The notes under the pieces are model-generated. The model did no database searches and had not been told where the DNA came from. It worked only from the letters and a program-made list of their open reading frames with translations. Positions 1 through 50,244 of a DNA stretch of 50,244 nt are shown here, one piece after another. The position numbers were made by a program, and so were the translations under genes. The number at the start of each line of letters is the position of its first letter. The first letter of the stretch is position 1. This DNA comes from Ralstonia sp. TCR112 (GTDB lineage Bacteria; Pseudomonadota; Gammaproteobacteria; Burkholderiales; Burkholderiaceae), in the NCBI RefSeq assembly GCF_007997035.1, contig NZ_VOSS01000053.1, positions 1-50,244 of the forward strand. Direction: 5' to 3'.

Positions 1-237
1 GGCGCCAGCGGTCGACGCGTCAGCAAGCACACTCATCATTGCCCGCACGGACCTGATTGATAGAGCGCTGTTCTTTCTTCTCTATCCAATTCCGCTCTTT
101 ATCTTTTTTTAGCTACGAGAAAACGTAGATCACTTGCATTGGCTGCATGAATCTATCGTAAGCGGTCCGTGGTACACGTCGGGCAAAGAGCAGTCCATCG
201 TCCATAATGAATCGCACATCGTCCTCTATGAGGCACC
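1..237. other. Upstream non-coding region, AT-richer
   Basis: No convincing gene was found in these 237 bases. The base composition is clearly lower in GC than the rest of the window and continues into the hydrolase that follows. A short inverted repeat, CTACG at 113-117 and CGTAG at 124-128, has a T run on its 5' side on the plus strand, so it is not in terminator orientation on either strand. The region probably holds the promoter of the hydrolase, but I cannot fix it. Confidence 0.5.
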
Positions 238-1137
238 ATGATGTTCGATAGCGCCCCAGGTATCACTGTCAATACAGGCGAAGCTGAGATATTCCTCAAA
301 AGACTCGGCTCAGGTCCACCGTTGCTTCTGCTTCACGGCTTTCCTGAAACACATTTGATGTGGAGGGAAATCGCGCCACGACTCTCCAATCAGCATGAAG
401 TGTTCTGCCCCGACCTACGTGGATACGGAAAGAGCAGCTGTCCTGATTCAACCCCCGACCACGCGCCTTATAGCAAACGGGCAATGGCAAGCGACATGGT
501 TGAACTCATGCATAGATTCGGCCATGAGCATTTCGCGGTCGTTGGTCACGACAGAGGCGCCCGCGTTGCACACCGTATGGCCTTGGATTTCCCGGCCTCT
601 GTCCGCCTTCTTGCTGTGCTCGATATCTTGCCGACGGAAGTGGTCTGGGACAGGGCTGACGCGAAATTGGCATTGGCCTTCTGGCCGTGGTCACTGCTAT
701 CTCAGCCCGCCCCGCTTCCAGAACGACTGATTTCGGCAGCACCAGACGCGGTTATTGATAATGCGTTGAACTCCTGGGGAACCGCAGCCGACACGTTTTC
801 AATAGACGTGCGAAATGCATATATCGATGCGTTGCGCGATCCCGCGCGTGTTCATGCAATTTGTGAGGAATATCGAGCAGCCGCAACGATAGACCGTGAG
901 CATGACGCTGCAGATATGGCTGCAAATAAAAAGGTGACCTGCCCTTTACTTGCAGTGTGGAGTAAAAACGGTGGAATCGAAAAGTGGTACCAAGACGATG
1001 GCGGGCCACTAGAAATCTGGCGGAGTTTTGCATGTGACGTTGAAGGTCTTGCGCTTGATGGCGGCCACTTTTTTCCTGAAGAAATGCCGGAACGGACTGC
1101 GGATGTTCTTCGCAAATTCCTACAGAGGCAGACCTGA
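238..1137 (+). CDS. Alpha/beta hydrolase, fluoroacetate-dehalogenase-like
   Basis: A 299-aa alpha/beta-hydrolase resembling haloacetate/fluoroacetate dehalogenases and epoxide hydrolases, probably cytosolic. Visible landmarks are the oxyanion HGFP motif at 33-36, the nucleophile elbow GHDRGAR with Asp105, Arg106 and Arg109, an acid candidate Asp129 and the catalytic base His277 in GGHFF. Compared with the known fluoroacetate dehalogenase from memory, the two carboxylate-binding Arg, a Trp (151) and a Tyr (212) are kept. The His of the halide pocket appears to be Pro150, so defluorination is doubtful and another ester, halide or epoxide substrate is possible. Two Met codons open the frame. Codon use is AT-richer than all neighbours, suggesting transfer. 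It converges on the acetyltransferase gene, with a 39-bp gap. Function beyond the fold is inferred. Confidence 0.8.
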   Translation: MMFDSAPGITVNTGEAEIFLKRLGSGPPLLLLHGFPETHLMWREIAPRLSNQHEVFCPDLRGYGKSSCPDSTPDHAPYSKRAMASDMVELMHRFGHEHFAVVGHDRGARVAHRMALDFPASVRLLAVLDILPTEVVWDRADAKLALAFWPWSLLSQPAPLPERLISAAPDAVIDNALNSWGTAADTFSIDVRNAYIDALRDPARVHAICEEYRAAATIDREHDAADMAANKKVTCPLLAVWSKNGGIEKWYQDDGGPLEIWRSFACDVEGLALDGGHFFPEEMPERTADVLRKFLQRQT

Positions 1138-1176
1138 CATCGGCTGGCGGACGGCGCGACTTACAAACCGTCCTCC

Positions 1177-1986
1177 TCAATTCCACCCCTCCACCCCCGG
1201 CACCCGCATCCCCTCCACCTCCGGCAGATCAATCCCAAAGTACTCAACCAACAGCCCACGCAACGCGCGGCGATCTTCCAGCTCGAACCTGTACGGCGTA
1301 TTCCCGCGCCAGATCGTGGCGTCCCGATTCATGACCGTCACGCGCCCTTCGTCGGTCAACGACCGCATGAGGATGCGGTTCATGAAGGGCGAGTTCGGAT
1401 ACGTGCTCGTGTAGTGGTTCGCCATTTCGAAATCGATCGGGTAGTCCTGCTCCATCGTGGTGACCCATGCGTCGACCGGCGTGTCGCTGCGCACCTGGGC
1501 GCGGAGTATCCAGCGGTCTTCGTCACGCACCATCCAGTGCAGTTCTCCGTCGATATTGGCTTGCGTGCCATCCAGCGGCACAGGCACACGCGGGGCCAAA
1601 GAGCCAAAGCCGGGGTCGACGACGAAGGTGCCTTCGGGCAACGGCACCGTCAGGAACATGTGGGTGCGCGGCGCCTCGGTGCGCGGGGCGAGGAGGACGA
1701 CGCGCGACGAGTGGCGCGTCGGCTGAAAGCCAAGCTGCTCCAACACGGCAGCAAACAAGGTGGCGTGCTCGAAGCAGTAGCCGCCGCGGCGTGCGTGAAC
1801 GAGCTTGTTCTGAAGGCTTTCCAGGTCGATGCGGATGCCGCGTCCGAGCAGCACGTCGAGGTTTTCGAACGGAATGTGCCGCATGTGCGCGTGCACCAGC
1901 TGCGCGAGCGTGTCGTAGTTTGGGCTGACGCTGCCGCCCCACTGGATACGGTTGAAATAGGCATCCAGATTCAGTTGCGATGTCAC
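1177..1986 (-). CDS. Arylamine N-acetyltransferase
   Basis: A 269-aa NAT-family enzyme that transfers acetyl from acetyl-CoA to arylamines, hydrazines or hydroxylamines in the cytosol. The catalytic triad is visible: Cys71 in RGGYCFEH, His109 in THMFL and Asp124 in VDPGFG. The family usually has VDVGFG, so the Pro at 125 is a small variation. I place the start at a GTG (1984-1986) preceded by AAGGAG seven bases upstream. The open frame extends 29 codons further, but that extension is arginine- and proline-rich and overlaps the gene upstream. It lies 35 bp downstream of the MarR-GNAT regulator on the same strand, so the two probably form an operon, which suggests inducible detoxification of an aromatic amine or related compound. 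Confidence 0.88.
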   Translation of the reverse strand: MTSQLNLDAYFNRIQWGGSVSPNYDTLAQLVHAHMRHIPFENLDVLLGRGIRIDLESLQNKLVHARRGGYCFEHATLFAAVLEQLGFQPTRHSSRVVLLAPRTEAPRTHMFLTVPLPEGTFVVDPGFGSLAPRVPVPLDGTQANIDGELHWMVRDEDRWILRAQVRSDTPVDAWVTTMEQDYPIDFEMANHYTSTYPNSPFMNRILMRSLTDEGRVTVMNRDATIWRGNTPYRFELEDRRALRGLLVEYFGIDLPEVEGMRVPGVEGWN

Positions 1987-2021
1987 GTACGGTCTCCTTG
2001 TGCGCCTGGGGCGACGCAAGG

Positions 2022-2996
2022 TCAGCCCGGTTTGCGGCGGCGGAATTGTTGTTCGGTTACGGTGCTGCCCCACTGCGTACCGGCTTCTTCCTGCGTGAGC
2101 TGAAAGCCGAACGATTCGTACAGGTGACGGGCGGCATCCAGGCCTTTGAAGGTGTTGAGGTAGGTCTCGTCAAAGCGCTCGTCGACAAAGCGCATGGCTT
2201 GCGACATGAGCTTACGGCCAATGCCGGTGCCACGCAGGGAATCGTCCACGATGAACCAGCGCAGGTGTGCAGCACGATAGTGCGGATTGCCATCGATCGC
2301 CAGCGATGCGAGGCAGCGGCCGTTCTCCACACACAGCCAGAGAGCTTTGTCTGGATCGGGCAAGGTTTGCGCAAAGTCGGCGAGTTCCTTGGCGACGCGG
2401 CGCTCGAAGAACACGCCAAAGCCCCAGTGCTGCGCGTAGAAGCGGCCGTGCAGGCTGGCGATGTCGCCAATGCAGCCGGGCACGTAGCCTTGCACGATCT
2501 GGGGCCCGGCATCGGCGGGGGCTTGCGCGGGCTTGTGGTCGTTGTCATCGGCCAGCGCGCTGACGTATTGCGACAGCGATGCGACAAGCCGCTGCTGATC
2601 CGCCGGAGTCAGGTGGCGCAGCGCGTTGGAAACCTGCTCGGAGGCAAATGCGTCGATCTTGCGGCGCACCTGCTGGCCGCTCTTGGTCAGGTGCAGTTCG
2701 GAAGATCGGGCATCGTCGGCGCGCGTGCGACGTTCGACCAGCCCGGCAGATTCGAGCCGCGTGACCTGGCGGCTGGTGCTCGATTTGTCCAGCCGCAGGC
2801 GTTCGGCCAGGTCGCGCGCCTGGATGCCGGGCGCGCCGGCAATCTCCAGAATCGCGTGCACGGCGGAGGGCGGCAAGTCGCTCTCCGCCAGCGTGTTGCG
2901 CATGAAGCCCAGTTCGCGAACGAGCTTGCGGGACACCTCTCGCAACTCGCGGATGGTCTGTTCGCGCGATTGCGCGGGCGCTTCAATGATGTCCAT
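2022..2996 (-). CDS. MarR-type regulator fused to GNAT acetyltransferase
   Basis: A bifunctional protein of about 324 aa. An N-terminal MarR winged helix (roughly residues 15-140, with recognition region RLRLDKSSTSRQVTRLE and wing DDARSSELHLT) is followed by a GNAT acetyltransferase domain (roughly 165-315, acetyl-CoA loop RGTGIGRKLM). MarR-GNAT fusions are a known architecture. The domain order suggests a ligand- or acetyl-CoA-responsive repressor. The frame is also open from an ATG at 3018-3020, but that codon has no ribosome-binding site and lies inside a long inverted repeat. The internal ATG at 2994-2996 is preceded by GAGG five bases upstream, so I prefer it, which puts the repeat in the leader. 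It heads an apparent operon with the acetyltransferase gene and is probably autoregulated. Confidence 0.85.
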   Translation of the reverse strand: MDIIEAPAQSREQTIRELREVSRKLVRELGFMRNTLAESDLPPSAVHAILEIAGAPGIQARDLAERLRLDKSSTSRQVTRLESAGLVERRTRADDARSSELHLTKSGQQVRRKIDAFASEQVSNALRHLTPADQQRLVASLSQYVSALADDNDHKPAQAPADAGPQIVQGYVPGCIGDIASLHGRFYAQHWGFGVFFERRVAKELADFAQTLPDPDKALWLCVENGRCLASLAIDGNPHYRAAHLRWFIVDDSLRGTGIGRKLMSQAMRFVDERFDETYLNTFKGLDAARHLYESFGFQLTQEEAGTQWGSTVTEQQFRRRKPG

Positions 2997-3009
2997 GCCG
3001 GCCTCAAAT

Positions 3010-3048
3010 AGTTGTTTCATGCAACCAATATAGTTGCACGAAACAACT
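3010..3048 (-). promoter_or_regulatory. Long inverted-repeat operator of the MarR-GNAT operon
   Basis: Two 16-base arms, AGTTGTTTCATGCAAC (3010-3025) and GTTGCACGAAACAACT (3033-3048), are inverted copies that match at 15 of 16 positions around a 7-base AT-rich centre. The repeat sits just upstream of the preferred start and covers the alternative ATG. Its size and symmetry fit a MarR-type dimer site, so autoregulation is the simplest reading. This is inference from position. Confidence 0.75.
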
Positions 3049-3108
3049 TTTACAAGACCGGCAATTCCTGAATGGAAGCGCGCCTAACGCCTCATCCGCG
3101 CGGGCCGC

Positions 3109-4683
3109 TTAAGCAAACGCGGGCCGTCCCGCCCCGTCCGCCAAGCGGAACACCGACACCGCGTGCCGCAAGGTCGTCGCCTGCTCTTCCAGCGATTGCG
3201 CTGCGGCGGCGGCCTGCTCGACCAGGGCGGCGTTCTGCTGCGTGACCTCGTCCATCTGCGTGACAGCCTGGTTGACCTGCTCGATGCCACGGCTCTGTTC
3301 GGCAGAGGCAGCGGCAATCTCGGCCACGATCTCCGACACGCGGCGGATGGCGTCCTTCACTTCGCTCATGGTCTCGCCCACCGCAGCGGCCTGCTGCGAG
3401 CCCGCCTGCACGACGGCAGCAGAGTCACCAATCAATCCCTTGATTTCCTTGGCGGCGGAGGCCGAGCGTTGCGCAAGGGTGCGCACCTCGCTGGCAACGA
3501 CGGCAAAACCCCTGCCCTGCTCACCGGCGCGCGCGGCTTCCACTGCGGCGTTGAGCGCGAGGATGTTGGTCTGGAAGGCGATGCCCTCGATCAACCCCGT
3601 GATCTCGGAAATCTTGCCGGAGCTGGTGCTGATCCGGTCGATGGTGCCGACCATGGCCTGCACGGCCTCGTTGCCGGCCTGCGCGATCGTGCTGGCGCTG
3701 GAGGCAAGGCTGTCCGCCTGGGCGGCGTTCTCGGCGTTCTGCTTCACGGTCTCCGTCAACTGCGTCATGCTCGACGCGGTTTCCTCCAGCGATGCGGCCT
3801 GCTGTTCCGTGCGCGAAGACAAATCAATGTTGCCGGCCGCAATTTCCTTGGACGCCACCGTCACGGATTCGGCCGATACCTTGATGCCGCGCACCGTCTC
3901 GGCCAATTGGTGGTCCATCGTGCGCAGGGCGGCCAGCAGTTCGCCGAACTCGCCCCGCGTGTCGATCACGATGTTGTTCTCCAACTGCCCGCCGGCAATG
4001 TGGTTGGCAACGTTGACCGCGCGGCTCAGCGGACGAGAGATGGCGCGCAGCAGATACCAGCACATGCCCACGCCCACCGCAAACCCCGCACACACCAGCA
4101 CAACGGCCACGCTGAAGATGGAGTGGTAGGTGGCCTCGCTATCGTCGACGGAGGCCTTGGCCTCTTCCAGGTTGAGCGCAATGTCTTTTGTGAGCAGGTC
4201 GCTCACGGCCTGTCCGGAGGAGGCATGGCGGTTGATGATCTGCGCGGCCGCGTCGTGGTGGCCGCTTTGCAGCGCTTCGATCGCTTCGTTTGTGGCGGTG
4301 TTGAATTGCGGCAGGGCGTCGTTGATCTTGCTGGCGACTTCGCGTTCCTTTTCGCTCGTCACGCTGGCGGGGTAGTACTGCTTCCACGCACCGTTGATCT
4401 TGTCCAGATCTGCGCGCATGGTGCGCACGGCTCCTGCAACCTGCGCTGCATCGTCCGTGAAGACCTGTGCGCGGCGCAGTTGCAGGCGTACGTCCAGTTG
4501 CGTGCTACGAAGCTCGGCAAGCTTGGCGATGGGCAGCGTGTTGCTGGCGTACGCGTCGACAATGTTGCCGTTCAGACGCATCAGGCCGCGCACCCCAAAC
4601 ACACCTGTGGCCAGCAGAAGCACCAGACACAGACCGAACGCGCCGAGCAATTTGAAGCGCACCGAATGCACGATAGACGGCAT
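3109..4683 (-). CDS. Methyl-accepting chemotaxis protein
   Basis: A 524-aa inner-membrane chemoreceptor. TM1 is about residues 10-33 and a periplasmic four-helix-bundle type sensor follows (about 35-186). TM2 is about 188-212, then a HAMP domain to about 265 and the cytoplasmic signalling hairpin, whose near-invariant tip reads [19 protein letters not shown]. Methylation helices flank the tip. There is no C-terminal NWETF-type tether for CheR/CheB. The ligand cannot be told from the sequence; four-helix-bundle sensors often bind small organic acids or amino acids. The start ATG at 4681-4683 follows a G-rich stretch. A sigma-28-like promoter about 65 bases upstream fits flagellar-regulon control. 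It appears monocistronic. Confidence 0.92.
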
Positions 4684-4747
4684 GATTTCCCCCCGCTTTG
4701 TTTCTCCGGACGCACGTGCTCCGGATTGTTGGATCTTCTACGTCTGC

Positions 4748-4774
4748 ATATCGGTAGGCCGTGGAAATACCTTA
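4748..4774 (-). promoter_or_regulatory. Candidate sigma-28 (FliA) promoter for the chemoreceptor
   Basis: Read on the minus strand this is TAAGGTAT, 11 bases, ACCGATAT. The flagellar sigma-28 consensus is TAAAGTTT-N11-GCCGATAA, so each box matches at 6 of 8 positions with exactly the expected spacing. It lies about 65 bases before the chemoreceptor start. Chemoreceptor genes are classic sigma-28 targets. Confidence 0.6.
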
Positions 4775-4908
4775 AGTGCGTGAGTTGAAGCGTCCACATT
4801 GCGCCCTGCATCCATGCATGCATTGGCAGGTTGGGTGCGCGACGGAAGACATCGGAGCGTCGGCCCGTTCGAGCGACGGGCGACATTGAGCAGGAAGAAT
4901 GCGTGCGC

Positions 4909-5982
4909 CTAGTTGAACGGTGGCACGGCGTGCGACTGCATGAGCATGGCCGAGGCAGGAGTGTCCTTGGCCGATTCATTGGACCGCTGCGCCGGCCTGT
5001 GCGGGCTCGCGGGCGGCAATGACGTCCCCCGTTGCACGCGCCCCAGGAAACGCTGCATGAGGCAGAACACGCACAGCAATACGCCAATGGCAATGCGCGC
5101 CCACCAGGAGCTGAGCGTGCCGTCAAAGGTGATCAACGACTGGATGACGCCCAGCAACAGCACGCCCACCACACTGCCGCTGATGAGCCCCACGCCACCG
5201 GTGAGCAGCGTGCCGCCGACCACCGTGGCGGCAATGGCGTCCAGTTCCATCCCTTGCGCGTGCAGCCCGTAGCCGGACAGCATGTAGAACGTGACCAGCA
5301 CACCGCCCAGCGCCGAGCAGAAGCCGCTGAGCACATAGACGAGGATGCGCGTGCGCGCCACGGGCAGGCCCATCAGCAAGGCAGACCGCTCATTGCCGCC
5401 CAGCGCGTACACCGTACGGCCAAAGCGGCTGCAATGCGCAAGCCACGCAGCCGCGGCGAACACGACCAGCGCAATTACCACGCTGGGCGACACGTAGTTG
5501 CCGCCGCCCACCTGGACCTTGTACTGCGAGAGCGCGGTGTAGATGGGGTCCGTAATGCTGATCGAGTCGATGCTGATGAGGTAGCACAGCCCCCGCGCGA
5601 GAAACATGCCGCCCAACGTGACGATGAACGGCTGGATGCGGAACACCTGGATCAGCACGCCCATCACCAGGCCGAACAGGCACCCGGCGGCGAGCACCAG
5701 CGGCACCACCACACCGATCGACCAGCCGTGGTGCTCGACCAGCGCGGCCGAGATCATGGTGGTCAGCGCCACCACCGCCCCCACCGATAGATCGATGCCG
5801 CCCGACAGAATGACGAACGTCATGCCGATGGCCACGACGATCAGGAACGCGTTGTCGATCAGCAGATTGAGAAACACCTGCACGCTGAAGAAGCCCGTGT
5901 AAGTGACCGAACCGAAGCCGAACAGCAGCGCAAACAGAAACAGCGTGACGTAGAACGGTAAGCGCCGTGGATTGATTCTCAT
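4909..5982 (-). CDS. Sugar ABC transporter permease, YjfF type
   Basis: A 357-aa inner-membrane permease of the ribose/galactofuranose (BPD_transp_2) family, with about ten hydrophobic segments. It carries the family motifs SGGIDLSVGAVVAL in the first third and MELDAIAATVVGGTLLTGG in the last third. The start ATG (5980-5982) overlaps the stop of the second permease as ATGA, indicating translational coupling. The upstream open extension is non-hydrophobic and is an artefact. With YtfT it should form the membrane channel of a CUT2-type importer. The family is known in E. coli for galactofuranose (YtfQRT-YjfF); substrate identity here is inferred from gene set and order only. The last ~30 residues are hydrophilic and variable. 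Confidence 0.85.
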   Translation of the reverse strand: MRINPRRLPFYVTLFLFALLFGFGSVTYTGFFSVQVFLNLLIDNAFLIVVAIGMTFVILSGGIDLSVGAVVALTTMISAALVEHHGWSIGVVVPLVLAAGCLFGLVMGVLIQVFRIQPFIVTLGGMFLARGLCYLISIDSISITDPIYTALSQYKVQVGGGNYVSPSVVIALVVFAAAAWLAHCSRFGRTVYALGGNERSALLMGLPVARTRILVYVLSGFCSALGGVLVTFYMLSGYGLHAQGMELDAIAATVVGGTLLTGGVGLISGSVVGVLLLGVIQSLITFDGTLSSWWARIAIGVLLCVFCLMQRFLGRVQRGTSLPPASPHRPAQRSNESAKDTPASAMLMQSHAVPPFN

Positions 5983-7028
5983 GACTGCGCCCCTGCACGG
6001 CTGTGGCGTTGAAAGAGCATGCTGCGAAACGCCGGCGATTGCGCCAGGCACACGGCAAACACCACCACGGCTTTCACCACGAGGTTGATTTCCGGCGGCA
6101 CGCCCATGGAGTAGATCGCGTAGGTAAGCGTCTGGATGATGAGCGCGCCGATCACGCTGCCCCACAGGCTGAACTTGCCGCCCGCCAGCGAGGTACCGCC
6201 CAGCGTGACGGCCAGGATGGCGTCAAGCTCGAGCAGCAGCCCGGCGTTGTTGCCGTCCGCGCTCTTGACGTTGGAGCAGATGATGAGCCCCGCAACACCG
6301 GCCATGGCTCCGCAGAACGCGTAGATGCCAAACAGCAGCGCCTTGGTATTCAGCCCCGCAAGCCGCGCGGCCACGGGGTTGATGCCGACGGCCTCGATGA
6401 ACAGGCCCAGCGCCGTGCGATGCATCAACAGCAGCAACAGGCCGAGCACGGCGGCGGCGATGTACAGCCCGAACGGCAGGCCGAACAGATAGCCGTTGCC
6501 TACGAAGAAGAACGGCTCGTAGTAGACGGTGATGATCTGCCCGCCGGTAATGAGCTGCGCCACGCCGCGGCCGGCCACCATCAGGATCAGCGTGGCGATG
6601 ATGGGCTGCATGCCCGCCCCCGCCACCAGCAGGCCGTTCCACATGCCGCACACCAGCGCCGCGCCCACGGCCGCGAGCAGCGCCAGCAGCAGCGGCACCT
6701 TGGTCACGTAGACAGGCAGGCCGTTCTGCACGACCAGCGTGCCGCCGACAAGCGATGCCGCAATGGCGCCGGATATGGCGACCACCGCGCCCACCGAAAT
6801 ATCGATGCCGCCCACCGCAATCACCAGCGTCATGCCGAGCGAGACGAGCATCAGCGGCGCTGCGCGGTTGAGGATGTCGATCAGGCTGCCGTACAGATGC
6901 CCATTACGAACGTCGAGGTGAAAGAAATGCGGGTTGAACCACGCGTTGAGCAGACACAGCAGGAGCAGCGTCACGCCGGGCCAGAACAATCGGTGGCTGG
7001 TCAGTGCGCGCAGATTGGCGGGATTCAT
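5979..7028 (-). CDS. Sugar ABC transporter permease, YtfT type
   Basis: A 349-aa inner-membrane permease of the same family as its downstream partner. The hydrophobic core starts at about residue 15, with motifs AVGGIDISVGAVVAI near 85-99 and LLELDAILAVTLGGTSLAGG near 275. The start ATG (7026-7028) overlaps the stop of the ATPase gene as ATGA. The 71 codons that are open upstream encode a His/Arg-rich stretch antisense to nothing useful and are not part of the protein. It is the first of two non-identical permeases, as in the E. coli ytfQRT-yjfF operon. Confidence 0.85.
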   Translation of the reverse strand: MNPANLRALTSHRLFWPGVTLLLLCLLNAWFNPHFFHLDVRNGHLYGSLIDILNRAAPLMLVSLGMTLVIAVGGIDISVGAVVAISGAIAASLVGGTLVVQNGLPVYVTKVPLLLALLAAVGAALVCGMWNGLLVAGAGMQPIIATLILMVAGRGVAQLITGGQIITVYYEPFFFVGNGYLFGLPFGLYIAAAVLGLLLLLMHRTALGLFIEAVGINPVAARLAGLNTKALLFGIYAFCGAMAGVAGLIICSNVKSADGNNAGLLLELDAILAVTLGGTSLAGGKFSLWGSVIGALIIQTLTYAIYSMGVPPEINLVVKAVVVFAVCLAQSPAFRSMLFQRHSRAGAQS

Positions 7029-8614
7029 GCGGCGCCTCCGGTGGTGGTGGACTGGGTGTTGGACTGGCTGGCGGGCACGTCGCCGCCGGCAATCACGTGG
7101 CACAGGTTGTCTTCGGTCACATCGGCGCCGGCCAGCTCGCCCACCTTCTTGCGATCGCGCAGGATCGCCAGCCGGTGGCTTACGCGCAGCACCTCCGGCA
7201 GCTCGCTGGAGATGAACAGGATGGCCATGCCCTTGCGGCACTGCGCGGTCACCAGGTCCATGATGTCGAGCTTGGCGGCGATGTCGATGCCGCGCGTGGG
7301 CTCATCCAGGATCAGCATGGCGGGGTCGGTCGCCAGCCAGCGCGCGAGCACGGCCTTCTGCTGGTTGCCGCCCGAGAGCTGGCCGATGGGCTTTTCAGCG
7401 TCGGGCGTCTTGATGCCGAGCTGGGCGATGTACTGGTCGGCAATCTCACGCTGGCGCTTCTTGGGCAGATAGCGGAACAGGCCGCGCTTGGCCTGCAGCG
7501 CGAGGATGATGTTCTCGCGAATCGACAGCTCGGCAATGATGCCTTCGGTCTTGCGGTCTTCCGGGCAAAAGCCGATGCCCTGCCGGATGGCGTCACGCGG
7601 CGAGCTGAACTGGTGGGACTGGCCCTGCACGTTGATCGAGCCCGCATCGTTGCGGTCTACGCCGAACAGCAGGCGCGCGGTCTCGGTGCGGCCCGAACCC
7701 AGCAGGCCGCCCAGGCCCAACACCTGCCCGGGGCGGACGTCCAGATCGAGCGGCTGCACCACGCCACGGCGGCCCATGCCGCGCGCGCTCAGGAATGCCG
7801 GCGCCGTGTCGTCCACGGGCGGCACTTCGGTGCGCTCGAAACGGCTCGCATCAATGTCGCGCCCGACCATCTTGTTGATCAGTTGCAGCTGCGGCAGATC
7901 GCGCGCGGCGTATTCGCCTTCCAGCCGGCCATTGCGCAGCACGGTAATGCGGTCGGCAATCGCGTACGTCTGCTCCAGAAAATGCGTGACGAACAGCACG
8001 GCCATGCCGCGCGCCTTGAGCGTGCGGATGGCGGTAAACAGCCGGGCGACTTCATCGTCGTCCAGGCTTGAGGTGGGCTCGTCCAGGATCAGGATGCGGG
8101 CTTCGGTGGAGAGCGCGCGCGCAATCGCCACCATCTGCTGAATGGCGACCGGATACAGCGACAGCGGCAGCGTCACATCGATGTGGATGTTCAGATCCGC
8201 CAGCAGCGCCTGCGCCGCCCGGTTGGTGGCGCGCCAGTCGATGCTGCCCAGCCGCATGGGAAAGCGGCCGATGTGGATGTTCTCCGCCACGGTCAGGTTC
8301 GGGCAGAGATTGACCTCCTGATACACCGTGCTGATACCGAGCTTTTGCGCCTCCAGCGGCGAGCCCGGCGCGATGGGCTGACCGCCTAGCAGGATCTCGC
8401 CCGCATCCGGCGCTTCAACGCCGGTCAGCACTTTGATGAGCGTCGACTTGCCGGCACCGTTCTGCCCCATCAGGGCATGCACCTCACCGGGCAACAAGCG
8501 GAAATCGACCCCGGCCAGCGCCTGCACGCCGGGAAAGTTCTTGCAGATGCCGCGCATGTGCAGCAGCGCGCCGCGTGCATCTGTCGCGGCGGGTTGATCA
8601 ACGTGATCGGACAT
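7025..8614 (-). CDS. Sugar ABC transporter ATP-binding protein, YtfR type
   Basis: A 529-aa protein with two fused nucleotide-binding domains, typical of CUT2 sugar importers. The first domain has Walker A GQNGAGKST near residues 50-58 and LDEPTSSLD as Walker B. The second has the signature LSGGNQQK followed by [15 protein letters not shown]. As usual in this family the second domain lacks a perfect Walker A (GLLGSGRTE), so one ATP site is degenerate. I prefer the ATG at 8612-8614, which has AGGT seven bases upstream, to a GTG three codons earlier. It is separated from the binding-protein gene by 198 bases carrying a stem-loop. Confidence 0.9.
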   Translation of the reverse strand: MSDHVDQPAATDARGALLHMRGICKNFPGVQALAGVDFRLLPGEVHALMGQNGAGKSTLIKVLTGVEAPDAGEILLGGQPIAPGSPLEAQKLGISTVYQEVNLCPNLTVAENIHIGRFPMRLGSIDWRATNRAAQALLADLNIHIDVTLPLSLYPVAIQQMVAIARALSTEARILILDEPTSSLDDDEVARLFTAIRTLKARGMAVLFVTHFLEQTYAIADRITVLRNGRLEGEYAARDLPQLQLINKMVGRDIDASRFERTEVPPVDDTAPAFLSARGMGRRGVVQPLDLDVRPGQVLGLGGLLGSGRTETARLLFGVDRNDAGSINVQGQSHQFSSPRDAIRQGIGFCPEDRKTEGIIAELSIRENIILALQAKRGLFRYLPKKRQREIADQYIAQLGIKTPDAEKPIGQLSGGNQQKAVLARWLATDPAMLILDEPTRGIDIAAKLDIMDLVTAQCRKGMAILFISSELPEVLRVSHRLAILRDRKKVGELAGADVTEDNLCHVIAGGDVPASQSNTQSTTTGGAA

Positions 8615-8639
8615 GGGTGTCACCTGTTAACGTGGCGCA

Positions 8640-8675
8640 GCCGGCAGGCGAGTCACCGTAACCCGCGCTGCCGGC
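8640..8675 (-). repeat. Stem-loop between binding-protein and ATPase genes
   Basis: GCCGGCAG (8640-8647) and CTGCCGGC (8668-8675) are perfect 8-base inverted arms around a 20-base loop, in the gap between ytfQ and ytfR. No U run follows. In many importer operons such hairpins protect or attenuate the message so that the binding protein is made in excess. That role is inferred here. Confidence 0.5.
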
Positions 8676-8812
8676 ATGCTCCGAACCTGTTCATGATCCG
8701 TAGCGAGCGGCCCGAGGTTGGCAGGACGAGTTATCCAAACCGGCAGCCGTACATGGGTACGGCGAGCACGAGTTCGGCAAACCCGGTGTCAAGATCGGGC
8801 CGCGCAGCAGGA

Positions 8813-9802
8813 TCAGTACTTGCGGTTCGGGAACTCCTTGGCCGCCACCTCCATCGGGAAGATGCCTTCCTTGGTGACGATGCGCTTGGGCACGGCCTTG
8901 CCTGCCAGCACGTCGCGCGCGGTGTCCATCAGCTGCGGCCCGAGCAGCGGGCTGCATTCCACCGTCACGTTCAGCTTGCCGGCCATCATGGCTTCAAACG
9001 CGCCCTTCACGCCGTCGATGGAAATGATGGTGATGTCCTTGCCCGGTTTCAGCCCGGCTTCTTCAATGGCCTGGATGGCGCCGATGGCCATGTCGTCGTT
9101 ATGCGCAAACAGCACGTTGATCTTCTTGCCCTCGGCCTTCAGGAAGGCTTCCATCACTTCCTTGCCCTTGGCGCGGGTGAAGTCGCCGGTTTGCGAGCGG
9201 ATGATCTTGTAGTGCGGGTCGGCCTTGATGATCTCTTCAAACCCGCGCTTGCGATCGATGGCGGGTGCGGAGCCGACGGTGCCTTGCAGTTCGACGATGT
9301 TCACATCGCCGCCCTTGGGCTTGACGTTTTCAAGCAGCCAGCGGCCCGCCTTGCGGCCTTCCTCGACGAAATCCGAACCGATGAACGTGGTGTAGAGCGA
9401 GGTGTCTTTGCTGTCGATGCCGCGGTCGGTGAGGATGACCGGGATCTTGGCGGCCTTGGCCTCCTGCAGCACGGTGTCCCAGCCGGATTCCACCACCGGC
9501 GAGAACGCAATCACGTCGACCTTCTGCGCGATGTACGAGCGGATCGCCTTGATCTGGTTTTCCTGCTTCTGCTGCGCGTCGGAGAACTTCAGGTTCACGC
9601 CCTGCGCCTTGGCCGTCGATTTGATCGACTCCGAATTGGCGGTGCGCCATTCGCTCTCGGCACCCACCTGTGCGAAACCCATGGTGAACGACTTGTCGGC
9701 CGCGTGAGCCGCTGTCGTCAAGCCCGTGGCCAGCAGCACACCCGCGGTGGCCAGGAAGGTCAATACGGTCCGTCGCGCGCACGCAGCGCTCGTTTTTTTC
9801 AT
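8813..9802 (-). CDS. Periplasmic sugar-binding protein, YtfQ type
   Basis: A 329-aa type I periplasmic-binding protein. A Sec signal peptide spans residues 1-34 (basic start, hydrophobic core, cleavage after AAHA), followed by a Peripla_BP_4-like fold with FAQVGAESEWR near the new N-terminus, AFSPVVESGWD, LTDRGIDSKD and AHNDDMAIGAIQAIEEAG. These match the galactofuranose-binding YtfQ pattern, where the DRGID loop contacts the sugar. The start has GGAGAC five bases upstream. It is the first gene of the importer operon ytfQ-ytfR-ytfT-yjfF and should be the most abundant product. Aldohexofuranose or a related sugar is the most likely ligand; this is inference. Confidence 0.87.
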   Translation of the reverse strand: MKKTSAACARRTVLTFLATAGVLLATGLTTAAHAADKSFTMGFAQVGAESEWRTANSESIKSTAKAQGVNLKFSDAQQKQENQIKAIRSYIAQKVDVIAFSPVVESGWDTVLQEAKAAKIPVILTDRGIDSKDTSLYTTFIGSDFVEEGRKAGRWLLENVKPKGGDVNIVELQGTVGSAPAIDRKRGFEEIIKADPHYKIIRSQTGDFTRAKGKEVMEAFLKAEGKKINVLFAHNDDMAIGAIQAIEEAGLKPGKDITIISIDGVKGAFEAMMAGKLNVTVECSPLLGPQLMDTARDVLAGKAVPKRIVTKEGIFPMEVAAKEFPNRKY

Positions 9803-9983
9803 CGTTTGTCTCCGTTATGGTGGAACGCAGCCGGTCACTGCCCCCGGGGCTGCGCACGTCGTCTTTGCAACGCGATACACGAGTCGAATCCGGCATGCGG
9901 CGCCCGTCTTCCGCTGCCGACGATTCGTGGTGAGCCATGGTATGGACAGCCTGACATGACCGTCTAATGTTTTTTTGGGGGCC

Positions 9984-9997
9984 AACCGATATCGGTT
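9984..9997. promoter_or_regulatory. 14-bp perfect palindrome upstream of ytfQ
   Basis: AACCGATATCGGTT is a perfect palindrome located about 180 bases upstream of the ytfQ start and 77 bases beyond the stop of the regulator gene. GATATC recurs a few bases further on at 10000-10005. The position suits an operator controlling the importer operon. The binding protein is unknown. Confidence 0.5.
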
Positions 9998-10073
9998 TTG
10001 ATATCAGATGGCGTGTTTGCGCATCGTGCAGCGCACCAAAATCGCACACGGCTACGACCAGCCGTGCGGCCGC

Positions 10074-11009
10074 TCAGCCCGATTCGGCCAGCGATGCCGC
10101 CACGTGTGAAAACGCCACGCGCTGGCGCCGGAAGTCATTGGGCGACAGGCCCTGGCGGCGGCGGAACACCACCGCAAAATGGCTCGCGCTTTCGAAGCCC
10201 ACCGCGGTTGCGATCTCCAGGACGGACATGCGCGTCTCCGTCAGCAGACGGCTGGCAAGCTGCAGGCGGCGCTCGGTCACGTACTGGTGCGGCGTGCGGC
10301 CGCTGGCCTCTTTGAAGCTGCGGGCAAAGTGGTGAACGCTGAGGTCCGCAATATGGGCCATGTCGCGCACGCTGATGGGCTGCGTCACATTGGCTTCCAC
10401 AAACTCCATCACGCGGCGCAGGACATGCGCGGGCAACGACGCGCGCGTGGCGATCTCCTTGTTCCGCTGGGCGCTGTCGCGCGCCTCTTCCAGATGCGTG
10501 CAGGCGCGCACGATGATGCGCATGGCGCCGCCCATCACCGTGTCGTTCATCCACGCGCGGTCTGGCCTGGATGACGACAGGCTGCAGAAGACGATCCAGG
10601 TGGAGCGCGGCGTCATCTGATGGCGCAATGGCGCGCCCCAGACGATGCCGCTGTGCAGGTGGAAGCGGGCCAGATCCGCGAAGAAGGTTTCGACGCGGGG
10701 GTCGGTGTGCTCCGTGCCCACGCGTTCATGCAGATAAGGAATGTCCCACGCCAGGGGCAAGCCGCAGTCCCCTTGCAGCGCGATGCGCGGGTCGATCTCG
10801 AAATGGCGCTGCTCCAGATAGCGCTCTTCCCACCCGGCGGGGGAATTGGTGTTGTAGAGCACGCGTTGCTCGCCCCGCTGCTTGCCCGCCTCGCCGATGT
10901 ATTCCATCAGGCCAAACGAGAGCCACTCGAAGCCGACGTCGTGCATGGCTTGCCGCAACGTATCGGCAAAGCCGGCAGAAAAGTCTTGCAGGCGTGCGCC
11001 CAGATCCAT
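10074..11009 (-). CDS. AraC-type regulator with LuxR-type autoinducer-binding domain
   Basis: A 311-aa regulator with an unusual build. Residues about 15-170 look like an acyl-homoserine-lactone (AHL) binding domain of LuxR proteins, and residues about 195-297 are an AraC/XylS double helix-turn-helix (SVRDMAHIADLSVHHFARSF and SVLEIATAVGFESASHFAVV). Key AHL-pocket residues known from TraR appear with the same spacing: Trp60, Tyr64, Asp73, Pro74 and Trp88, followed by Gly121 in HSGI. There is no LuxR-type C-terminal helix-turn-helix. I start at the ATG 11007-11009; a GTG sits one codon earlier. It lies upstream of the ytfQRT-yjfF operon on the same strand and divergent from the GntR operon. The fusion suggests an AHL-like ligand driving AraC-type activation; the ligand is unknown. 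Confidence 0.8.
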   Translation of the reverse strand: MDLGARLQDFSAGFADTLRQAMHDVGFEWLSFGLMEYIGEAGKQRGEQRVLYNTNSPAGWEERYLEQRHFEIDPRIALQGDCGLPLAWDIPYLHERVGTEHTDPRVETFFADLARFHLHSGIVWGAPLRHQMTPRSTWIVFCSLSSSRPDRAWMNDTVMGGAMRIIVRACTHLEEARDSAQRNKEIATRASLPAHVLRRVMEFVEANVTQPISVRDMAHIADLSVHHFARSFKEASGRTPHQYVTERRLQLASRLLTETRMSVLEIATAVGFESASHFAVVFRRRQGLSPNDFRRQRVAFSHVAASLAESG

Positions 11010-11190
11010 CACCCGTATCCGTTGTTTTCGCGCGCCGTCTGAGGTGCGGCGCTCCGTGCATCAGATGTCGACCCGCGTGCGCCGCGCGCGGGCGCAAAAC
11101 GATCTCGCCACTATAGCGGCGGCTCGCGTCAAAAACCGAGCATGCATATCGAAAAAGCTTCGTTCCGCCGCATACCTCTGCTTTTTACAC

Positions 11191-11221
11191 TGGGCGCACT
11201 TGTTATGACGAGTTGCGCCCA
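11191..11221 (+). promoter_or_regulatory. HutC-like operator before the GntR gene
   Basis: Outer arms TGGGCGCA (11191-11198) and TGCGCCCA (11214-11221) are perfectly inverted. Nested inside is ACTTGT-TATG-ACGAGT (11198-11213), with arms matching at 5 of 6 positions. The inner part resembles the CTTGT...ACAAG class of sites used by HutC/UTRA-type GntR repressors. It ends 3 bases before the GntR start, so autoregulation of the whole operon is likely. Confidence 0.6.
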
Positions 11222-11224
11222 TCG

Positions 11225-12010
11225 ATGACCACCTCTAATTTGCACCGCCAGCCTGCCCCGCCGCTCTATGAGCGCATCAAGGGCACGCTGCGCGAGGGCA
11301 TTCTCAGCGGCCACTACGCGCCCGCCTCGCTGCTGCCTTCGGAGGCGGCGCTGGGCGAGCAGTTCAACGCCAGCCGCATCACCGTGCGCCAGGCGCTGGC
11401 CGATCTGCAGAACGAAGGGCTGATCTTCCGCCGCCACGGAAAGGGCACGTTCGTGAGCCAGCCGAAGGCCTTTCAGAACGTGACCGCGCTGCAGGGCTTT
11501 GCCGAGGCGATGTCGGCACAAGGTCACGCGATTCGCAATCGCGTGCTGATCCTGCGGACCGTCCCGGCGCCGACCGACGTGGCGCAAGCGCTGCAGCTGG
11601 CGCCCGGCACGGCCGTCGTGGAGTTGCATCGCGTGCGGTTGCTGGACCAGTCGCCCGTGTCGCTTGAGGTGACGTGGCTGCCGGAAGCACTGGGCAGCAT
11701 CGTCGCCCGGGCGGACCTCGTCACGCGCGATGTGTTTCTCGTGTTGGAGCAGGACGCGGGTGTGGCGCTGGGCCACGCGACGTTGGCCATCGATGCGGCA
11801 TTGGCCGATCACGCGACAGCCACCGCGCTCGACACGGGCGCAGGCGCGGCACTGCTGCGCGTAGAACGCCTGACGCACGACGCACAGGGCGCCCCCATCG
11901 ACTTCGAACGCCTTTATTTTCGCGGCGACGCCTTCCAGTACCGGCTTCGGCTGGATCGGCAGGTGGCGGCGCATGCGCAATCCATCCTTCCTTTGCAAGG
12001 CACCGTATGA
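11225..12010 (+). CDS. GntR family (HutC/UTRA) regulator
   Basis: A 261-aa transcriptional regulator with an N-terminal GntR winged helix (about residues 10-75, motifs LLPSEAALGEQFNASRITVRQAL and RRHGKGTFVS) and a C-terminal UTRA ligand-binding domain (about 95-250). I choose the ATG at 11225 over an upstream TTG at 11213 because the TTG lies in the operator. Ribosome-binding sequence is weak at both. The stop overlaps the start of the flavoprotein gene as ATGA, so the regulator is the first gene of the operon it probably controls. The effector is unknown; the operon context suggests an organosulfur compound. Confidence 0.88.
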   Translation: MTTSNLHRQPAPPLYERIKGTLREGILSGHYAPASLLPSEAALGEQFNASRITVRQALADLQNEGLIFRRHGKGTFVSQPKAFQNVTALQGFAEAMSAQGHAIRNRVLILRTVPAPTDVAQALQLAPGTAVVELHRVRLLDQSPVSLEVTWLPEALGSIVARADLVTRDVFLVLEQDAGVALGHATLAIDAALADHATATALDTGAGAALLRVERLTHDAQGAPIDFERLYFRGDAFQYRLRLDRQVAAHAQSILPLQGTV

Positions 12011-13731
12011 ATACGCTGGAACTGGAGTACGACCTCGTCGTCGTGGGCGGCGGCACGGCCGGCCCGATGGCGGCCATCAAGGCAAAAGAACGCAATCCCG
12101 CGTTGCGTGTGCTGCTGATCGACAAGGCGCATGTGAAGCGCAGCGGCGCGATCTCCATGGGCATGGACGGGCTGAACAACGCCGTCATTCCCGGGCATGC
12201 CACGCCCGAGCAATACACGCGCGAGATCACGCTGGCCAACGATGGCATCGTCGATCAATCGGGCGTGTATGCCTATGCGCAGCACAGTTTCGCCACCATC
12301 GAGCAGCTGGACCGCTGGGGCGTGAAGTTCGAGAAGGACGAAACCGGCGACTACGCCGTCAAGAAGGTCCATCACATGGGCAGCTACGTGCTGCCGATGC
12401 CAGAGGGGCACGACATCAAGAAGGTGCTGTACCGGCAGCTCAAGCGTGCGCGGGTGGAGATCACGAACCGCATCGTCGTCACGCGCGTGCTGACGGATGC
12501 CGATGGGGCCGCCTGCGGCGTGCTCGGCTTCGATTGCCGCACGGCGGATCTTCTCGTGGTGCGCGCCAAGGCCGTGGTGCTGAGCTGCGGCGCCGCCGGG
12601 CGGCTTGGCCTGCCGGCTTCCGGCTACCTGATGGGCACATACGAAAATCCCACCAACGCGGGCGATGGCTATGCGATGGCGTATCACGCGGGCGCGGAGC
12701 TTTCCAACCTGGAATGCTTCCAGATCAACCCACTCATCAAGGACTACAACGGCCCCGCCTGTGCGTATGTGACCGGCCCGCTGGGCGGCTACACCGCCAA
12801 CGCGCGCGGCGAGCGCTTCATCCAGTGCGACTACTGGAGCGGCCAGATGATGTGGGAGTTCTACCAGGAGCTGCAGGGCGGCAAGGGGCCGGTGTTTCTC
12901 AAGCTCGACCACCTGGCCGAAGAAACCATCCAGACCATCGAGACCATCCTGCACACCAACGAGCGCCCGAGCCGCGGCCGCTTCCACGCGGGGCGCGGCA
13001 CCGATTACCGCACGCAGATGGTGGAGATGCACATCTCGGAAATCGGCTTCTGCAGCGGGCACAGCGCGTCTGGCGTGTATGTGAATGCGCGCGCGGAAAC
13101 CACCGTGCCTGGCCTTTACGCGGCGGGCGACATGGCCGCCGTGCCGCACAACTACATGCTCGGCGCATTCACGTACGGCTGGTTTGCGGGGCAGAACGCG
13201 GCGGACTACATCGCCGGCCGGCAAGGCGACGCCCGCGTCGACGACGCGCAAATCGAACGCGAGCGCACGCGCATCTTTGCGCCGCTGCAACGCGATCATG
13301 GCCTCGCGCCTGCGCAAGTGGAATACAAGCTGCGCCGCATGGTGAACGATTACCTCCAGCCGCCCAAGGTCACGCGCAAGATGGAAATCGGCCTGCGGCG
13401 CTTCGACGAGATTGCCGAAGACATCACGCACCTGCACGCACGCAATCCGCATGAGCTGATGCGCGCGATGGAAGTCAGCTTCATCCGCGATTGCGCCGAG
13501 ATGGCCGCGCGCGCCTCGCTCTTCCGCACCGAAAGCCGCTGGGGCCTGTATCACCATCGCGTGGACTACCCCGAACGCGACGACGCCAATTGGTTCTGCC
13601 ACACACGCTTGTACAAGGACGCACACGGCGCCATGGCCAGCCGCAAGCAGGCCGTCGAGCCGTATGTCATCCCTGTCGATGTGCTCGGCACCGATTCCTA
13701 CGCGCACATGCGCATTCCGAAGGCTGCATGA
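12007..13731 (+). CDS. AprA-like FAD-dependent reductase, alpha subunit
   Basis: A 574-aa flavoprotein of the succinate dehydrogenase/fumarate reductase superfamily. The dinucleotide-binding motif VVGGGTAGPMAA lies at about 13-24. RSGAISMGMDGLN and the C-terminal stretch LFRTESRWGLYHHRVDYP...DDANWF resemble adenylylsulfate (APS) reductase AprA more than fumarate reductase. AprA normally interconverts APS with sulfite and AMP together with the ferredoxin-like AprB. Here the gene is linked to a short ferredoxin, a HEAT protein, a DUF971 protein and a sulfonate-type binding protein, not to dissimilatory sulfur genes, so the substrate is probably different. Start and stop overlap both neighbours (ATGA each), showing strong translational coupling. 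Catalytic role is inference. Confidence 0.83.
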   Translation: MNTLELEYDLVVVGGGTAGPMAAIKAKERNPALRVLLIDKAHVKRSGAISMGMDGLNNAVIPGHATPEQYTREITLANDGIVDQSGVYAYAQHSFATIEQLDRWGVKFEKDETGDYAVKKVHHMGSYVLPMPEGHDIKKVLYRQLKRARVEITNRIVVTRVLTDADGAACGVLGFDCRTADLLVVRAKAVVLSCGAAGRLGLPASGYLMGTYENPTNAGDGYAMAYHAGAELSNLECFQINPLIKDYNGPACAYVTGPLGGYTANARGERFIQCDYWSGQMMWEFYQELQGGKGPVFLKLDHLAEETIQTIETILHTNERPSRGRFHAGRGTDYRTQMVEMHISEIGFCSGHSASGVYVNARAETTVPGLYAAGDMAAVPHNYMLGAFTYGWFAGQNAADYIAGRQGDARVDDAQIERERTRIFAPLQRDHGLAPAQVEYKLRRMVNDYLQPPKVTRKMEIGLRRFDEIAEDITHLHARNPHELMRAMEVSFIRDCAEMAARASLFRTESRWGLYHHRVDYPERDDANWFCHTRLYKDAHGAMASRKQAVEPYVIPVDVLGTDSYAHMRIPKAA

Positions 13732-14000
13732 CCATGCAACAGACGACCGTTCATTTCGCCCACACGCCGCACGACATCACCTCGCGCAGCAGCGCGCCCG
13801 TCACCATCGACGAAGCCAAGTGCATTGCCGACAAGGGCTGCACCGTGTGTGTCGATGTCTGCCCGCTCGACCTGCTCGCCATCGACCTGACCAAAGGCAA
13901 GGCTTTCATGCAATTCGACGAATGCTGGTACTGCATGCCGTGCGAGCAGGATTGCCCGACCGGCGCGGTGAAGGTCGACATCCCGTATCTGCTGCGCTGA
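13728..14000 (+). CDS. 8-Cys ferredoxin, AprB-like subunit
   Basis: A 90-aa protein with two [4Fe-4S] cluster motifs: Cys32, Cys38, Cys41, Cys45 (CIADKGCTVCVDVCP) and Cys66, Cys69, Cys72, Cys76 (CWYCMPCEQDCP). The widened first spacing resembles AprB, but the C-terminal tail of classic AprB is missing and the protein is much shorter. It overlaps the flavoprotein stop as ATGA and should be its electron-transfer partner in the cytosol. A second in-frame ATG two codons later is possible. Confidence 0.9.
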   Translation: MTMQQTTVHFAHTPHDITSRSSAPVTIDEAKCIADKGCTVCVDVCPLDLLAIDLTKGKAFMQFDECWYCMPCEQDCPTGAVKVDIPYLLR

Positions 14001-14007
14001 GGCCGCG

Positions 14008-14967
14008 ATGACGACAACCCTCCTGGCGCGCCTGCACGACGCGGACGCCGCCACCCGCCGCGTCGCCCTCCTCCAGCTTGCCGATGCGGAAGACGCCGAC
14101 GCGCTGCCCGATGTGATTGCGCTGCTGGCGCAGGACCCGGCGCCGGAAATCCGGCTGGAAGCCGCGCGCATCCTGGCGACCTGGGAACAGCCGGACACCG
14201 TGGCCGCCCTTGCCCGTGCACTGGAAGACGTGGATGGCACCGTACGTGACGCGGCGGCAATCGGCCTGGCGGATTTGAAATCGCCCGACTCGGCGCCCGC
14301 GCTGTTGCCTTACGTCGACCATGCCAGCGCCTTTGTGCGCGCCGCCGCGTTGCGCGGGTTGCGTGAGCTTCGCGTGCCCGAGAGCGAAGCGCCCGCGCTG
14401 CACGCGCTGCAAGACGCTAACGCCGCCGTACGCCGCGAGGCCGTTGCGGTGCTCGGCTGGCGCAAGCATGTGGGTGCATTGCCCGCGCTGGCGGAACGCG
14501 CACGTCATGACGCAGATGTCGACGTGCGCCGTGCCGCAGTCGGCGCCCTCGGCCTCGCCACCGATGCCGCTGTGCTGCCCGCGCTGCTCGCTGCGCTGCA
14601 TGACACCGCCTGGCGCGTGCGCGAGGAGAGTGCCAGCACGCTCGGCAAGTTGCGGGCGCTTGCTCCCGATGCGCGTGTCACGCAGGCGTTGGTCGAGGCG
14701 CTGGCCGACGCGTATTGGCAAGTCCGCTTGCAGGCCGCCCGGGCGCTCGGCCGGTGGCGCGCTGCGCATGCCGTCGATGCGCTCGCCGCGCTGCTCACGC
14801 ACCCGATCAGCAATCTGCGCAAGGAAGCCGCGCTCGCCTTGGGCGAAATCGGCGAAGCCTCTGCCCTGCCCGCCCTGCGCAGCGCAGAAACCGACGGCGA
14901 CCCGGAAGTCGTCAAGGCGGTGCGGATTGCCTTGGCACAAATCGAGAGCGCCCGTGCAACCCCCTGA
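14008..14967 (+). CDS. HEAT-repeat (PBS-lyase-like) protein
   Basis: A 319-aa all-helical repeat protein, with about nine HEAT/PBS-lyase type repeats of roughly 30 residues each, seen as recurring patterns such as DVRRAAVGALG, RVREESASTLGKL, QVRLQAARALGRW and NLRKEAALALGEIG. No signal peptide or catalytic motif was seen. Related repeats act as scaffolds or in cofactor attachment (phycobilin lyases), so a role in assembly or maturation of the flavoprotein-ferredoxin complex is a reasonable guess but not shown. It starts 7 bases after the ferredoxin and its 3' end overlaps the DUF971 gene by 14 bases. Confidence 0.85.
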   Translation: MTTTLLARLHDADAATRRVALLQLADAEDADALPDVIALLAQDPAPEIRLEAARILATWEQPDTVAALARALEDVDGTVRDAAAIGLADLKSPDSAPALLPYVDHASAFVRAAALRGLRELRVPESEAPALHALQDANAAVRREAVAVLGWRKHVGALPALAERARHDADVDVRRAAVGALGLATDAAVLPALLAALHDTAWRVREESASTLGKLRALAPDARVTQALVEALADAYWQVRLQAARALGRWRAAHAVDALAALLTHPISNLRKEAALALGEIGEASALPALRSAETDGDPEVVKAVRIALAQIESARATP

Positions 14968-15247
14968 GCGCATCGACAACGACGTCGCACAGGGCCGGCT
15001 GCGGCTGCACTGGGCAGACGCCGTGGTCGCACTCGACCACGCCGCATTGCGCGAGGCGTGCCGCTGCGCGGAGTGCCAGTTCAAGCGCCATCACGGCACG
15101 CCGATCAACGTGCCGGCCGCCGTGCGCGTCACCACCATCGCGCCCGCGGGTTACGGCGTGCAACTGGTGTTCAGTGATGGCCATGCGCGCGGCATCTATC
15201 CGTGGGCGTATCTGGCGGAGCTTGCCGCTACTGCAGCACCGGGCTGA
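14954..15247 (+). CDS. DUF971 (GBBH-like N-terminal domain) protein
   Basis: A 97-aa protein starting at a GTG inside the end of the HEAT gene, preceded by GAGAG. It matches the DUF971 / gamma-butyrobetaine-hydroxylase N-terminal-like family: LRLHWADAV at the start, a Cys-rich CRCAEC (Cys36, Cys38, Cys41) followed by His46/His47, and the ending DGHARGIYPWAYL. In related proteins such Cys and His residues bind zinc. Stand-alone members are often found near iron-sulfur or sulfur-metabolism genes. Its exact function is unknown; in this operon a structural or metal-delivery role is possible. Confidence 0.8.
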   Translation: MQPPERIDNDVAQGRLRLHWADAVVALDHAALREACRCAECQFKRHHGTPINVPAAVRVTTIAPAGYGVQLVFSDGHARGIYPWAYLAELAATAAPG

Positions 15248-15344
15248 CGTTGGCGGCGTCTATGCACATGCAATCTTGTTCGTTCCTTCGCGCGTGCGCG
15301 GTCCGTAGCATCGACCGCACAACACCTGACTCGCTGGAGGAATC

Positions 15345-16336
15345 ATGCAAACCCAGTCGCCCCATACCGCCGCATCGTTTGGCCGACGACGCTGGCTTGC
15401 CGCGCTGCTGGGCGCCGGCCTCGCCCTGAGCGCAGGGCTCACCCAAGCCGCAGACCCGGCCGGCACGGTGCGCGTCGGCTTTCAGAAAGCGGGGCTGCTG
15501 GCCGTGCTGAAAGCGCAAGGCTCACTCGACAAACCGCTGGCCGAGCTTGGCTACAAGGTGGAATGGAAGGAATTCCCTGCCGGGCCGCAACTGCTGGAGG
15601 CACTCAACACGGGCAGCATTGACTTCGGCTACACCGGCGCGCGCCGGCCGTGTTTGCGCAGGCTGCAGGCGCGCGCCTTGTCTACGTGGGGGCCGAGCCC
15701 GGCGGCAAGACCAACGAGGCGCTGTTCGTGCTGGACAGCTCACCCGCGCACAGCGTGGCGGACCTTAAAGGTAAGCGCATTGCACTGCAGAAGGGCTCCA
15801 GCTCCAACTATCTGCTAGTGCAACTGCTTCGGCGCGCCAACCTCACGGTGCAGGACATTCAGCCGATCTACCTGCCGCCGGCCGAGGCGCGGGCCGCCCT
15901 CGAGAGCGGCGCGGTCGATGCGTGGGTCGTATGGGATCCGTATTACGCGCTGGCACAGAAGGCGTTGAAGACGCGCACGCTGGGTGATTTCAGCGAGTTG
16001 CCGGTGTTCAACTTCTACGAAGCCACCCCGGAATTCGTGAAGACGCATCCGCGCGCGGTCAACGCCATCCTGGCCCAGTTGCGTACGGCGGGGCTATGGG
16101 TGAATCAGCATCCGCAGGAGACTGCCGCCCTGCTGGCGCCCAAGCTCGGCATCGAACAGCCCGTTGTCGAAACCTGGCTGCGCCGCGTGCCCTACGGCGT
16201 CACGCCGGTCACACCGCAGATCGTGGCTTCGCAGCAGCAGATTGCAGACCTGTTCCTGCAGCAGAAGCTGATTCCGAAACCGGTGAACATGCAAAGCGCT
16301 GTCTGGCAGGCGAGCTTCCCTGTAGCTGGATTGTGA
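15345..16336 (+). pseudogene. Aliphatic sulfonate-type ABC binding protein, frameshifted
   Basis: The two halves together give an SsuA-like periplasmic binding protein of about 330 aa. A twin-arginine-like signal peptide (GRRRWLAAL... cleaved near TQAA) is followed by VRVGFQKAGLLAVLKAQG, FGYTG, then after the break VFAQAAGARLVYVGAEPGG and WDPYYA. One base is missing between 15639 and 15640; restoring an A gives FGYTGDAPAVFAQ, the normal binding motif of the family. The reading frame otherwise stops at 15818. The loss may be a sequencing error. It is the last gene of the AprA-like operon (about 100 bp gap) and lacks its own ATPase and permease here, so it may use a channel encoded elsewhere. 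Confidence 0.8.
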
Positions 16337-16386
16337 GCCGCTAGCGGCCGCGCGCGGTGCGGCACCCGTGAACGGCCTCTCATCGG

Positions 16387-16950
16387 TCAGAAATTGCCGA
16401 AGCGGCCAATCCACGCGGCGGCGCCTTTGCTATGCCCCTTGATTGCCGCGTCCAGTTCAGCGCGAGTCAGCCCATTGGGCAACGCGTCCGGCGCCAGATC
16501 CGTCGCGATCAGCACAAAGACGTAGTGGTGCATGCCCGTGCCCTTGGGCGGACACGGCCCCAGATACGCCGGCTTGTCGATGGCGTTCTGGCCCATGCGC
16601 AAGGCACTGCCCGTGCCGGCGCCTTCCGGCAGGCTCGTCTGCGTAGCGGGAATGCCGTAAGCCATCCAGTGGTTCACGCCCAGGCCGCCTGCGCCCTGCG
16701 GGTCGGTGGCAATCAGAACGAGGCTGCTGGTGCCGGCCGGAACGTTCGACCAGTGCAGCGGCGGCGAGACGTTGTCGCCCGTGCAATTGGCGTTGGCGGG
16801 GTTCTTCCCGGCGTATTTGCGGTCCATGACGCCGTTGTCGGCAAAGGCGGGCGATTCGACGGTGAACGTGGTATCGGCCTGCGCATGCACCTGCGGCACG
16901 GCAGACAGGCACGCCAGCGACAACAACGCGCGAAACAAGGTGGGTTTCAA
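16387..16950 (-). CDS. PEBP (YbhB/YbcL) family secreted protein
   Basis: A 187-aa phosphatidylethanolamine-binding-protein family member of the bacterial YbhB/YbcL type. Conserved ligand-pocket parts are NVSPPLHWSNVP, LIATDPQG, VNHWMAYGIPA, GPCPPKGTGMHHYVFVL. A signal peptide (about residues 1-24, ending VHAQA) points to the periplasm, unlike cytosolic YbhB. I choose a TTG start (16948-16950) because GAGGAG lies seven bases upstream. The longer open frame runs antisense through the divergent yggT start. Function in bacteria is not established; a lipid- or small-ligand-binding role is typical. Confidence 0.82.
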   Translation of the reverse strand: MKPTLFRALLSLACLSAVPQVHAQADTTFTVESPAFADNGVMDRKYAGKNPANANCTGDNVSPPLHWSNVPAGTSSLVLIATDPQGAGGLGVNHWMAYGIPATQTSLPEGAGTGSALRMGQNAIDKPAYLGPCPPKGTGMHHYVFVLIATDLAPDALPNGLTRAELDAAIKGHSKGAAAWIGRFGNF

Positions 16951-17127
16951 GGCGGGTCTCCTCACAGGGAAAACAGCGAACGGGCACCACAATACGCGAA
17001 TGCGCCGCGCCTGCGCACAGGCATCGCCACACAGATCCCCGTCAGATTGCCGTGCGACAATACCGCGCCCCAGCACGCGCGTTTGCCGCGCGCTTTTGCC
17101 CGACCTGACCATAGGAGAACCGGACGC

Positions 17128-17688
17128 ATGTTCGGCGATATCACGCGTTTTCTGCTCGACACGATCTTCTCGCTCTTTGGCGCGGCTCTGCTGCTGCGCG
17201 CCTGGACGCAAGCGGTGCGGCTGTCACCGCGCAATCCGCTGTCGCAGGCCATCTTCCAGCTGACCGGCTGGCTGGTGCACCCGCTGCGCCGGGTGATTCC
17301 GGCCACGGGCTATATCGACTGGTCGTCGCTGGTGGCGGCTTACCTCACGGCGCTTGTCTATCTGTTCCTGCTGCTCGCCTCGGTGGGCTTGAGCCCGGTG
17401 GCGCTTGTGCCGATGGGCTTTGTGGCCGCGCTGTTCACCGTGCTGAAGTGGGCGTTCAACGTGCTGGTGTGGGTGACCATTGCGTCGGCCGTGCTGTCGT
17501 GGATGGGGCCGGCGTCGCCCATGGGCGCGGTGCTCAATACGCTGGTCGACCCGCTCTTGCGCCCGATCCGTCGCGTGGTGCCGCCGCTGGGCGGGCGCCT
17601 CGATCTGTCTCCGCTGATCCTGCTGGTGATCGCGCAGGTGATCGTGATCGCGCTGTCGCATCTTTCGCTGTCACCGCTGTTCATGTGA
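17128..17688 (+). CDS. YggT family membrane protein
   Basis: A 186-aa inner-membrane protein made of two YGGT modules, each with a pair of hydrophobic helices and a PLRRxIP-type motif (HPLRRVIPATG near 51 and DPLLRPIRRVVPPLGG near 137). Length is normal for beta-proteobacteria. AGGAG lies upstream of the ATG at 17128. The family is widespread and has been linked to osmotic tolerance and membrane organisation; molecular function is unclear. A long open extension upstream is antisense to the PEBP gene and is not used. Confidence 0.87.
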   Translation: MFGDITRFLLDTIFSLFGAALLLRAWTQAVRLSPRNPLSQAIFQLTGWLVHPLRRVIPATGYIDWSSLVAAYLTALVYLFLLLASVGLSPVALVPMGFVAALFTVLKWAFNVLVWVTIASAVLSWMGPASPMGAVLNTLVDPLLRPIRRVVPPLGGRLDLSPLILLVIAQVIVIALSHLSLSPLFM

Positions 17689-17760
17689 GCGCGGCACGCG
17701 CTTTGCTCAACTGAGGGATATGCCGGCCGCTGCATCTGGCCGGCGACTCAGGAGGACATC

Positions 17761-17943
17761 ATGAATGCATGGAAGACAGCGCTGATATGCGCACTTGCCG
17801 CGCTGGCGCCCACGCTCACGGCGTGTACGGCCGGTGGCGCGGTGGCAGGCGGTGTGGCCGGCCACGAAATGACGCACAGCACGGCCGGGACGATCGGGGG
17901 TGCCGCAGCCGGCGCCGTCATCGGCCACGAGCTGAGCAAGTAA
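17761..17943 (+). CDS. Small glycine-zipper lipoprotein
   Basis: A 60-aa protein with a lipoprotein signal (hydrophobic stretch ending LTAC, so Cys22 would be lipidated), followed by a glycine-zipper repeat (GGAVAGGVAGH and GTIGGAAAGAVIGH). Such short proteins are usually attached to the outer membrane and are often stress-related. It has a strong AGGAGG site and ends just before a clear terminator. Function unknown. Confidence 0.75.
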   Translation: MNAWKTALICALAALAPTLTACTAGGAVAGGVAGHEMTHSTAGTIGGAAAGAVIGHELSK

Positions 17944-17955
17944 GCAACACACCAC

Positions 17956-17980
17956 AGCGGCTGACCAGCCGCTTTTTTTC
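17956..17980 (+). terminator. Rho-independent terminator
   Basis: AGCGGCT (17956-17962), a GACC loop and AGCCGCT (17967-17973) are followed by a run of seven T. It closes the glycine-zipper gene and lies just before the end of the convergent regulator gene. Confidence 0.88.
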
Positions 17981-17983
17981 TTT

Positions 17984-18961
17984 TCAGGCTTGCGCAAACA
18001 AGGCGCGGTAAGCGCTGGGCGACGTGTGATACGTCCGGCTGAAATGCTGCCGCAGCGATACCGCGCTGCCAAATCCCGCCAGTTGCGCAATCGCTTCGAC
18101 CGGCTGGCGCGTGGTCTCCAGCATGCGCTGCGCATAGGCCAGACGCTGCCCCAGCAACCATTGACCGACGGTGGTTCCCGTCAGCTCACGGAAGCGCCGC
18201 GTGAAATTGCGTCGGCTCATGGCCGCGCGCTCGGCGAGCGAATCGAGCGAATGCGGCAGCGCCAGGTTGGTCACGGTCCAGTTCAGCAGATCCGACAGGC
18301 GGTCGCCGCCCGGGGCATCATGCAGCGGTTGCTCGATGTACTGCGCCTGGCCGCCCTGCCGGTGCGGCGCAACCACCAGCCGCCGTGCAATGCGGTTGGC
18401 CACCTCCGCACCATGCCAACGGCGCACGAGATGCAGGCAGCAGTCCAGCCCAGCGGCCGTGCCTGCGGAGGTCACAAGACGGCCGTGCGCCGCGTCCAGA
18501 TAGAGCACATCCGGCACCAGCTTCACACGCGGGTAGCGCTGCGAAAACGCATCGGCGGCGCTCCAATGCGTCGTCGCCTCATGGCCGTCGAGCACGCCCG
18601 CTTCGGCCAGCACAAACGCGCCCAGGCACAGCCCGACCACCGTTGCACCGCGCGCGTAGGCATCGCGCACCGCATTCACCATGGCTGCGGGGGGCCGCTC
18701 GTCCGTATCACGCCATGACGGCACGATCAGCACGTCGGCGCGGGCGGCATCTTCGAGTGTGAAATCCGTCTGCACGGCAAACCCCGCCGTGGTGCGCAGG
18801 CCGCCCTTCCTCGCGGGCTCGCCGGCGCAGATCCGCAGGTTGTAGGACGGCAGTCCTGCCCAGACGCGGTCTTCAAACACAAGACATGGCACGGACAGGT
18901 GAAACGGGCTGATGTCGTTGAATGCCAGAACGGCGATTTCCTGGGGCTGCAGCGTTTGCAT
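17984..18961 (-). CDS. GlxA-type AraC family regulator
   Basis: A 325-aa regulator. An N-terminal DJ-1/PfpI-like domain (about residues 8-190, with the elbow-like VVGLCLGAFVLAEAG) is joined to a C-terminal AraC double helix-turn-helix (about 222-320, SLDSLAERAAMSRRNFTRRF and AIAQLAGFGSAVSLRQHF). I start at the ATG 18959-18961, which has GGAG five bases upstream, rather than a GTG 17 codons earlier with no site. It is divergent from a cysteine-hydrolase gene, and such pairs usually act together, so it probably activates that gene in response to a small nitrogen compound. The ligand is unknown. Confidence 0.86.
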   Translation of the reverse strand: MQTLQPQEIAVLAFNDISPFHLSVPCLVFEDRVWAGLPSYNLRICAGEPARKGGLRTTAGFAVQTDFTLEDAARADVLIVPSWRDTDERPPAAMVNAVRDAYARGATVVGLCLGAFVLAEAGVLDGHEATTHWSAADAFSQRYPRVKLVPDVLYLDAAHGRLVTSAGTAAGLDCCLHLVRRWHGAEVANRIARRLVVAPHRQGGQAQYIEQPLHDAPGGDRLSDLLNWTVTNLALPHSLDSLAERAAMSRRNFTRRFRELTGTTVGQWLLGQRLAYAQRMLETTRQPVEAIAQLAGFGSAVSLRQHFSRTYHTSPSAYRALFAQA

Positions 18962-19095
18962 ACGGGCTCCGCGCTTTGGCCCGATTCTTTCGATAAACGT
19001 CTTCCGGGCCACTGTCGGGAAGGATAGCCATCCGCCAAGATGCTGTCCACGGGCTCACGCAAATGCCCGATCCAACCGACCTTGAGGAGTCAGCC

Positions 19096-19755
19096 ATGAC
19101 CACGAACAACGCCCCGAAGCGCGCCTTGATCGTCATCGATGTCCAGAACGAATATTTCACCGGCGGCCTGCCGATCGAGTATCCGGACCCGCAGCAGACC
19201 GTCGCCAACATCGGTGTCGCCATGGATGCGGCACGCGAGGCGGGCATTCCGGTGATCGTCGTGCAGCAGACCTCGCCGGCTAGTTCTCCGCTGTTTGCCA
19301 TCGACACCGACGGCTGGCAACTGCACCCGGTGGTGGCATCACGCCCGCATGACCACTATCTGCGCAAGCTGCTGCCCAGCGCCTATCCGGAGACGGACCT
19401 GGCGCAATGGCTGGAAGCGCGTGGCATCGATACGCTCACCGTGGTCGGCTACATGACGCACAACTGCGATGCGTCGACGATCAATCACGCCCTGCACAAC
19501 GGCACGGCGGTGGAGTTCCTGCATGACGCGTCGGGCGCGGTGCCGTATCAAAACCAGGCCGGCTTTGCGAGCGCGGAAGAGATCCACCGCGTGTTCAGCG
19601 TGGTGCTGCAATCGCGCTTTGCGGCGGTGATGTCGACCCAGGAATGGGTGCACAGCGTGAAGACCGGTGCGGCGCCGGTGCGCGACAACATCTACAAGTC
19701 GAATCAACGGGCGCGCGGGCTGCTCAAGGACCAGGTGGCACAGCAGGCAGCGTGA
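19096..19755 (+). CDS. Isochorismatase-like cysteine hydrolase
   Basis: A 219-aa cytosolic hydrolase of the isochorismatase/nicotinamidase fold. The catalytic triad is visible: Asp15 in VIDVQNEY, Lys91 in LRKLLPS and Cys124 in MTHNCDAS, followed by the structural cis-peptide region VGYMTHN. The start has GAGGAG upstream. Members hydrolyse amides such as nicotinamide, carbamoyl compounds, or isochorismate; the substrate here cannot be told. It is divergent from the GlxA-type regulator with 134 bases between the starts. Confidence 0.86.
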   Translation: MTTNNAPKRALIVIDVQNEYFTGGLPIEYPDPQQTVANIGVAMDAAREAGIPVIVVQQTSPASSPLFAIDTDGWQLHPVVASRPHDHYLRKLLPSAYPETDLAQWLEARGIDTLTVVGYMTHNCDASTINHALHNGTAVEFLHDASGAVPYQNQAGFASAEEIHRVFSVVLQSRFAAVMSTQEWVHSVKTGAAPVRDNIYKSNQRARGLLKDQVAQQAA

Positions 19756-19759
19756 CCGT

Positions 19760-20290
19760 TCAGCCGGCCGCGGCCTCGTCGGCCGGCAGAAACCCGCGGA
19801 ACGACACTTCCACCTGCTCCACCATCGACGCCGATGTGGCTTCGCGCAGGGCCGCCAGCAATGCATCGAACGCGCTTTCCACTGAGGCGCGGTCGGTGGC
19901 CTCCACCAGGCGCTGGCGGATCGGATGCTCGGCCGAGCTGAATGTGCGCGCCGCAATGTCCATGAGATACATGCGCGCCGCCGCCAGCGAACGCTTGCGC
20001 GCCGGTCCAGCCGGCTTGGGTGTCGCAGGCTGCGGCGCGTCCACTTGAACGAAGACGGGCTCACCGGCTGCATCGGTTGCGCGCTGAATGAAGCCTGCGT
20101 GCATCAGCTCGAACACGGCCTGCGCTTCGAGGCCGAGCTGGCCGGCACGTACGGCAAGGTCCTCGCCCGTGACTTGCCCGTCCACCATGATGAGCAACGC
20201 GCGGCTTGAACGGCTGAGCGCGCCCCCGCGCGTGGCGATTTCACGTCGCCCTGCGTCAGTCTTTTCGAATCGTGCAGACAACCCCTGCAT
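19760..20290 (-). CDS. Uncharacterised 176-aa protein
   Basis: I do not recognise this protein. It has an N-terminal region (about 25-90) that could form a small winged-helix-like fold (LIMVDGQVTGEDLAVRAGQLGLEAQAVFELMHAGFIQ), a Pro/Ala linker near 86-98 and a helical C-terminal part. There is no signal peptide or membrane segment. The start codon has a G-rich stretch upstream. It is convergent with the cysteine hydrolase (4-base gap). Codon use matches the neighbours, so it is probably a real gene with a possible regulatory role. Confidence 0.65.
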   Translation of the reverse strand: MQGLSARFEKTDAGRREIATRGGALSRSSRALLIMVDGQVTGEDLAVRAGQLGLEAQAVFELMHAGFIQRATDAAGEPVFVQVDAPQPATPKPAGPARKRSLAAARMYLMDIAARTFSSAEHPIRQRLVEATDRASVESAFDALLAALREATSASMVEQVEVSFRGFLPADEAAAG

Positions 20291-20590
20291 GGCAGCCCCC
20301 GTCTTCCCCCGAAGATCGGCACAACATAGGGCGGGTTGTTTGCAGAATCGTGAAACCGCAAGCCCTCCCCCACCAACCGGGGGAGCGGCAAACGCTTGCG
20401 CTCAGGCAAGTGTCAGCAACTCCAAACACCCTTTCCGAAAGCAGGGCTGATAACACTCGCTATTGCCTGCGCCTTCTTCCGGCTCTACCATGCGTTGTTA
20501 CCGGTACCAAAATTCCATCCCAGGCTTCCGGAAAGCGCCGCACCGATTCCCCGCAGAGGGAACCCTGTTCCACATAACAACCGAGACACC
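20291..20590. other. 300-bp intergenic region before xylD
   Basis: This gap separates the uncharacterised 176-aa gene (minus) from xylD (plus). It holds the LacI-type operator described separately, and the xylD promoter must lie nearby. Only fragmentary open frames are present and I see no gene. The GGGAGAGGG-like richness near 20370 gave no clear hairpin. Confidence 0.5.
20496..20509 (+). promoter_or_regulatory. LacI/GntR-type operator upstream of xylD
   Basis: TGTTACC-GGTACCA is an imperfect 14-base palindrome (6 of 7 arm positions) centred on CCGG. It closely resembles the TGTTACCGGTAACA sites of gluconate-repressor type LacI proteins. It lies about 80 bases before the xylD start. The LacI gene that follows xylD has the matching KMTVSR recognition helix, so repression of xylD by that protein is a good inference. 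Confidence 0.6.
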
Positions 20591-22375
20591 ATGCCCGCCC
20601 AACCTCCACGCCGACTGCGCAGCCAGCTCTGGTTCGACGACCCGAGCCACGCAGACATGACCGCCCTCTACGTCGAACGCTTCATGAACTACGGCCTGAC
20701 GCGCGAAGAGTTGCAGTCGGGCCGGCCGATCATCGGGATCGCGCAGACGGGAAGCGATCTGGCGCCATGCAACCGGCACCACATTGAGCTGGCGCAGCGG
20801 GTGAAGGCCGGCATACGCGACGCGGGCGGCATTCCGATGGAGTTTCCGGTTCACCCGCTGGCCGAGCAGAGCCGCCGGCCGACCGCCGCGCTCGATCGCA
20901 ATCTGGCCTATCTCGGCCTGGTCGAGATCCTGCACGGCTTCCCGCTCGACGGCGTTGTGCTGACCACCGGGTGCGACAAGACCACGCCCGCCTGCCTGAT
21001 GGCCGCCGCCACGGTGGACCTGCCGGCCATCGTCCTGTCTGGCGGGCCGATGCTTGACGGCTGGCACGAAGGCAAACGGGTCGGCTCCGGCACCGTCATC
21101 TGGCATGCGCGCAACCGGCTGGCTGCCGGCGACATCGACTACGAAGGCTTCATGGAGCTGACCACCGCGTCGTCGCCGTCGATCGGCCACTGCAACACGA
21201 TGGGCACGGCGCTGTCGATGAACAGCCTGGCCGAAGCGCTGGGCATGTCGCTGCCAGGGTGCGCCAGCATTCCGGCGGCGTATCGCGAGCGCGGGCAGAT
21301 GGCCTATGCCACCGGCAAGCGCATCGTCGACCTCGTGCGTGAAGACATCCGCCCCTCGACGATCATGACGCGCGCGGCATTCGAGAACGCCATCATGGTG
21401 GCTTCGGCGCTTGGTGCGTCGACCAACTGCCCGCCGCACCTCATCGCAATCGCGCGCCACATGGGCGTGGAACTGAGCCTTGAAGACTGGCAACGCCACG
21501 GAGAATCGGTGCCGCTGCTGGTGAACTGCATGCCGGCCGGCGAATATCTGGGGGAGAGCTTTCACCGCTCCGGCGGCGTGCCCGCCGTGTTGCGCCAGTT
21601 GGACGCGGGCGGGTTGCTGCGGCGCGATTGCCGCACCGTGTCTGGCCGCACGATCGGCGCGATTGCCGATGCCGCGCCCGACGCCGACCGCGATGTCATC
21701 TTCCCTGTGGACGCGCCGCTCAAGCATCGCGCGGGCTTCATCGTCCTGTCGGGCAATTTCTTTGACAGCGCCATCATGAAAATGTCAGTGGTAGGCGAGG
21801 CATTCCGGCAGACCTACCTGAGCGAGCCCGGCGCGGAAAACGTCTTCGAGACGCGCGCAATCGTCTTCGATGGCCCAGAGGACTATCACGCCCGCATCAA
21901 CGATCCGGCGCTGGCGATTGACGAGCGCTGCATCCTCGTCATCCGCGGCTGCGGAACGGTCGGTTATCCGGGCAGCGCGGAGGTTGTCAACATGGCGCCG
22001 CCGGCGGCACTGGTCAAGCAGGGGATCGAATCGCTGCCGTGCATGGGCGATGGCCGGCAGAGCGGCACATCGGCGAGCCCCTCCATTTTGAACATGTCGC
22101 CCGAGGCGGCGGCGGGTGGCGGCCTGGCGCTACTGCGCACGGGCGATCGGATTCGTGTGGACCTCAACGCGCGCAAGGTCGACGTATTGGTCGACGCGGA
22201 AGAGCTTGAGCGCCGGCGTGAAACCGCAACGTTCAGCGTGCCGCAGTCGCAAACGCCTTGGCAGGAAATCTATCGGCAGTTTGTCGGGCAGCTTTCGACG
22301 GGCGGATGCCTGGAGCCGGCAACGCTGTATCTGAACGTGATCGAGACGCGCGGCAATCCGCGGCACTCGCATTGA
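20591..22375 (+). CDS. xylD: D-xylonate dehydratase
   Basis: A 594-aa IlvD/Edd family dehydratase that converts D-xylonate to 2-keto-3-deoxy-D-xylonate in the Weimberg pathway. The [2Fe-2S] ligands Cys60 (SDLAPCNRHH), Cys128 (TTGCDKTTPA) and Cys201 (GHCNTMGTA) are present, with Lys129 as the likely carbamylated Mg ligand. The opening LRSQLWFDDPSHADMTALY and the ending NPRHSH closely resemble Caulobacter XylD. Length is normal. It is separated from the other pathway genes by two regulator genes, and L-arabonate dehydratase is the main alternative, but the linked xyl genes favour xylonate. Confidence 0.9.
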   Translation: MPAQPPRRLRSQLWFDDPSHADMTALYVERFMNYGLTREELQSGRPIIGIAQTGSDLAPCNRHHIELAQRVKAGIRDAGGIPMEFPVHPLAEQSRRPTAALDRNLAYLGLVEILHGFPLDGVVLTTGCDKTTPACLMAAATVDLPAIVLSGGPMLDGWHEGKRVGSGTVIWHARNRLAAGDIDYEGFMELTTASSPSIGHCNTMGTALSMNSLAEALGMSLPGCASIPAAYRERGQMAYATGKRIVDLVREDIRPSTIMTRAAFENAIMVASALGASTNCPPHLIAIARHMGVELSLEDWQRHGESVPLLVNCMPAGEYLGESFHRSGGVPAVLRQLDAGGLLRRDCRTVSGRTIGAIADAAPDADRDVIFPVDAPLKHRAGFIVLSGNFFDSAIMKMSVVGEAFRQTYLSEPGAENVFETRAIVFDGPEDYHARINDPALAIDERCILVIRGCGTVGYPGSAEVVNMAPPAALVKQGIESLPCMGDGRQSGTSASPSILNMSPEAAAGGGLALLRTGDRIRVDLNARKVDVLVDAEELERRRETATFSVPQSQTPWQEIYRQFVGQLSTGGCLEPATLYLNVIETRGNPRHSH

Positions 22376-22396
22376 CGGCGCGCATGAAGCAGCCCG

Positions 22397-23412
22397 CTAT
22401 GCGCTCTCGCGTTCGACCACGCTGAAGTCGATGCGCGAGAGCTTGGGTGCGCCCGTGGCCTCGCCAACGCCCAGCGCATCGAGCAAGACCTCGCCCGTGC
22501 GCAGGCCGATGCCGTAAGCATCGACGGAAATCGTCGTGATGGTCGGATGGCAGCACCACGCGACTTCAAAGTTGCCGAAGCCCGCAACGGCAATGTCGCC
22601 GGGCACGGACATGCCGCGCCGGTGGCATTCCATGATGGCGCCGAATGCGGACATGTCGCTCACGCACATTACGGCATCGGTATCGGGCCACGCTTCCAGC
22701 AAAGCGGCCATCGCGGGGCCGCCGTGGCTCATGGTGATGGGTGATTCGCCCAGGCGGATCACGCGCGGCTCGCCCAGGCCAAGCGCCTTGATTCCGCTGA
22801 CGTATCCACGCATGCGGTCGGTGCCGCGCCGGTCCAGCTCGCTTGCGCCGCACAGGAAGCCGATGCGCCGGTAGCCCCGTTTGTGCAGGTGATGCACCAT
22901 CGCGAGCGATGCCTTGGCGTTCGAGAACCCGACCGCCCTGTCGATCGGGCGCTCAGGCAGATCCCACATCTCCACGATCGGGATCCCGGCGCGCTCCAGC
23001 AGCGCGCGCGTGCCTGCACTGTGGTGGCGTCCGGTCAAGGCAATGCCACGCGGCTGATGGCGCAGCAGCGACTTCACCAGCGCCTCCTCCTGATCGAGGT
23101 GGTAGTCGGTATCACCCAGCAGCAGTTGCAGACCATGCGGCGCAAGCGCATCGCTGAGCCCGCGCACGGTATCGGCAAAGTTGGAACTGGCCAGCGAAGG
23201 CACCAGGGCGGCGACGAATTCCGATCGACCGCTGGACAGCATCCCGCCGCGGCCGTGGCAACGTAGCCGAGCGCGTCGATGGCCTCCTGCACGCGCGCGC
23301 GGGTTTCTGGCGACACGCTGCCGCCTGCCAGCACCCGTGACACGGTCATCTTCGACACGCCGGCAACGCGCGCAACATCGGCCATGCGAGGAGGAGTGGT
23401 GCCGGTGGTCAT
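22397..23412 (-). pseudogene. LacI family repressor, frameshifted
   Basis: The two pieces give a LacI/GalR repressor of about 338 aa. The DNA-binding part (MADVARVAGVSKMTVSRVLAGG) comes from an ATG at 23410-23412, and the ligand-binding part (LVPSLASSNFADTV through FSVVERESA) is in another frame. One base is missing in the CCC run at 23243-23245 on the plus strand; adding it joins YVATAAAG directly to MLSSGRSEF, where the hinge of gluconate-repressor relatives lies. No strong ribosome-binding site was seen. It is convergent with xylD (21-base gap). If functional, it probably represses xylD through the operator at 20496. The break may be a sequencing error. Confidence 0.78.
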
Positions 23413-23497
23413 GAGAAACGCGTACGCGCCAAGGGAAGGAGGAAACAAAAAAGAGGAGTGGCGATCATAGCGGAACCGGCCACGCAGCAGCCCGCCG

Positions 23498-24253
23498 CTA
23501 TGCCTGCGCGAGCGCGCGGCCGATGCGGTCCGCCATGCCTGCAACACCAACGACGAGGCGCTTCTCCCGGCGGGCGTCCAATCGGCTGACCGGCACGCTG
23601 GAACTCACCGCAACGCGCTTGCCGAGCGGCGTCACACCTACAAACGCCGCAAAGCAGGCCAGCCCCGCCACCACCTCCTCGCGCTCCGTCGCCAGGCCCC
23701 GCACGCGAATGCGCTCAAGCTCATCGAGCAAATCGGCGCGGCGCGTGGTGGTGCGCTCCGTCATGGCGGCAAGACGCGCCGGCAGCAGCGCACACACCGC
23801 TTCGTCATCGAGGCTCGCCAGCAGCGCTTTGCCGAGCGCGCAGCAATGGGCCGGCAGGCGCAGGCCAACGTCCGATACTAGGCGAACCGGCCGCGGCGCA
23901 TCCTCCCGGGCGATATAGACGACCTCCGTGCCGTCAAGCACGGCAAGCTGCACGACTTCGTTGTGCGTGGCCACGAAGGCGGCGGATTCGCGCCGGAACG
24001 CGGCCAGCAAGCTGTCGTGGCGGAAATAGGCGTTGCCCAGCTCAAACAACGTCAAGCCGATCAGGTAGCCCTCGGCCCGCTTCTCGATCCAGCGGCGCTT
24101 TTCGAGCGACTCCAGCAGCAGGTACAACGTGCTTCTGGACATACCCGTCGCCTGCGCCAACGCCGCTGGCCGCACAGGAGACGTCGCCGCGCAGAGTATC
24201 TCCAGCACGTCGTGAATGCGCTTGAGCGCTGGCACCTCATAGTCTGTCTTCAC
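23498..24253 (-). CDS. IclR family regulator
   Basis: A 251-aa regulator with an N-terminal winged helix (about residues 8-65, motif ALAQATGMSRSTLYLLLESLEKRRWI) and a C-terminal IclR effector domain (about 80-245, with LPAHCCALGKALLASL). I start at the GTG 24251-24253, which gives the family's normal length; the open frame runs 52 codons further into the intergenic operators. It is divergent from xylX with 139 bases between the starts, which hold several inverted repeats. It probably controls xylX, with a sugar acid or keto acid as effector; this is inferred from position. Confidence 0.85.
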   Translation of the reverse strand: MKTDYEVPALKRIHDVLEILCAATSPVRPAALAQATGMSRSTLYLLLESLEKRRWIEKRAEGYLIGLTLFELGNAYFRHDSLLAAFRRESAAFVATHNEVVQLAVLDGTEVVYIAREDAPRPVRLVSDVGLRLPAHCCALGKALLASLDDEAVCALLPARLAAMTERTTTRRADLLDELERIRVRGLATEREEVVAGLACFAAFVGVTPLGKRVAVSSSVPVSRLDARREKRLVVGVAGMADRIGRALAQA

Positions 24254-24287
24254 TGAAAACCTGCCCTGTTCATGAGTGGCTAGATTG

Positions 24288-24378
24288 TCCAACAGGTTGG
24301 AAATTGCGTCACGTTGTTGGACACCCTGCGTCGCCCTCTCTACGATCACGCGGATTCCCTGGCAACAGGGGTGTCCAA
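24288..24378. promoter_or_regulatory. Cluster of inverted repeats between IclR gene and xylX
   Basis: TCCAAC-AG-GTTGGA (24288-24301) is a perfect palindrome. TTGGACACCC (24317-24326) and GGGTGTCCAA (24369-24378) are perfectly inverted 10-base arms 42 bases apart. All share the TTGGA half-site. This is what a dimeric or tetrameric IclR-type regulator would bind, possibly with DNA looping, to control both divergent genes. Confidence 0.65.
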
Positions 24379-24392
24379 TTGACGGAGCGCAC

Positions 24393-25576
24393 ATGACCGA
24401 CATCGCCAACTACTTGCCGCACGATCTTGAGCATGCAACGCTCGTCGGTCGGGTATGGCGCAGAACGGCCAACGGCGGGGGGCCATCCGTCGTGGTAGTA
24501 CGCAACGGTGTCGTGTTCGACATCACGGAAGCCGTGCCGACCGTGTCAGACCTGTTCGAGCATCCCGACGCACTGGCCGTCGCCCGGCAGGCACCCGGGG
24601 AAAACCTGGGCCGCGTCGAAGCACTCATCGCGCGCTCCATGGCCGCCGATCGTGCAAGCAACGCGCCCACCCTGCTCGCCCCGAATGATCTGCAGGCGAT
24701 CAAGGCCTGCGGCGTGACGTTCGCAGTCAGCCTGATCGAACGTGTGATCGAAGAACAGGCCGGCGGCGACCCGGCCAAGGCGCGCGACGTGCGCGAATCC
24801 ATTGTCGGCGTGGTGGGCTCCGATTTCTCGAAGATCAAGCCCGGCTCCGATGCCGCCATGCGGCTCAAGGAAGAACTGCAGCGCCGGGGCGCGTGGTCGC
24901 AATACATGGAAGTCGGCATCGGCCCCGATGCGGAAGTGTTCTCCAAATCGCAGCCGATGTCGCAGTCGGGTTCGGGGCCGATGTGGGCCTGCATCCGGCC
25001 TCGCGCTGGAACAACCCGGAGCCCGAGATCGTGCTGGCGGTCAGCAGCGCCGGGCATGTCGTGGGAGCGGCGCTCGGCAACGACGTGAACCTGCGCGACA
25101 TCGAAGGGCGCTCGGCGCTGCTGCTGGGCAAATGCAAGGACAACAACGGCTCCTGCGCCATCGGCCCGTTCGTGCGCCTGTTTGACGAGCACTTCACGAT
25201 CGACACGATTCGCACGACGCAGGTATCGCTGCGCGTTGAGGGCGCCGACGACGGCTTCGTGCTCGACGGCGTGAGCCATATGAGCGAGATCAGCCGTGAC
25301 CCGCTCGACCTCGTCGCCCAGACCTGTGGGCCGCACCATCAGTATCCGGACGGCTTCATGCTGTTCCTCGGCACGATGTTCTCGCCGATCAAGGACCGCG
25401 ACGCGCCGGGCGCCGGCTTTACGCACCACCTCGGCGACCGCGTGACGATCAGCGCCCCACCCCTCGGCGCGCTGGTCAACACGGTCCGCCTGTCGACGGA
25501 GATCGCACCGTGGACGTTCGGTGTGCGCGCCCTGTATCGCAACCTGGCGGCACGCGGGCTCGTCCGTCAGGACTGA
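24393..25576 (+). pseudogene. xylX: 2-keto-3-deoxy-D-xylonate dehydratase, frameshifted
   Basis: The two pieces give a 394-aa fumarylacetoacetate-hydrolase family protein that aligns from memory with Caulobacter XylX along its whole length. Examples are ACGVTFAVSLIERVIEEQ, WNNPEPEIVLA (metal ligand ExE), ALGNDVNLRDIEGRSALLLG and FLGTMFSPIKDRDAPGAGFTHHLGDRV. XylX makes alpha-ketoglutarate semialdehyde from 2-keto-3-deoxy-xylonate. One base is missing next to 24962; adding a G gives MSAVGFGADVGL. The start ATG has GGAG upstream. Its 3' end overlaps the convergent xylC by 10 bases. The frameshift may be a sequencing error. Confidence 0.82.
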
Positions 25577-26472
25577 TCGGTCTTCGCTGCGGAAAAGTCC
25601 ACGGCACATTCCGTGGACGGGAGCCCCTTGACCGGCGCGCGAAACGCGAACAAGCCGCCGGCAAGCGGCTCCTTCTCCAACGCCTGTTCCATCAGGCCCT
25701 TTCGTGCGGTGGTTGCATAGACGGTCTGCAAGTCGTCGCCGCCGAACGCGAGCTTGGTGATGTTGGAACACGGAAAGGCGACGCGCCCGACGCATCGGCC
25801 GTCCGGTGAGAACCGCTCGATCCGGCCTCCGCCAAACAACGCGATCCACACGCACCCTTCTTCATCGACAGCCATGCCGTCGGGGTAGCCGGCGCCTTCG
25901 ATTGTGGTGAAGACGCGCTTGCGTTCCAGGCTGCCGTCGTCCCCGAGGTCGAAGGCGTAAACCACGCGCTGCAAGGTATCTGTGTGATACAGCGTGCGAC
26001 CGTCCGGGCTCGCGGTCGGGCCGTTCGTGATGACGTAGCCCGAATCGCGCACGCTGAGCCGGCCATCCCGACCGACGCGGTAGAGCTGCCCGCTCGCCTC
26101 GCGCTCCCCATCGTCCATCGAGCCGAACCACAGCGCCCCGGTGCGATCGACATAGCCGTCGTTCAGGCGGTTTCCCGGCCGATCGGTTTCGACGGGCAGC
26201 ATGCGGCTGAAGGTACCGCTTGCGAAATCGAACCGGTAGAGACCGCCCTGCACGCCGCAGACCCAGCTGCCGTCAACGCAGGGCAGCGCAAAGCCGATCT
26301 GGCCGGGCGCGACCCAACTGCGGCGCACATCGGTATCCGGGTCATAGCGATAGAGCCGCCGGCCCTTGATATCGACAAAGACCACGCAGCGCGACGCGGC
26401 GTGCCACACCGCGCCTTCCCCCAGCGTGGCACCGATGCGCCAGACGCATTCCGGATTGATGGGCGCGATCAT
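25567..26472 (-). CDS. xylC: Xylono-1,4-lactonase, SMP-30 family
   Basis: A 301-aa six-bladed beta-propeller lactonase of the SMP-30/gluconolactonase family that opens D-xylono-lactone to xylonate. Metal-ligand candidates are Glu19 (LGEGAVW), Asn150 (VITNGPTAS) and Asp198 (GYPDGMAVD), with the substrate region GNRLNDGYVD near 100-109. The start ATG overlaps the stop of the upstream dehydrogenase as ATGA, so the two pathway steps are translationally coupled. It is the last gene of the minus-strand operon xylF-xylG-xylH-xylB-xylC. Length is normal. Confidence 0.88.
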   Translation of the reverse strand: MIAPINPECVWRIGATLGEGAVWHAASRCVVFVDIKGRRLYRYDPDTDVRRSWVAPGQIGFALPCVDGSWVCGVQGGLYRFDFASGTFSRMLPVETDRPGNRLNDGYVDRTGALWFGSMDDGEREASGQLYRVGRDGRLSVRDSGYVITNGPTASPDGRTLYHTDTLQRVVYAFDLGDDGSLERKRVFTTIEGAGYPDGMAVDEEGCVWIALFGGGRIERFSPDGRCVGRVAFPCSNITKLAFGGDDLQTVYATTARKGLMEQALEKEPLAGGLFAFRAPVKGLPSTECAVDFSAAKTDQS

Positions 26473-27236
26473 CCGCCGTACCACCCGCCATCGACAAAGT
26501 ATTCGCGCGCCGTGCAGCGGGCAGCGTCGTCCGATGCAAGAAACAGCGCCATGCGCGCCACGTGTTCCGGCTCGACGCGTTCGTGCAGGCATTGTTCGCC
26601 CAGCAGCTTGGCTTCGCTTTCGGGCGATTGCCAGAGCGCCATCTGACGCGGCGTGCGCACCGCGCCGGGCACGATGCAATTGACGCGAATGCCGAACCCG
26701 CCCAGATCGCGCGCTAGACCACGCGTCAGGCCCTCAATGCCGGCCTTGGCCGTCATGTAGATGGCGAGGTCCGGCTGGGCCAGGTGCCACGAGATGGACC
26801 CGAGGTTCAGGATCACGCCGTGCCCTTGCTTCTTCATGCCGGGCAGCACGGCTTGCGCGCAGAAAAACTGATGGCGCAGGTTCACCTCGATGCGGTTGTC
26901 CCAATACGCCGGCGTCACGGTTCCGATCTGATGGCGGTCATCGTTCGCGGCGTTGTTGATCAGGACGTCGATGGCACCGGTGTCGGCCTCGATGGCCGCG
27001 AACGTGGCGTTGAGCGCGTCGATATCGCGCAAGTCGCAGTGGCGGAAGACCGGCGGATGCACGCATTCGCCCAGCGATGTCGCCAGCGCTTCGGAGTCAG
27101 CCCGCGCGATATCCAGAAACGTCACGCGCGCCCCCTGTTTCGCGAAGCCTTCAACGATGGCCGCGCCAATGCCGCTGCCGCCGCCGGTAATCACAACGTT
27201 CTTGTTAACGAGGCTCGGATAGATTGCATAAGACAT
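26469..27236 (-). CDS. xylB: D-xylose dehydrogenase, short-chain type
   Basis: A 255-aa short-chain dehydrogenase that oxidises D-xylose to xylono-lactone with NAD+. It has the cofactor motif TGGGSGIG (17-24), NNAAN near 94 and the catalytic Ser147, Tyr160 and Lys164. The opening MSYAIYPSLVNKNVVITG and the stretches NDDRH and NLGSISWHL closely resemble Caulobacter XylB. Asp42 after the second strand supports NAD preference. It is coupled to xylC by an ATGA overlap and lies 46 bases after the permease gene. Note that this XylB is not the E. coli xylulokinase of the same name. Confidence 0.9.
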   Translation of the reverse strand: MSYAIYPSLVNKNVVITGGGSGIGAAIVEGFAKQGARVTFLDIARADSEALATSLGECVHPPVFRHCDLRDIDALNATFAAIEADTGAIDVLINNAANDDRHQIGTVTPAYWDNRIEVNLRHQFFCAQAVLPGMKKQGHGVILNLGSISWHLAQPDLAIYMTAKAGIEGLTRGLARDLGGFGIRVNCIVPGAVRTPRQMALWQSPESEAKLLGEQCLHERVEPEHVARMALFLASDDAARCTAREYFVDGGWYGG

Positions 27237-27282
27237 AGGAGATTCCAGTTACAGCAAAAGAGGTAAAACCGATAGCGCAACC

Positions 27283-28485
27283 TCAGCGGCGGCCGGAGCG
27301 CGAGATGACATCGACCCAGACGGCCAGCACGAGAATCCCGCCCTTGACGATCATCTGCCAGTAGGCGTCGACGTCGAGCATCGACATGCCGTTGTCGAGG
27401 CTGGCCATGACCAGCGCGCCGACCAGCGCGCCGTACACGGTGCCTGCGCCGCCGCGCATGGAAGTGCCGCCGATGAAGCAGGCCGCAATGGCATCCAGCT
27501 CGCCCATGGTCCCGGCGGACGGTGAACCCGCCGCAAGACGCGCCGTATTGACGATGCCGGCAAACGCACACATCAGGCCCATGAGCCCGAAGATGGCAAG
27601 CTTCACGCGATCGGTGTTGATGCCCGACAGGCGCGTGGCCTCGAGGTTTGAACCCACGGAATAGATACGGCGGCCGAACACCGTCTGGCTGGCGATCCAA
27701 GAAAAAATACCGAGCAACGCCAGCACGAGCAGAACGGGCACCGGAATGCCGCCATAGCTATTGAGCGTGGCGACAAACGCGACGATGACCGCACCCGCCA
27801 CGACAAGCTTGGCGACGTCCTGCCAGAGCGGTGCAACGTCGAGTTCATAACGGCGATGCTCACGCCGCTGCCGGATCACCACGAAGATCAACAGGCAGAA
27901 GATCAGCACCGCCATCAGGTCGCCCACGCGGCGCGGCAGGTAGCCCTGCCCGATCAGCACGAAGCTGTCCGAGACCGGCGCAACGGTTGAGCCATGTGTG
28001 AGGCCCAGCAGGATGCCGCGATACGCGAGCATGCCGCCCAGGCCGACGATGAATGACGGCACGCCGCGGTAGGTCGACCACCATCCGTTGAACAGGCCCA
28101 TGCCCACGCCGAGCAGCAGCACCACGGGCACCGTCGCCGTGATCGGCCAGCCCAATCCTTGATCCAGAATGGCCGCCACGCCGCCGAGCAAGCCGAGCAG
28201 CGATCCGACGGAAAGATCGATCTCGCCCGCGATGATGACGAACACCATCCCGCAGGCCAGCATCCCCGTGATCGACATCTGGCGCAGCAGGTTGGACAGA
28301 TTGCGCGGCGAGGTGAATGCGCCGTTGGTCAGCATCGAAAAGAACAGCCAGATCGCGGCCACGGCGATCAGCAACGCCAGGATCTTGTAGCGTGCGAACA
28401 GTTGCCTCAGGCGCTGGCTTGCCTTGAACGTATTGCGCGAATCGCCGACCCCGCCGGCGGCTTGTGGGCTGGTTTGAGAAGTCAT
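27283..28485 (-). CDS. xylH: D-xylose ABC transporter permease
   Basis: A 400-aa inner-membrane permease of the ribose/xylose family. A 30-residue polar N-terminus is followed by about ten to twelve hydrophobic segments with motifs [20 protein letters not shown] and [25 protein letters not shown]. The central loop [12 protein letters not shown] near 210 is typical of XylH proteins and separates the two halves. The start overlaps the xylG stop as ATGA. It forms the channel for XylF-bound xylose. Confidence 0.9.
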
Positions 28486-30051
28486 GCGTGACCTGCCTGA
28501 TGGAAAGTGGGTGCGTGCCTGGGTGTGTGCCGGACTGGCTGAATGGCGGCGGTCAGAATGTGTTCCTGCGTCAGTCCGTCGTTCACGAAATCGCCGCGCA
28601 GTTCACCCTCGCCGATCACGAGCACGCGGTCTGAAATGCCAAGCACTTCGGGCAGCTCCGACGAAATCACGATGATGGCCATGCCACGCTTAGCCAAGTC
28701 ACCGATCAGCTTGTAGATCTCGTACTTGGCGCCGACGTCCACGCCGCGGGTTGGCTCATCCAGAATCAGGACGCGCGGCTCCGTGAGCAACATTCGGGTG
28801 AGGACCGCCTTCTGCTGATTGCCGCCCGACAGGCTGGCAATGGGAAGCATCGGATGCGCGGCACGCACGGCAAGCCGCCGCATCTCCTTGCGGATCGTGT
28901 CGAGTTCGGCCGCGCCGTCAATGCGTCCGAGACGCGAGAAACGCTGAAGGACGGCCAGCGTGATGTTGTGCCCAACGCTCATCAGCGAAACGATGCCGTG
29001 ACGTTTGCGGTCTTCAGGCACCATCGCGATGCCCGCACGAATGGCGTCAAGCGGCGCGCGGACTTTCAGCGGTTTGCCGTCAAGTACAAGCTCCACTTCA
29101 CTGGCACCTTCATACGCGCCAAACACTGCCTGCATCAGCTCGGTGCGCCCCGCCCCGACCAGCCCCGCCACGCCAAGAATTTCGCCACGCCGCACGGCGA
29201 ACGACACATCGTCGACACGCTTGCGCCCCGGGTTGTTCACGTCGTAGCACGTCACATTGCGCGCCTCGAAAACCACCTCCCCGATGGGATGCGGTTCACG
29301 CGGAAACAGCTGTGTAATCTCGCGCCCGACCATCTGCGCGATGATGCGGTCGGTGCTCAGGTCGCGCATCGGCGCGGTGGACACATGGCGGCCGTCACGG
29401 ATGACGGTGACCGTGTCGCACACCGCCTCCACCTCGTCGAGCTTGTGCGAGATATAGACGCACGCAATGCCGCGCGCCTTCAGGTCACGCACGATATCGA
29501 GCAGGATGCGCGTCTCCGCCGCCGTGAGCGATGACGATGGCTCGTCAAGAATCAGCAGCTTGGCGCGCTTGTTGAGCGCCTTGGCGATTTCGATCAGCTG
29601 CTGGTGGCCGCCGCCGTAGTGCATCACGGGCAACGCCACGTTGATGCCCTGGATGTTCAGGTCGCGCAGCAGCTTGTCGGCGCCCTGATACATGGCCGCG
29701 TAGTTCATGCGCGCCGGGCAGCGTGATTTCGTTGCCGAGATAGATGTTCTCGGCCACCGACAGCTCCGGCACCAGCATCAGTTCCTGATGGATGATGACG
29801 ATGCCGGCGCGCTCCGTGTCGCGAATACCGCTGGCCTGGAGCGGCCGGCCTTCCCAAAGGATTTCTCCATCCCAGGTACCGCTCGGGTACACACCCGAGA
29901 GCACCTTCATGAGCGTTGACTTTCCGGCGCCGTTCTCGCCGCACAGCCCCACACACTCGCCCGGCCTCACGACCAGGTTGATACCGTCAAGCGCCTTCAC
30001 ACCGTCAAACGTCTTGACGATGCCGCGCATCTGCAACAGTGGTTCAGACAT
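28482..30051 (-). pseudogene. xylG: D-xylose ABC transporter ATP-binding protein, frameshifted
   Basis: The two pieces give a CUT2-type ATPase of about 523 aa with two nucleotide-binding domains. The first half has Walker [10 protein letters not shown] near 38 and [20 protein letters not shown]. The second starts in another frame at [14 protein letters not shown] and carries [30 protein letters not shown] and [13 protein letters not shown]. One base is missing near 29709-29714; restoring it gives the family sequence LPG-x-RMNYAAM. The break lies between Walker A and the first signature region and would inactivate the ATPase if real. The start ATG is at 30049-30051; the stop overlaps xylH. Confidence 0.82.
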
Positions 30052-30076
30052 GCCCCGTCCTTGAGGTACGAACGCG

Positions 30077-30107
30077 GCCGGCGATGCAGCGTTGGCTCAT
30101 CGCCGGC
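30077..30107 (-). repeat. Stem-loop between xylF and xylG
   Basis: GCCGGCGATG (30077-30086) and CATCGCCGGC (30098-30107) form a perfect 10-base stem with an 11-base loop in the 81-base gap between the binding-protein and ATPase genes. No U run follows. As in other importer operons it could protect the 5' message and lower downstream expression, giving excess binding protein. Confidence 0.65.
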
Positions 30108-30132
30108 ACAAAGCGGCCCTGACTGCTCGACC

Positions 30133-31160
30133 TTACTGGCCGCCGATCTGCGCCTGCGTGTAGAAGCCGTCTTTCACCACCAGGTTGACGTTGTCCTTCG
30201 TGAGCTGGGTGGGCTGCAGCAGCACCGTGTCGACCTTCTTCTTGCCGTTGTCGTACTGTGCATTGAACTTGGGCTTGTCGCCCTTGGCGAGCGCCACCGA
30301 AAGCTGCGCGGCCTCGGTGGCAATCAGCTTGAGCGGCTTGTAGACCGTCATCGTCTGCGTGCCGGCAATCACACGCTTGACGGCAGCAAGGTCGGCATCC
30401 TGCCCCGACACCGGCACCTTGCCGGCCAGCTTCTGCGCAGCCAGCGCCTGGATCGCGCCCCCGGCCGTGCCGTCGTTGGAGGCGACCACGGCGTCGATCT
30501 TGTTGTTGTTCGCCGTCAGCGCGTTTTCAACGATACCCAGCGCTGCAGAGGCGCTCCACTCCGGCACCCATTGCGAGCCGACCACTTTGATGTCGCCGCG
30601 GTCGATGGCCGGCTGCAGCACCTTCAACTGGCCCTGCCGCAGCATCTTCGCGTTGTTGTCCGTCGCGCGCCGCCCAGCAGGAAGTAATTGCCCTTCGGGC
30701 GCACGTTGTAAACGCCCTGCGCTTGCAGCTCGCCCACCTTCTCGTTGTCGAACGAAATGTAGGCATCAACGTCGGCATCGAGAATCAGGCGGTCATACGA
30801 CACCACCTTGATGCCGGCCTTCTTCGCTTCGGCCACCACGTTGGTCAGCGCCTTGGAGTTGAACGGCACGATAACGATCACGTCGACACCGCGCGAGATC
30901 AGGTTCTCGATCTGCGAAATCTGGCGTTGCTCGCTGGCGTCCGCCGATTGCACCGACACCTTGGCACCCAGTTTTTCCGCCGCCGCGACAAAGTAATCGC
31001 GGTCGCGCGACCAGCGCTCCACGCGCAGGTCGTCAATGCAGAAGCCGATTTCCGGATGCGCCTTGCTCGCGTGCGCCAGCGGCGCGGCCATCGACAGGCT
31101 GGCGAGCACTGCACCGCAAAAGGCGGCCCTCAGAACACAACGGCGTTGGTTCGATTTCAT
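30133..31160 (-). pseudogene. xylF: D-xylose-binding periplasmic protein, frameshifted
   Basis: The two pieces give a xylose-binding protein of about 342 aa. The first has a signal peptide (about 1-31, ending AHA), IGFCIDDLRVERW and NLISRGVDVIVIVPFN. The second begins MLRQGQLKVLQP and carries VVASNDGTAGGAIQAL, PVSGQDADLAAVKRVIAGTQTMTVYKP. One base is missing next to 30665; adding it gives GGAPTDNNAKMLRQG, as in XylF proteins. GGAGTGAG lies upstream of the ATG. It is the first gene of the minus-strand xyl operon and divergent from xylR. The break may be a sequencing error. Confidence 0.84.
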
Positions 31161-31271
31161 GTCTCACTCCATCTTCTTTTGTTGGTGGGTACCGACGTGG
31201 CGTCTGCTGCGCCGCAATAGATTTCGGCCGGCTCGACGGCAGTCGCATGGTGCATGTGCCGCCTTGGCACC

Positions 31272-31289
31272 GGCAATTACGAAATTGCC
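31272..31289. promoter_or_regulatory. Palindromic site between xylF and xylR
   Basis: GGCAATT (31272-31278) and AATTGCC (31283-31289) are perfect 7-base inverted arms around ACGA in the 270-base divergent gap. A further GAAAT/ATTTC-like pair surrounds it (AAATTG, then CATTTCTTG at 31312). It is a good candidate for XylR binding at the xylF promoter, by position only. Confidence 0.5.
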
Positions 31290-31430
31290 CAACCGCCCTA
31301 ACATTTCTTGCCACCGGGCGGGCATCGTCTGACAGCGCCGCATGCAGCCCCTAGAATGTGCGGGCGAGCGGCACGCCCCAGCACCGCCGCCGTATGGCAA
31401 ACCCCTGCCACCGCGAGCGCCCAACAGCCC

Positions 31431-32654
31431 ATGCATCGTCAATTGCCCGTTCCATCGCAGCACGCGCGGATTCATCGCATTGCGCTGCTGTTCAACGCCA
31501 ACAAGGTGTACGACCGCGAGATCATCGCGGGCATTGGCGACTACATGCGCTCCACCCGTGTGACATGGGATCTGTTCCTGGAAGAGGATTTCCGCTGCCG
31601 CCTGCCCGGCATCGAGCGCTTTGACGGCGACGGCATCATTGCGGATTTCGACGACCCCGCCGTCGCCGAGGCGCTACGTGGTTGCCCGCTACCGGTCGTG
31701 GCCGTCGGCTCTTCGTATGAAGACCCGGCGCACTACCCGGCAAAGGAACCTTATGTCGCCACGGACAACGGCAAGCTTGTCTCGCTCGCCTACCGACACC
31801 TGATCGAAGCGGGCCTGCAGCACTTTGCGCTGTACAGCCTGCCCCAAGCGCCCGAGAACCGCTGGGCACAGCAGCGCGAACTGGCCTTTACGCGCTTGCG
31901 CCAGCAGGACAATCCCGCCGCGCCCGTTGAGCAGGAGATTTACCGGGGCCTATCGACCAGCGCACCGACCTGGCATCAGGCGATCAGCCAGTTGATCGAA
32001 TGGCTGCGCGGCTTGCCCAAGCCGATCGGCATCATTGCCGTGACGGATGCGCGGGCGCGGCATCTGCTGCAGGCGTGCATGACGGCAGGGTTCGCCGTGC
32101 CGGAAGAGATCGCCATCATCGGCATCGACAACGATCCGCTCACGCGCACGCTGAGCCGCATCCCGCTGTCATCGGTCATTCAGGGCACCGTGGAGATGGG
32201 CCGCACCGCCGCACATCTGCTGCACCAGATGCTGGGCGGCGCGCGCCTGGCGGGTCGGCAGATTCTCGTGCCACCCGTGGGCATCAATGTGCTGGCGTCG
32301 TCCCGGCACCAGCCGCTTGCCAGCCCGTATGTCATGCGGGCGCGGCACTTCATTCGGCAATACGCCTGCCAAGGGATCAAGACCGAGCAGGTCGCGGACT
32401 ACGTCGGTATCTCGCGGTCATCGCTCGAAGAACACTTTCGTCGTGAATTGCATTGCACCGTGCACCAGGAAATCCTTCGCCATAAGCTCGACGCGGCCAA
32501 GCACATGCTGGCCAGCCGTGATGTCGCTACCGCCGAGGTGGCGGTGCGCTGCGGCTTTACCTCCCCGCAATACATGCATGCCGTATTCCGCCGTGAGCTG
32601 GATTGCACGCCGCGCGAATACCAGGAACGCGCCATCGCAGAGGGCCAATCATGA
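31431..32654 (+). CDS. xylR: XylR-type xylose regulator
   Basis: A 407-aa activator with a LacI-type sugar-binding domain (about residues 10-285) and a C-terminal AraC double helix-turn-helix (about 298-400, QVADYVGISRSSLEEHF and TAEVAVRCGFTSPQYMHAVF). It follows E. coli XylR closely: IALLFNANKVYDREII, DGIIADFDDPAVAEAL, GIIAVTDARARHLLQ and ILVPPVGINV. The ATG at 31431 matches the E. coli start. It is divergent from xylF and overlaps the mutarotase gene as ATGA. It should activate xylF-xylG-xylH-xylB-xylC when xylose is bound. In E. coli XylR serves the isomerase pathway, so its pairing here with the oxidative pathway is notable. Confidence 0.92.
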   Translation: MHRQLPVPSQHARIHRIALLFNANKVYDREIIAGIGDYMRSTRVTWDLFLEEDFRCRLPGIERFDGDGIIADFDDPAVAEALRGCPLPVVAVGSSYEDPAHYPAKEPYVATDNGKLVSLAYRHLIEAGLQHFALYSLPQAPENRWAQQRELAFTRLRQQDNPAAPVEQEIYRGLSTSAPTWHQAISQLIEWLRGLPKPIGIIAVTDARARHLLQACMTAGFAVPEEIAIIGIDNDPLTRTLSRIPLSSVIQGTVEMGRTAAHLLHQMLGGARLAGRQILVPPVGINVLASSRHQPLASPYVMRARHFIRQYACQGIKTEQVADYVGISRSSLEEHFRRELHCTVHQEILRHKLDAAKHMLASRDVATAEVAVRCGFTSPQYMHAVFRRELDCTPREYQERAIAEGQS

Positions 32655-33733
32655 GCATCGCGCCCGCGCTCTCCGCACACGCGCCGCTCGACGGCGCCAT
32701 CTCGTCGGCAAGGTGGGGGCACTTGCCGGACGGTGAACCGGTTCAGCTGTTCACGCTGCGCAATGCCTCGGGCATGCGCGTTTCCATCAGCGATCTAGGG
32801 GCGACGCTCGTCTCCTGGCAGGCGCCGGATCGCGGCGGGCGTCTGGGCGAGATTCTTCTCAACCATGCGACGCCTGCCGCCTACCTTGAATCGGGCGGCT
32901 ATCTGGGCGGTTTGATCGGACGCTGGGCCAACCGGATAGCAGGCGCGCGCTTTACGCTCGACGGCATCGACTACGCGCTCGACCGCAATGAGGGCAACAA
33001 CCTGCTCCATGGTGGGGCGAGTGGATTCCATCGGGCGCTGTGGGACACCGTAGAGCAGGACGGCGCCTTGGTCATGCGGCTCACGTCTGCCGAAGGCGAT
33101 GCCGGATTCCCCGGCAATGTCGCCGTGCAGGTTCGCTATGCGCTGGACGATGACGGCACGCTGTCGATTGATTACGAAGCCCGCACCGATGCGCCCACGC
33201 CGGTCAACCTGACCAGCCACGGATATTTCAACCTGAGCGGCAAACCCGGCACCGACATCAGGGGCCACATCCTCTCGATCGATGCCGATGCCTATCTGGA
33301 AGTCGATGCCAAGCTGATCCCGACGCGAACAATGAGTGTCGCGGGAACGGCATTCGACTTTCGGCAAGGGGCGCCCATTGGCGTGCGGCTGGACTGGCCC
33401 AACGCGCAGTTGGCGCAGGCCGGCGGGTTCGACCACTGCTTCGTGCTGCGCAATACGGCGCCGGACGATCGCCCGCATGTGCGCCCGGTCGCGCGGCTGT
33501 ATGACCCAGGCAGCGGCCGCGAGTTGACGGTGCTGACCGATCAGCGCGGCCTTCAGTTCTATTCCGGGCACATGCTGTCGGGCACGCACGCGCAACGCAG
33601 TGGCTTATGTCTGGAAGCGAGCGCGTTCCCGAACCAGGTCAACATGCCCGATGCGGAAGCAGTCATGCTGCGCCCGGGCCAGGTCTATCGGCAGCACACC
33701 GCATACCGCGTCTCGGTTGCCGGAGAAACCTGA
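32651..33733 (+). CDS. galM: Aldose 1-epimerase (mutarotase)
   Basis: A 360-aa GalM-family mutarotase that interconverts alpha- and beta-sugar anomers. The catalytic base and acid are His190 (LTSHGYFNLSG) and Glu322 (LCLEASAFP), with substrate residues GRWANRI near 90-96 and His120. There is no signal peptide, so it acts in the cytosol. It is coupled to xylR by an ATGA overlap, so it probably prepares the xylose anomer used by XylB. Length is normal. Confidence 0.9.
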   Translation: MSIAPALSAHAPLDGAISSARWGHLPDGEPVQLFTLRNASGMRVSISDLGATLVSWQAPDRGGRLGEILLNHATPAAYLESGGYLGGLIGRWANRIAGARFTLDGIDYALDRNEGNNLLHGGASGFHRALWDTVEQDGALVMRLTSAEGDAGFPGNVAVQVRYALDDDGTLSIDYEARTDAPTPVNLTSHGYFNLSGKPGTDIRGHILSIDADAYLEVDAKLIPTRTMSVAGTAFDFRQGAPIGVRLDWPNAQLAQAGGFDHCFVLRNTAPDDRPHVRPVARLYDPGSGRELTVLTDQRGLQFYSGHMLSGTHAQRSGLCLEASAFPNQVNMPDAEAVMLRPGQVYRQHTAYRVSVAGET

Positions 33734-33760
33734 ACCGCGTTGAAGCGCGGCGTTGGATGT

Positions 33761-35188
33761 TCAATGCGCAGCTGCGGCCGCGCCGTGCATGACTTCGTGC
33801 GAGCCGCGGATGCCGTTGAACCAGGCGTTCAGCACCACGGCCACCAGCGTGCCCATCACGATGCCGCTGTGGGTGATCGGGCGCATCCAGTCCGGAAAGT
33901 GATGGAAGAAGGCCGGCGCCAGCGTCGGCATCATGCCGAAGCCGACCGACACCGCGATGATCAGGAGGTTATGGCGCTGCTGCTGGAAATCCACCATGCC
34001 CAGCATGCGGATACCGGCTGCGGCCACCATGCCGAACATCACGATGCCCGCCCCGCCCAGTACGTACTGCGGCACCGATGCCACCACACACGACAGCTTC
34101 GGAAACAGCCCCAGCACGATCAGCAGCACCCCGCCGGCGGCCGCCACGTAGCGTGAGCGCACGCCCGTGATCGACACCAGCCCGATGTTCTGCGAGAACG
34201 ACGTATGCGGGAACGTGTTGAACACCCCCGCCACCACCGTCGCCAGACCATCGGCACGCAAGCCGTTGGTCAGTTCATTGCGCGAGATCGGCTTGCCGAC
34301 CACGTGCGCCAGCGCGAGGAACATGCCGGTCGACTCCACCAGCGTGATCACGATCACGATGCACATTGAGATGATCGCCGACAGCTCGAACTTCGGCATG
34401 CCGAAGTAGAACGGCGTCACCAGCGTCATCAGCGGCGCGGCGCTGGCGTCGGCCAGCGACACCTTGCCGAACGCCGCCGCGACAAGCGTGCCCGTCACGA
34501 TGCCCAGCAGCACGGCGATGTTGCACAGCAGAGCGTTGCCGAACTTGGTCAGCAGCAGGATCGTCACCAGCACGAGCGCGGCAATGGCCAGGCCGAACGG
34601 ATCGCCAAACGCCGGGTTCGGCACCATGTGCGTCACCCCATCCACCACCTGCGGAATCGTCTGCTGGCCGCCCGCGGCCCAGTTGATGCCGACGCTCAGC
34701 AGCGAAAAACCGATCAGCATGATGACCGTGCCTGTCACCACGCGCGGGAACAGGCCGAGCAGCCGCCCCATCAGCGGCGCAACGGCAATGCCGAACACGC
34801 CGGAAACGATCGACGCCCCGAAGATGCCGGGCAGCCCCATGCCGGGCTCCACACCGATGGCAATCATGGGCGCAACCGCCGCAAACGTGACGCCCATCAT
34901 GACCGGCAGGCGGATCCCGAAAATCAGGAAACCGAGCGATTGGATCAACGTGCCGATCCCGGCCGCAAACAGGTCGCAATTGACGAGATACGAAAGATCG
35001 GTCTTCGACAGGCCGAGCGCATTGCCGACAATCAGCGGCACGGCAATCGCGCCGGCATACATCACCAGCAGGTGCTGCAGGCCAAGCGCAAACAGGCGCG
35101 GCAGGGGCAGAAACTCGTTGACGGGATCGGCAACGGCGCCGGTGATTGTCGACGAAGAGGGCGAGGGTTGGCCGGGGGATTGGCGCAT
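33761..35188 (-). CDS. Xanthine/uric acid permease, NCS2 family
   Basis: A 475-aa inner-membrane transporter of the nucleobase-ascorbate family with about 12-14 hydrophobic segments. It shows the TM1 motif LGLQHLLVMYAGAIAVPLIVG with its conserved His, the family signature QNIGLVSITGVRSR and a Glu-containing VESTGMFLALA in TM8. These fit purine/urate:proton symporters of the UacT/XanP group. It is convergent with galM (27-base gap). The promoter identified upstream has near-consensus spacing. No purine catabolic genes lie nearby, so the exact purine is open. Confidence 0.9.
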   Translation of the reverse strand: MRQSPGQPSPSSSTITGAVADPVNEFLPLPRLFALGLQHLLVMYAGAIAVPLIVGNALGLSKTDLSYLVNCDLFAAGIGTLIQSLGFLIFGIRLPVMMGVTFAAVAPMIAIGVEPGMGLPGIFGASIVSGVFGIAVAPLMGRLLGLFPRVVTGTVIMLIGFSLLSVGINWAAGGQQTIPQVVDGVTHMVPNPAFGDPFGLAIAALVLVTILLLTKFGNALLCNIAVLLGIVTGTLVAAAFGKVSLADASAAPLMTLVTPFYFGMPKFELSAIISMCIVIVITLVESTGMFLALAHVVGKPISRNELTNGLRADGLATVVAGVFNTFPHTSFSQNIGLVSITGVRSRYVAAAGGVLLIVLGLFPKLSCVVASVPQYVLGGAGIVMFGMVAAAGIRMLGMVDFQQQRHNLLIIAVSVGFGMMPTLAPAFFHHFPDWMRPITHSGIVMGTLVAVVLNAWFNGIRGSHEVMHGAAAAAH

Positions 35189-35536
35189 TGTCTGTCTCCT
35201 GGGGCCGCCCCCGTGTCAATGCCGGGAGCGTGCTTGAGGCGGATGGCGCGGGTTCCATTCGCCAGCATTCATGCGGCGTGATGCCGCGTATTTGCCGGAA
35301 TCTTGGAGGGGCGCCATTTTTCTGTCAACAATTACATACGTTTTTTGTGTACATATTTTGCGTTCTGAAACGCGTGTGCGCTTGGGACACCATCCAACGC
35401 TGCTCCGCCCTAAAACAAAAAAGCAAACCGGTCAGCCGCGCGACGCATCCAGCTGCGCGGGCTCGGAATGTTCGTAGGCCTGCTGCCGCCGGAGCGTGAC
35501 TAGACTGGGTCGGTCATTTTTCTACACGAGCCCATC
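35189..35536. other. 348-bp divergent intergenic region
   Basis: This gap lies between the purine permease (minus) and the orphan 354-aa protein (plus). The stretch 35311-35370 is unusually AT-rich for this window. It carries the permease promoter described separately and a repeated TACATA. No gene was seen in it; the open frames are short and lack ribosome-binding sites. Confidence 0.5.
35300..35328 (-). promoter_or_regulatory. Candidate sigma-70 promoter of the purine permease
   Basis: On the minus strand TTGACA (35323-35328) is followed after 17 bases by CAAGAT (35300-35305), a weak -10 with 3 of 6 consensus bases. An AT-rich stretch with two TACATA copies lies just upstream, which could be an UP element or an operator. 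It is about 110 bases before the permease start. Confidence 0.5.
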
Positions 35537-36601
35537 ATGACGATGATCGACGGAGCCAGCCTCGGCTACTGGAAAGCGCACGCGCCGACGCCGGAAACCA
35601 CGGCCGCGCTGAACACGCTGAGGACCTTCAACGCCTCGCATCCGCTGAACGGCGGGCCCTCGCAAGTGCTCACGACCGCAAACCTGCTCGCCACGAAGAC
35701 GTCCGAGCCTGGCGCCAGCGCGGCCATGGAGGCCGTCAACCGTGAGCGCGAGCAGGTCAGCGCCGCTGAGGATGCGTGCCGCACCCTGGTCGCCCAGGCG
35801 CGTGCCGGCAAGCTCGACACCGACATGCTGCGCGAGGTCCGCTCGCAGACGCAGCAGTTCCAGGACGTGGTCAACGCAGAGGCCAACAGCGGCAGCGAAG
35901 CCATCAAGACGAGTGTCCGCAACTACATGGCGGACGGCAAGCCGGCAGACTTCTTGGCCGACTTCCAAGTCGAGACCCAACGCGCGGACGACGTCAGGAA
36001 CATCGTCGGCGCACAGAACAGCAGCCCCTACACGGTGATGGACACCGACAGCTATGCGCACAACACGGTTGCGCCGCTGCTGGACCAGACCCGACACGAC
36101 ATGCAGGCAGTCGCGCAACATCTGCCCGGCAGTCCGGAGAACAACGCCGCGCTGATCAACCTGACGCATGACCTGGACGTGCTGAAGACCACCCGGCAAA
36201 CGCTCCAGCAGGATGGCGCTGCCGCCGGCAACATGCAGAACCTCGGCGGTGCCCTGCAAACGCAGGCCACGCAGCACATGACGTGGGGATTCAACCAGTT
36301 GAACCAACTGGAGCCGCTCATGCGGGACGCTACTCAAGTGCAGCGCCAGGGCGTGATCGATGTGGCGATCACGCATACGCCGAATCTGGCGGGCCTGCGT
36401 GACAACGCTCTGGCGGCCCTGAATGACGTCGAGGCGGCACACAAGAGCGTGATGGACCCATCCAACGCTGTGACCACGATCCAACAGGTGTTGGGAGGCG
36501 TGACTAACCCAACTGGCGAGGCAATGCTGCAAGCGGATATTTATTCGAGCAGTGGACTGGAAGCGCTTATCAGCGATCCTTCGTTGCGGTGGTCGCGCTG
36601 A
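35537..36601 (+). CDS. Unrecognised 354-aa polar protein
   Basis: I do not recognise this protein. It is soluble, without signal peptide or membrane segments, rich in Gln, Asn, Ala and Thr, and mostly helical in appearance, with possible coiled-coil stretches near 60-95 and 185-260. The N-terminus is Ser/Thr/Ala/Pro-rich and lacks acidic clusters after about residue 6, which is compatible with a type III secretion signal. An ATG two codons later is also possible, and the ribosome-binding site is weak. It sits about 4 kb from the T3SS locus. A secreted substrate is a guess; a plain cytosolic protein is equally possible. Confidence 0.6.
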   Translation: MTMIDGASLGYWKAHAPTPETTAALNTLRTFNASHPLNGGPSQVLTTANLLATKTSEPGASAAMEAVNREREQVSAAEDACRTLVAQARAGKLDTDMLREVRSQTQQFQDVVNAEANSGSEAIKTSVRNYMADGKPADFLADFQVETQRADDVRNIVGAQNSSPYTVMDTDSYAHNTVAPLLDQTRHDMQAVAQHLPGSPENNAALINLTHDLDVLKTTRQTLQQDGAAAGNMQNLGGALQTQATQHMTWGFNQLNQLEPLMRDATQVQRQGVIDVAITHTPNLAGLRDNALAALNDVEAAHKSVMDPSNAVTTIQQVLGGVTNPTGEAMLQADIYSSSGLEALISDPSLRWSR

Positions 36602-36699
36602 TAAGTCCGACGATAAGAGATGCAGGGATCGGCGCGAAAACCGGAAGCCAGCACAACGTCTCCGCTTTTGGTGGGTTCCTCTTGGCTCCTGCATCGAAA

Positions 36700-36992
36700 T
36701 CCTCCCTTACCACTGCACCACCCGGCACACGCCTTACGAATCCGTGTGGTGCGCGTGGGATGCAGCGGCGCATGGCTATCGCTACTACACGCCGGACAAG
36801 GTCTATGTGGGCCGTCACGGCCGCGTGGTCCGCTACGAGCCCGGGCAGGACCTGAGCACCGTGGCGCCGGGGCAGATCTATCGCATCACGCTCACCAGCA
36901 CGCTCACGAAGCGCAAGCCGATGGGCGATGCGCGCGCCATCCTGGCCGCCCACCCGGAATTGGCCGGCGGCCAGGCACGCATCGATTACTGA
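36700..36992 (+). other. Coding-like stretch without a clear start
   Basis: This frame encodes an unbroken, codon-biased stretch ending in a stop at 36990-36992, with HTPYESVWCAWDAAAHGYRY and VYVGRHGRVVRYEPGQDL. No ATG with a ribosome-binding site opens it. The only upstream start in frame is a GTG inside the previous gene. It may be a 3' remnant of a gene whose 5' part is lost or frameshifted. I recognise no family. Confidence 0.4.
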
Positions 36993-37546
36993 CGCCCTGA
37001 CGACGCTGCGGTGCCGCCATCGGCCTTTCGGCGCGGCCACATGCGGTACACCCAGTCCGACATGAAGTAGCAAAGCAGGCCGCCGATGAACACGCCCATG
37101 GGCGTCGTGCGGCCAACCCAGAACAAACCGATGGTGACCACCGCGAGCATGAGCGTGCTGATGGCTGTGACGACCGCCGGCAGCACGGAGGTGATTTCGA
37201 CATCAGTCTCGCCGACGGCCTCGACGCCCTCGCCTTCCACGATCAGTCGGTCCCGCGCCAACGCGGGGTCGTACCCGCTGATCACGACGTGCCCGCGCCG
37301 CGCGCCCAGCCGTGCCGCACGCACCCGCGCTCCGAGCATCGTCAGCACCATCGACAGCGTCATGGTGAGCACCGCCCAGCCCATGCCCACCACCGCCATC
37401 AGCGGCGTCGATGCGCGTACTTGAGTGCGCAGGATATGGAGCGCAATGGCCCAGCAGATGACGACGCCCACCAGGAAAGCGCCGCCAACCACAATGAAGG
37501 CGATATACGCCTTCCGGCGCGGTTTGCTCGAAGCGTCGCGTTGCAT
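36986..37546 (-). CDS. Four-helix membrane protein of unknown function
   Basis: A 186-aa inner-membrane protein. Two hydrophobic segments lie near 14-38 and 48-74, then a hydrophilic loop (about 75-125, with HVVISGYDPALARDRLIVEGEG), then two more segments near 126-150 and 155-172. The start ATG (37544-37546) has AGGAG six bases upstream; the longer open frame is not used. No family is recognised. Its 3' end overlaps the coding-like stretch on the other strand by 7 bases. Confidence 0.7.
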   Translation of the reverse strand: MQRDASSKPRRKAYIAFIVVGGAFLVGVVICWAIALHILRTQVRASTPLMAVVGMGWAVLTMTLSMVLTMLGARVRAARLGARRGHVVISGYDPALARDRLIVEGEGVEAVGETDVEITSVLPAVVTAISTLMLAVVTIGLFWVGRTTPMGVFIGGLLCYFMSDWVYRMWPRRKADGGTAASSGRQ

Positions 37547-38027
37547 GACGGGCTCCTGACCAGCAAGAAAAGCGATCCGTCGATTCTGGCAGCGGCCCGC
37601 ACGCACGGTGCCTCCGAGAAATCGTGCGGCTGGTCCGGCTGTTGTCAAACGATGCGTCACGCACCGTAGGCCCGGGAGGGCTGGCGTAGCGTGCCAGGGA
37701 GCCTGCGGGGGAAGCGCGTCGCGCACTTTCACGCCGGCAAAGGCGCCCGCTCATATGACGTAAGCCCCGGCGCCCATGCCTTTTCAGCATAAGGACTACG
37801 GTTTTGGCTATTGCGCCGCAAACCCATGCCCACGCTTTTGCCATGCCCAATGGCAGGAACCCGACAATCGTCGCAAGAAAGCGCGCACGCCCCATAAGCC
37901 AACGCGCTATCGTTTTCGCAGGCCCTTGAGCAGCGGCGCCCTACGAAAAGCCGGACAACTGCCCAAGTCTTGAAGACATACCCTAGCGAGGCGGATCACC
38001 GCCTCTGTTTCCACGATGTGTACGCGC
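37547..38027. other. 481-bp intergenic region
   Basis: This gap separates the four-helix membrane protein (minus) from the LysR gene (plus). No credible gene was found; a 65-codon frame at 37776-37973 lacks a ribosome-binding site and normal codon use. The stretch 37770-37980 is less GC-rich and contains a small inverted GCCATGCCC/AATGGC motif near 37840. The only strong structure is the hairpin just before the LysR start. Confidence 0.5.
37988..38005 (+). repeat. Hairpin in the LysR leader
   Basis: GAGGCGG (37988-37994), an ATCA loop and CCGCCTC (37999-38005) form a perfect 7-base stem followed by TGTTT. It ends 22 bases before the LysR start. It could be a weak terminator for upstream transcripts or an attenuator of the regulator message. 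Confidence 0.55.
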
Positions 38028-39125
38028 ATGGATCTGCGACAGCTTCGCTATTTCGTCACGGTTGCCACGACCGAGAACATCGCTCAAGCGTCTGAACGCC
38101 TGCATATTTCAGCCTCACCGCTGAGCCGGCAGATCATCCGCCTGGAGGAAGCGCTGGGTGTGGTGCTGTTCGAGCGCGAGCGCAAGCGCCTCAAGCTGAC
38201 GGAGGCGGGACGCAGGCTGCTCACCGAGGCCCGGGCTTTGCTTCAGCAGGCCGATACGCTGGCACGGCGCATCGTCCAGCCCGACACCAGCCAGGCCCAG
38301 GCCGACCCGCAAGTCGAAGCCCGCACGGCGATGACATTCGCCTATACGCAGTCGTCGCTTATGCCGGGCATGCCCGCGGCACTGCAGCGCGTGGTGAGGG
38401 CCCTGTCGACAACGGCCCCCGGCATGCGTGCCGACATGCTCGTGATGGCCCCGGAGCGTATCGTCGCCAACGTCATGCGCGGCGTGTTGCACGCCGGCCT
38501 GATCGCGGGCTACGTCCCCGTGCATGACGGTCTGGACCAGGTGTCGGTCGCCTATGAGCGCGTGACGCTGGTGGTCTCGATCAACCATTGGCTGGCCCGC
38601 CAGAACGTAGTGGACGCCTGGCAGCTGGACAACGTGCCCATTGCGCTGGACACCGCGTTGCAGGATGGCCTGTTCGGTGCACTGACTCACTGGTGCGGGC
38701 GGCATGGCGCCACGCCGGGGCCGCTGTTGATCACCCCCGACGCTGCCGGCGCCAGCGACCTGGCTGCCAGCGGCATCGCCGTGACACTGCAGGTGGGCCA
38801 GGCACACACCGCCCTGCCGCCCGACCTGGTGCGCGTGCAACTGGCGTGGGACGCGCCGCAGATCCACACCGCCCTCGTGTACCCGAAGGCCGATTGCCAT
38901 CCGGTCGTGAGTGCCGTGGTGTCAGCCCTGAGCGGCACACACAGCCCCGGCGCACCGGCCCCGCAGTCGAAGCTCTTGTCCGTGCCGGGCCTCGGTGTGC
39001 TGACGGACACGGGCACGCCCGTGCCGCCGGCGCCCGCCCGTATCGAGCTTCCTTCGAACACGCCATGCGGAAGCACCGTGCTTCCCGACGATCACCTGAA
39101 CTTCCTGCACTCCATGCTGGCCTGA
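38028..39125 (+). CDS. LysR family regulator with long C-terminal tail
   Basis: A 365-aa LysR-type regulator. The N-terminal winged helix (about 1-60) reads ASERLHISASPLSRQIIRLEEALG, followed by an effector-binding domain to about residue 300. The final 65 residues, Pro/Ala/Gly-rich, exceed the usual family length and their role is unknown. I start at ATG 38028, which gives the classic MDLRQLRYF opening, rather than an ATG four codons earlier. It lies at the edge of the T3SS locus, convergent with the LuxR-type regulator (22-base gap), so it may control either flank. Target unknown. Confidence 0.86.
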   Translation: MDLRQLRYFVTVATTENIAQASERLHISASPLSRQIIRLEEALGVVLFERERKRLKLTEAGRRLLTEARALLQQADTLARRIVQPDTSQAQADPQVEARTAMTFAYTQSSLMPGMPAALQRVVRALSTTAPGMRADMLVMAPERIVANVMRGVLHAGLIAGYVPVHDGLDQVSVAYERVTLVVSINHWLARQNVVDAWQLDNVPIALDTALQDGLFGALTHWCGRHGATPGPLLITPDAAGASDLAASGIAVTLQVGQAHTALPPDLVRVQLAWDAPQIHTALVYPKADCHPVVSAVVSALSGTHSPGAPAPQSKLLSVPGLGVLTDTGTPVPPAPARIELPSNTPCGSTVLPDDHLNFLHSMLA

Positions 39126-39147
39126 GCCGGCACCTTGTCCGTGCCCG

Positions 39148-40035
39148 CTATCCGTAGCAGGCGGCCTTCACCAGTTGCACGCGCGTGGTCACGCCAAACA
39201 AGGCGCGCAGGCGGCGCAGGTGGTAGTCGACGTTGTGCGTGGTGAGTTCGAGCAGCTGGGCGATCTCGCGATCGGTCATCCCCTTGATGAGGCAATCCAG
39301 GATGCGCTGCTGCACCGGCGAGAGATGCGGATCGCCGGGCAGCGGTCGACTCGGCACCAGCTCGTAGGCGGTCAGATACTCATGGACGGCCATGCCGAGT
39401 GCCAGCGCCTGCCCGATCACGGCGTCAGAAATCCAGCGCCGGTTGCGGTTGCTGGAATGAAAGCGCACCACCACACGCGCCCGCCCCTCCGGGGCCGGCC
39501 AGCAATACGTCACGCCGCTGGACACGCCAAAGGCCGCGCAGTCCAGCAGATACGCCTGCATGCGCGCGAGGCCCGGGGTGCGATCCGTCCACGCAGCAAG
39601 GTCATCGGCATCCCACACCAGCGGTGTGCCGCTGGCCAGGCACCGCTTGAGGCACGGATCGATCTCGTGGTAACGCTGCGAGAAATAGCGATGGATCCAG
39701 TCAGGCTTGCCGTACGTGGTGAGGCTGGAGAGCACTTCCACCGTGCCGGAAATCATGCGCGCGACGCTGTACTCGAAGCTGTCGAAGCCGATGCTGGTCA
39801 GCACCTCCTGCACCTTCTGGCGGCGCTGATACGGCTGCATGCTGGCGGCCAGCTGCGCGGCGAGCTGCGGCGCATGGACGGCCAGCGTGTGCGGCGGCTG
39901 GCGCGTGATGATCTTCTGGTCGTCGAACAACAGAACGCCGCCCAGCGTGCGCATGTGCACGGCATCATGCAGCCCGGCGGTGGCCGACTGGGGCGTGAAG
40001 TAGGAAGCTCCGGCGTTGTCGCTGGCACTCGTCAT
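39148..40035 (-). CDS. LuxR-type quorum-sensing regulator (solo)
   Basis: A 295-aa regulator with an autoinducer-binding domain (about 70-225) and a C-terminal LuxR helix-turn-helix (about 236-291, LSPVQQRILDCLIKGMTDREIAQLLELTTHNVDYHLRRL). AHL-pocket residues are kept with canonical spacing: Trp113, Tyr117, Asp126, Pro127, Trp141 and Gly174. An N-terminal extension of about 65 residues precedes the domain. No luxI synthase gene is present in the window, so it is a solo here. The start ATG is 40033-40035; the ribosome-binding site is weak. It follows the transglycosylase, sctR and sctQ on the same strand, which suggests quorum control of secretion. That link is inference. Confidence 0.87.
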   Translation of the reverse strand: MTSASDNAGASYFTPQSATAGLHDAVHMRTLGGVLLFDDQKIITRQPPHTLAVHAPQLAAQLAASMQPYQRRQKVQEVLTSIGFDSFEYSVARMISGTVEVLSSLTTYGKPDWIHRYFSQRYHEIDPCLKRCLASGTPLVWDADDLAAWTDRTPGLARMQAYLLDCAAFGVSSGVTYCWPAPEGRARVVVRFHSSNRNRRWISDAVIGQALALGMAVHEYLTAYELVPSRPLPGDPHLSPVQQRILDCLIKGMTDREIAQLLELTTHNVDYHLRRLRALFGVTTRVQLVKAACYG

Positions 40036-40145
40036 GGTGGGTTCCCGGAAAAACCGCAATGGCTCTGCGTAGTCTTGTGGTTGCCTATGCCGCTGTCCAT
40101 TGCCGAATGAGAACGAGATCGGACGCGTGCGGTCCGATGTTCCGC

Positions 40146-40898
40146 TCAGTGCCCAAGGCAGCGCACGCAAGTCCCGCGTCCGCAACTGACGAGCATGACC
40201 TGCCGCCCGGCGGTGCAACCTGCGGACGATGTCATCGGGCGTGTGGACAACGGCGACGGCGTGGGCGCTGGCATGGGCGCTGCAGCGGCCTGCACGCGCC
40301 GCGACGGCTCCGCCAGCGGGATCGGCTGCACGCGTGCGGGGGCAACGTCGATCGGCGGCACGCCCGCTTGCGCGTTGGCCACCACGCGGCTCACGTAGCC
40401 TTCTCGGTACCCCACGCTGAAGCCTCCCGAGTAGTAGCAGGACAGCGCATGCCGCAAGGCTTGCTGTTCGATGGCCGTGCTGCGCGTGGCCCGCGTGAAG
40501 CACTCGCCCAGGATGCGCTGGCTGGCGGCCAGATTCCGGCACGGGTCGAGCACCGTGGCGGTGGTCTCGCCCAGGCGGGCAAGGTTGCGCCGGTTGATCT
40601 GCGCAAGGCCCAGGCTGAAGTCGTAGCCGCGCTGCTCAAGCATCTGAATGGTCGCCTGCGCTTCTTCCATCGACACCGGTTGCCGCGCGAGCCGCGCGCC
40701 CACCACGCCGATCGCGTAGGGGTTGTAGCCGGACTCGGTTCGCACGAGCGCCGCCAGCGTCATCACATCCACGCGCGGTGCGCACTGCTGTGCCACCTGT
40801 GCAAACTCCGCGGCGGAAAGCGCGGGGCCCGCATGTGCCGGGCCGGCGGCAAACGCCACCACGGACATCAGCACGCCGAAAAAGACACGAAACCGCAT
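40146..40898 (-). CDS. VirB1-like lytic transglycosylase
   Basis: A 250-aa periplasmic transglycosylase that cuts peptidoglycan to let a secretion machine through. A signal peptide (about 1-23, ending AHA) is followed by the SLT-like domain with catalytic Glu55 (VRTESGYNPYAIGVVG), LGLAQINRRNL and LSCYYSGGFSVGY. These motifs are those of VirB1 of type IV secretion rather than the usual T3SS IagB type. The C-terminal 80 residues are Pro/Ala-rich and end in an odd Cys-rich tail (four Cys in the last 24 residues). It lies just downstream of sctR, in the sctQ-sctR unit. Its service to the T3SS is inferred from position. Confidence 0.82.
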   Translation of the reverse strand: MRFRVFFGVLMSVVAFAAGPAHAGPALSAAEFAQVAQQCAPRVDVMTLAALVRTESGYNPYAIGVVGARLARQPVSMEEAQATIQMLEQRGYDFSLGLAQINRRNLARLGETTATVLDPCRNLAASQRILGECFTRATRSTAIEQQALRHALSCYYSGGFSVGYREGYVSRVVANAQAGVPPIDVAPARVQPIPLAEPSRRVQAAAAPMPAPTPSPLSTRPMTSSAGCTAGRQVMLVSCGRGTCVRCLGH

Positions 40899-40922
40899 GG
40901 CTGCCCCTTCCGTGTTGACGGT

Positions 40923-41582
40923 TCAGTGGTACGACAGCACCAGCCCGTGGATCAGCACGGCCCAGCCGTCCAGCATGACAAACAGCAGCAGCTTGAACGG
41001 CACCGAAATCGTCGTCGGTGAGATCATCTGCATGCCCAGCGCCAGCAGCACGTTGGCCACCAGCAGATCGACGATGACGAAGACGATGTAGACCACAAAG
41101 CCGATCTGGAACGCCTTGGTGAGTTCGGTCAGCGTGAAGCTCGGCACCAGCACCGTCAGGTCATCAGCCTGCAGGTTCTGGGCACGCCCGCTGGGCCAGA
41201 TGTTGGTGGCGGATTTCAGGAAGAAATTGCGCTCGCGCTCCTGCGTGTGCTTCTGCAGGAAAGCCTTGATGGGCGGCACACCCGCGTCAACGATGGCCAT
41301 GACGTCGTCCACGCTGAACTGCGCGCCGGAATTGAAGTTGCGGCCCTTCAGGTTGTTGACCATGTCGCCGCCCACGGGGGCCATGATGAACAGCGTCAGG
41401 ATCAGCGCAATGCCATTGAGCACGAGGTTGGGCGGCACCTGCTGGATGCCCAGCGCATTGCGCGTGAGCCCGAAGACGATCACCAGCTTGGTGTAGCACG
41501 TCACCATGAGCGCCGCGAACGGGATCAGCCCGATCGCGACGATCATCGCGATCATCGGTACGGGATTCGGCAGGCTAGGCAT
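40923..41582 (-). CDS. sctR: T3SS export apparatus protein SctR
   Basis: A 219-aa inner-membrane protein of the FliP/SctR family, part of the export gate of the type III secretion system. It shows the typical TM pattern (about 10-35, 50-75, 160-190, 195-215), the central VPPNLVLNGIALILTLFIMAP and the C-terminal signature PTTISVPFKLLLFVMLDGW. The start ATG overlaps the end of sctQ by 8 bases, so they are co-translated. Normally sctS, sctT and sctU follow; here sctS lies elsewhere and sctT and sctU are not in the window. Confidence 0.94.
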   Translation of the reverse strand: MPSLPNPVPMIAMIVAIGLIPFAALMVTCYTKLVIVFGLTRNALGIQQVPPNLVLNGIALILTLFIMAPVGGDMVNNLKGRNFNSGAQFSVDDVMAIVDAGVPPIKAFLQKHTQERERNFFLKSATNIWPSGRAQNLQADDLTVLVPSFTLTELTKAFQIGFVVYIVFVIVDLLVANVLLALGMQMISPTTISVPFKLLLFVMLDGWAVLIHGLVLSYH

Positions 41583-42744
41583 GGTCGGGCGTGTCGTGCA
41601 CGAAGGCGGCGACGCGCACGGCGAGCCGGTTGCCGACGGCCACCAGTTGGCCGCTGCCGACCAGGGTGCCGTTGGCGCGGATCTGCACGGTCGTGTGGTT
41701 CAGCGGCTGCTCCAGCTCGATGACCTGCCCTGGCGCCAGATTGCGCAGCACGTGCAGCGGCAGCGCCTGCTCGGCCAGTTCGAACGTGGTCAGCACCTCG
41801 ATGTCGTCAAACGAGGCCACCGGGGCGCCTGCTGTGGCCGCACCGGGCAAGCCCTTGGCCTGCACCGGTTTGGCGGGGTTCCTGTCATCGGGCATGTCGC
41901 GCTCCGTGTGGCGGACGGCGTCCACCATGATTTGTTTGCCGAGGGCATGCGCGGCGATGCCCAGCGTGGGAATGCCCGGCACCGTGCCGACGCACTCCAG
42001 CGCTGCACCGCGCGAAGTCCATTTCTCGATGGCGATGATGTCGCCCTTGGCCACGCCACGCAGTTCGGAGGCGCGCAGCTGCGTCTGCCCGATCGAGAAA
42101 CGCACACCGATCGCCAGGCGTTCCATCCATTGCGGGGCGCGGTTCGCGGTGTTCGCAGGCGCGTCGCGGTGCGCTTCTGCACTGGTCACTTCCTCCAATG
42201 CCTGCTGCCAACGCTGCCAGCCGGCAAGGTCATCCATGGCGATGGCGCCGCTGCCGCGTGTGGCGCCGTCGTCGGTGCCGACGGTAAAGCCCACGGCGTG
42301 CTGCATGAGCCATGCAGTGGTCGGGCGCATGGTGGCGTCGGGCTGCCAGCGCACCGGCTGGCGCAACTGCGTCTCGACCGCGCGCGACACGTTGCCCAGC
42401 GCATCGGCCGCCAGCGCGCAGAAGATGGCATGCGGCACGTCGGGCTGCACGCCGTCATCGGCCAGGCGCGTGGCCAATGCCACGTCCGCCAGCAGCCAGC
42501 CTTCATGCTTGCCCACCGCAAAACGCAATGCATGCCAACCCGGCAGCGGCGCATCCGGCTGCGTTGCCGCATCCGCGCCCAGCGGCGTCCAGCGCAACCG
42601 CCAACGCTCGGTACCAACCTGCACCAGCGGCAGCGGCACGTCGCCATGCGCCTGCACGTACGCCCACGACTGGGCCCGCGCAACGCCGCTGTCCAGGCGC
42701 AGGAGTCCTTCGGCCTGCGCGAGGTCAGTGACCGACACGGGCAT
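41575..42744 (-). CDS. sctQ: T3SS cytoplasmic ring protein SctQ
   Basis: A 389-aa protein of the SctQ/FliN-FliM group forming the cytoplasmic sorting platform. The C-terminal SpoA (surface presentation of antigens) domain covers about the last 80 residues (FDDIEVLTTFELAEQALPLHVL, QVIELEQPLNHTTVQIRANG, VAVGNRLAVRVAAF), with an earlier SpoA-like region near 230-290. The N-terminal half is poorly conserved, as usual. I start at ATG 42742-42744; the longer open frame is unlikely. It is divergent from sctV with 289 bases between the starts and overlaps sctR. Confidence 0.9.
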   Translation of the reverse strand: MPVSVTDLAQAEGLLRLDSGVARAQSWAYVQAHGDVPLPLVQVGTERWRLRWTPLGADAATQPDAPLPGWHALRFAVGKHEGWLLADVALATRLADDGVQPDVPHAIFCALAADALGNVSRAVETQLRQPVRWQPDATMRPTTAWLMQHAVGFTVGTDDGATRGSGAIAMDDLAGWQRWQQALEEVTSAEAHRDAPANTANRAPQWMERLAIGVRFSIGQTQLRASELRGVAKGDIIAIEKWTSRGAALECVGTVPGIPTLGIAAHALGKQIMVDAVRHTERDMPDDRNPAKPVQAKGLPGAATAGAPVASFDDIEVLTTFELAEQALPLHVLRNLAPGQVIELEQPLNHTTVQIRANGTLVGSGQLVAVGNRLAVRVAAFVHDTPDHA

Positions 42745-43033
42745 CTCTCGCTTCACGTTCTTTCGCGGCTCGCGGCTCGTTGGGAGGGTGGCTGGAAAAC
42801 GGAGCCACTGTAGTGCCGATGCCCCCCCACGCCCGCTACTCGTTCTCGTAGCCGTCGCAAATCCCACCTGCTGCCGTTACGTGAGTTCGGACGCGGCGCC
42901 GCGAAGGGCCGCTCTTACACTGGGCTCGCCTTGCAGCACGCCCGCACCGCATGTGCGGGACAGCGTTCTTCAAAGCACTGCTGCCCCGTCGTGCCCTGCA
43001 CGCCGCCAACAGATAAGGAAGGTTAGGAAGGCC
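42745..43033. other. Divergent control region of the T3SS
   Basis: This 289-base gap separates the two secretion operons and must hold both promoters. A perfect hairpin, CCCGCAC (42941-42947) and GTGCGGG (42953-42959) with loop CGCAT, sits about 75 bases before sctV and may act as a leader structure or operator. I found no Ralstonia hrpII-type TTCG-N16-TTCG pair and no convincing lux box. Confidence 0.55.
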
Positions 43034-45229
43034 ATGCCGAGCATCCCCAACGCGCAGGAAGCCCTCGCCAAACTGCGGTCCGACCCGGGCCATGCTGCGT
43101 TTGCCAGCGGCCTGCTGCGCTATGACCTGCTCATCGCGCTGTTCATCGGCTCCGTGGTGGCGCTGTTCGTGCTGCCGCTGCCCACGGTCGTGCTCGACGG
43201 GCTCATCTCGCTCAACCTGGCGGCGAGCGTGATCCTGCTGACGATCTCGATCTACCTGCCCTCGGCGCTGGCGTTCTCTTCTTTTCCGTCGCTGCTGCTG
43301 TTTACGACGCTGTTCCGGCTCTCGCTGAACATCGCCTCGTGCAAGCTGATCCTGCTGCAGGCCAACGCCGGCCACGTGATCGACACGTTCGGCAAGCTGG
43401 TGGTGGGCGGCAACGTTGTGGTGGGCGGCGTGGTGTTCACCGTCATCGCGATCGTGCAGTTCGTGGTCATTGCCAAGGGTTCGGAACGTGTGGCGGAGGT
43501 GGGCGCGCGCTTCACGCTCGATGCCATGCCCGGCAAGCAGATGAGCATCGACGCCGACCTGCGCGCCGGCATCATCACGTCCGATCAGGCCAAGCACCGC
43601 CGCGAACTGCTCGAACAGGAATCGCAATTGCACGGCGCCATGGACGGCGCGATGAAGTTCGTCAAGGGCGATGCCATTGCCGGCATCCTCATCGCCGTGA
43701 TCAACATCCTGGCCGGCATTGCAGTGGGCGCGCTCATGCATGACATGTCGGTGGCCGATGCGCTGCACCGCTATGCCGTGCTCACCGTCGGCGACGGCAT
43801 GGCCTCGCAGATTCCCTCGCTGATGGTGTCGATTGCGGCGGGGGTGGTCACCACGCGCGTGTCGTCGCGCGAGATGAACGACCGCCACCTCGGGCAGTTG
43901 ATCGGTGCGCAGATCGCCGCACACCCGCGTGGCCTGCTGATGGGCGCCCTGGTGCTGTTTGCGTTTGTGCTCGTGCCCGGCATGCCGAAGTGGGCATTCC
44001 TGTCGCTGGCCTTGCTGGCGGGTGCAAGCGCGATCCACTTCCTGCGCGAGCGCCAAGCGCCGCCGATGCTGAATTTGCTGTCGGTCGGCGCCGAGGGCGT
44101 TGGCGCGCAGCCGGGCCGCCCCGAAGAAGTGTCTGCGGCGGCGGGCATTGCCGCGCCGGTGGCCGTGCGCCTTGCCGAGAACCTGCGCAAGGACATCAAG
44201 CTGGTGCCGCTGCAGAACGCGCTGGCCCGCTCCAAAGCGGCCGTGGAAGACGACATCGGCCTGGTGTTTCCGCGCGTGCACCTGACCTACAGCGCGCAGA
44301 CGCTCCCCAATCACTACCGCATCTACGTGCAGGACGTGTTTGCCTCAGAGGGCACGCTGCAGGTCGCGCATCGCCTCTGGACGGAGGCCGCGCCGCCCGC
44401 CGGCGTGGACGCAGAAAGCACCGCAGCGTTCGGTCCGTTCACCCACGCGTGGTGGATGACGATGCCGGCATCGCAGGCTGATGAGACCGCCAAGGCTGCA
44501 TGGGGCCAGGCGCTCGAGCCCGAGCAGGTTGTGGCGCGGCACGTGGAAGCCGTGATCCGCCGCCACGCTGCCCAGATGGTCGGCATTCAGGAAGTGCAGA
44601 ACATGCTGCAGCTCGTGCGCCGCGACCGCGCCGAGCTGGTCGGCGAACTGACGCGCCTCGTGCCGCTGCAGCGCGTGACCGACGTCCTGCGCCGCCTGCT
44701 GGACGAAGGCATCCCCATCCGCAACCTGAACACGATCCTCGAAAGCCTCATCGCCCGCTCGCCGCATGAGCCCGACGACGTGACCATGCTGGTGGAACTG
44801 GTGCGCATGGACCTGCGCCGGCAGATCACCGATCACTTCTGCGGGCCTGACCGCTCGCTGCACGTCGTGCTGTTCGAGCAGAGCCTGCAGGAGCGCATTG
44901 AAGATGCGGTGGTGCGCACCAAGCAGGGCAACCTGCTCGGGCTCTCGCGCGAGGTCCGCACCAACATTGCCGACCAGGTCCAGAACGTGACCGAAGCGGT
45001 GCGCCACGGCGAGGCAACGGCGGGCCAGCCGCGCACCGCCATCATGGTCGCGATGACGTGCCGCGCCTATGTGCGCCGCCTGATCGAAGCGACTCTGCCC
45101 GACCTGCCGGTCGTCTCTCTGCAGGAAATCGAAGCCGACGTGCAGCTGCACACCGTCGGCTGGGTGCGCAACCCGCCCGAGGATCGCCCCAAGGCCGACC
45201 CTGCGGCCGCCGCGGGAGCCACCGCATGA
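43034..45229 (+). CDS. sctV: T3SS export gate protein SctV
   Basis: A 731-aa FHIPEP-family protein, the large export gate of the T3SS. The N-terminal part (about 30-330) has seven or eight membrane segments and the FHIPEP signature region near 155-180 (RFTLDAMPGKQMSIDADLRAG). The C-terminal cytosolic domain (about 370-720) forms the nonameric ring that receives substrates. A polar tail rich in Ala and Pro ends it. The ATG at 43034 follows AGGAAGG. The open frame extends far upstream, antisense to sctQ, but that part has no domain content. The sctS start overlaps its stop. Confidence 0.94.
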   Translation: MPSIPNAQEALAKLRSDPGHAAFASGLLRYDLLIALFIGSVVALFVLPLPTVVLDGLISLNLAASVILLTISIYLPSALAFSSFPSLLLFTTLFRLSLNIASCKLILLQANAGHVIDTFGKLVVGGNVVVGGVVFTVIAIVQFVVIAKGSERVAEVGARFTLDAMPGKQMSIDADLRAGIITSDQAKHRRELLEQESQLHGAMDGAMKFVKGDAIAGILIAVINILAGIAVGALMHDMSVADALHRYAVLTVGDGMASQIPSLMVSIAAGVVTTRVSSREMNDRHLGQLIGAQIAAHPRGLLMGALVLFAFVLVPGMPKWAFLSLALLAGASAIHFLRERQAPPMLNLLSVGAEGVGAQPGRPEEVSAAAGIAAPVAVRLAENLRKDIKLVPLQNALARSKAAVEDDIGLVFPRVHLTYSAQTLPNHYRIYVQDVFASEGTLQVAHRLWTEAAPPAGVDAESTAAFGPFTHAWWMTMPASQADETAKAAWGQALEPEQVVARHVEAVIRRHAAQMVGIQEVQNMLQLVRRDRAELVGELTRLVPLQRVTDVLRRLLDEGIPIRNLNTILESLIARSPHEPDDVTMLVELVRMDLRRQITDHFCGPDRSLHVVLFEQSLQERIEDAVVRTKQGNLLGLSREVRTNIADQVQNVTEAVRHGEATAGQPRTAIMVAMTCRAYVRRLIEATLPDLPVVSLQEIEADVQLHTVGWVRNPPEDRPKADPAAAAGATA

Positions 45230-45507
45230 TGAACGCCGCCACCGTGATCGAGATCACGCGCCACGCGCTCACGCTCGTGCTGGTGCTGTCGCTGCCGGTG
45301 ATTCTGGTGGCTGGCATCTCGGCGTTGCTGATCGCTGTGCTGCAGGCCGTCACGCAAATCCAGGACCAGAGCATCGGCCTCACGGTGCGGATGATCGCCG
45401 TGATGGTGACCGTGCTGCTCATGGCCGGATGGGCCGGCCAGGAACTGCTGCGCTATGCCGGCGGTGCATTGGAACTCGTTTTGACGGGCCGTCCCGGCCT
45501 GCTTTGA
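45226..45507 (+). CDS. sctS: T3SS export apparatus protein SctS
   Basis: A 93-aa protein of the FliQ/SctS family with two membrane helices (about 14-40 and 50-75). The conserved start TVIEITRHALTLVLVLSLPVILVAGISALLIAVLQAVTQIQDQ is typical; its Gln-rich loop lies between the helices. It overlaps sctV (ATGATGA), so it is translationally coupled. Finding sctS after sctV rather than next to sctR is unusual for T3SS loci. Confidence 0.93.
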   Translation: MMNAATVIEITRHALTLVLVLSLPVILVAGISALLIAVLQAVTQIQDQSIGLTVRMIAVMVTVLLMAGWAGQELLRYAGGALELVLTGRPGLL

Positions 45508-45545
45508 GCACGCAGTCTTCATCCACCTTTCTTGAGCACCTCTTC

Positions 45546-47417
45546 GTGAACCCGCACCGTCTCCTGTGCCTCGCCGCACTGCTGGCCTGCTGTACCGTCG
45601 ACTTGTCCTCCTCGGCTGCTGCGGCCGAGCTGCACTGGCGCAATCGCCCTTACCAGATCGTGGCCGAGAACAAGCGGCTGACGGACTTCCTGCGCGAGCT
45701 GGCCGCCGCGCAGGGCGTCACGGCCGTGGTCGACAGCAAGATTGACGCGACGATCAGCGGACGCTTCTCCGGCTCGCCCGCCAGCACGCTCAACACGGTG
45801 TGCGCCACCTACGGGCTCACCTGGTATTACGACGGCTCGTTCCTCTACATCGATCGCGCAGAAGAGGCACAGACGCAGGTCTTTCCCATCCCGAAAGGCA
45901 GCGCCGAGCAGGTCGGCCAGGTGCTGCAGTCGATGCAGATCACGGACAAACGTTTTCCGCTCCTGGTAAGCGACAAGGACAGCACGGTGTATGTGTCCGG
46001 CCCGCGCCGCTATGTCGAACTGGTCAAGCAATCCATCTCCAGCGTGGGCGATGGCGCGCATTCGGGCGAGCGCGCGGAGATTCGCGCCTTTCCGCTCAAA
46101 TACGCATGGGCGACGGACTTCCAGGTCAACCGCTCGGGCCGCTCGGTGACCGTGCCTGGCATTGCCACCATCCTGCGGCGCCTCTACGGGCAAGGGTCGA
46201 GCACGTCGAGCACCAGCGCGGCGCCGCGCCTGGGCAGTGCCACGCGGCAGGTCAAGCTCGGCCAGGGCGCCATGCTCAGCATCCCGCGCATCGACACCAG
46301 CAATTACACGGAGCCCCCTGCCGATTCCGGCCCGCCGCTGCTGGCGTCGAACGGCCCGGGGCCGGACCTGCCGCGCATCGAACCAGACCCCGGCATCAAC
46401 TCGGTAGTGATTCGCGACCTGCCCGAGCGGCTGGCGCAGTATCAGAAGGTGATCTCGTCGCTCGACATCCGCCCGCGTCTGGTGGAAATCAGCCTGACCA
46501 TCATCGACATCAGCGCCGATTCGCTCGACAGCCTCGGTGTGGATTGGCGCCTGCACACCACGCACGGCGACTTCCAATCGGGCAACGGGCAGAACCCGCC
46601 GCTCACCTTCAGCGTGGGCAGCACCGAGCAGGGCTCGACCGGACCAAGCACGCCCAACGGCATTGCGCTCACCGCGTCCATTGGCGGCAGCCTGCGCAAC
46701 TACCTGCTCGCGCGCATCAACGCCCTGACGCAGAACGGCAACGCCCAGACGCAGGCCAAACCGAAGGTGCTGGCGCTCGACAACACCGAGGCCATTCTGG
46801 AAAACCTCACGCAGTTCTACATCCCGGTCAGCGGCTTTCAGGATTCGTCGCTCTATACGGTGCAGGCCGGCACCAGCGTGAAGGTGACACCGCTGGTGGT
46901 GGATGAAAACGGCAACAAGAGCGTGATGCTCAGCATCAGCATCGACGACGGCAACGTCACGCAAGACACCGTGCAGAACCTGCCGGTGATCCAGCAGCGC
47001 GCCATCGTCACGCAGGCCATGGTGGAGGAAGGCAAGAGCCTGCTGATTGCCGGCTTCAACGCCGACGAGCAGCGCTTCACCAAGAGCGGTGTGCCGCTGC
47101 TGTCGGACATCCCCATCCTGGGCAACCTGTTCAAGTACACGACCAAGTCTGGCAAGCACATGGAGCGCTTCTATCTGCTGACGCCTCGGCTGGCCACCAC
47201 GCCGTTCGCGGAGGCGGATGTGCCCGCCTTCCCGCAGCCGATGGAAGGCCCGAATGCGCCCCGCCCGCTGCCGGTGCCGAGCAGCGATGCGCCAGCCGCC
47301 CCATCGGCGCCTCCGTCACCCACATCGCCGGCGGCAGATCAACCCGCCACGCAGGCGCCGCGCCCCGTCGCCACTCTGCTGAAGACGCCGTATGCAACCG
47401 ACCGCCTCGCTGCCTAA
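45546..47417 (+). CDS. sctC: T3SS outer-membrane secretin SctC
   Basis: A 623-aa secretin forming the outer-membrane pore of the T3SS. A signal peptide (about 1-25, ending SSAAAA) is followed by N0 (about 30-100) and N1/N3 domains (about 110-340), then the secretin core (about 340-565, ending VPLLSDIPILGNLFKYT). A Pro/Ala-rich tail of about 60 residues follows. A short Ser/Thr-rich insertion (STSSTSAAPRLGS) interrupts the periplasmic region near 220. I start at GTG 45546, just before the signal peptide; a TTG at 45504 overlapping the sctS stop is possible. Its end overlaps sctD by 26 bases. Confidence 0.92.
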   Translation: MNPHRLLCLAALLACCTVDLSSSAAAAELHWRNRPYQIVAENKRLTDFLRELAAAQGVTAVVDSKIDATISGRFSGSPASTLNTVCATYGLTWYYDGSFLYIDRAEEAQTQVFPIPKGSAEQVGQVLQSMQITDKRFPLLVSDKDSTVYVSGPRRYVELVKQSISSVGDGAHSGERAEIRAFPLKYAWATDFQVNRSGRSVTVPGIATILRRLYGQGSSTSSTSAAPRLGSATRQVKLGQGAMLSIPRIDTSNYTEPPADSGPPLLASNGPGPDLPRIEPDPGINSVVIRDLPERLAQYQKVISSLDIRPRLVEISLTIIDISADSLDSLGVDWRLHTTHGDFQSGNGQNPPLTFSVGSTEQGSTGPSTPNGIALTASIGGSLRNYLLARINALTQNGNAQTQAKPKVLALDNTEAILENLTQFYIPVSGFQDSSLYTVQAGTSVKVTPLVVDENGNKSVMLSISIDDGNVTQDTVQNLPVIQQRAIVTQAMVEEGKSLLIAGFNADEQRFTKSGVPLLSDIPILGNLFKYTTKSGKHMERFYLLTPRLATTPFAEADVPAFPQPMEGPNAPRPLPVPSSDAPAAPSAPPSPTSPAADQPATQAPRPVATLLKTPYATDRLAA

Positions 47418-48662
47418 ATCGCCGTGGAGCCTGCGCTTCCTGAGCGGGCCGCTGTATGGGCGCTCGATGCCGCTCAAGCGCGGGCAGAACTGGGTCGGCT
47501 CATCGGCCGATTGCGATGTGATCCTGCCGGACCGCGCCGTGGCAGGCCGCCACCTGTGCCTGGAGGTGGGCGACATTGCCGTGGCCGTGCGCAATGTGGC
47601 AGACACGCCGGCAGGTGCGGAAGCCACGCCCGTGCAACTGGGCGGCACGCCGCTGCCGCAGGGCGTGCGGCGCACGCTGTCACCCAGCGATGCGGTGGAC
47701 CTCGGGCCCATCCGCTTTGGTGTCGAGCGCATCGGCGCCCCGCAACGGCGGTGCCGGAACCGCCTGCGCCCGCACGCGAACGGGGCGTGCGCTGGCTGAT
47801 CGACATGGCGGGTGTGGGGCGCTTTCTGCGCGGACGTGGTTCCCGCGCGGCGCCCGCGCTGGTGGCGCTGTGGTGCGTGCTGGCCATGATCACGCTGCTG
47901 GCGGCGGTGCTGGCCATTCGCGGCGAGTTCCGCTTTCGCAGCGGATCCACCACCGATCGCATCGCGCAGATTCAGCAGGCGCTGGGCAATCCACGTGAAA
48001 TCGTAGTGGCCCCGATGAGCGATGGCACGTATCAAGCAAGTGGGTACGTCGAAACGCAGGCCGACCGAAAGACCATCGGCGAGCGCGCCGCGCGTATCCC
48101 CAAGCTCACGCTGGGCGAGATCTATGTGGTGGGCGATCTGCTGGCCACGGCGCAGCAGTTCGTGAGCGACGGCCGACTCAAAGTGGAATACGCCGGACAC
48201 GGCCGCGTGGTCGTGTCGGGCGAGACAAACGATTACCGGGTGCGCGACCACCTGCGCGTGTTTGCGCGGGACGCACGCCCCGCCATCGAGGTCGTGGACA
48301 ACGTGCAGTACAAGGACGGCGGCCCCGTCGAGGTGGGCCAGAACGTGGACATCGCCAAGAACAGCATCGTGGGCGTGTATGCCGATGAAGACGGCATGCG
48401 CTTTGTCACCACGCGCGACGGGCAGCATTACTTCGAGGGGTCCCGCATGCCCGACGGCGACGTGATCCGGCAGATCTCCACCACGGGGGTGACGTTCGAC
48501 CACGGCGGTACGGCGTTTGTGCGGCCGATCCAGGGCGGGGGTGTGGATTTGCAGGCGGCGAGCACGCCGGCTGCGTCGGACGCTGCTGCCAGTGCGGTCA
48601 ATACAGCCGGCGCGCCCGGGCTGGTGTCTGCTTCAGCACCGGCAGTAGCCCCCACACCATGA
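47392..48662 (+). pseudogene. sctD: T3SS inner-membrane ring protein SctD, frameshifted
   Basis: The two pieces give an SctD/YscD-type protein of about 423 aa. The N-terminal FHA-like cytoplasmic domain (about 12-120, with LSGPLYGRSMPLKRGQNWVGSS) is followed in another frame by a membrane segment (ALVALWCVLAMITLLAAVLA) and a periplasmic part with ring-building repeats (IGERAARIPKLTLGEIYVVG and RDHLRVFARDARPAIEV). One base is missing in the C run at 47738-47741; restoring it gives IGAPATAVPEPPAPARERG, an ordinary linker. If the loss is real, the T3SS cannot be assembled; a sequencing error is more likely. Confidence 0.82.
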
Positions 48663-48778
48663 CGCCAATCGCCAACGCCTTTCGAACCCTTTGTGCGCTC
48701 GTGCCGGCCCGCCGGCATGGCAAGCAACCGTTGCCTCTCACGAGGCGCCTTTCCCCCTAGACCGACCTGGAGAAAACC

Positions 48779-48991
48779 ATGGCATTCGATGTGAACATCG
48801 GCAACACCACCAACACCGCGGCGGCTTCGAGCCAGGACACCATCAACCAGATGCAGGAGAACAACAAGATCCAGATGCAGCTCGCCAAGGTGAGCAGCGA
48901 CGGACAGTTGACCACCATGCTGTGCACCACGCAGGAGCACAACGCGGAAAACCTCAAGCAACTGGCGTCCGAGGGCTCGCGTCCCCAGTAA
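48779..48991 (+). CDS. Small protein, candidate T3SS needle/pilin subunit
   Basis: A 70-aa, mostly helical, polar protein with AAASSQDTINQMQENNKIQMQ and no signal peptide or membrane segment. I do not recognise a family. Size, helix content, strong GGAG ribosome-binding site, position between sctD and sctI-sctJ, and the perfect stem-loop directly after its stop all fit a highly expressed needle or pilus subunit, as hrpA precedes hrpB-hrcJ in Pseudomonas. The classic needle motifs are not obvious, so a chaperone or regulator is also possible. Confidence 0.6.
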   Translation: MAFDVNIGNTTNTAAASSQDTINQMQENNKIQMQLAKVSSDGQLTTMLCTTQEHNAENLKQLASEGSRPQ

Positions 48992-48994
48992 CAC

Positions 48995-49031
48995 ACAAAG
49001 GGAGGACCGTACTGCTGCGTCCTCCCTTTGT
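48995..49031 (+). terminator. Strong stem-loop after the needle candidate
   Basis: ACAAAGGGAGGA (48995-49006) and TCCTCCCTTTGT (49020-49031) form a perfect 12-base stem with a 13-base loop, three bases after the stop codon, followed only by a short TT. It could be a partial terminator or a message-stabilising element that gives far more of the small protein than of SctI and SctJ. Confidence 0.8.
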
Positions 49032-49092
49032 TTCGGGACGTCGCCCTTTTTTCTTCCGGGGGCCATCCCATTCCTCATCAGGAGAAAACACC

Positions 49093-49518
49093 ATGTCGAC
49101 TGAAATCGCGGCCGCGGCAATGGCGCCCAGCATCAATGCCCCTGCTCCACCTGCGCAGGCCGCCGCACACACCGCGCCCAACCGGGCGGCCGACGTGCAG
49201 CAGTTCGACGCCATGATGGCCAACGCGGCCATGTCGAACGCTTCCGCCCATGCCAGCGCGCCCGTATCAAGCTCCGGCGTGATGGTCGAGCTGCGTCGTT
49301 ACGGCAAGGACGTGGCAAACCGCTACGCCGATCTGGAAGACAAGATCACGCAGGTGCATCGCGCCTCGCAAAGCGGCGACATCATGCAGATGAGCGCTGC
49401 GAATACCGAGGCCAGCCTGCTGATCGCATCCACCACCGCCGACCTGCAGATGAACTACGGCCTCGCCAACGCCGCCAACGGCACCCTGAAATCGCTGCTG
49501 CACAACTCCAGTCAATGA
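49093..49518 (+). CDS. sctI: T3SS inner rod protein SctI
   Basis: A 141-aa protein resembling the SctI/YscI/HrpB inner rod family. The N-terminal half is Ala/Pro-rich and disordered; FDAMMANAAMSN (about 39-50) and the helical C-terminus KSLLHNSSQ after the pattern MQMSAANTEASLLIASTTADLQMNYGLA are typical of these rod proteins. AGGAG lies upstream of the ATG. It overlaps sctJ (the stop lies in the first ATGs of sctJ). Identification rests on position and on this C-terminal pattern. Confidence 0.78.
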   Translation: MSTEIAAAAMAPSINAPAPPAQAAAHTAPNRAADVQQFDAMMANAAMSNASAHASAPVSSSGVMVELRRYGKDVANRYADLEDKITQVHRASQSGDIMQMSAANTEASLLIASTTADLQMNYGLANAANGTLKSLLHNSSQ

Positions 49519-50244
49519 TGATGGCAATCCCTACCGGCTCGGCCCGCTGGCTGCGCTTTGGGCTGGCATGCGCCGCCGCCCTTCTCCTCTGCAGCTGCGA
49601 CAAGGAGCTCGTCTCCAACCTCGGCGAGCCGCAGGCCAACGAAGTGCTGTCCGCCCTGAGCAACGCCGGCATCGGCGCGCGCAAGGAAGCCGTGGACGAG
49701 CACGGCTGGCAGGTGCTGGTCGACGACTCCGACATGGGGCAGGCGCTGGACGTGCTGCGTGCACAAGGCCTGCCGCGCGAACCGCTGGCACGCCTGGGCG
49801 AGATCTTCCGCAAGCAGGGTCTGGTCGCGACCCCGGCAGAGGAGCGCGTGCGCTATCTCTACGGCATGTCGGAAGAGCTTTCGCGCACGCTGCAGGCCAT
49901 GGATGGTGTGGTCACCGCACGTGTGCACGTGGTGATTCCCGAGAACGATCCGCTGTCCGACAAGGTGCGGCCTTCCTCCGCGGCGGTCTACATCAAGTAC
50001 CGCGACGGCGTGAACCTGCGCGCCATGACGCCGATGGTCAAAGACCTCGTCGCGCACAGCATCGAGGGGCTGAATTACGACAACGTCTCGCTCGTGCTGC
50101 AAGGTACCGATCTGGGCGCCAACGAACGCCGCTCGCGCGCAGCCACGTCGCCCTATCTGCTGATCAATGCGCGCAATCCGTTGGTCTGGCTGGTGGGCGT
50201 GCTGATCGTGCTGGGCGTGTTGGCGGCGCTGGCCACGGCATTGC
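49515..50244 (+). CDS. sctJ: T3SS inner-membrane ring lipoprotein SctJ (partial)
   Basis: The first 243 residues of an SctJ/YscJ/PrgK lipoprotein, cut by the window end. A signal peptide ends in a lipobox (LLLCSC), so Cys would be lipidated at the inner membrane's outer face. Two ring-building domains follow (about 30-85 and 100-190, with ARVHVVIPENDPLSDK and SSAAVYIKYRDG), then the start of a C-terminal membrane anchor (PLVWLVGVLIVLGVLAALA). Three ATGs in a row open the frame; the first overlaps the sctI stop. The rest of the operon continues beyond the window. Confidence 0.92.
   Translation, partial: MMMAIPTGSARWLRFGLACAAALLLCSCDKELVSNLGEPQANEVLSALSNAGIGARKEAVDEHGWQVLVDDSDMGQALDVLRAQGLPREPLARLGEIFRKQGLVATPAEERVRYLYGMSEELSRTLQAMDGVVTARVHVVIPENDPLSDKVRPSSAAVYIKYRDGVNLRAMTPMVKDLVAHSIEGLNYDNVSLVLQGTDLGANERRSRAATSPYLLINARNPLVWLVGVLIVLGVLAALATAL

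Follow-up and report, generated by a model that had tools for sequence, protein, structure and literature searches.

In the window, the whole 50,244-nucleotide stretch of Ralstonia sp. TCR112 DNA that was analysed, five genes are joined on the plus strand between positions 11225 and 15247. They encode, in order, a predicted GntR/UTRA repressor, a PRK08275-type flavoprotein, a two-[4Fe-4S] ferredoxin, a HEAT protein and a DUF971 protein. The preliminary description had counted an SsuA-like gene as the sixth member of the operon; the five-gene core stands, and the SsuA-like gene is a neighbour that does not belong to it. The features are as follows.

11198–11213, no strand assigned: operator, palindrome ACTTGT-TATG-ACGAGT, directly 5' of the GntR start codon
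11225–12010, plus strand: predicted GntR/UTRA (HutC-like) local repressor, ATG start at 11225, alternative TTG start at 11213
12007–13731, plus strand: FAD flavoprotein of the PRK08275/NF006131 family, 574 aa, presumed catalytic subunit, assigned by its NF006131 score
13728–14000, plus strand: AprB-like ferredoxin with two [4Fe-4S] motifs, presumed electron-transfer subunit, assigned by Fer4 models, possible alternative ATG at 13734
14008–14967, plus strand: HEAT-repeat protein, 319 aa, HEAT_2 204.8 bits
14954–15247, plus strand: DUF971 (GBBH-like N) protein with a CRCAEC motif, GTG start, PF06155 71.6 bits
15345–16336, plus strand: SsuA-like sulfonate-binding protein, frameshifted near 15.64 kb, SsuA models matching both pieces, neighbour outside the conserved operon

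The start/stop overlaps and short gaps described earlier agree with the coordinates of the five core genes. The GntR/flavoprotein and flavoprotein/ferredoxin junctions are ATGA overlaps, the ferredoxin and HEAT genes are separated by 7 bp, and the HEAT and DUF971 genes overlap by 14 bp. No sigma-70-like site emerged when 11000–16500 was scanned for promoters, and the same region holds 5 terminator-like sites against 4.2 expected. The SsuA-like gene starts 97 bp downstream of the DUF971 gene. It is present in two of the six nearest Ralstonia-type loci, in frame in L012 and L014, and has no match in L011, L013, L015 and L016, where the DNA found downstream of it in the window directly abuts DUF971. 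Being frameshifted in the window and not conserved among the Ralstonia-type loci, this gene no longer serves as evidence for a sulfonate substrate.

In profile searches the GntR protein matches PF00392 (74.6 bits) and PF07702 (123.4 bits), and its 142.7 bits against HutC (TIGR02018) lie below the cut-off of 220, leaving it outside the HutC family proper. The HutC-like operator proposed 5' of the operon is present as the palindrome listed above, one mismatch from the core CTTGT-N4-ACAAG. By enumeration, this core occurs without mismatch in 58 of 96 upstream regions, and any such word occurred at most 3 times in 20 shuffles. A site with up to three mismatches lies upstream of GntR in 91 of 95 related loci (absent in 4), compared with 57 of 900 shuffled regions. 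The only mismatch-free ACTTGTNNNNACNAGT in the genome itself is the site before the five-gene operon. A regulon search of this genome returned five other one-mismatch places, below the control pattern (17 and 12), and gave no clue to the substrate; in six relatives the site counts were at or near control (e.g. 10 versus 12 and 3 versus 2), with zero sites at one mismatch in one of the six. The GntR protein probably acts at the 11198–11213 palindrome as the repressor of its own operon.

Conservation of the gene order had been suggested as a check, and we found the core gene set kept far outside the genus. Flavoprotein loci occur in three phyla, the proteobacteria, cyanobacteria and actinobacteria. 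We compared 118 loci, selected for the presence of the flavoprotein and sorted into groups according to their kinship label and the order of their genes; L011–L090 are the best 80 of 591 matches and are skewed toward Burkholderiaceae and Pseudomonas, and some loci end at contig ends, where absences are soft. The ferredoxin gene is present in all 118 and the HEAT gene in 115, besides which two actinobacterial loci hold a long flavoprotein of the HEAT-fused type; the DUF971 gene is found in 98. The flavoenzyme with its gene set was found in 14 of the 15 same-genus genomes and in 21 of 398 Pseudomonadota genomes, its own genome included, and a search of the class gave 3 matches in 289 genomes.

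The flavoprotein belongs to the PRK08275 family, scoring 1124.4 bits over residues 1–573 with NF006131 (cut-off 587). It scores 188.6 bits with AprA (TIGR02061; cut-off 641.75) and 292.2 bits with PRK06854 (cut-off 557), far below both, and reaches 175.2 of 567.3 bits with TIGR01812 and 142.3 of 932.7 with fumarate reductase TIGR01176. PRK13800 (NF010374) models a flavoprotein fused to HEAT, a form found in actinobacteria. Here the two parts are separate genes scoring 885.4 and 73.5 bits, compared with a single-chain cut-off of 1196, and the HEAT protein matches positions 609–895, the C-terminal part of that model. Both families are named only after succinate/fumarate enzymes, and literature searches found no substrate for their proteins. 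The nearest solved relative, both by sequence and by model, is 8a8o. The analysis as a whole drew on two AlphaFold models, both of low confidence (mean pLDDT 61.6 and 62.1), and took from them fold kinship alone. The tree sets the family apart as a separate clade next to AprA and the methanogen PAPS reductase (MtPAPSR), with 100/100 support for its position outside the group of AprA and PAPS reductase rows. A phylogeny against AprA, fumarate reductase and related clades had been proposed; the flavoprotein fell outside the rows assigned to succinate dehydrogenase and to aspartate oxidase, and fumarate reductase was compared by family score and fold only. Score and tree ruled out an aspartate oxidase.

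The active site departs from both relatives. At one column, all 8 AprA rows and MtPAPSR carry a conserved Arg, which Leu replaces in every one of the 25 family members (Leu243 in the window flavoprotein). In A. fulgidus AprA this column is Arg265, which we take to be the sulfate-site Arg with a catalytic role. The SdhA motif HGANRLG, compared in two SdhA-type rows, becomes PHNYMLG or PHNYMIG in the family rows shown, and its Arg, presumably the dicarboxylate-binding residue of succinate dehydrogenase and fumarate reductase, is absent from the flavoprotein, placing it outside those enzymes. Four Cys are invariant in the family and absent from AprA and PAPS reductase. The Asn57 and His352 columns are kept between AprA and the flavoprotein, the latter also in SdhA and NadB rows. 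In the sections available of the MtPAPSR study, Lys120, Arg121 and Ser122 are given as specificity residues and Gln145 of A. fulgidus AprA is also named (PMC10322725). The three align to Ser-Tyr-Val in the window flavoprotein; all 25 members share the Tyr and the Val, and the Gln145 column is changed in the family. Because the AprA/PAPS reductase Arg and the succinate dehydrogenase Arg are missing and four extra invariant Cys are present, the flavoprotein is, judged from its sequence, most likely not an APS/PAPS reductase and not a fumarate reductase either. We rejected both identities, and succinate dehydrogenase with them, on the strength of the scores, the tree and the active-site columns. 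The label AprA-like given at the outset holds for the fold and fails for the function, as the active-site columns differ.

Two known systems share this subunit plan. The PAPS reductase of Methanothermococcus thermolithotrophicus (8a8o), as far as its partial text describes it, likewise pairs an FAD alpha subunit of the fumarate-reductase family with a small two-[4Fe-4S] beta subunit (PMC10322725). In contrast, our flavoprotein has Leu243 for Arg, does not keep the PAPS residues, has four extra invariant Cys and is encoded with other gene partners. Dissimilatory AprAB has the fold, the subunit pair and the Asn57 and His352 columns in common with the system described here, whereas our proteins lie far below the AprA and AprB cut-offs, the flavoprotein falls in a separate group with changed Arg and Gln145 columns, and the ferredoxin is short. 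The latter scores 36.4 bits with aprB TIGR02060 (cut-off 135.65), over model positions 3–64 of 132, and its eight cluster Cys are invariant in 13 of 13 copies. The flavoprotein and ferredoxin would form an alpha–beta enzyme of the AprBA type.

The HEAT and DUF971 proteins may act as a dedicated Fe–S maturation or docking module. In the cyanobacterial loci an Mrp/NBP35 gene follows HEAT in the place of DUF971 (3 of 3). The CRCAEC motif resembles that reported for the DUF971 of HCF101; a C-x-C-A-x-C DUF971 is the C-terminal domain of HCF101, where its role is called elusive in the portion available of that paper (PMC7980591). Compared with HCF101 and the Mrp/NBP35 Fe–S carriers, DUF971 stands alone here, without a P-loop ATPase, and its maturation role is putative; the absence of the Cys motif from 3 of 7 aligned DUF971 copies counts against it. 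With this operon, the role of the domain could be put to the test in bacteria.

A dedicated importer with a TauA/SsuA-like binding-protein gene is present in 77 of the 118 loci. This protein of about 475 residues is distinct from the window's SsuA-like protein and is the better evidence for a sulfonate. Profile comparison and a weak model both place it nearest to TauA and SsuA; it scores 112.3 bits against SsuA, below the cut-off of 163.5. TauA Gly61 is kept in 11 of 11 copies and a Gln fits TauA Gln30 by motif, and the amine-binding Glu106 and Asp205 of TauA are replaced by Asn and His in 11 of 11. The gene is absent, in the stretch examined, from all six Ralstonia-type loci and from 31 of 64 other beta-type loci. 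Its best match in the genome itself has 29% identity over part of the length. Since Ralstonia lacks the dedicated importer, uptake there must use another transporter.

Genes for ferredoxin–NADP reductase (FNR; 11 of 118 loci), FdxA (8) and YeiH (9) occur mostly in alphaproteobacterial-type loci and cyanobacteria, and all three are found in L173, a locus of another family of the order. The YeiH tested reaches 219.9 of 232.6 bits, just below the NCBIfam cut-off, and lies above the Pfam cut-off. Sulfite/sulfate-exporter-type genes (YeiH, TauE-type) occur in cyanobacterial and some other loci and would suit a larger flux. With the CysH/CysD-type genes and the SsuD of the genome itself, they make the assimilatory role proposed earlier no more than a possibility. 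Among the 45 largest neighbour clusters, part of which were identified and for which the ORF caller also took antisense frames, no further enzyme was common across lineages. A Rhodococcus wratislaviensis protein carries the source label 'Putative reductase (alkanesulfonate metabolism)'.

The reading we tentatively prefer, at somewhat short of an even chance, is a ferredoxin-driven reductase that frees sulfite from an imported sulfonate lacking an amino group, with HEAT and DUF971/Mrp as Fe–S maturation partners. Reduced ferredoxin, in some relatives from the adjacent FNR and FdxA genes, would supply electrons that reach FAD by way of the two [4Fe-4S] clusters, and the flavin would then reduce the sulfonate-type compound and yield sulfite for cysteine synthesis; surplus would be exported in lineages with YeiH or TauE-type genes. 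The organosulfur reductase of the preliminary description is thereby retained as the best reading, now resting on importer and exporter partners in part of the loci, without the window's own SsuA-like gene. Several points count against it: simple flavin-driven reductive C–S cleavage would need a poor leaving group to depart, the genome encodes an SsuD above its cut-off, the known ligands of NMT1-fold proteins include nitrate, bicarbonate, pyrimidines and PQQ as well, and most loci lack FNR, FdxA and YeiH.

The same enzyme might instead cleave an N–S, S–S or O–S bond (of sulfamate, an S-sulfo thiol, thiosulfate or a sulfate ester) to sulfite, which we consider unlikely. With its better leaving group, such cleavage is chemically nearer to APS reductase. 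It is favoured by the relationship to AprA and MtPAPSR, enzymes that use FAD to liberate sulfite from APS or PAPS, and by the exporter-type genes near some loci; the importer binding protein is nearest to sulfonate binders, however, and the AprA/PAPS reductase Arg is uniformly Leu. We give no greater weight to a non-sulfur substrate, some other small anion or cofactor that the importer would carry and the enzyme would reduce as unsaturated acids are reduced in the fumarate-reductase superfamily. The range of NMT1-fold ligands, the binding protein's score below the SsuA cut-off and its NosL-like domain, not known to us from any sulfonate importer, fit such a substrate, whereas the YeiH and TauE-type genes, the sulfonate-site Gln and Gly retained by all 11 binding proteins and the missing dicarboxylate-binding Arg motif do not.

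Less probable still is an electron-transfer module or an oxidative direction (e.g. sulfite handling) in the service of oxygenases. In its favour, 8 of the 64 beta-type loci hold a gene for a DmoA/NtaA-type FMN monooxygenase, and L006 has a Rieske protein gene. No oxygenase recurs across lineages among the clusters looked at, and FNR beside 10 of 17 and FdxA beside 5 of 17 alphaproteobacterial-type loci argue for inward electron flow. An assimilatory APS or PAPS reductase like the Methanothermococcus enzyme is highly improbable: 8a8o is the best solved match, but the family scores, the separate tree group, the exchanged Arg, Gln145 and Lys120/Arg121/Ser122 columns and the CysH/CysD-type genes in the genome all stand against it. 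Replacement of CysH by the flavoenzyme is likewise thought unlikely, since the genome holds two adjacent PF01507 genes.

A sulfite-releasing sulfonate reductase would have a functional parallel in the isethionate reductase IsrHDK of Rhodobacter capsulatus, for which the accessible part of the report likewise proposes reductive C–S cleavage, SsuABC-type uptake and a sulfite product (PMC11423573). IsrHDK is, in contrast, nitrogenase-like, of an unrelated family and shown by mutants in anaerobic growth. Literature searches found no description of the operon, in agreement with the earlier statement that no characterised pathway has this gene set, and the excerpts available of PMC8305402 and PMC10128140 do not mention it. 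If the sulfonate reading is right, this flavoenzyme and its constant gene partners would add a reductive step to the sulfur cycle, and a family labelled in databases only as a succinate/fumarate enzyme would gain a function. A more far-reaching proposal, which we regard as doubtful, is a widespread class of ferredoxin-driven flavoenzymes, with reductive sulfonate cleavage in aerobes and cyanobacteria, Cys-rich flavin chemistry in an AprA fold, its own Fe–S maturation pair (HEAT adaptor and DUF971 or Mrp) paralleling eukaryotic MMS19/NBP35 and HCF101, and an importer binding protein with a NosL-like domain. The aerobic routes from sulfonate to sulfite known to us (SsuD, TauD and MsuD) use oxygen.

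The operator and the five genes of the operon lie together in the window, and the genes are linked through overlaps or a 7-bp gap. The draft genome carrying the window comprises 5.4 Mb in 292 contigs.

Features in and around the operon (window coordinates)
11198–15247: operator, then GntR/UTRA, flavoprotein, ferredoxin, HEAT and DUF971 genes, in that order
15345–16336: SsuA-like gene, starting 97 bp past DUF971, with a frameshift near 15.64 kb
7025–8623, minus strand: putative ABC ATPase (by eye)
8813–9802, minus strand: putative sugar-type binding protein (by eye)
10074–11012, minus strand: putative AraC-type regulator (by eye)

The preliminary description had counted six genes; the five from GntR/UTRA to DUF971 stand, but the SsuA-like gene drops out as a sixth member. 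That gene is in frame in two relatives (L012 and L014) and was not found in the compared loci of four others (L011, L013, L015 and L016; the L013 record is titled Burkholderiaceae bacterium), where DUF971 is directly adjoined by DNA that in the window comes after the SsuA-like gene. On this comparison of loci it is a neighbour outside the conserved set, and its frameshift is either real decay or an assembly error. Upstream of the operon, the minus-strand frames at 7025–11012 resemble a sugar-type ABC importer and an AraC-type regulator by eye.

The flavoprotein exceeds the family cut-off in 14 of 15 same-genus genomes, in 21 of 398 genomes of an even sample of Pseudomonadota (the window's own counted) and in 3 of 289 from one further class. 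We examined 118 loci, every one picked for holding the flavoprotein: 6 Ralstonia-type, 64 other beta-type, 25 Pseudomonas/Acinetobacter-type, 17 alphaproteobacterial-type, 1 from Acidithiobacillus, 3 from cyanobacteria and 2 from actinobacteria, the beta-type and Pseudomonas counts not being independent because 80 of the loci are the best 80 of 591 matches. All 118 carry the ferredoxin gene, and 115 have a HEAT gene separate from the flavoprotein; DUF971 occurs in 98 and Mrp in 3. The only Pseudomonas-type locus without HEAT (L086) is on a contig that ends about 2 kb beyond the ferredoxin. Both actinobacterial flavoproteins are long (annotated as 893 aa in L119; an open frame of 940 aa in L120), HEAT domains occur in the database proteins nearest to that of L119, and a flavoprotein–HEAT fusion is modelled by PRK13800. 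Identity to the window flavoprotein is 59–83% in 12 records from the groups examined. The core gene set recurs far beyond the genus, and the operon is a real and widely spread feature.

The palindrome ACTTGT-N4-ACAAGT, whose core was first found by a blind count of palindromic words, lies just 5′ of GntR in 91 of 95 loci at three or fewer mismatches (a perfect site in 15, one mismatch in 61, two in 12 and three in 3; 4 loci without a site), compared with 57 of 900 shuffled regions. Because the site before the operon is the only mismatch-free one in its own genome, and one-mismatch places are rarer there than a control pattern gives, the most likely role of GntR is that of a local autorepressor. 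Among the 17 alphaproteobacterial-type loci, 15 have a Crp-type gene and one has a GntR match.

Sequence comparison and Foldseek both give the Methanothermococcus PAPS reductase (MtPAPSR; 8a8o) as the best solved relative of the flavoprotein. When the flavoprotein was set against AprA and related clades, the phylogenetic check proposed earlier, a 40-row tree placed 25 family members in one group (support 94/98), apart from AprA and MtPAPSR (100/100) and from three rows taken as SdhA and NadB; the tree has long branches and unsure joins between groups, and its rows hold no fumarate reductase. The family shares Asn57 with AprA and MtPAPSR, and His352 with all AprA, SdhA and NadB rows. The Arg of all eight AprA rows and MtPAPSR is replaced by Leu243 in 25 of 25 family members, and the motif Arg of SdhA is missing from the family rows shown. 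All 25 members have Cys237, Cys252, Cys349 and Cys496, which in the alignment occur in none of 8 AprA, 1 MtPAPSR, 2 SdhA-type and 1 NadB-type rows, nor in three from genome G034. All 13 ferredoxin copies compared retain the eight cluster Cys. We conclude that flavoprotein and ferredoxin most likely form an AprBA-type electron-transfer enzyme with a substrate other than those of AprA and MtPAPSR. Locus L168, on contig C19 of G034, encodes a different type of AprA-like flavoprotein, which scores 299.7 bits against NF006131 (below the cut-off) and whose very long branch stands away from both the PRK08275-type family and AprA.

In 77 of 118 loci the set comes with a binding-protein gene of an SsuA/TauA-type importer: 33 of 64 other beta-type, 25 of 25 Pseudomonas/Acinetobacter-type, 15 of 17 alphaproteobacterial-type, 2 of 3 cyanobacterial, 2 of 2 actinobacterial and 0 of 1 Acidithiobacillus loci. 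Since it was not found in the stretch examined in any of the six Ralstonia-type loci (L011–L016) or in 31 beta-type ones, the enzyme set is often retained without its own transporter. The protein (about 475 aa) is nearest to TauA (93.9 bits) and SsuA (84.9 bits) by profile, and to the same two by model, and falls below the SsuA family cut-off (112.3 vs 163.5). Mapped onto TauA as described in PMC6906117, Gly61 is retained, and Glu106 and Asp205, reported there as ligands of the taurine amine, are replaced by Asn and His in all 11 binding proteins (the numbering offset is our own); a Gln fits TauA Gln30 by motif, by eye, outside the aligned stretch. The last 100 residues resemble NosL, a copper chaperone: PF05573 exceeds its cut-off in three of seven proteins and stays below it in three, with no match in the actinobacterial one, and three of four cut-out pieces pass. 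The model of the binding protein is also matched by the structures 7og7 and 7znq. Cys and Met are rare in the NosL-like part, so a copper site is not expected there. We know of no described case of these two domains joined.

Two-domain binding protein
L111 11020–12450, homologues in alignment A4: SsuA/TauA-type domain and C-terminal NosL-like domain

MMS19 is an adaptor, and by analogy we infer a similar role for HEAT. In all three cyanobacterial loci an Mrp/NBP35 carrier (PF10609, 324 bits in L116) follows HEAT, at the position of DUF971 elsewhere. The window DUF971 motif, CRCAEC, fits the C[R,S]CAxC reported in PMC7980591 for the C-terminal DUF971 of the plastid Fe-S carrier HCF101, a domain whose function is there termed elusive. 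Of seven aligned copies, one is without the motif and two more have no Cys at all, which speaks against a metal role to some extent.

Ferredoxin-NADP reductase (FNR) genes are found in 11 of 118 loci, FdxA in 8 and YeiH in 9 (in L116 YeiH scores 219.9, under the NCBIfam cut-off of 232.6 and over that of Pfam). The presence of FNR and FdxA at some loci suggests that the reaction runs towards reduction. Locus L173, which belongs to a different family within the window's order, has YeiH, GntR, flavoprotein, ferredoxin, HEAT, FdxA, importer, DUF971 and FNR all together. L007, L116 and L117 carry annotated TauE-type genes; the threshold of the 118-locus count picks up such genes in one beta-type locus and one cyanobacterial one. 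The organosulfur reading of the preliminary description is the best supported, its substrate being suggested by gene company and by an importer missing in the window's genus. A possible scheme, to which we give slightly less than an even chance, is that the ferredoxin-driven enzyme would release sulfite from an imported non-amino sulfonate, with HEAT and DUF971 or Mrp as Fe-S maturation partners.

Known routes for sulfate and alkanesulfonates are probably usable, since two PF01507 genes (CysH/CysD type) lie side by side in the genome and an SsuD scores above its cut-off; the operon would come on top of those routes. A literature search limited to open-licence papers found none describing the operon or family, which is not proof of absence; as far as we have seen the operon is uncharacterised. 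The nearest functional precedent found is the nitrogenase-like isethionate reductase of PMC11423573.

The flavoprotein is matched by 53 plasmid records, cyanobacteria and actinobacteria among them. On the Acidithiobacillus caldus plasmid pTcM1 (L112 10102–14035), fdxA comes after the operon together with a gene for a 1153-aa FAD oxidoreductase; this relative of glutamate synthase beta-type proteins may replace FNR as electron source. GNAT acetyltransferase and amidase genes adjoin the operon in Methylocystis (L113 11931–14116) and Nostoc (L118 16579–18426), by chance or as shared cargo. The Nostoc edaphicum plasmid (L118 886–18426) has, by annotation, two HAD hydrolases, a methyltransferase, acetyltransferases, a FosA-like VOC protein and an amidase within or beside the operon, with two sulfonate-binding proteins upstream of it; these neighbours may mean that the substrate is a sulfonated compound of greater complexity.
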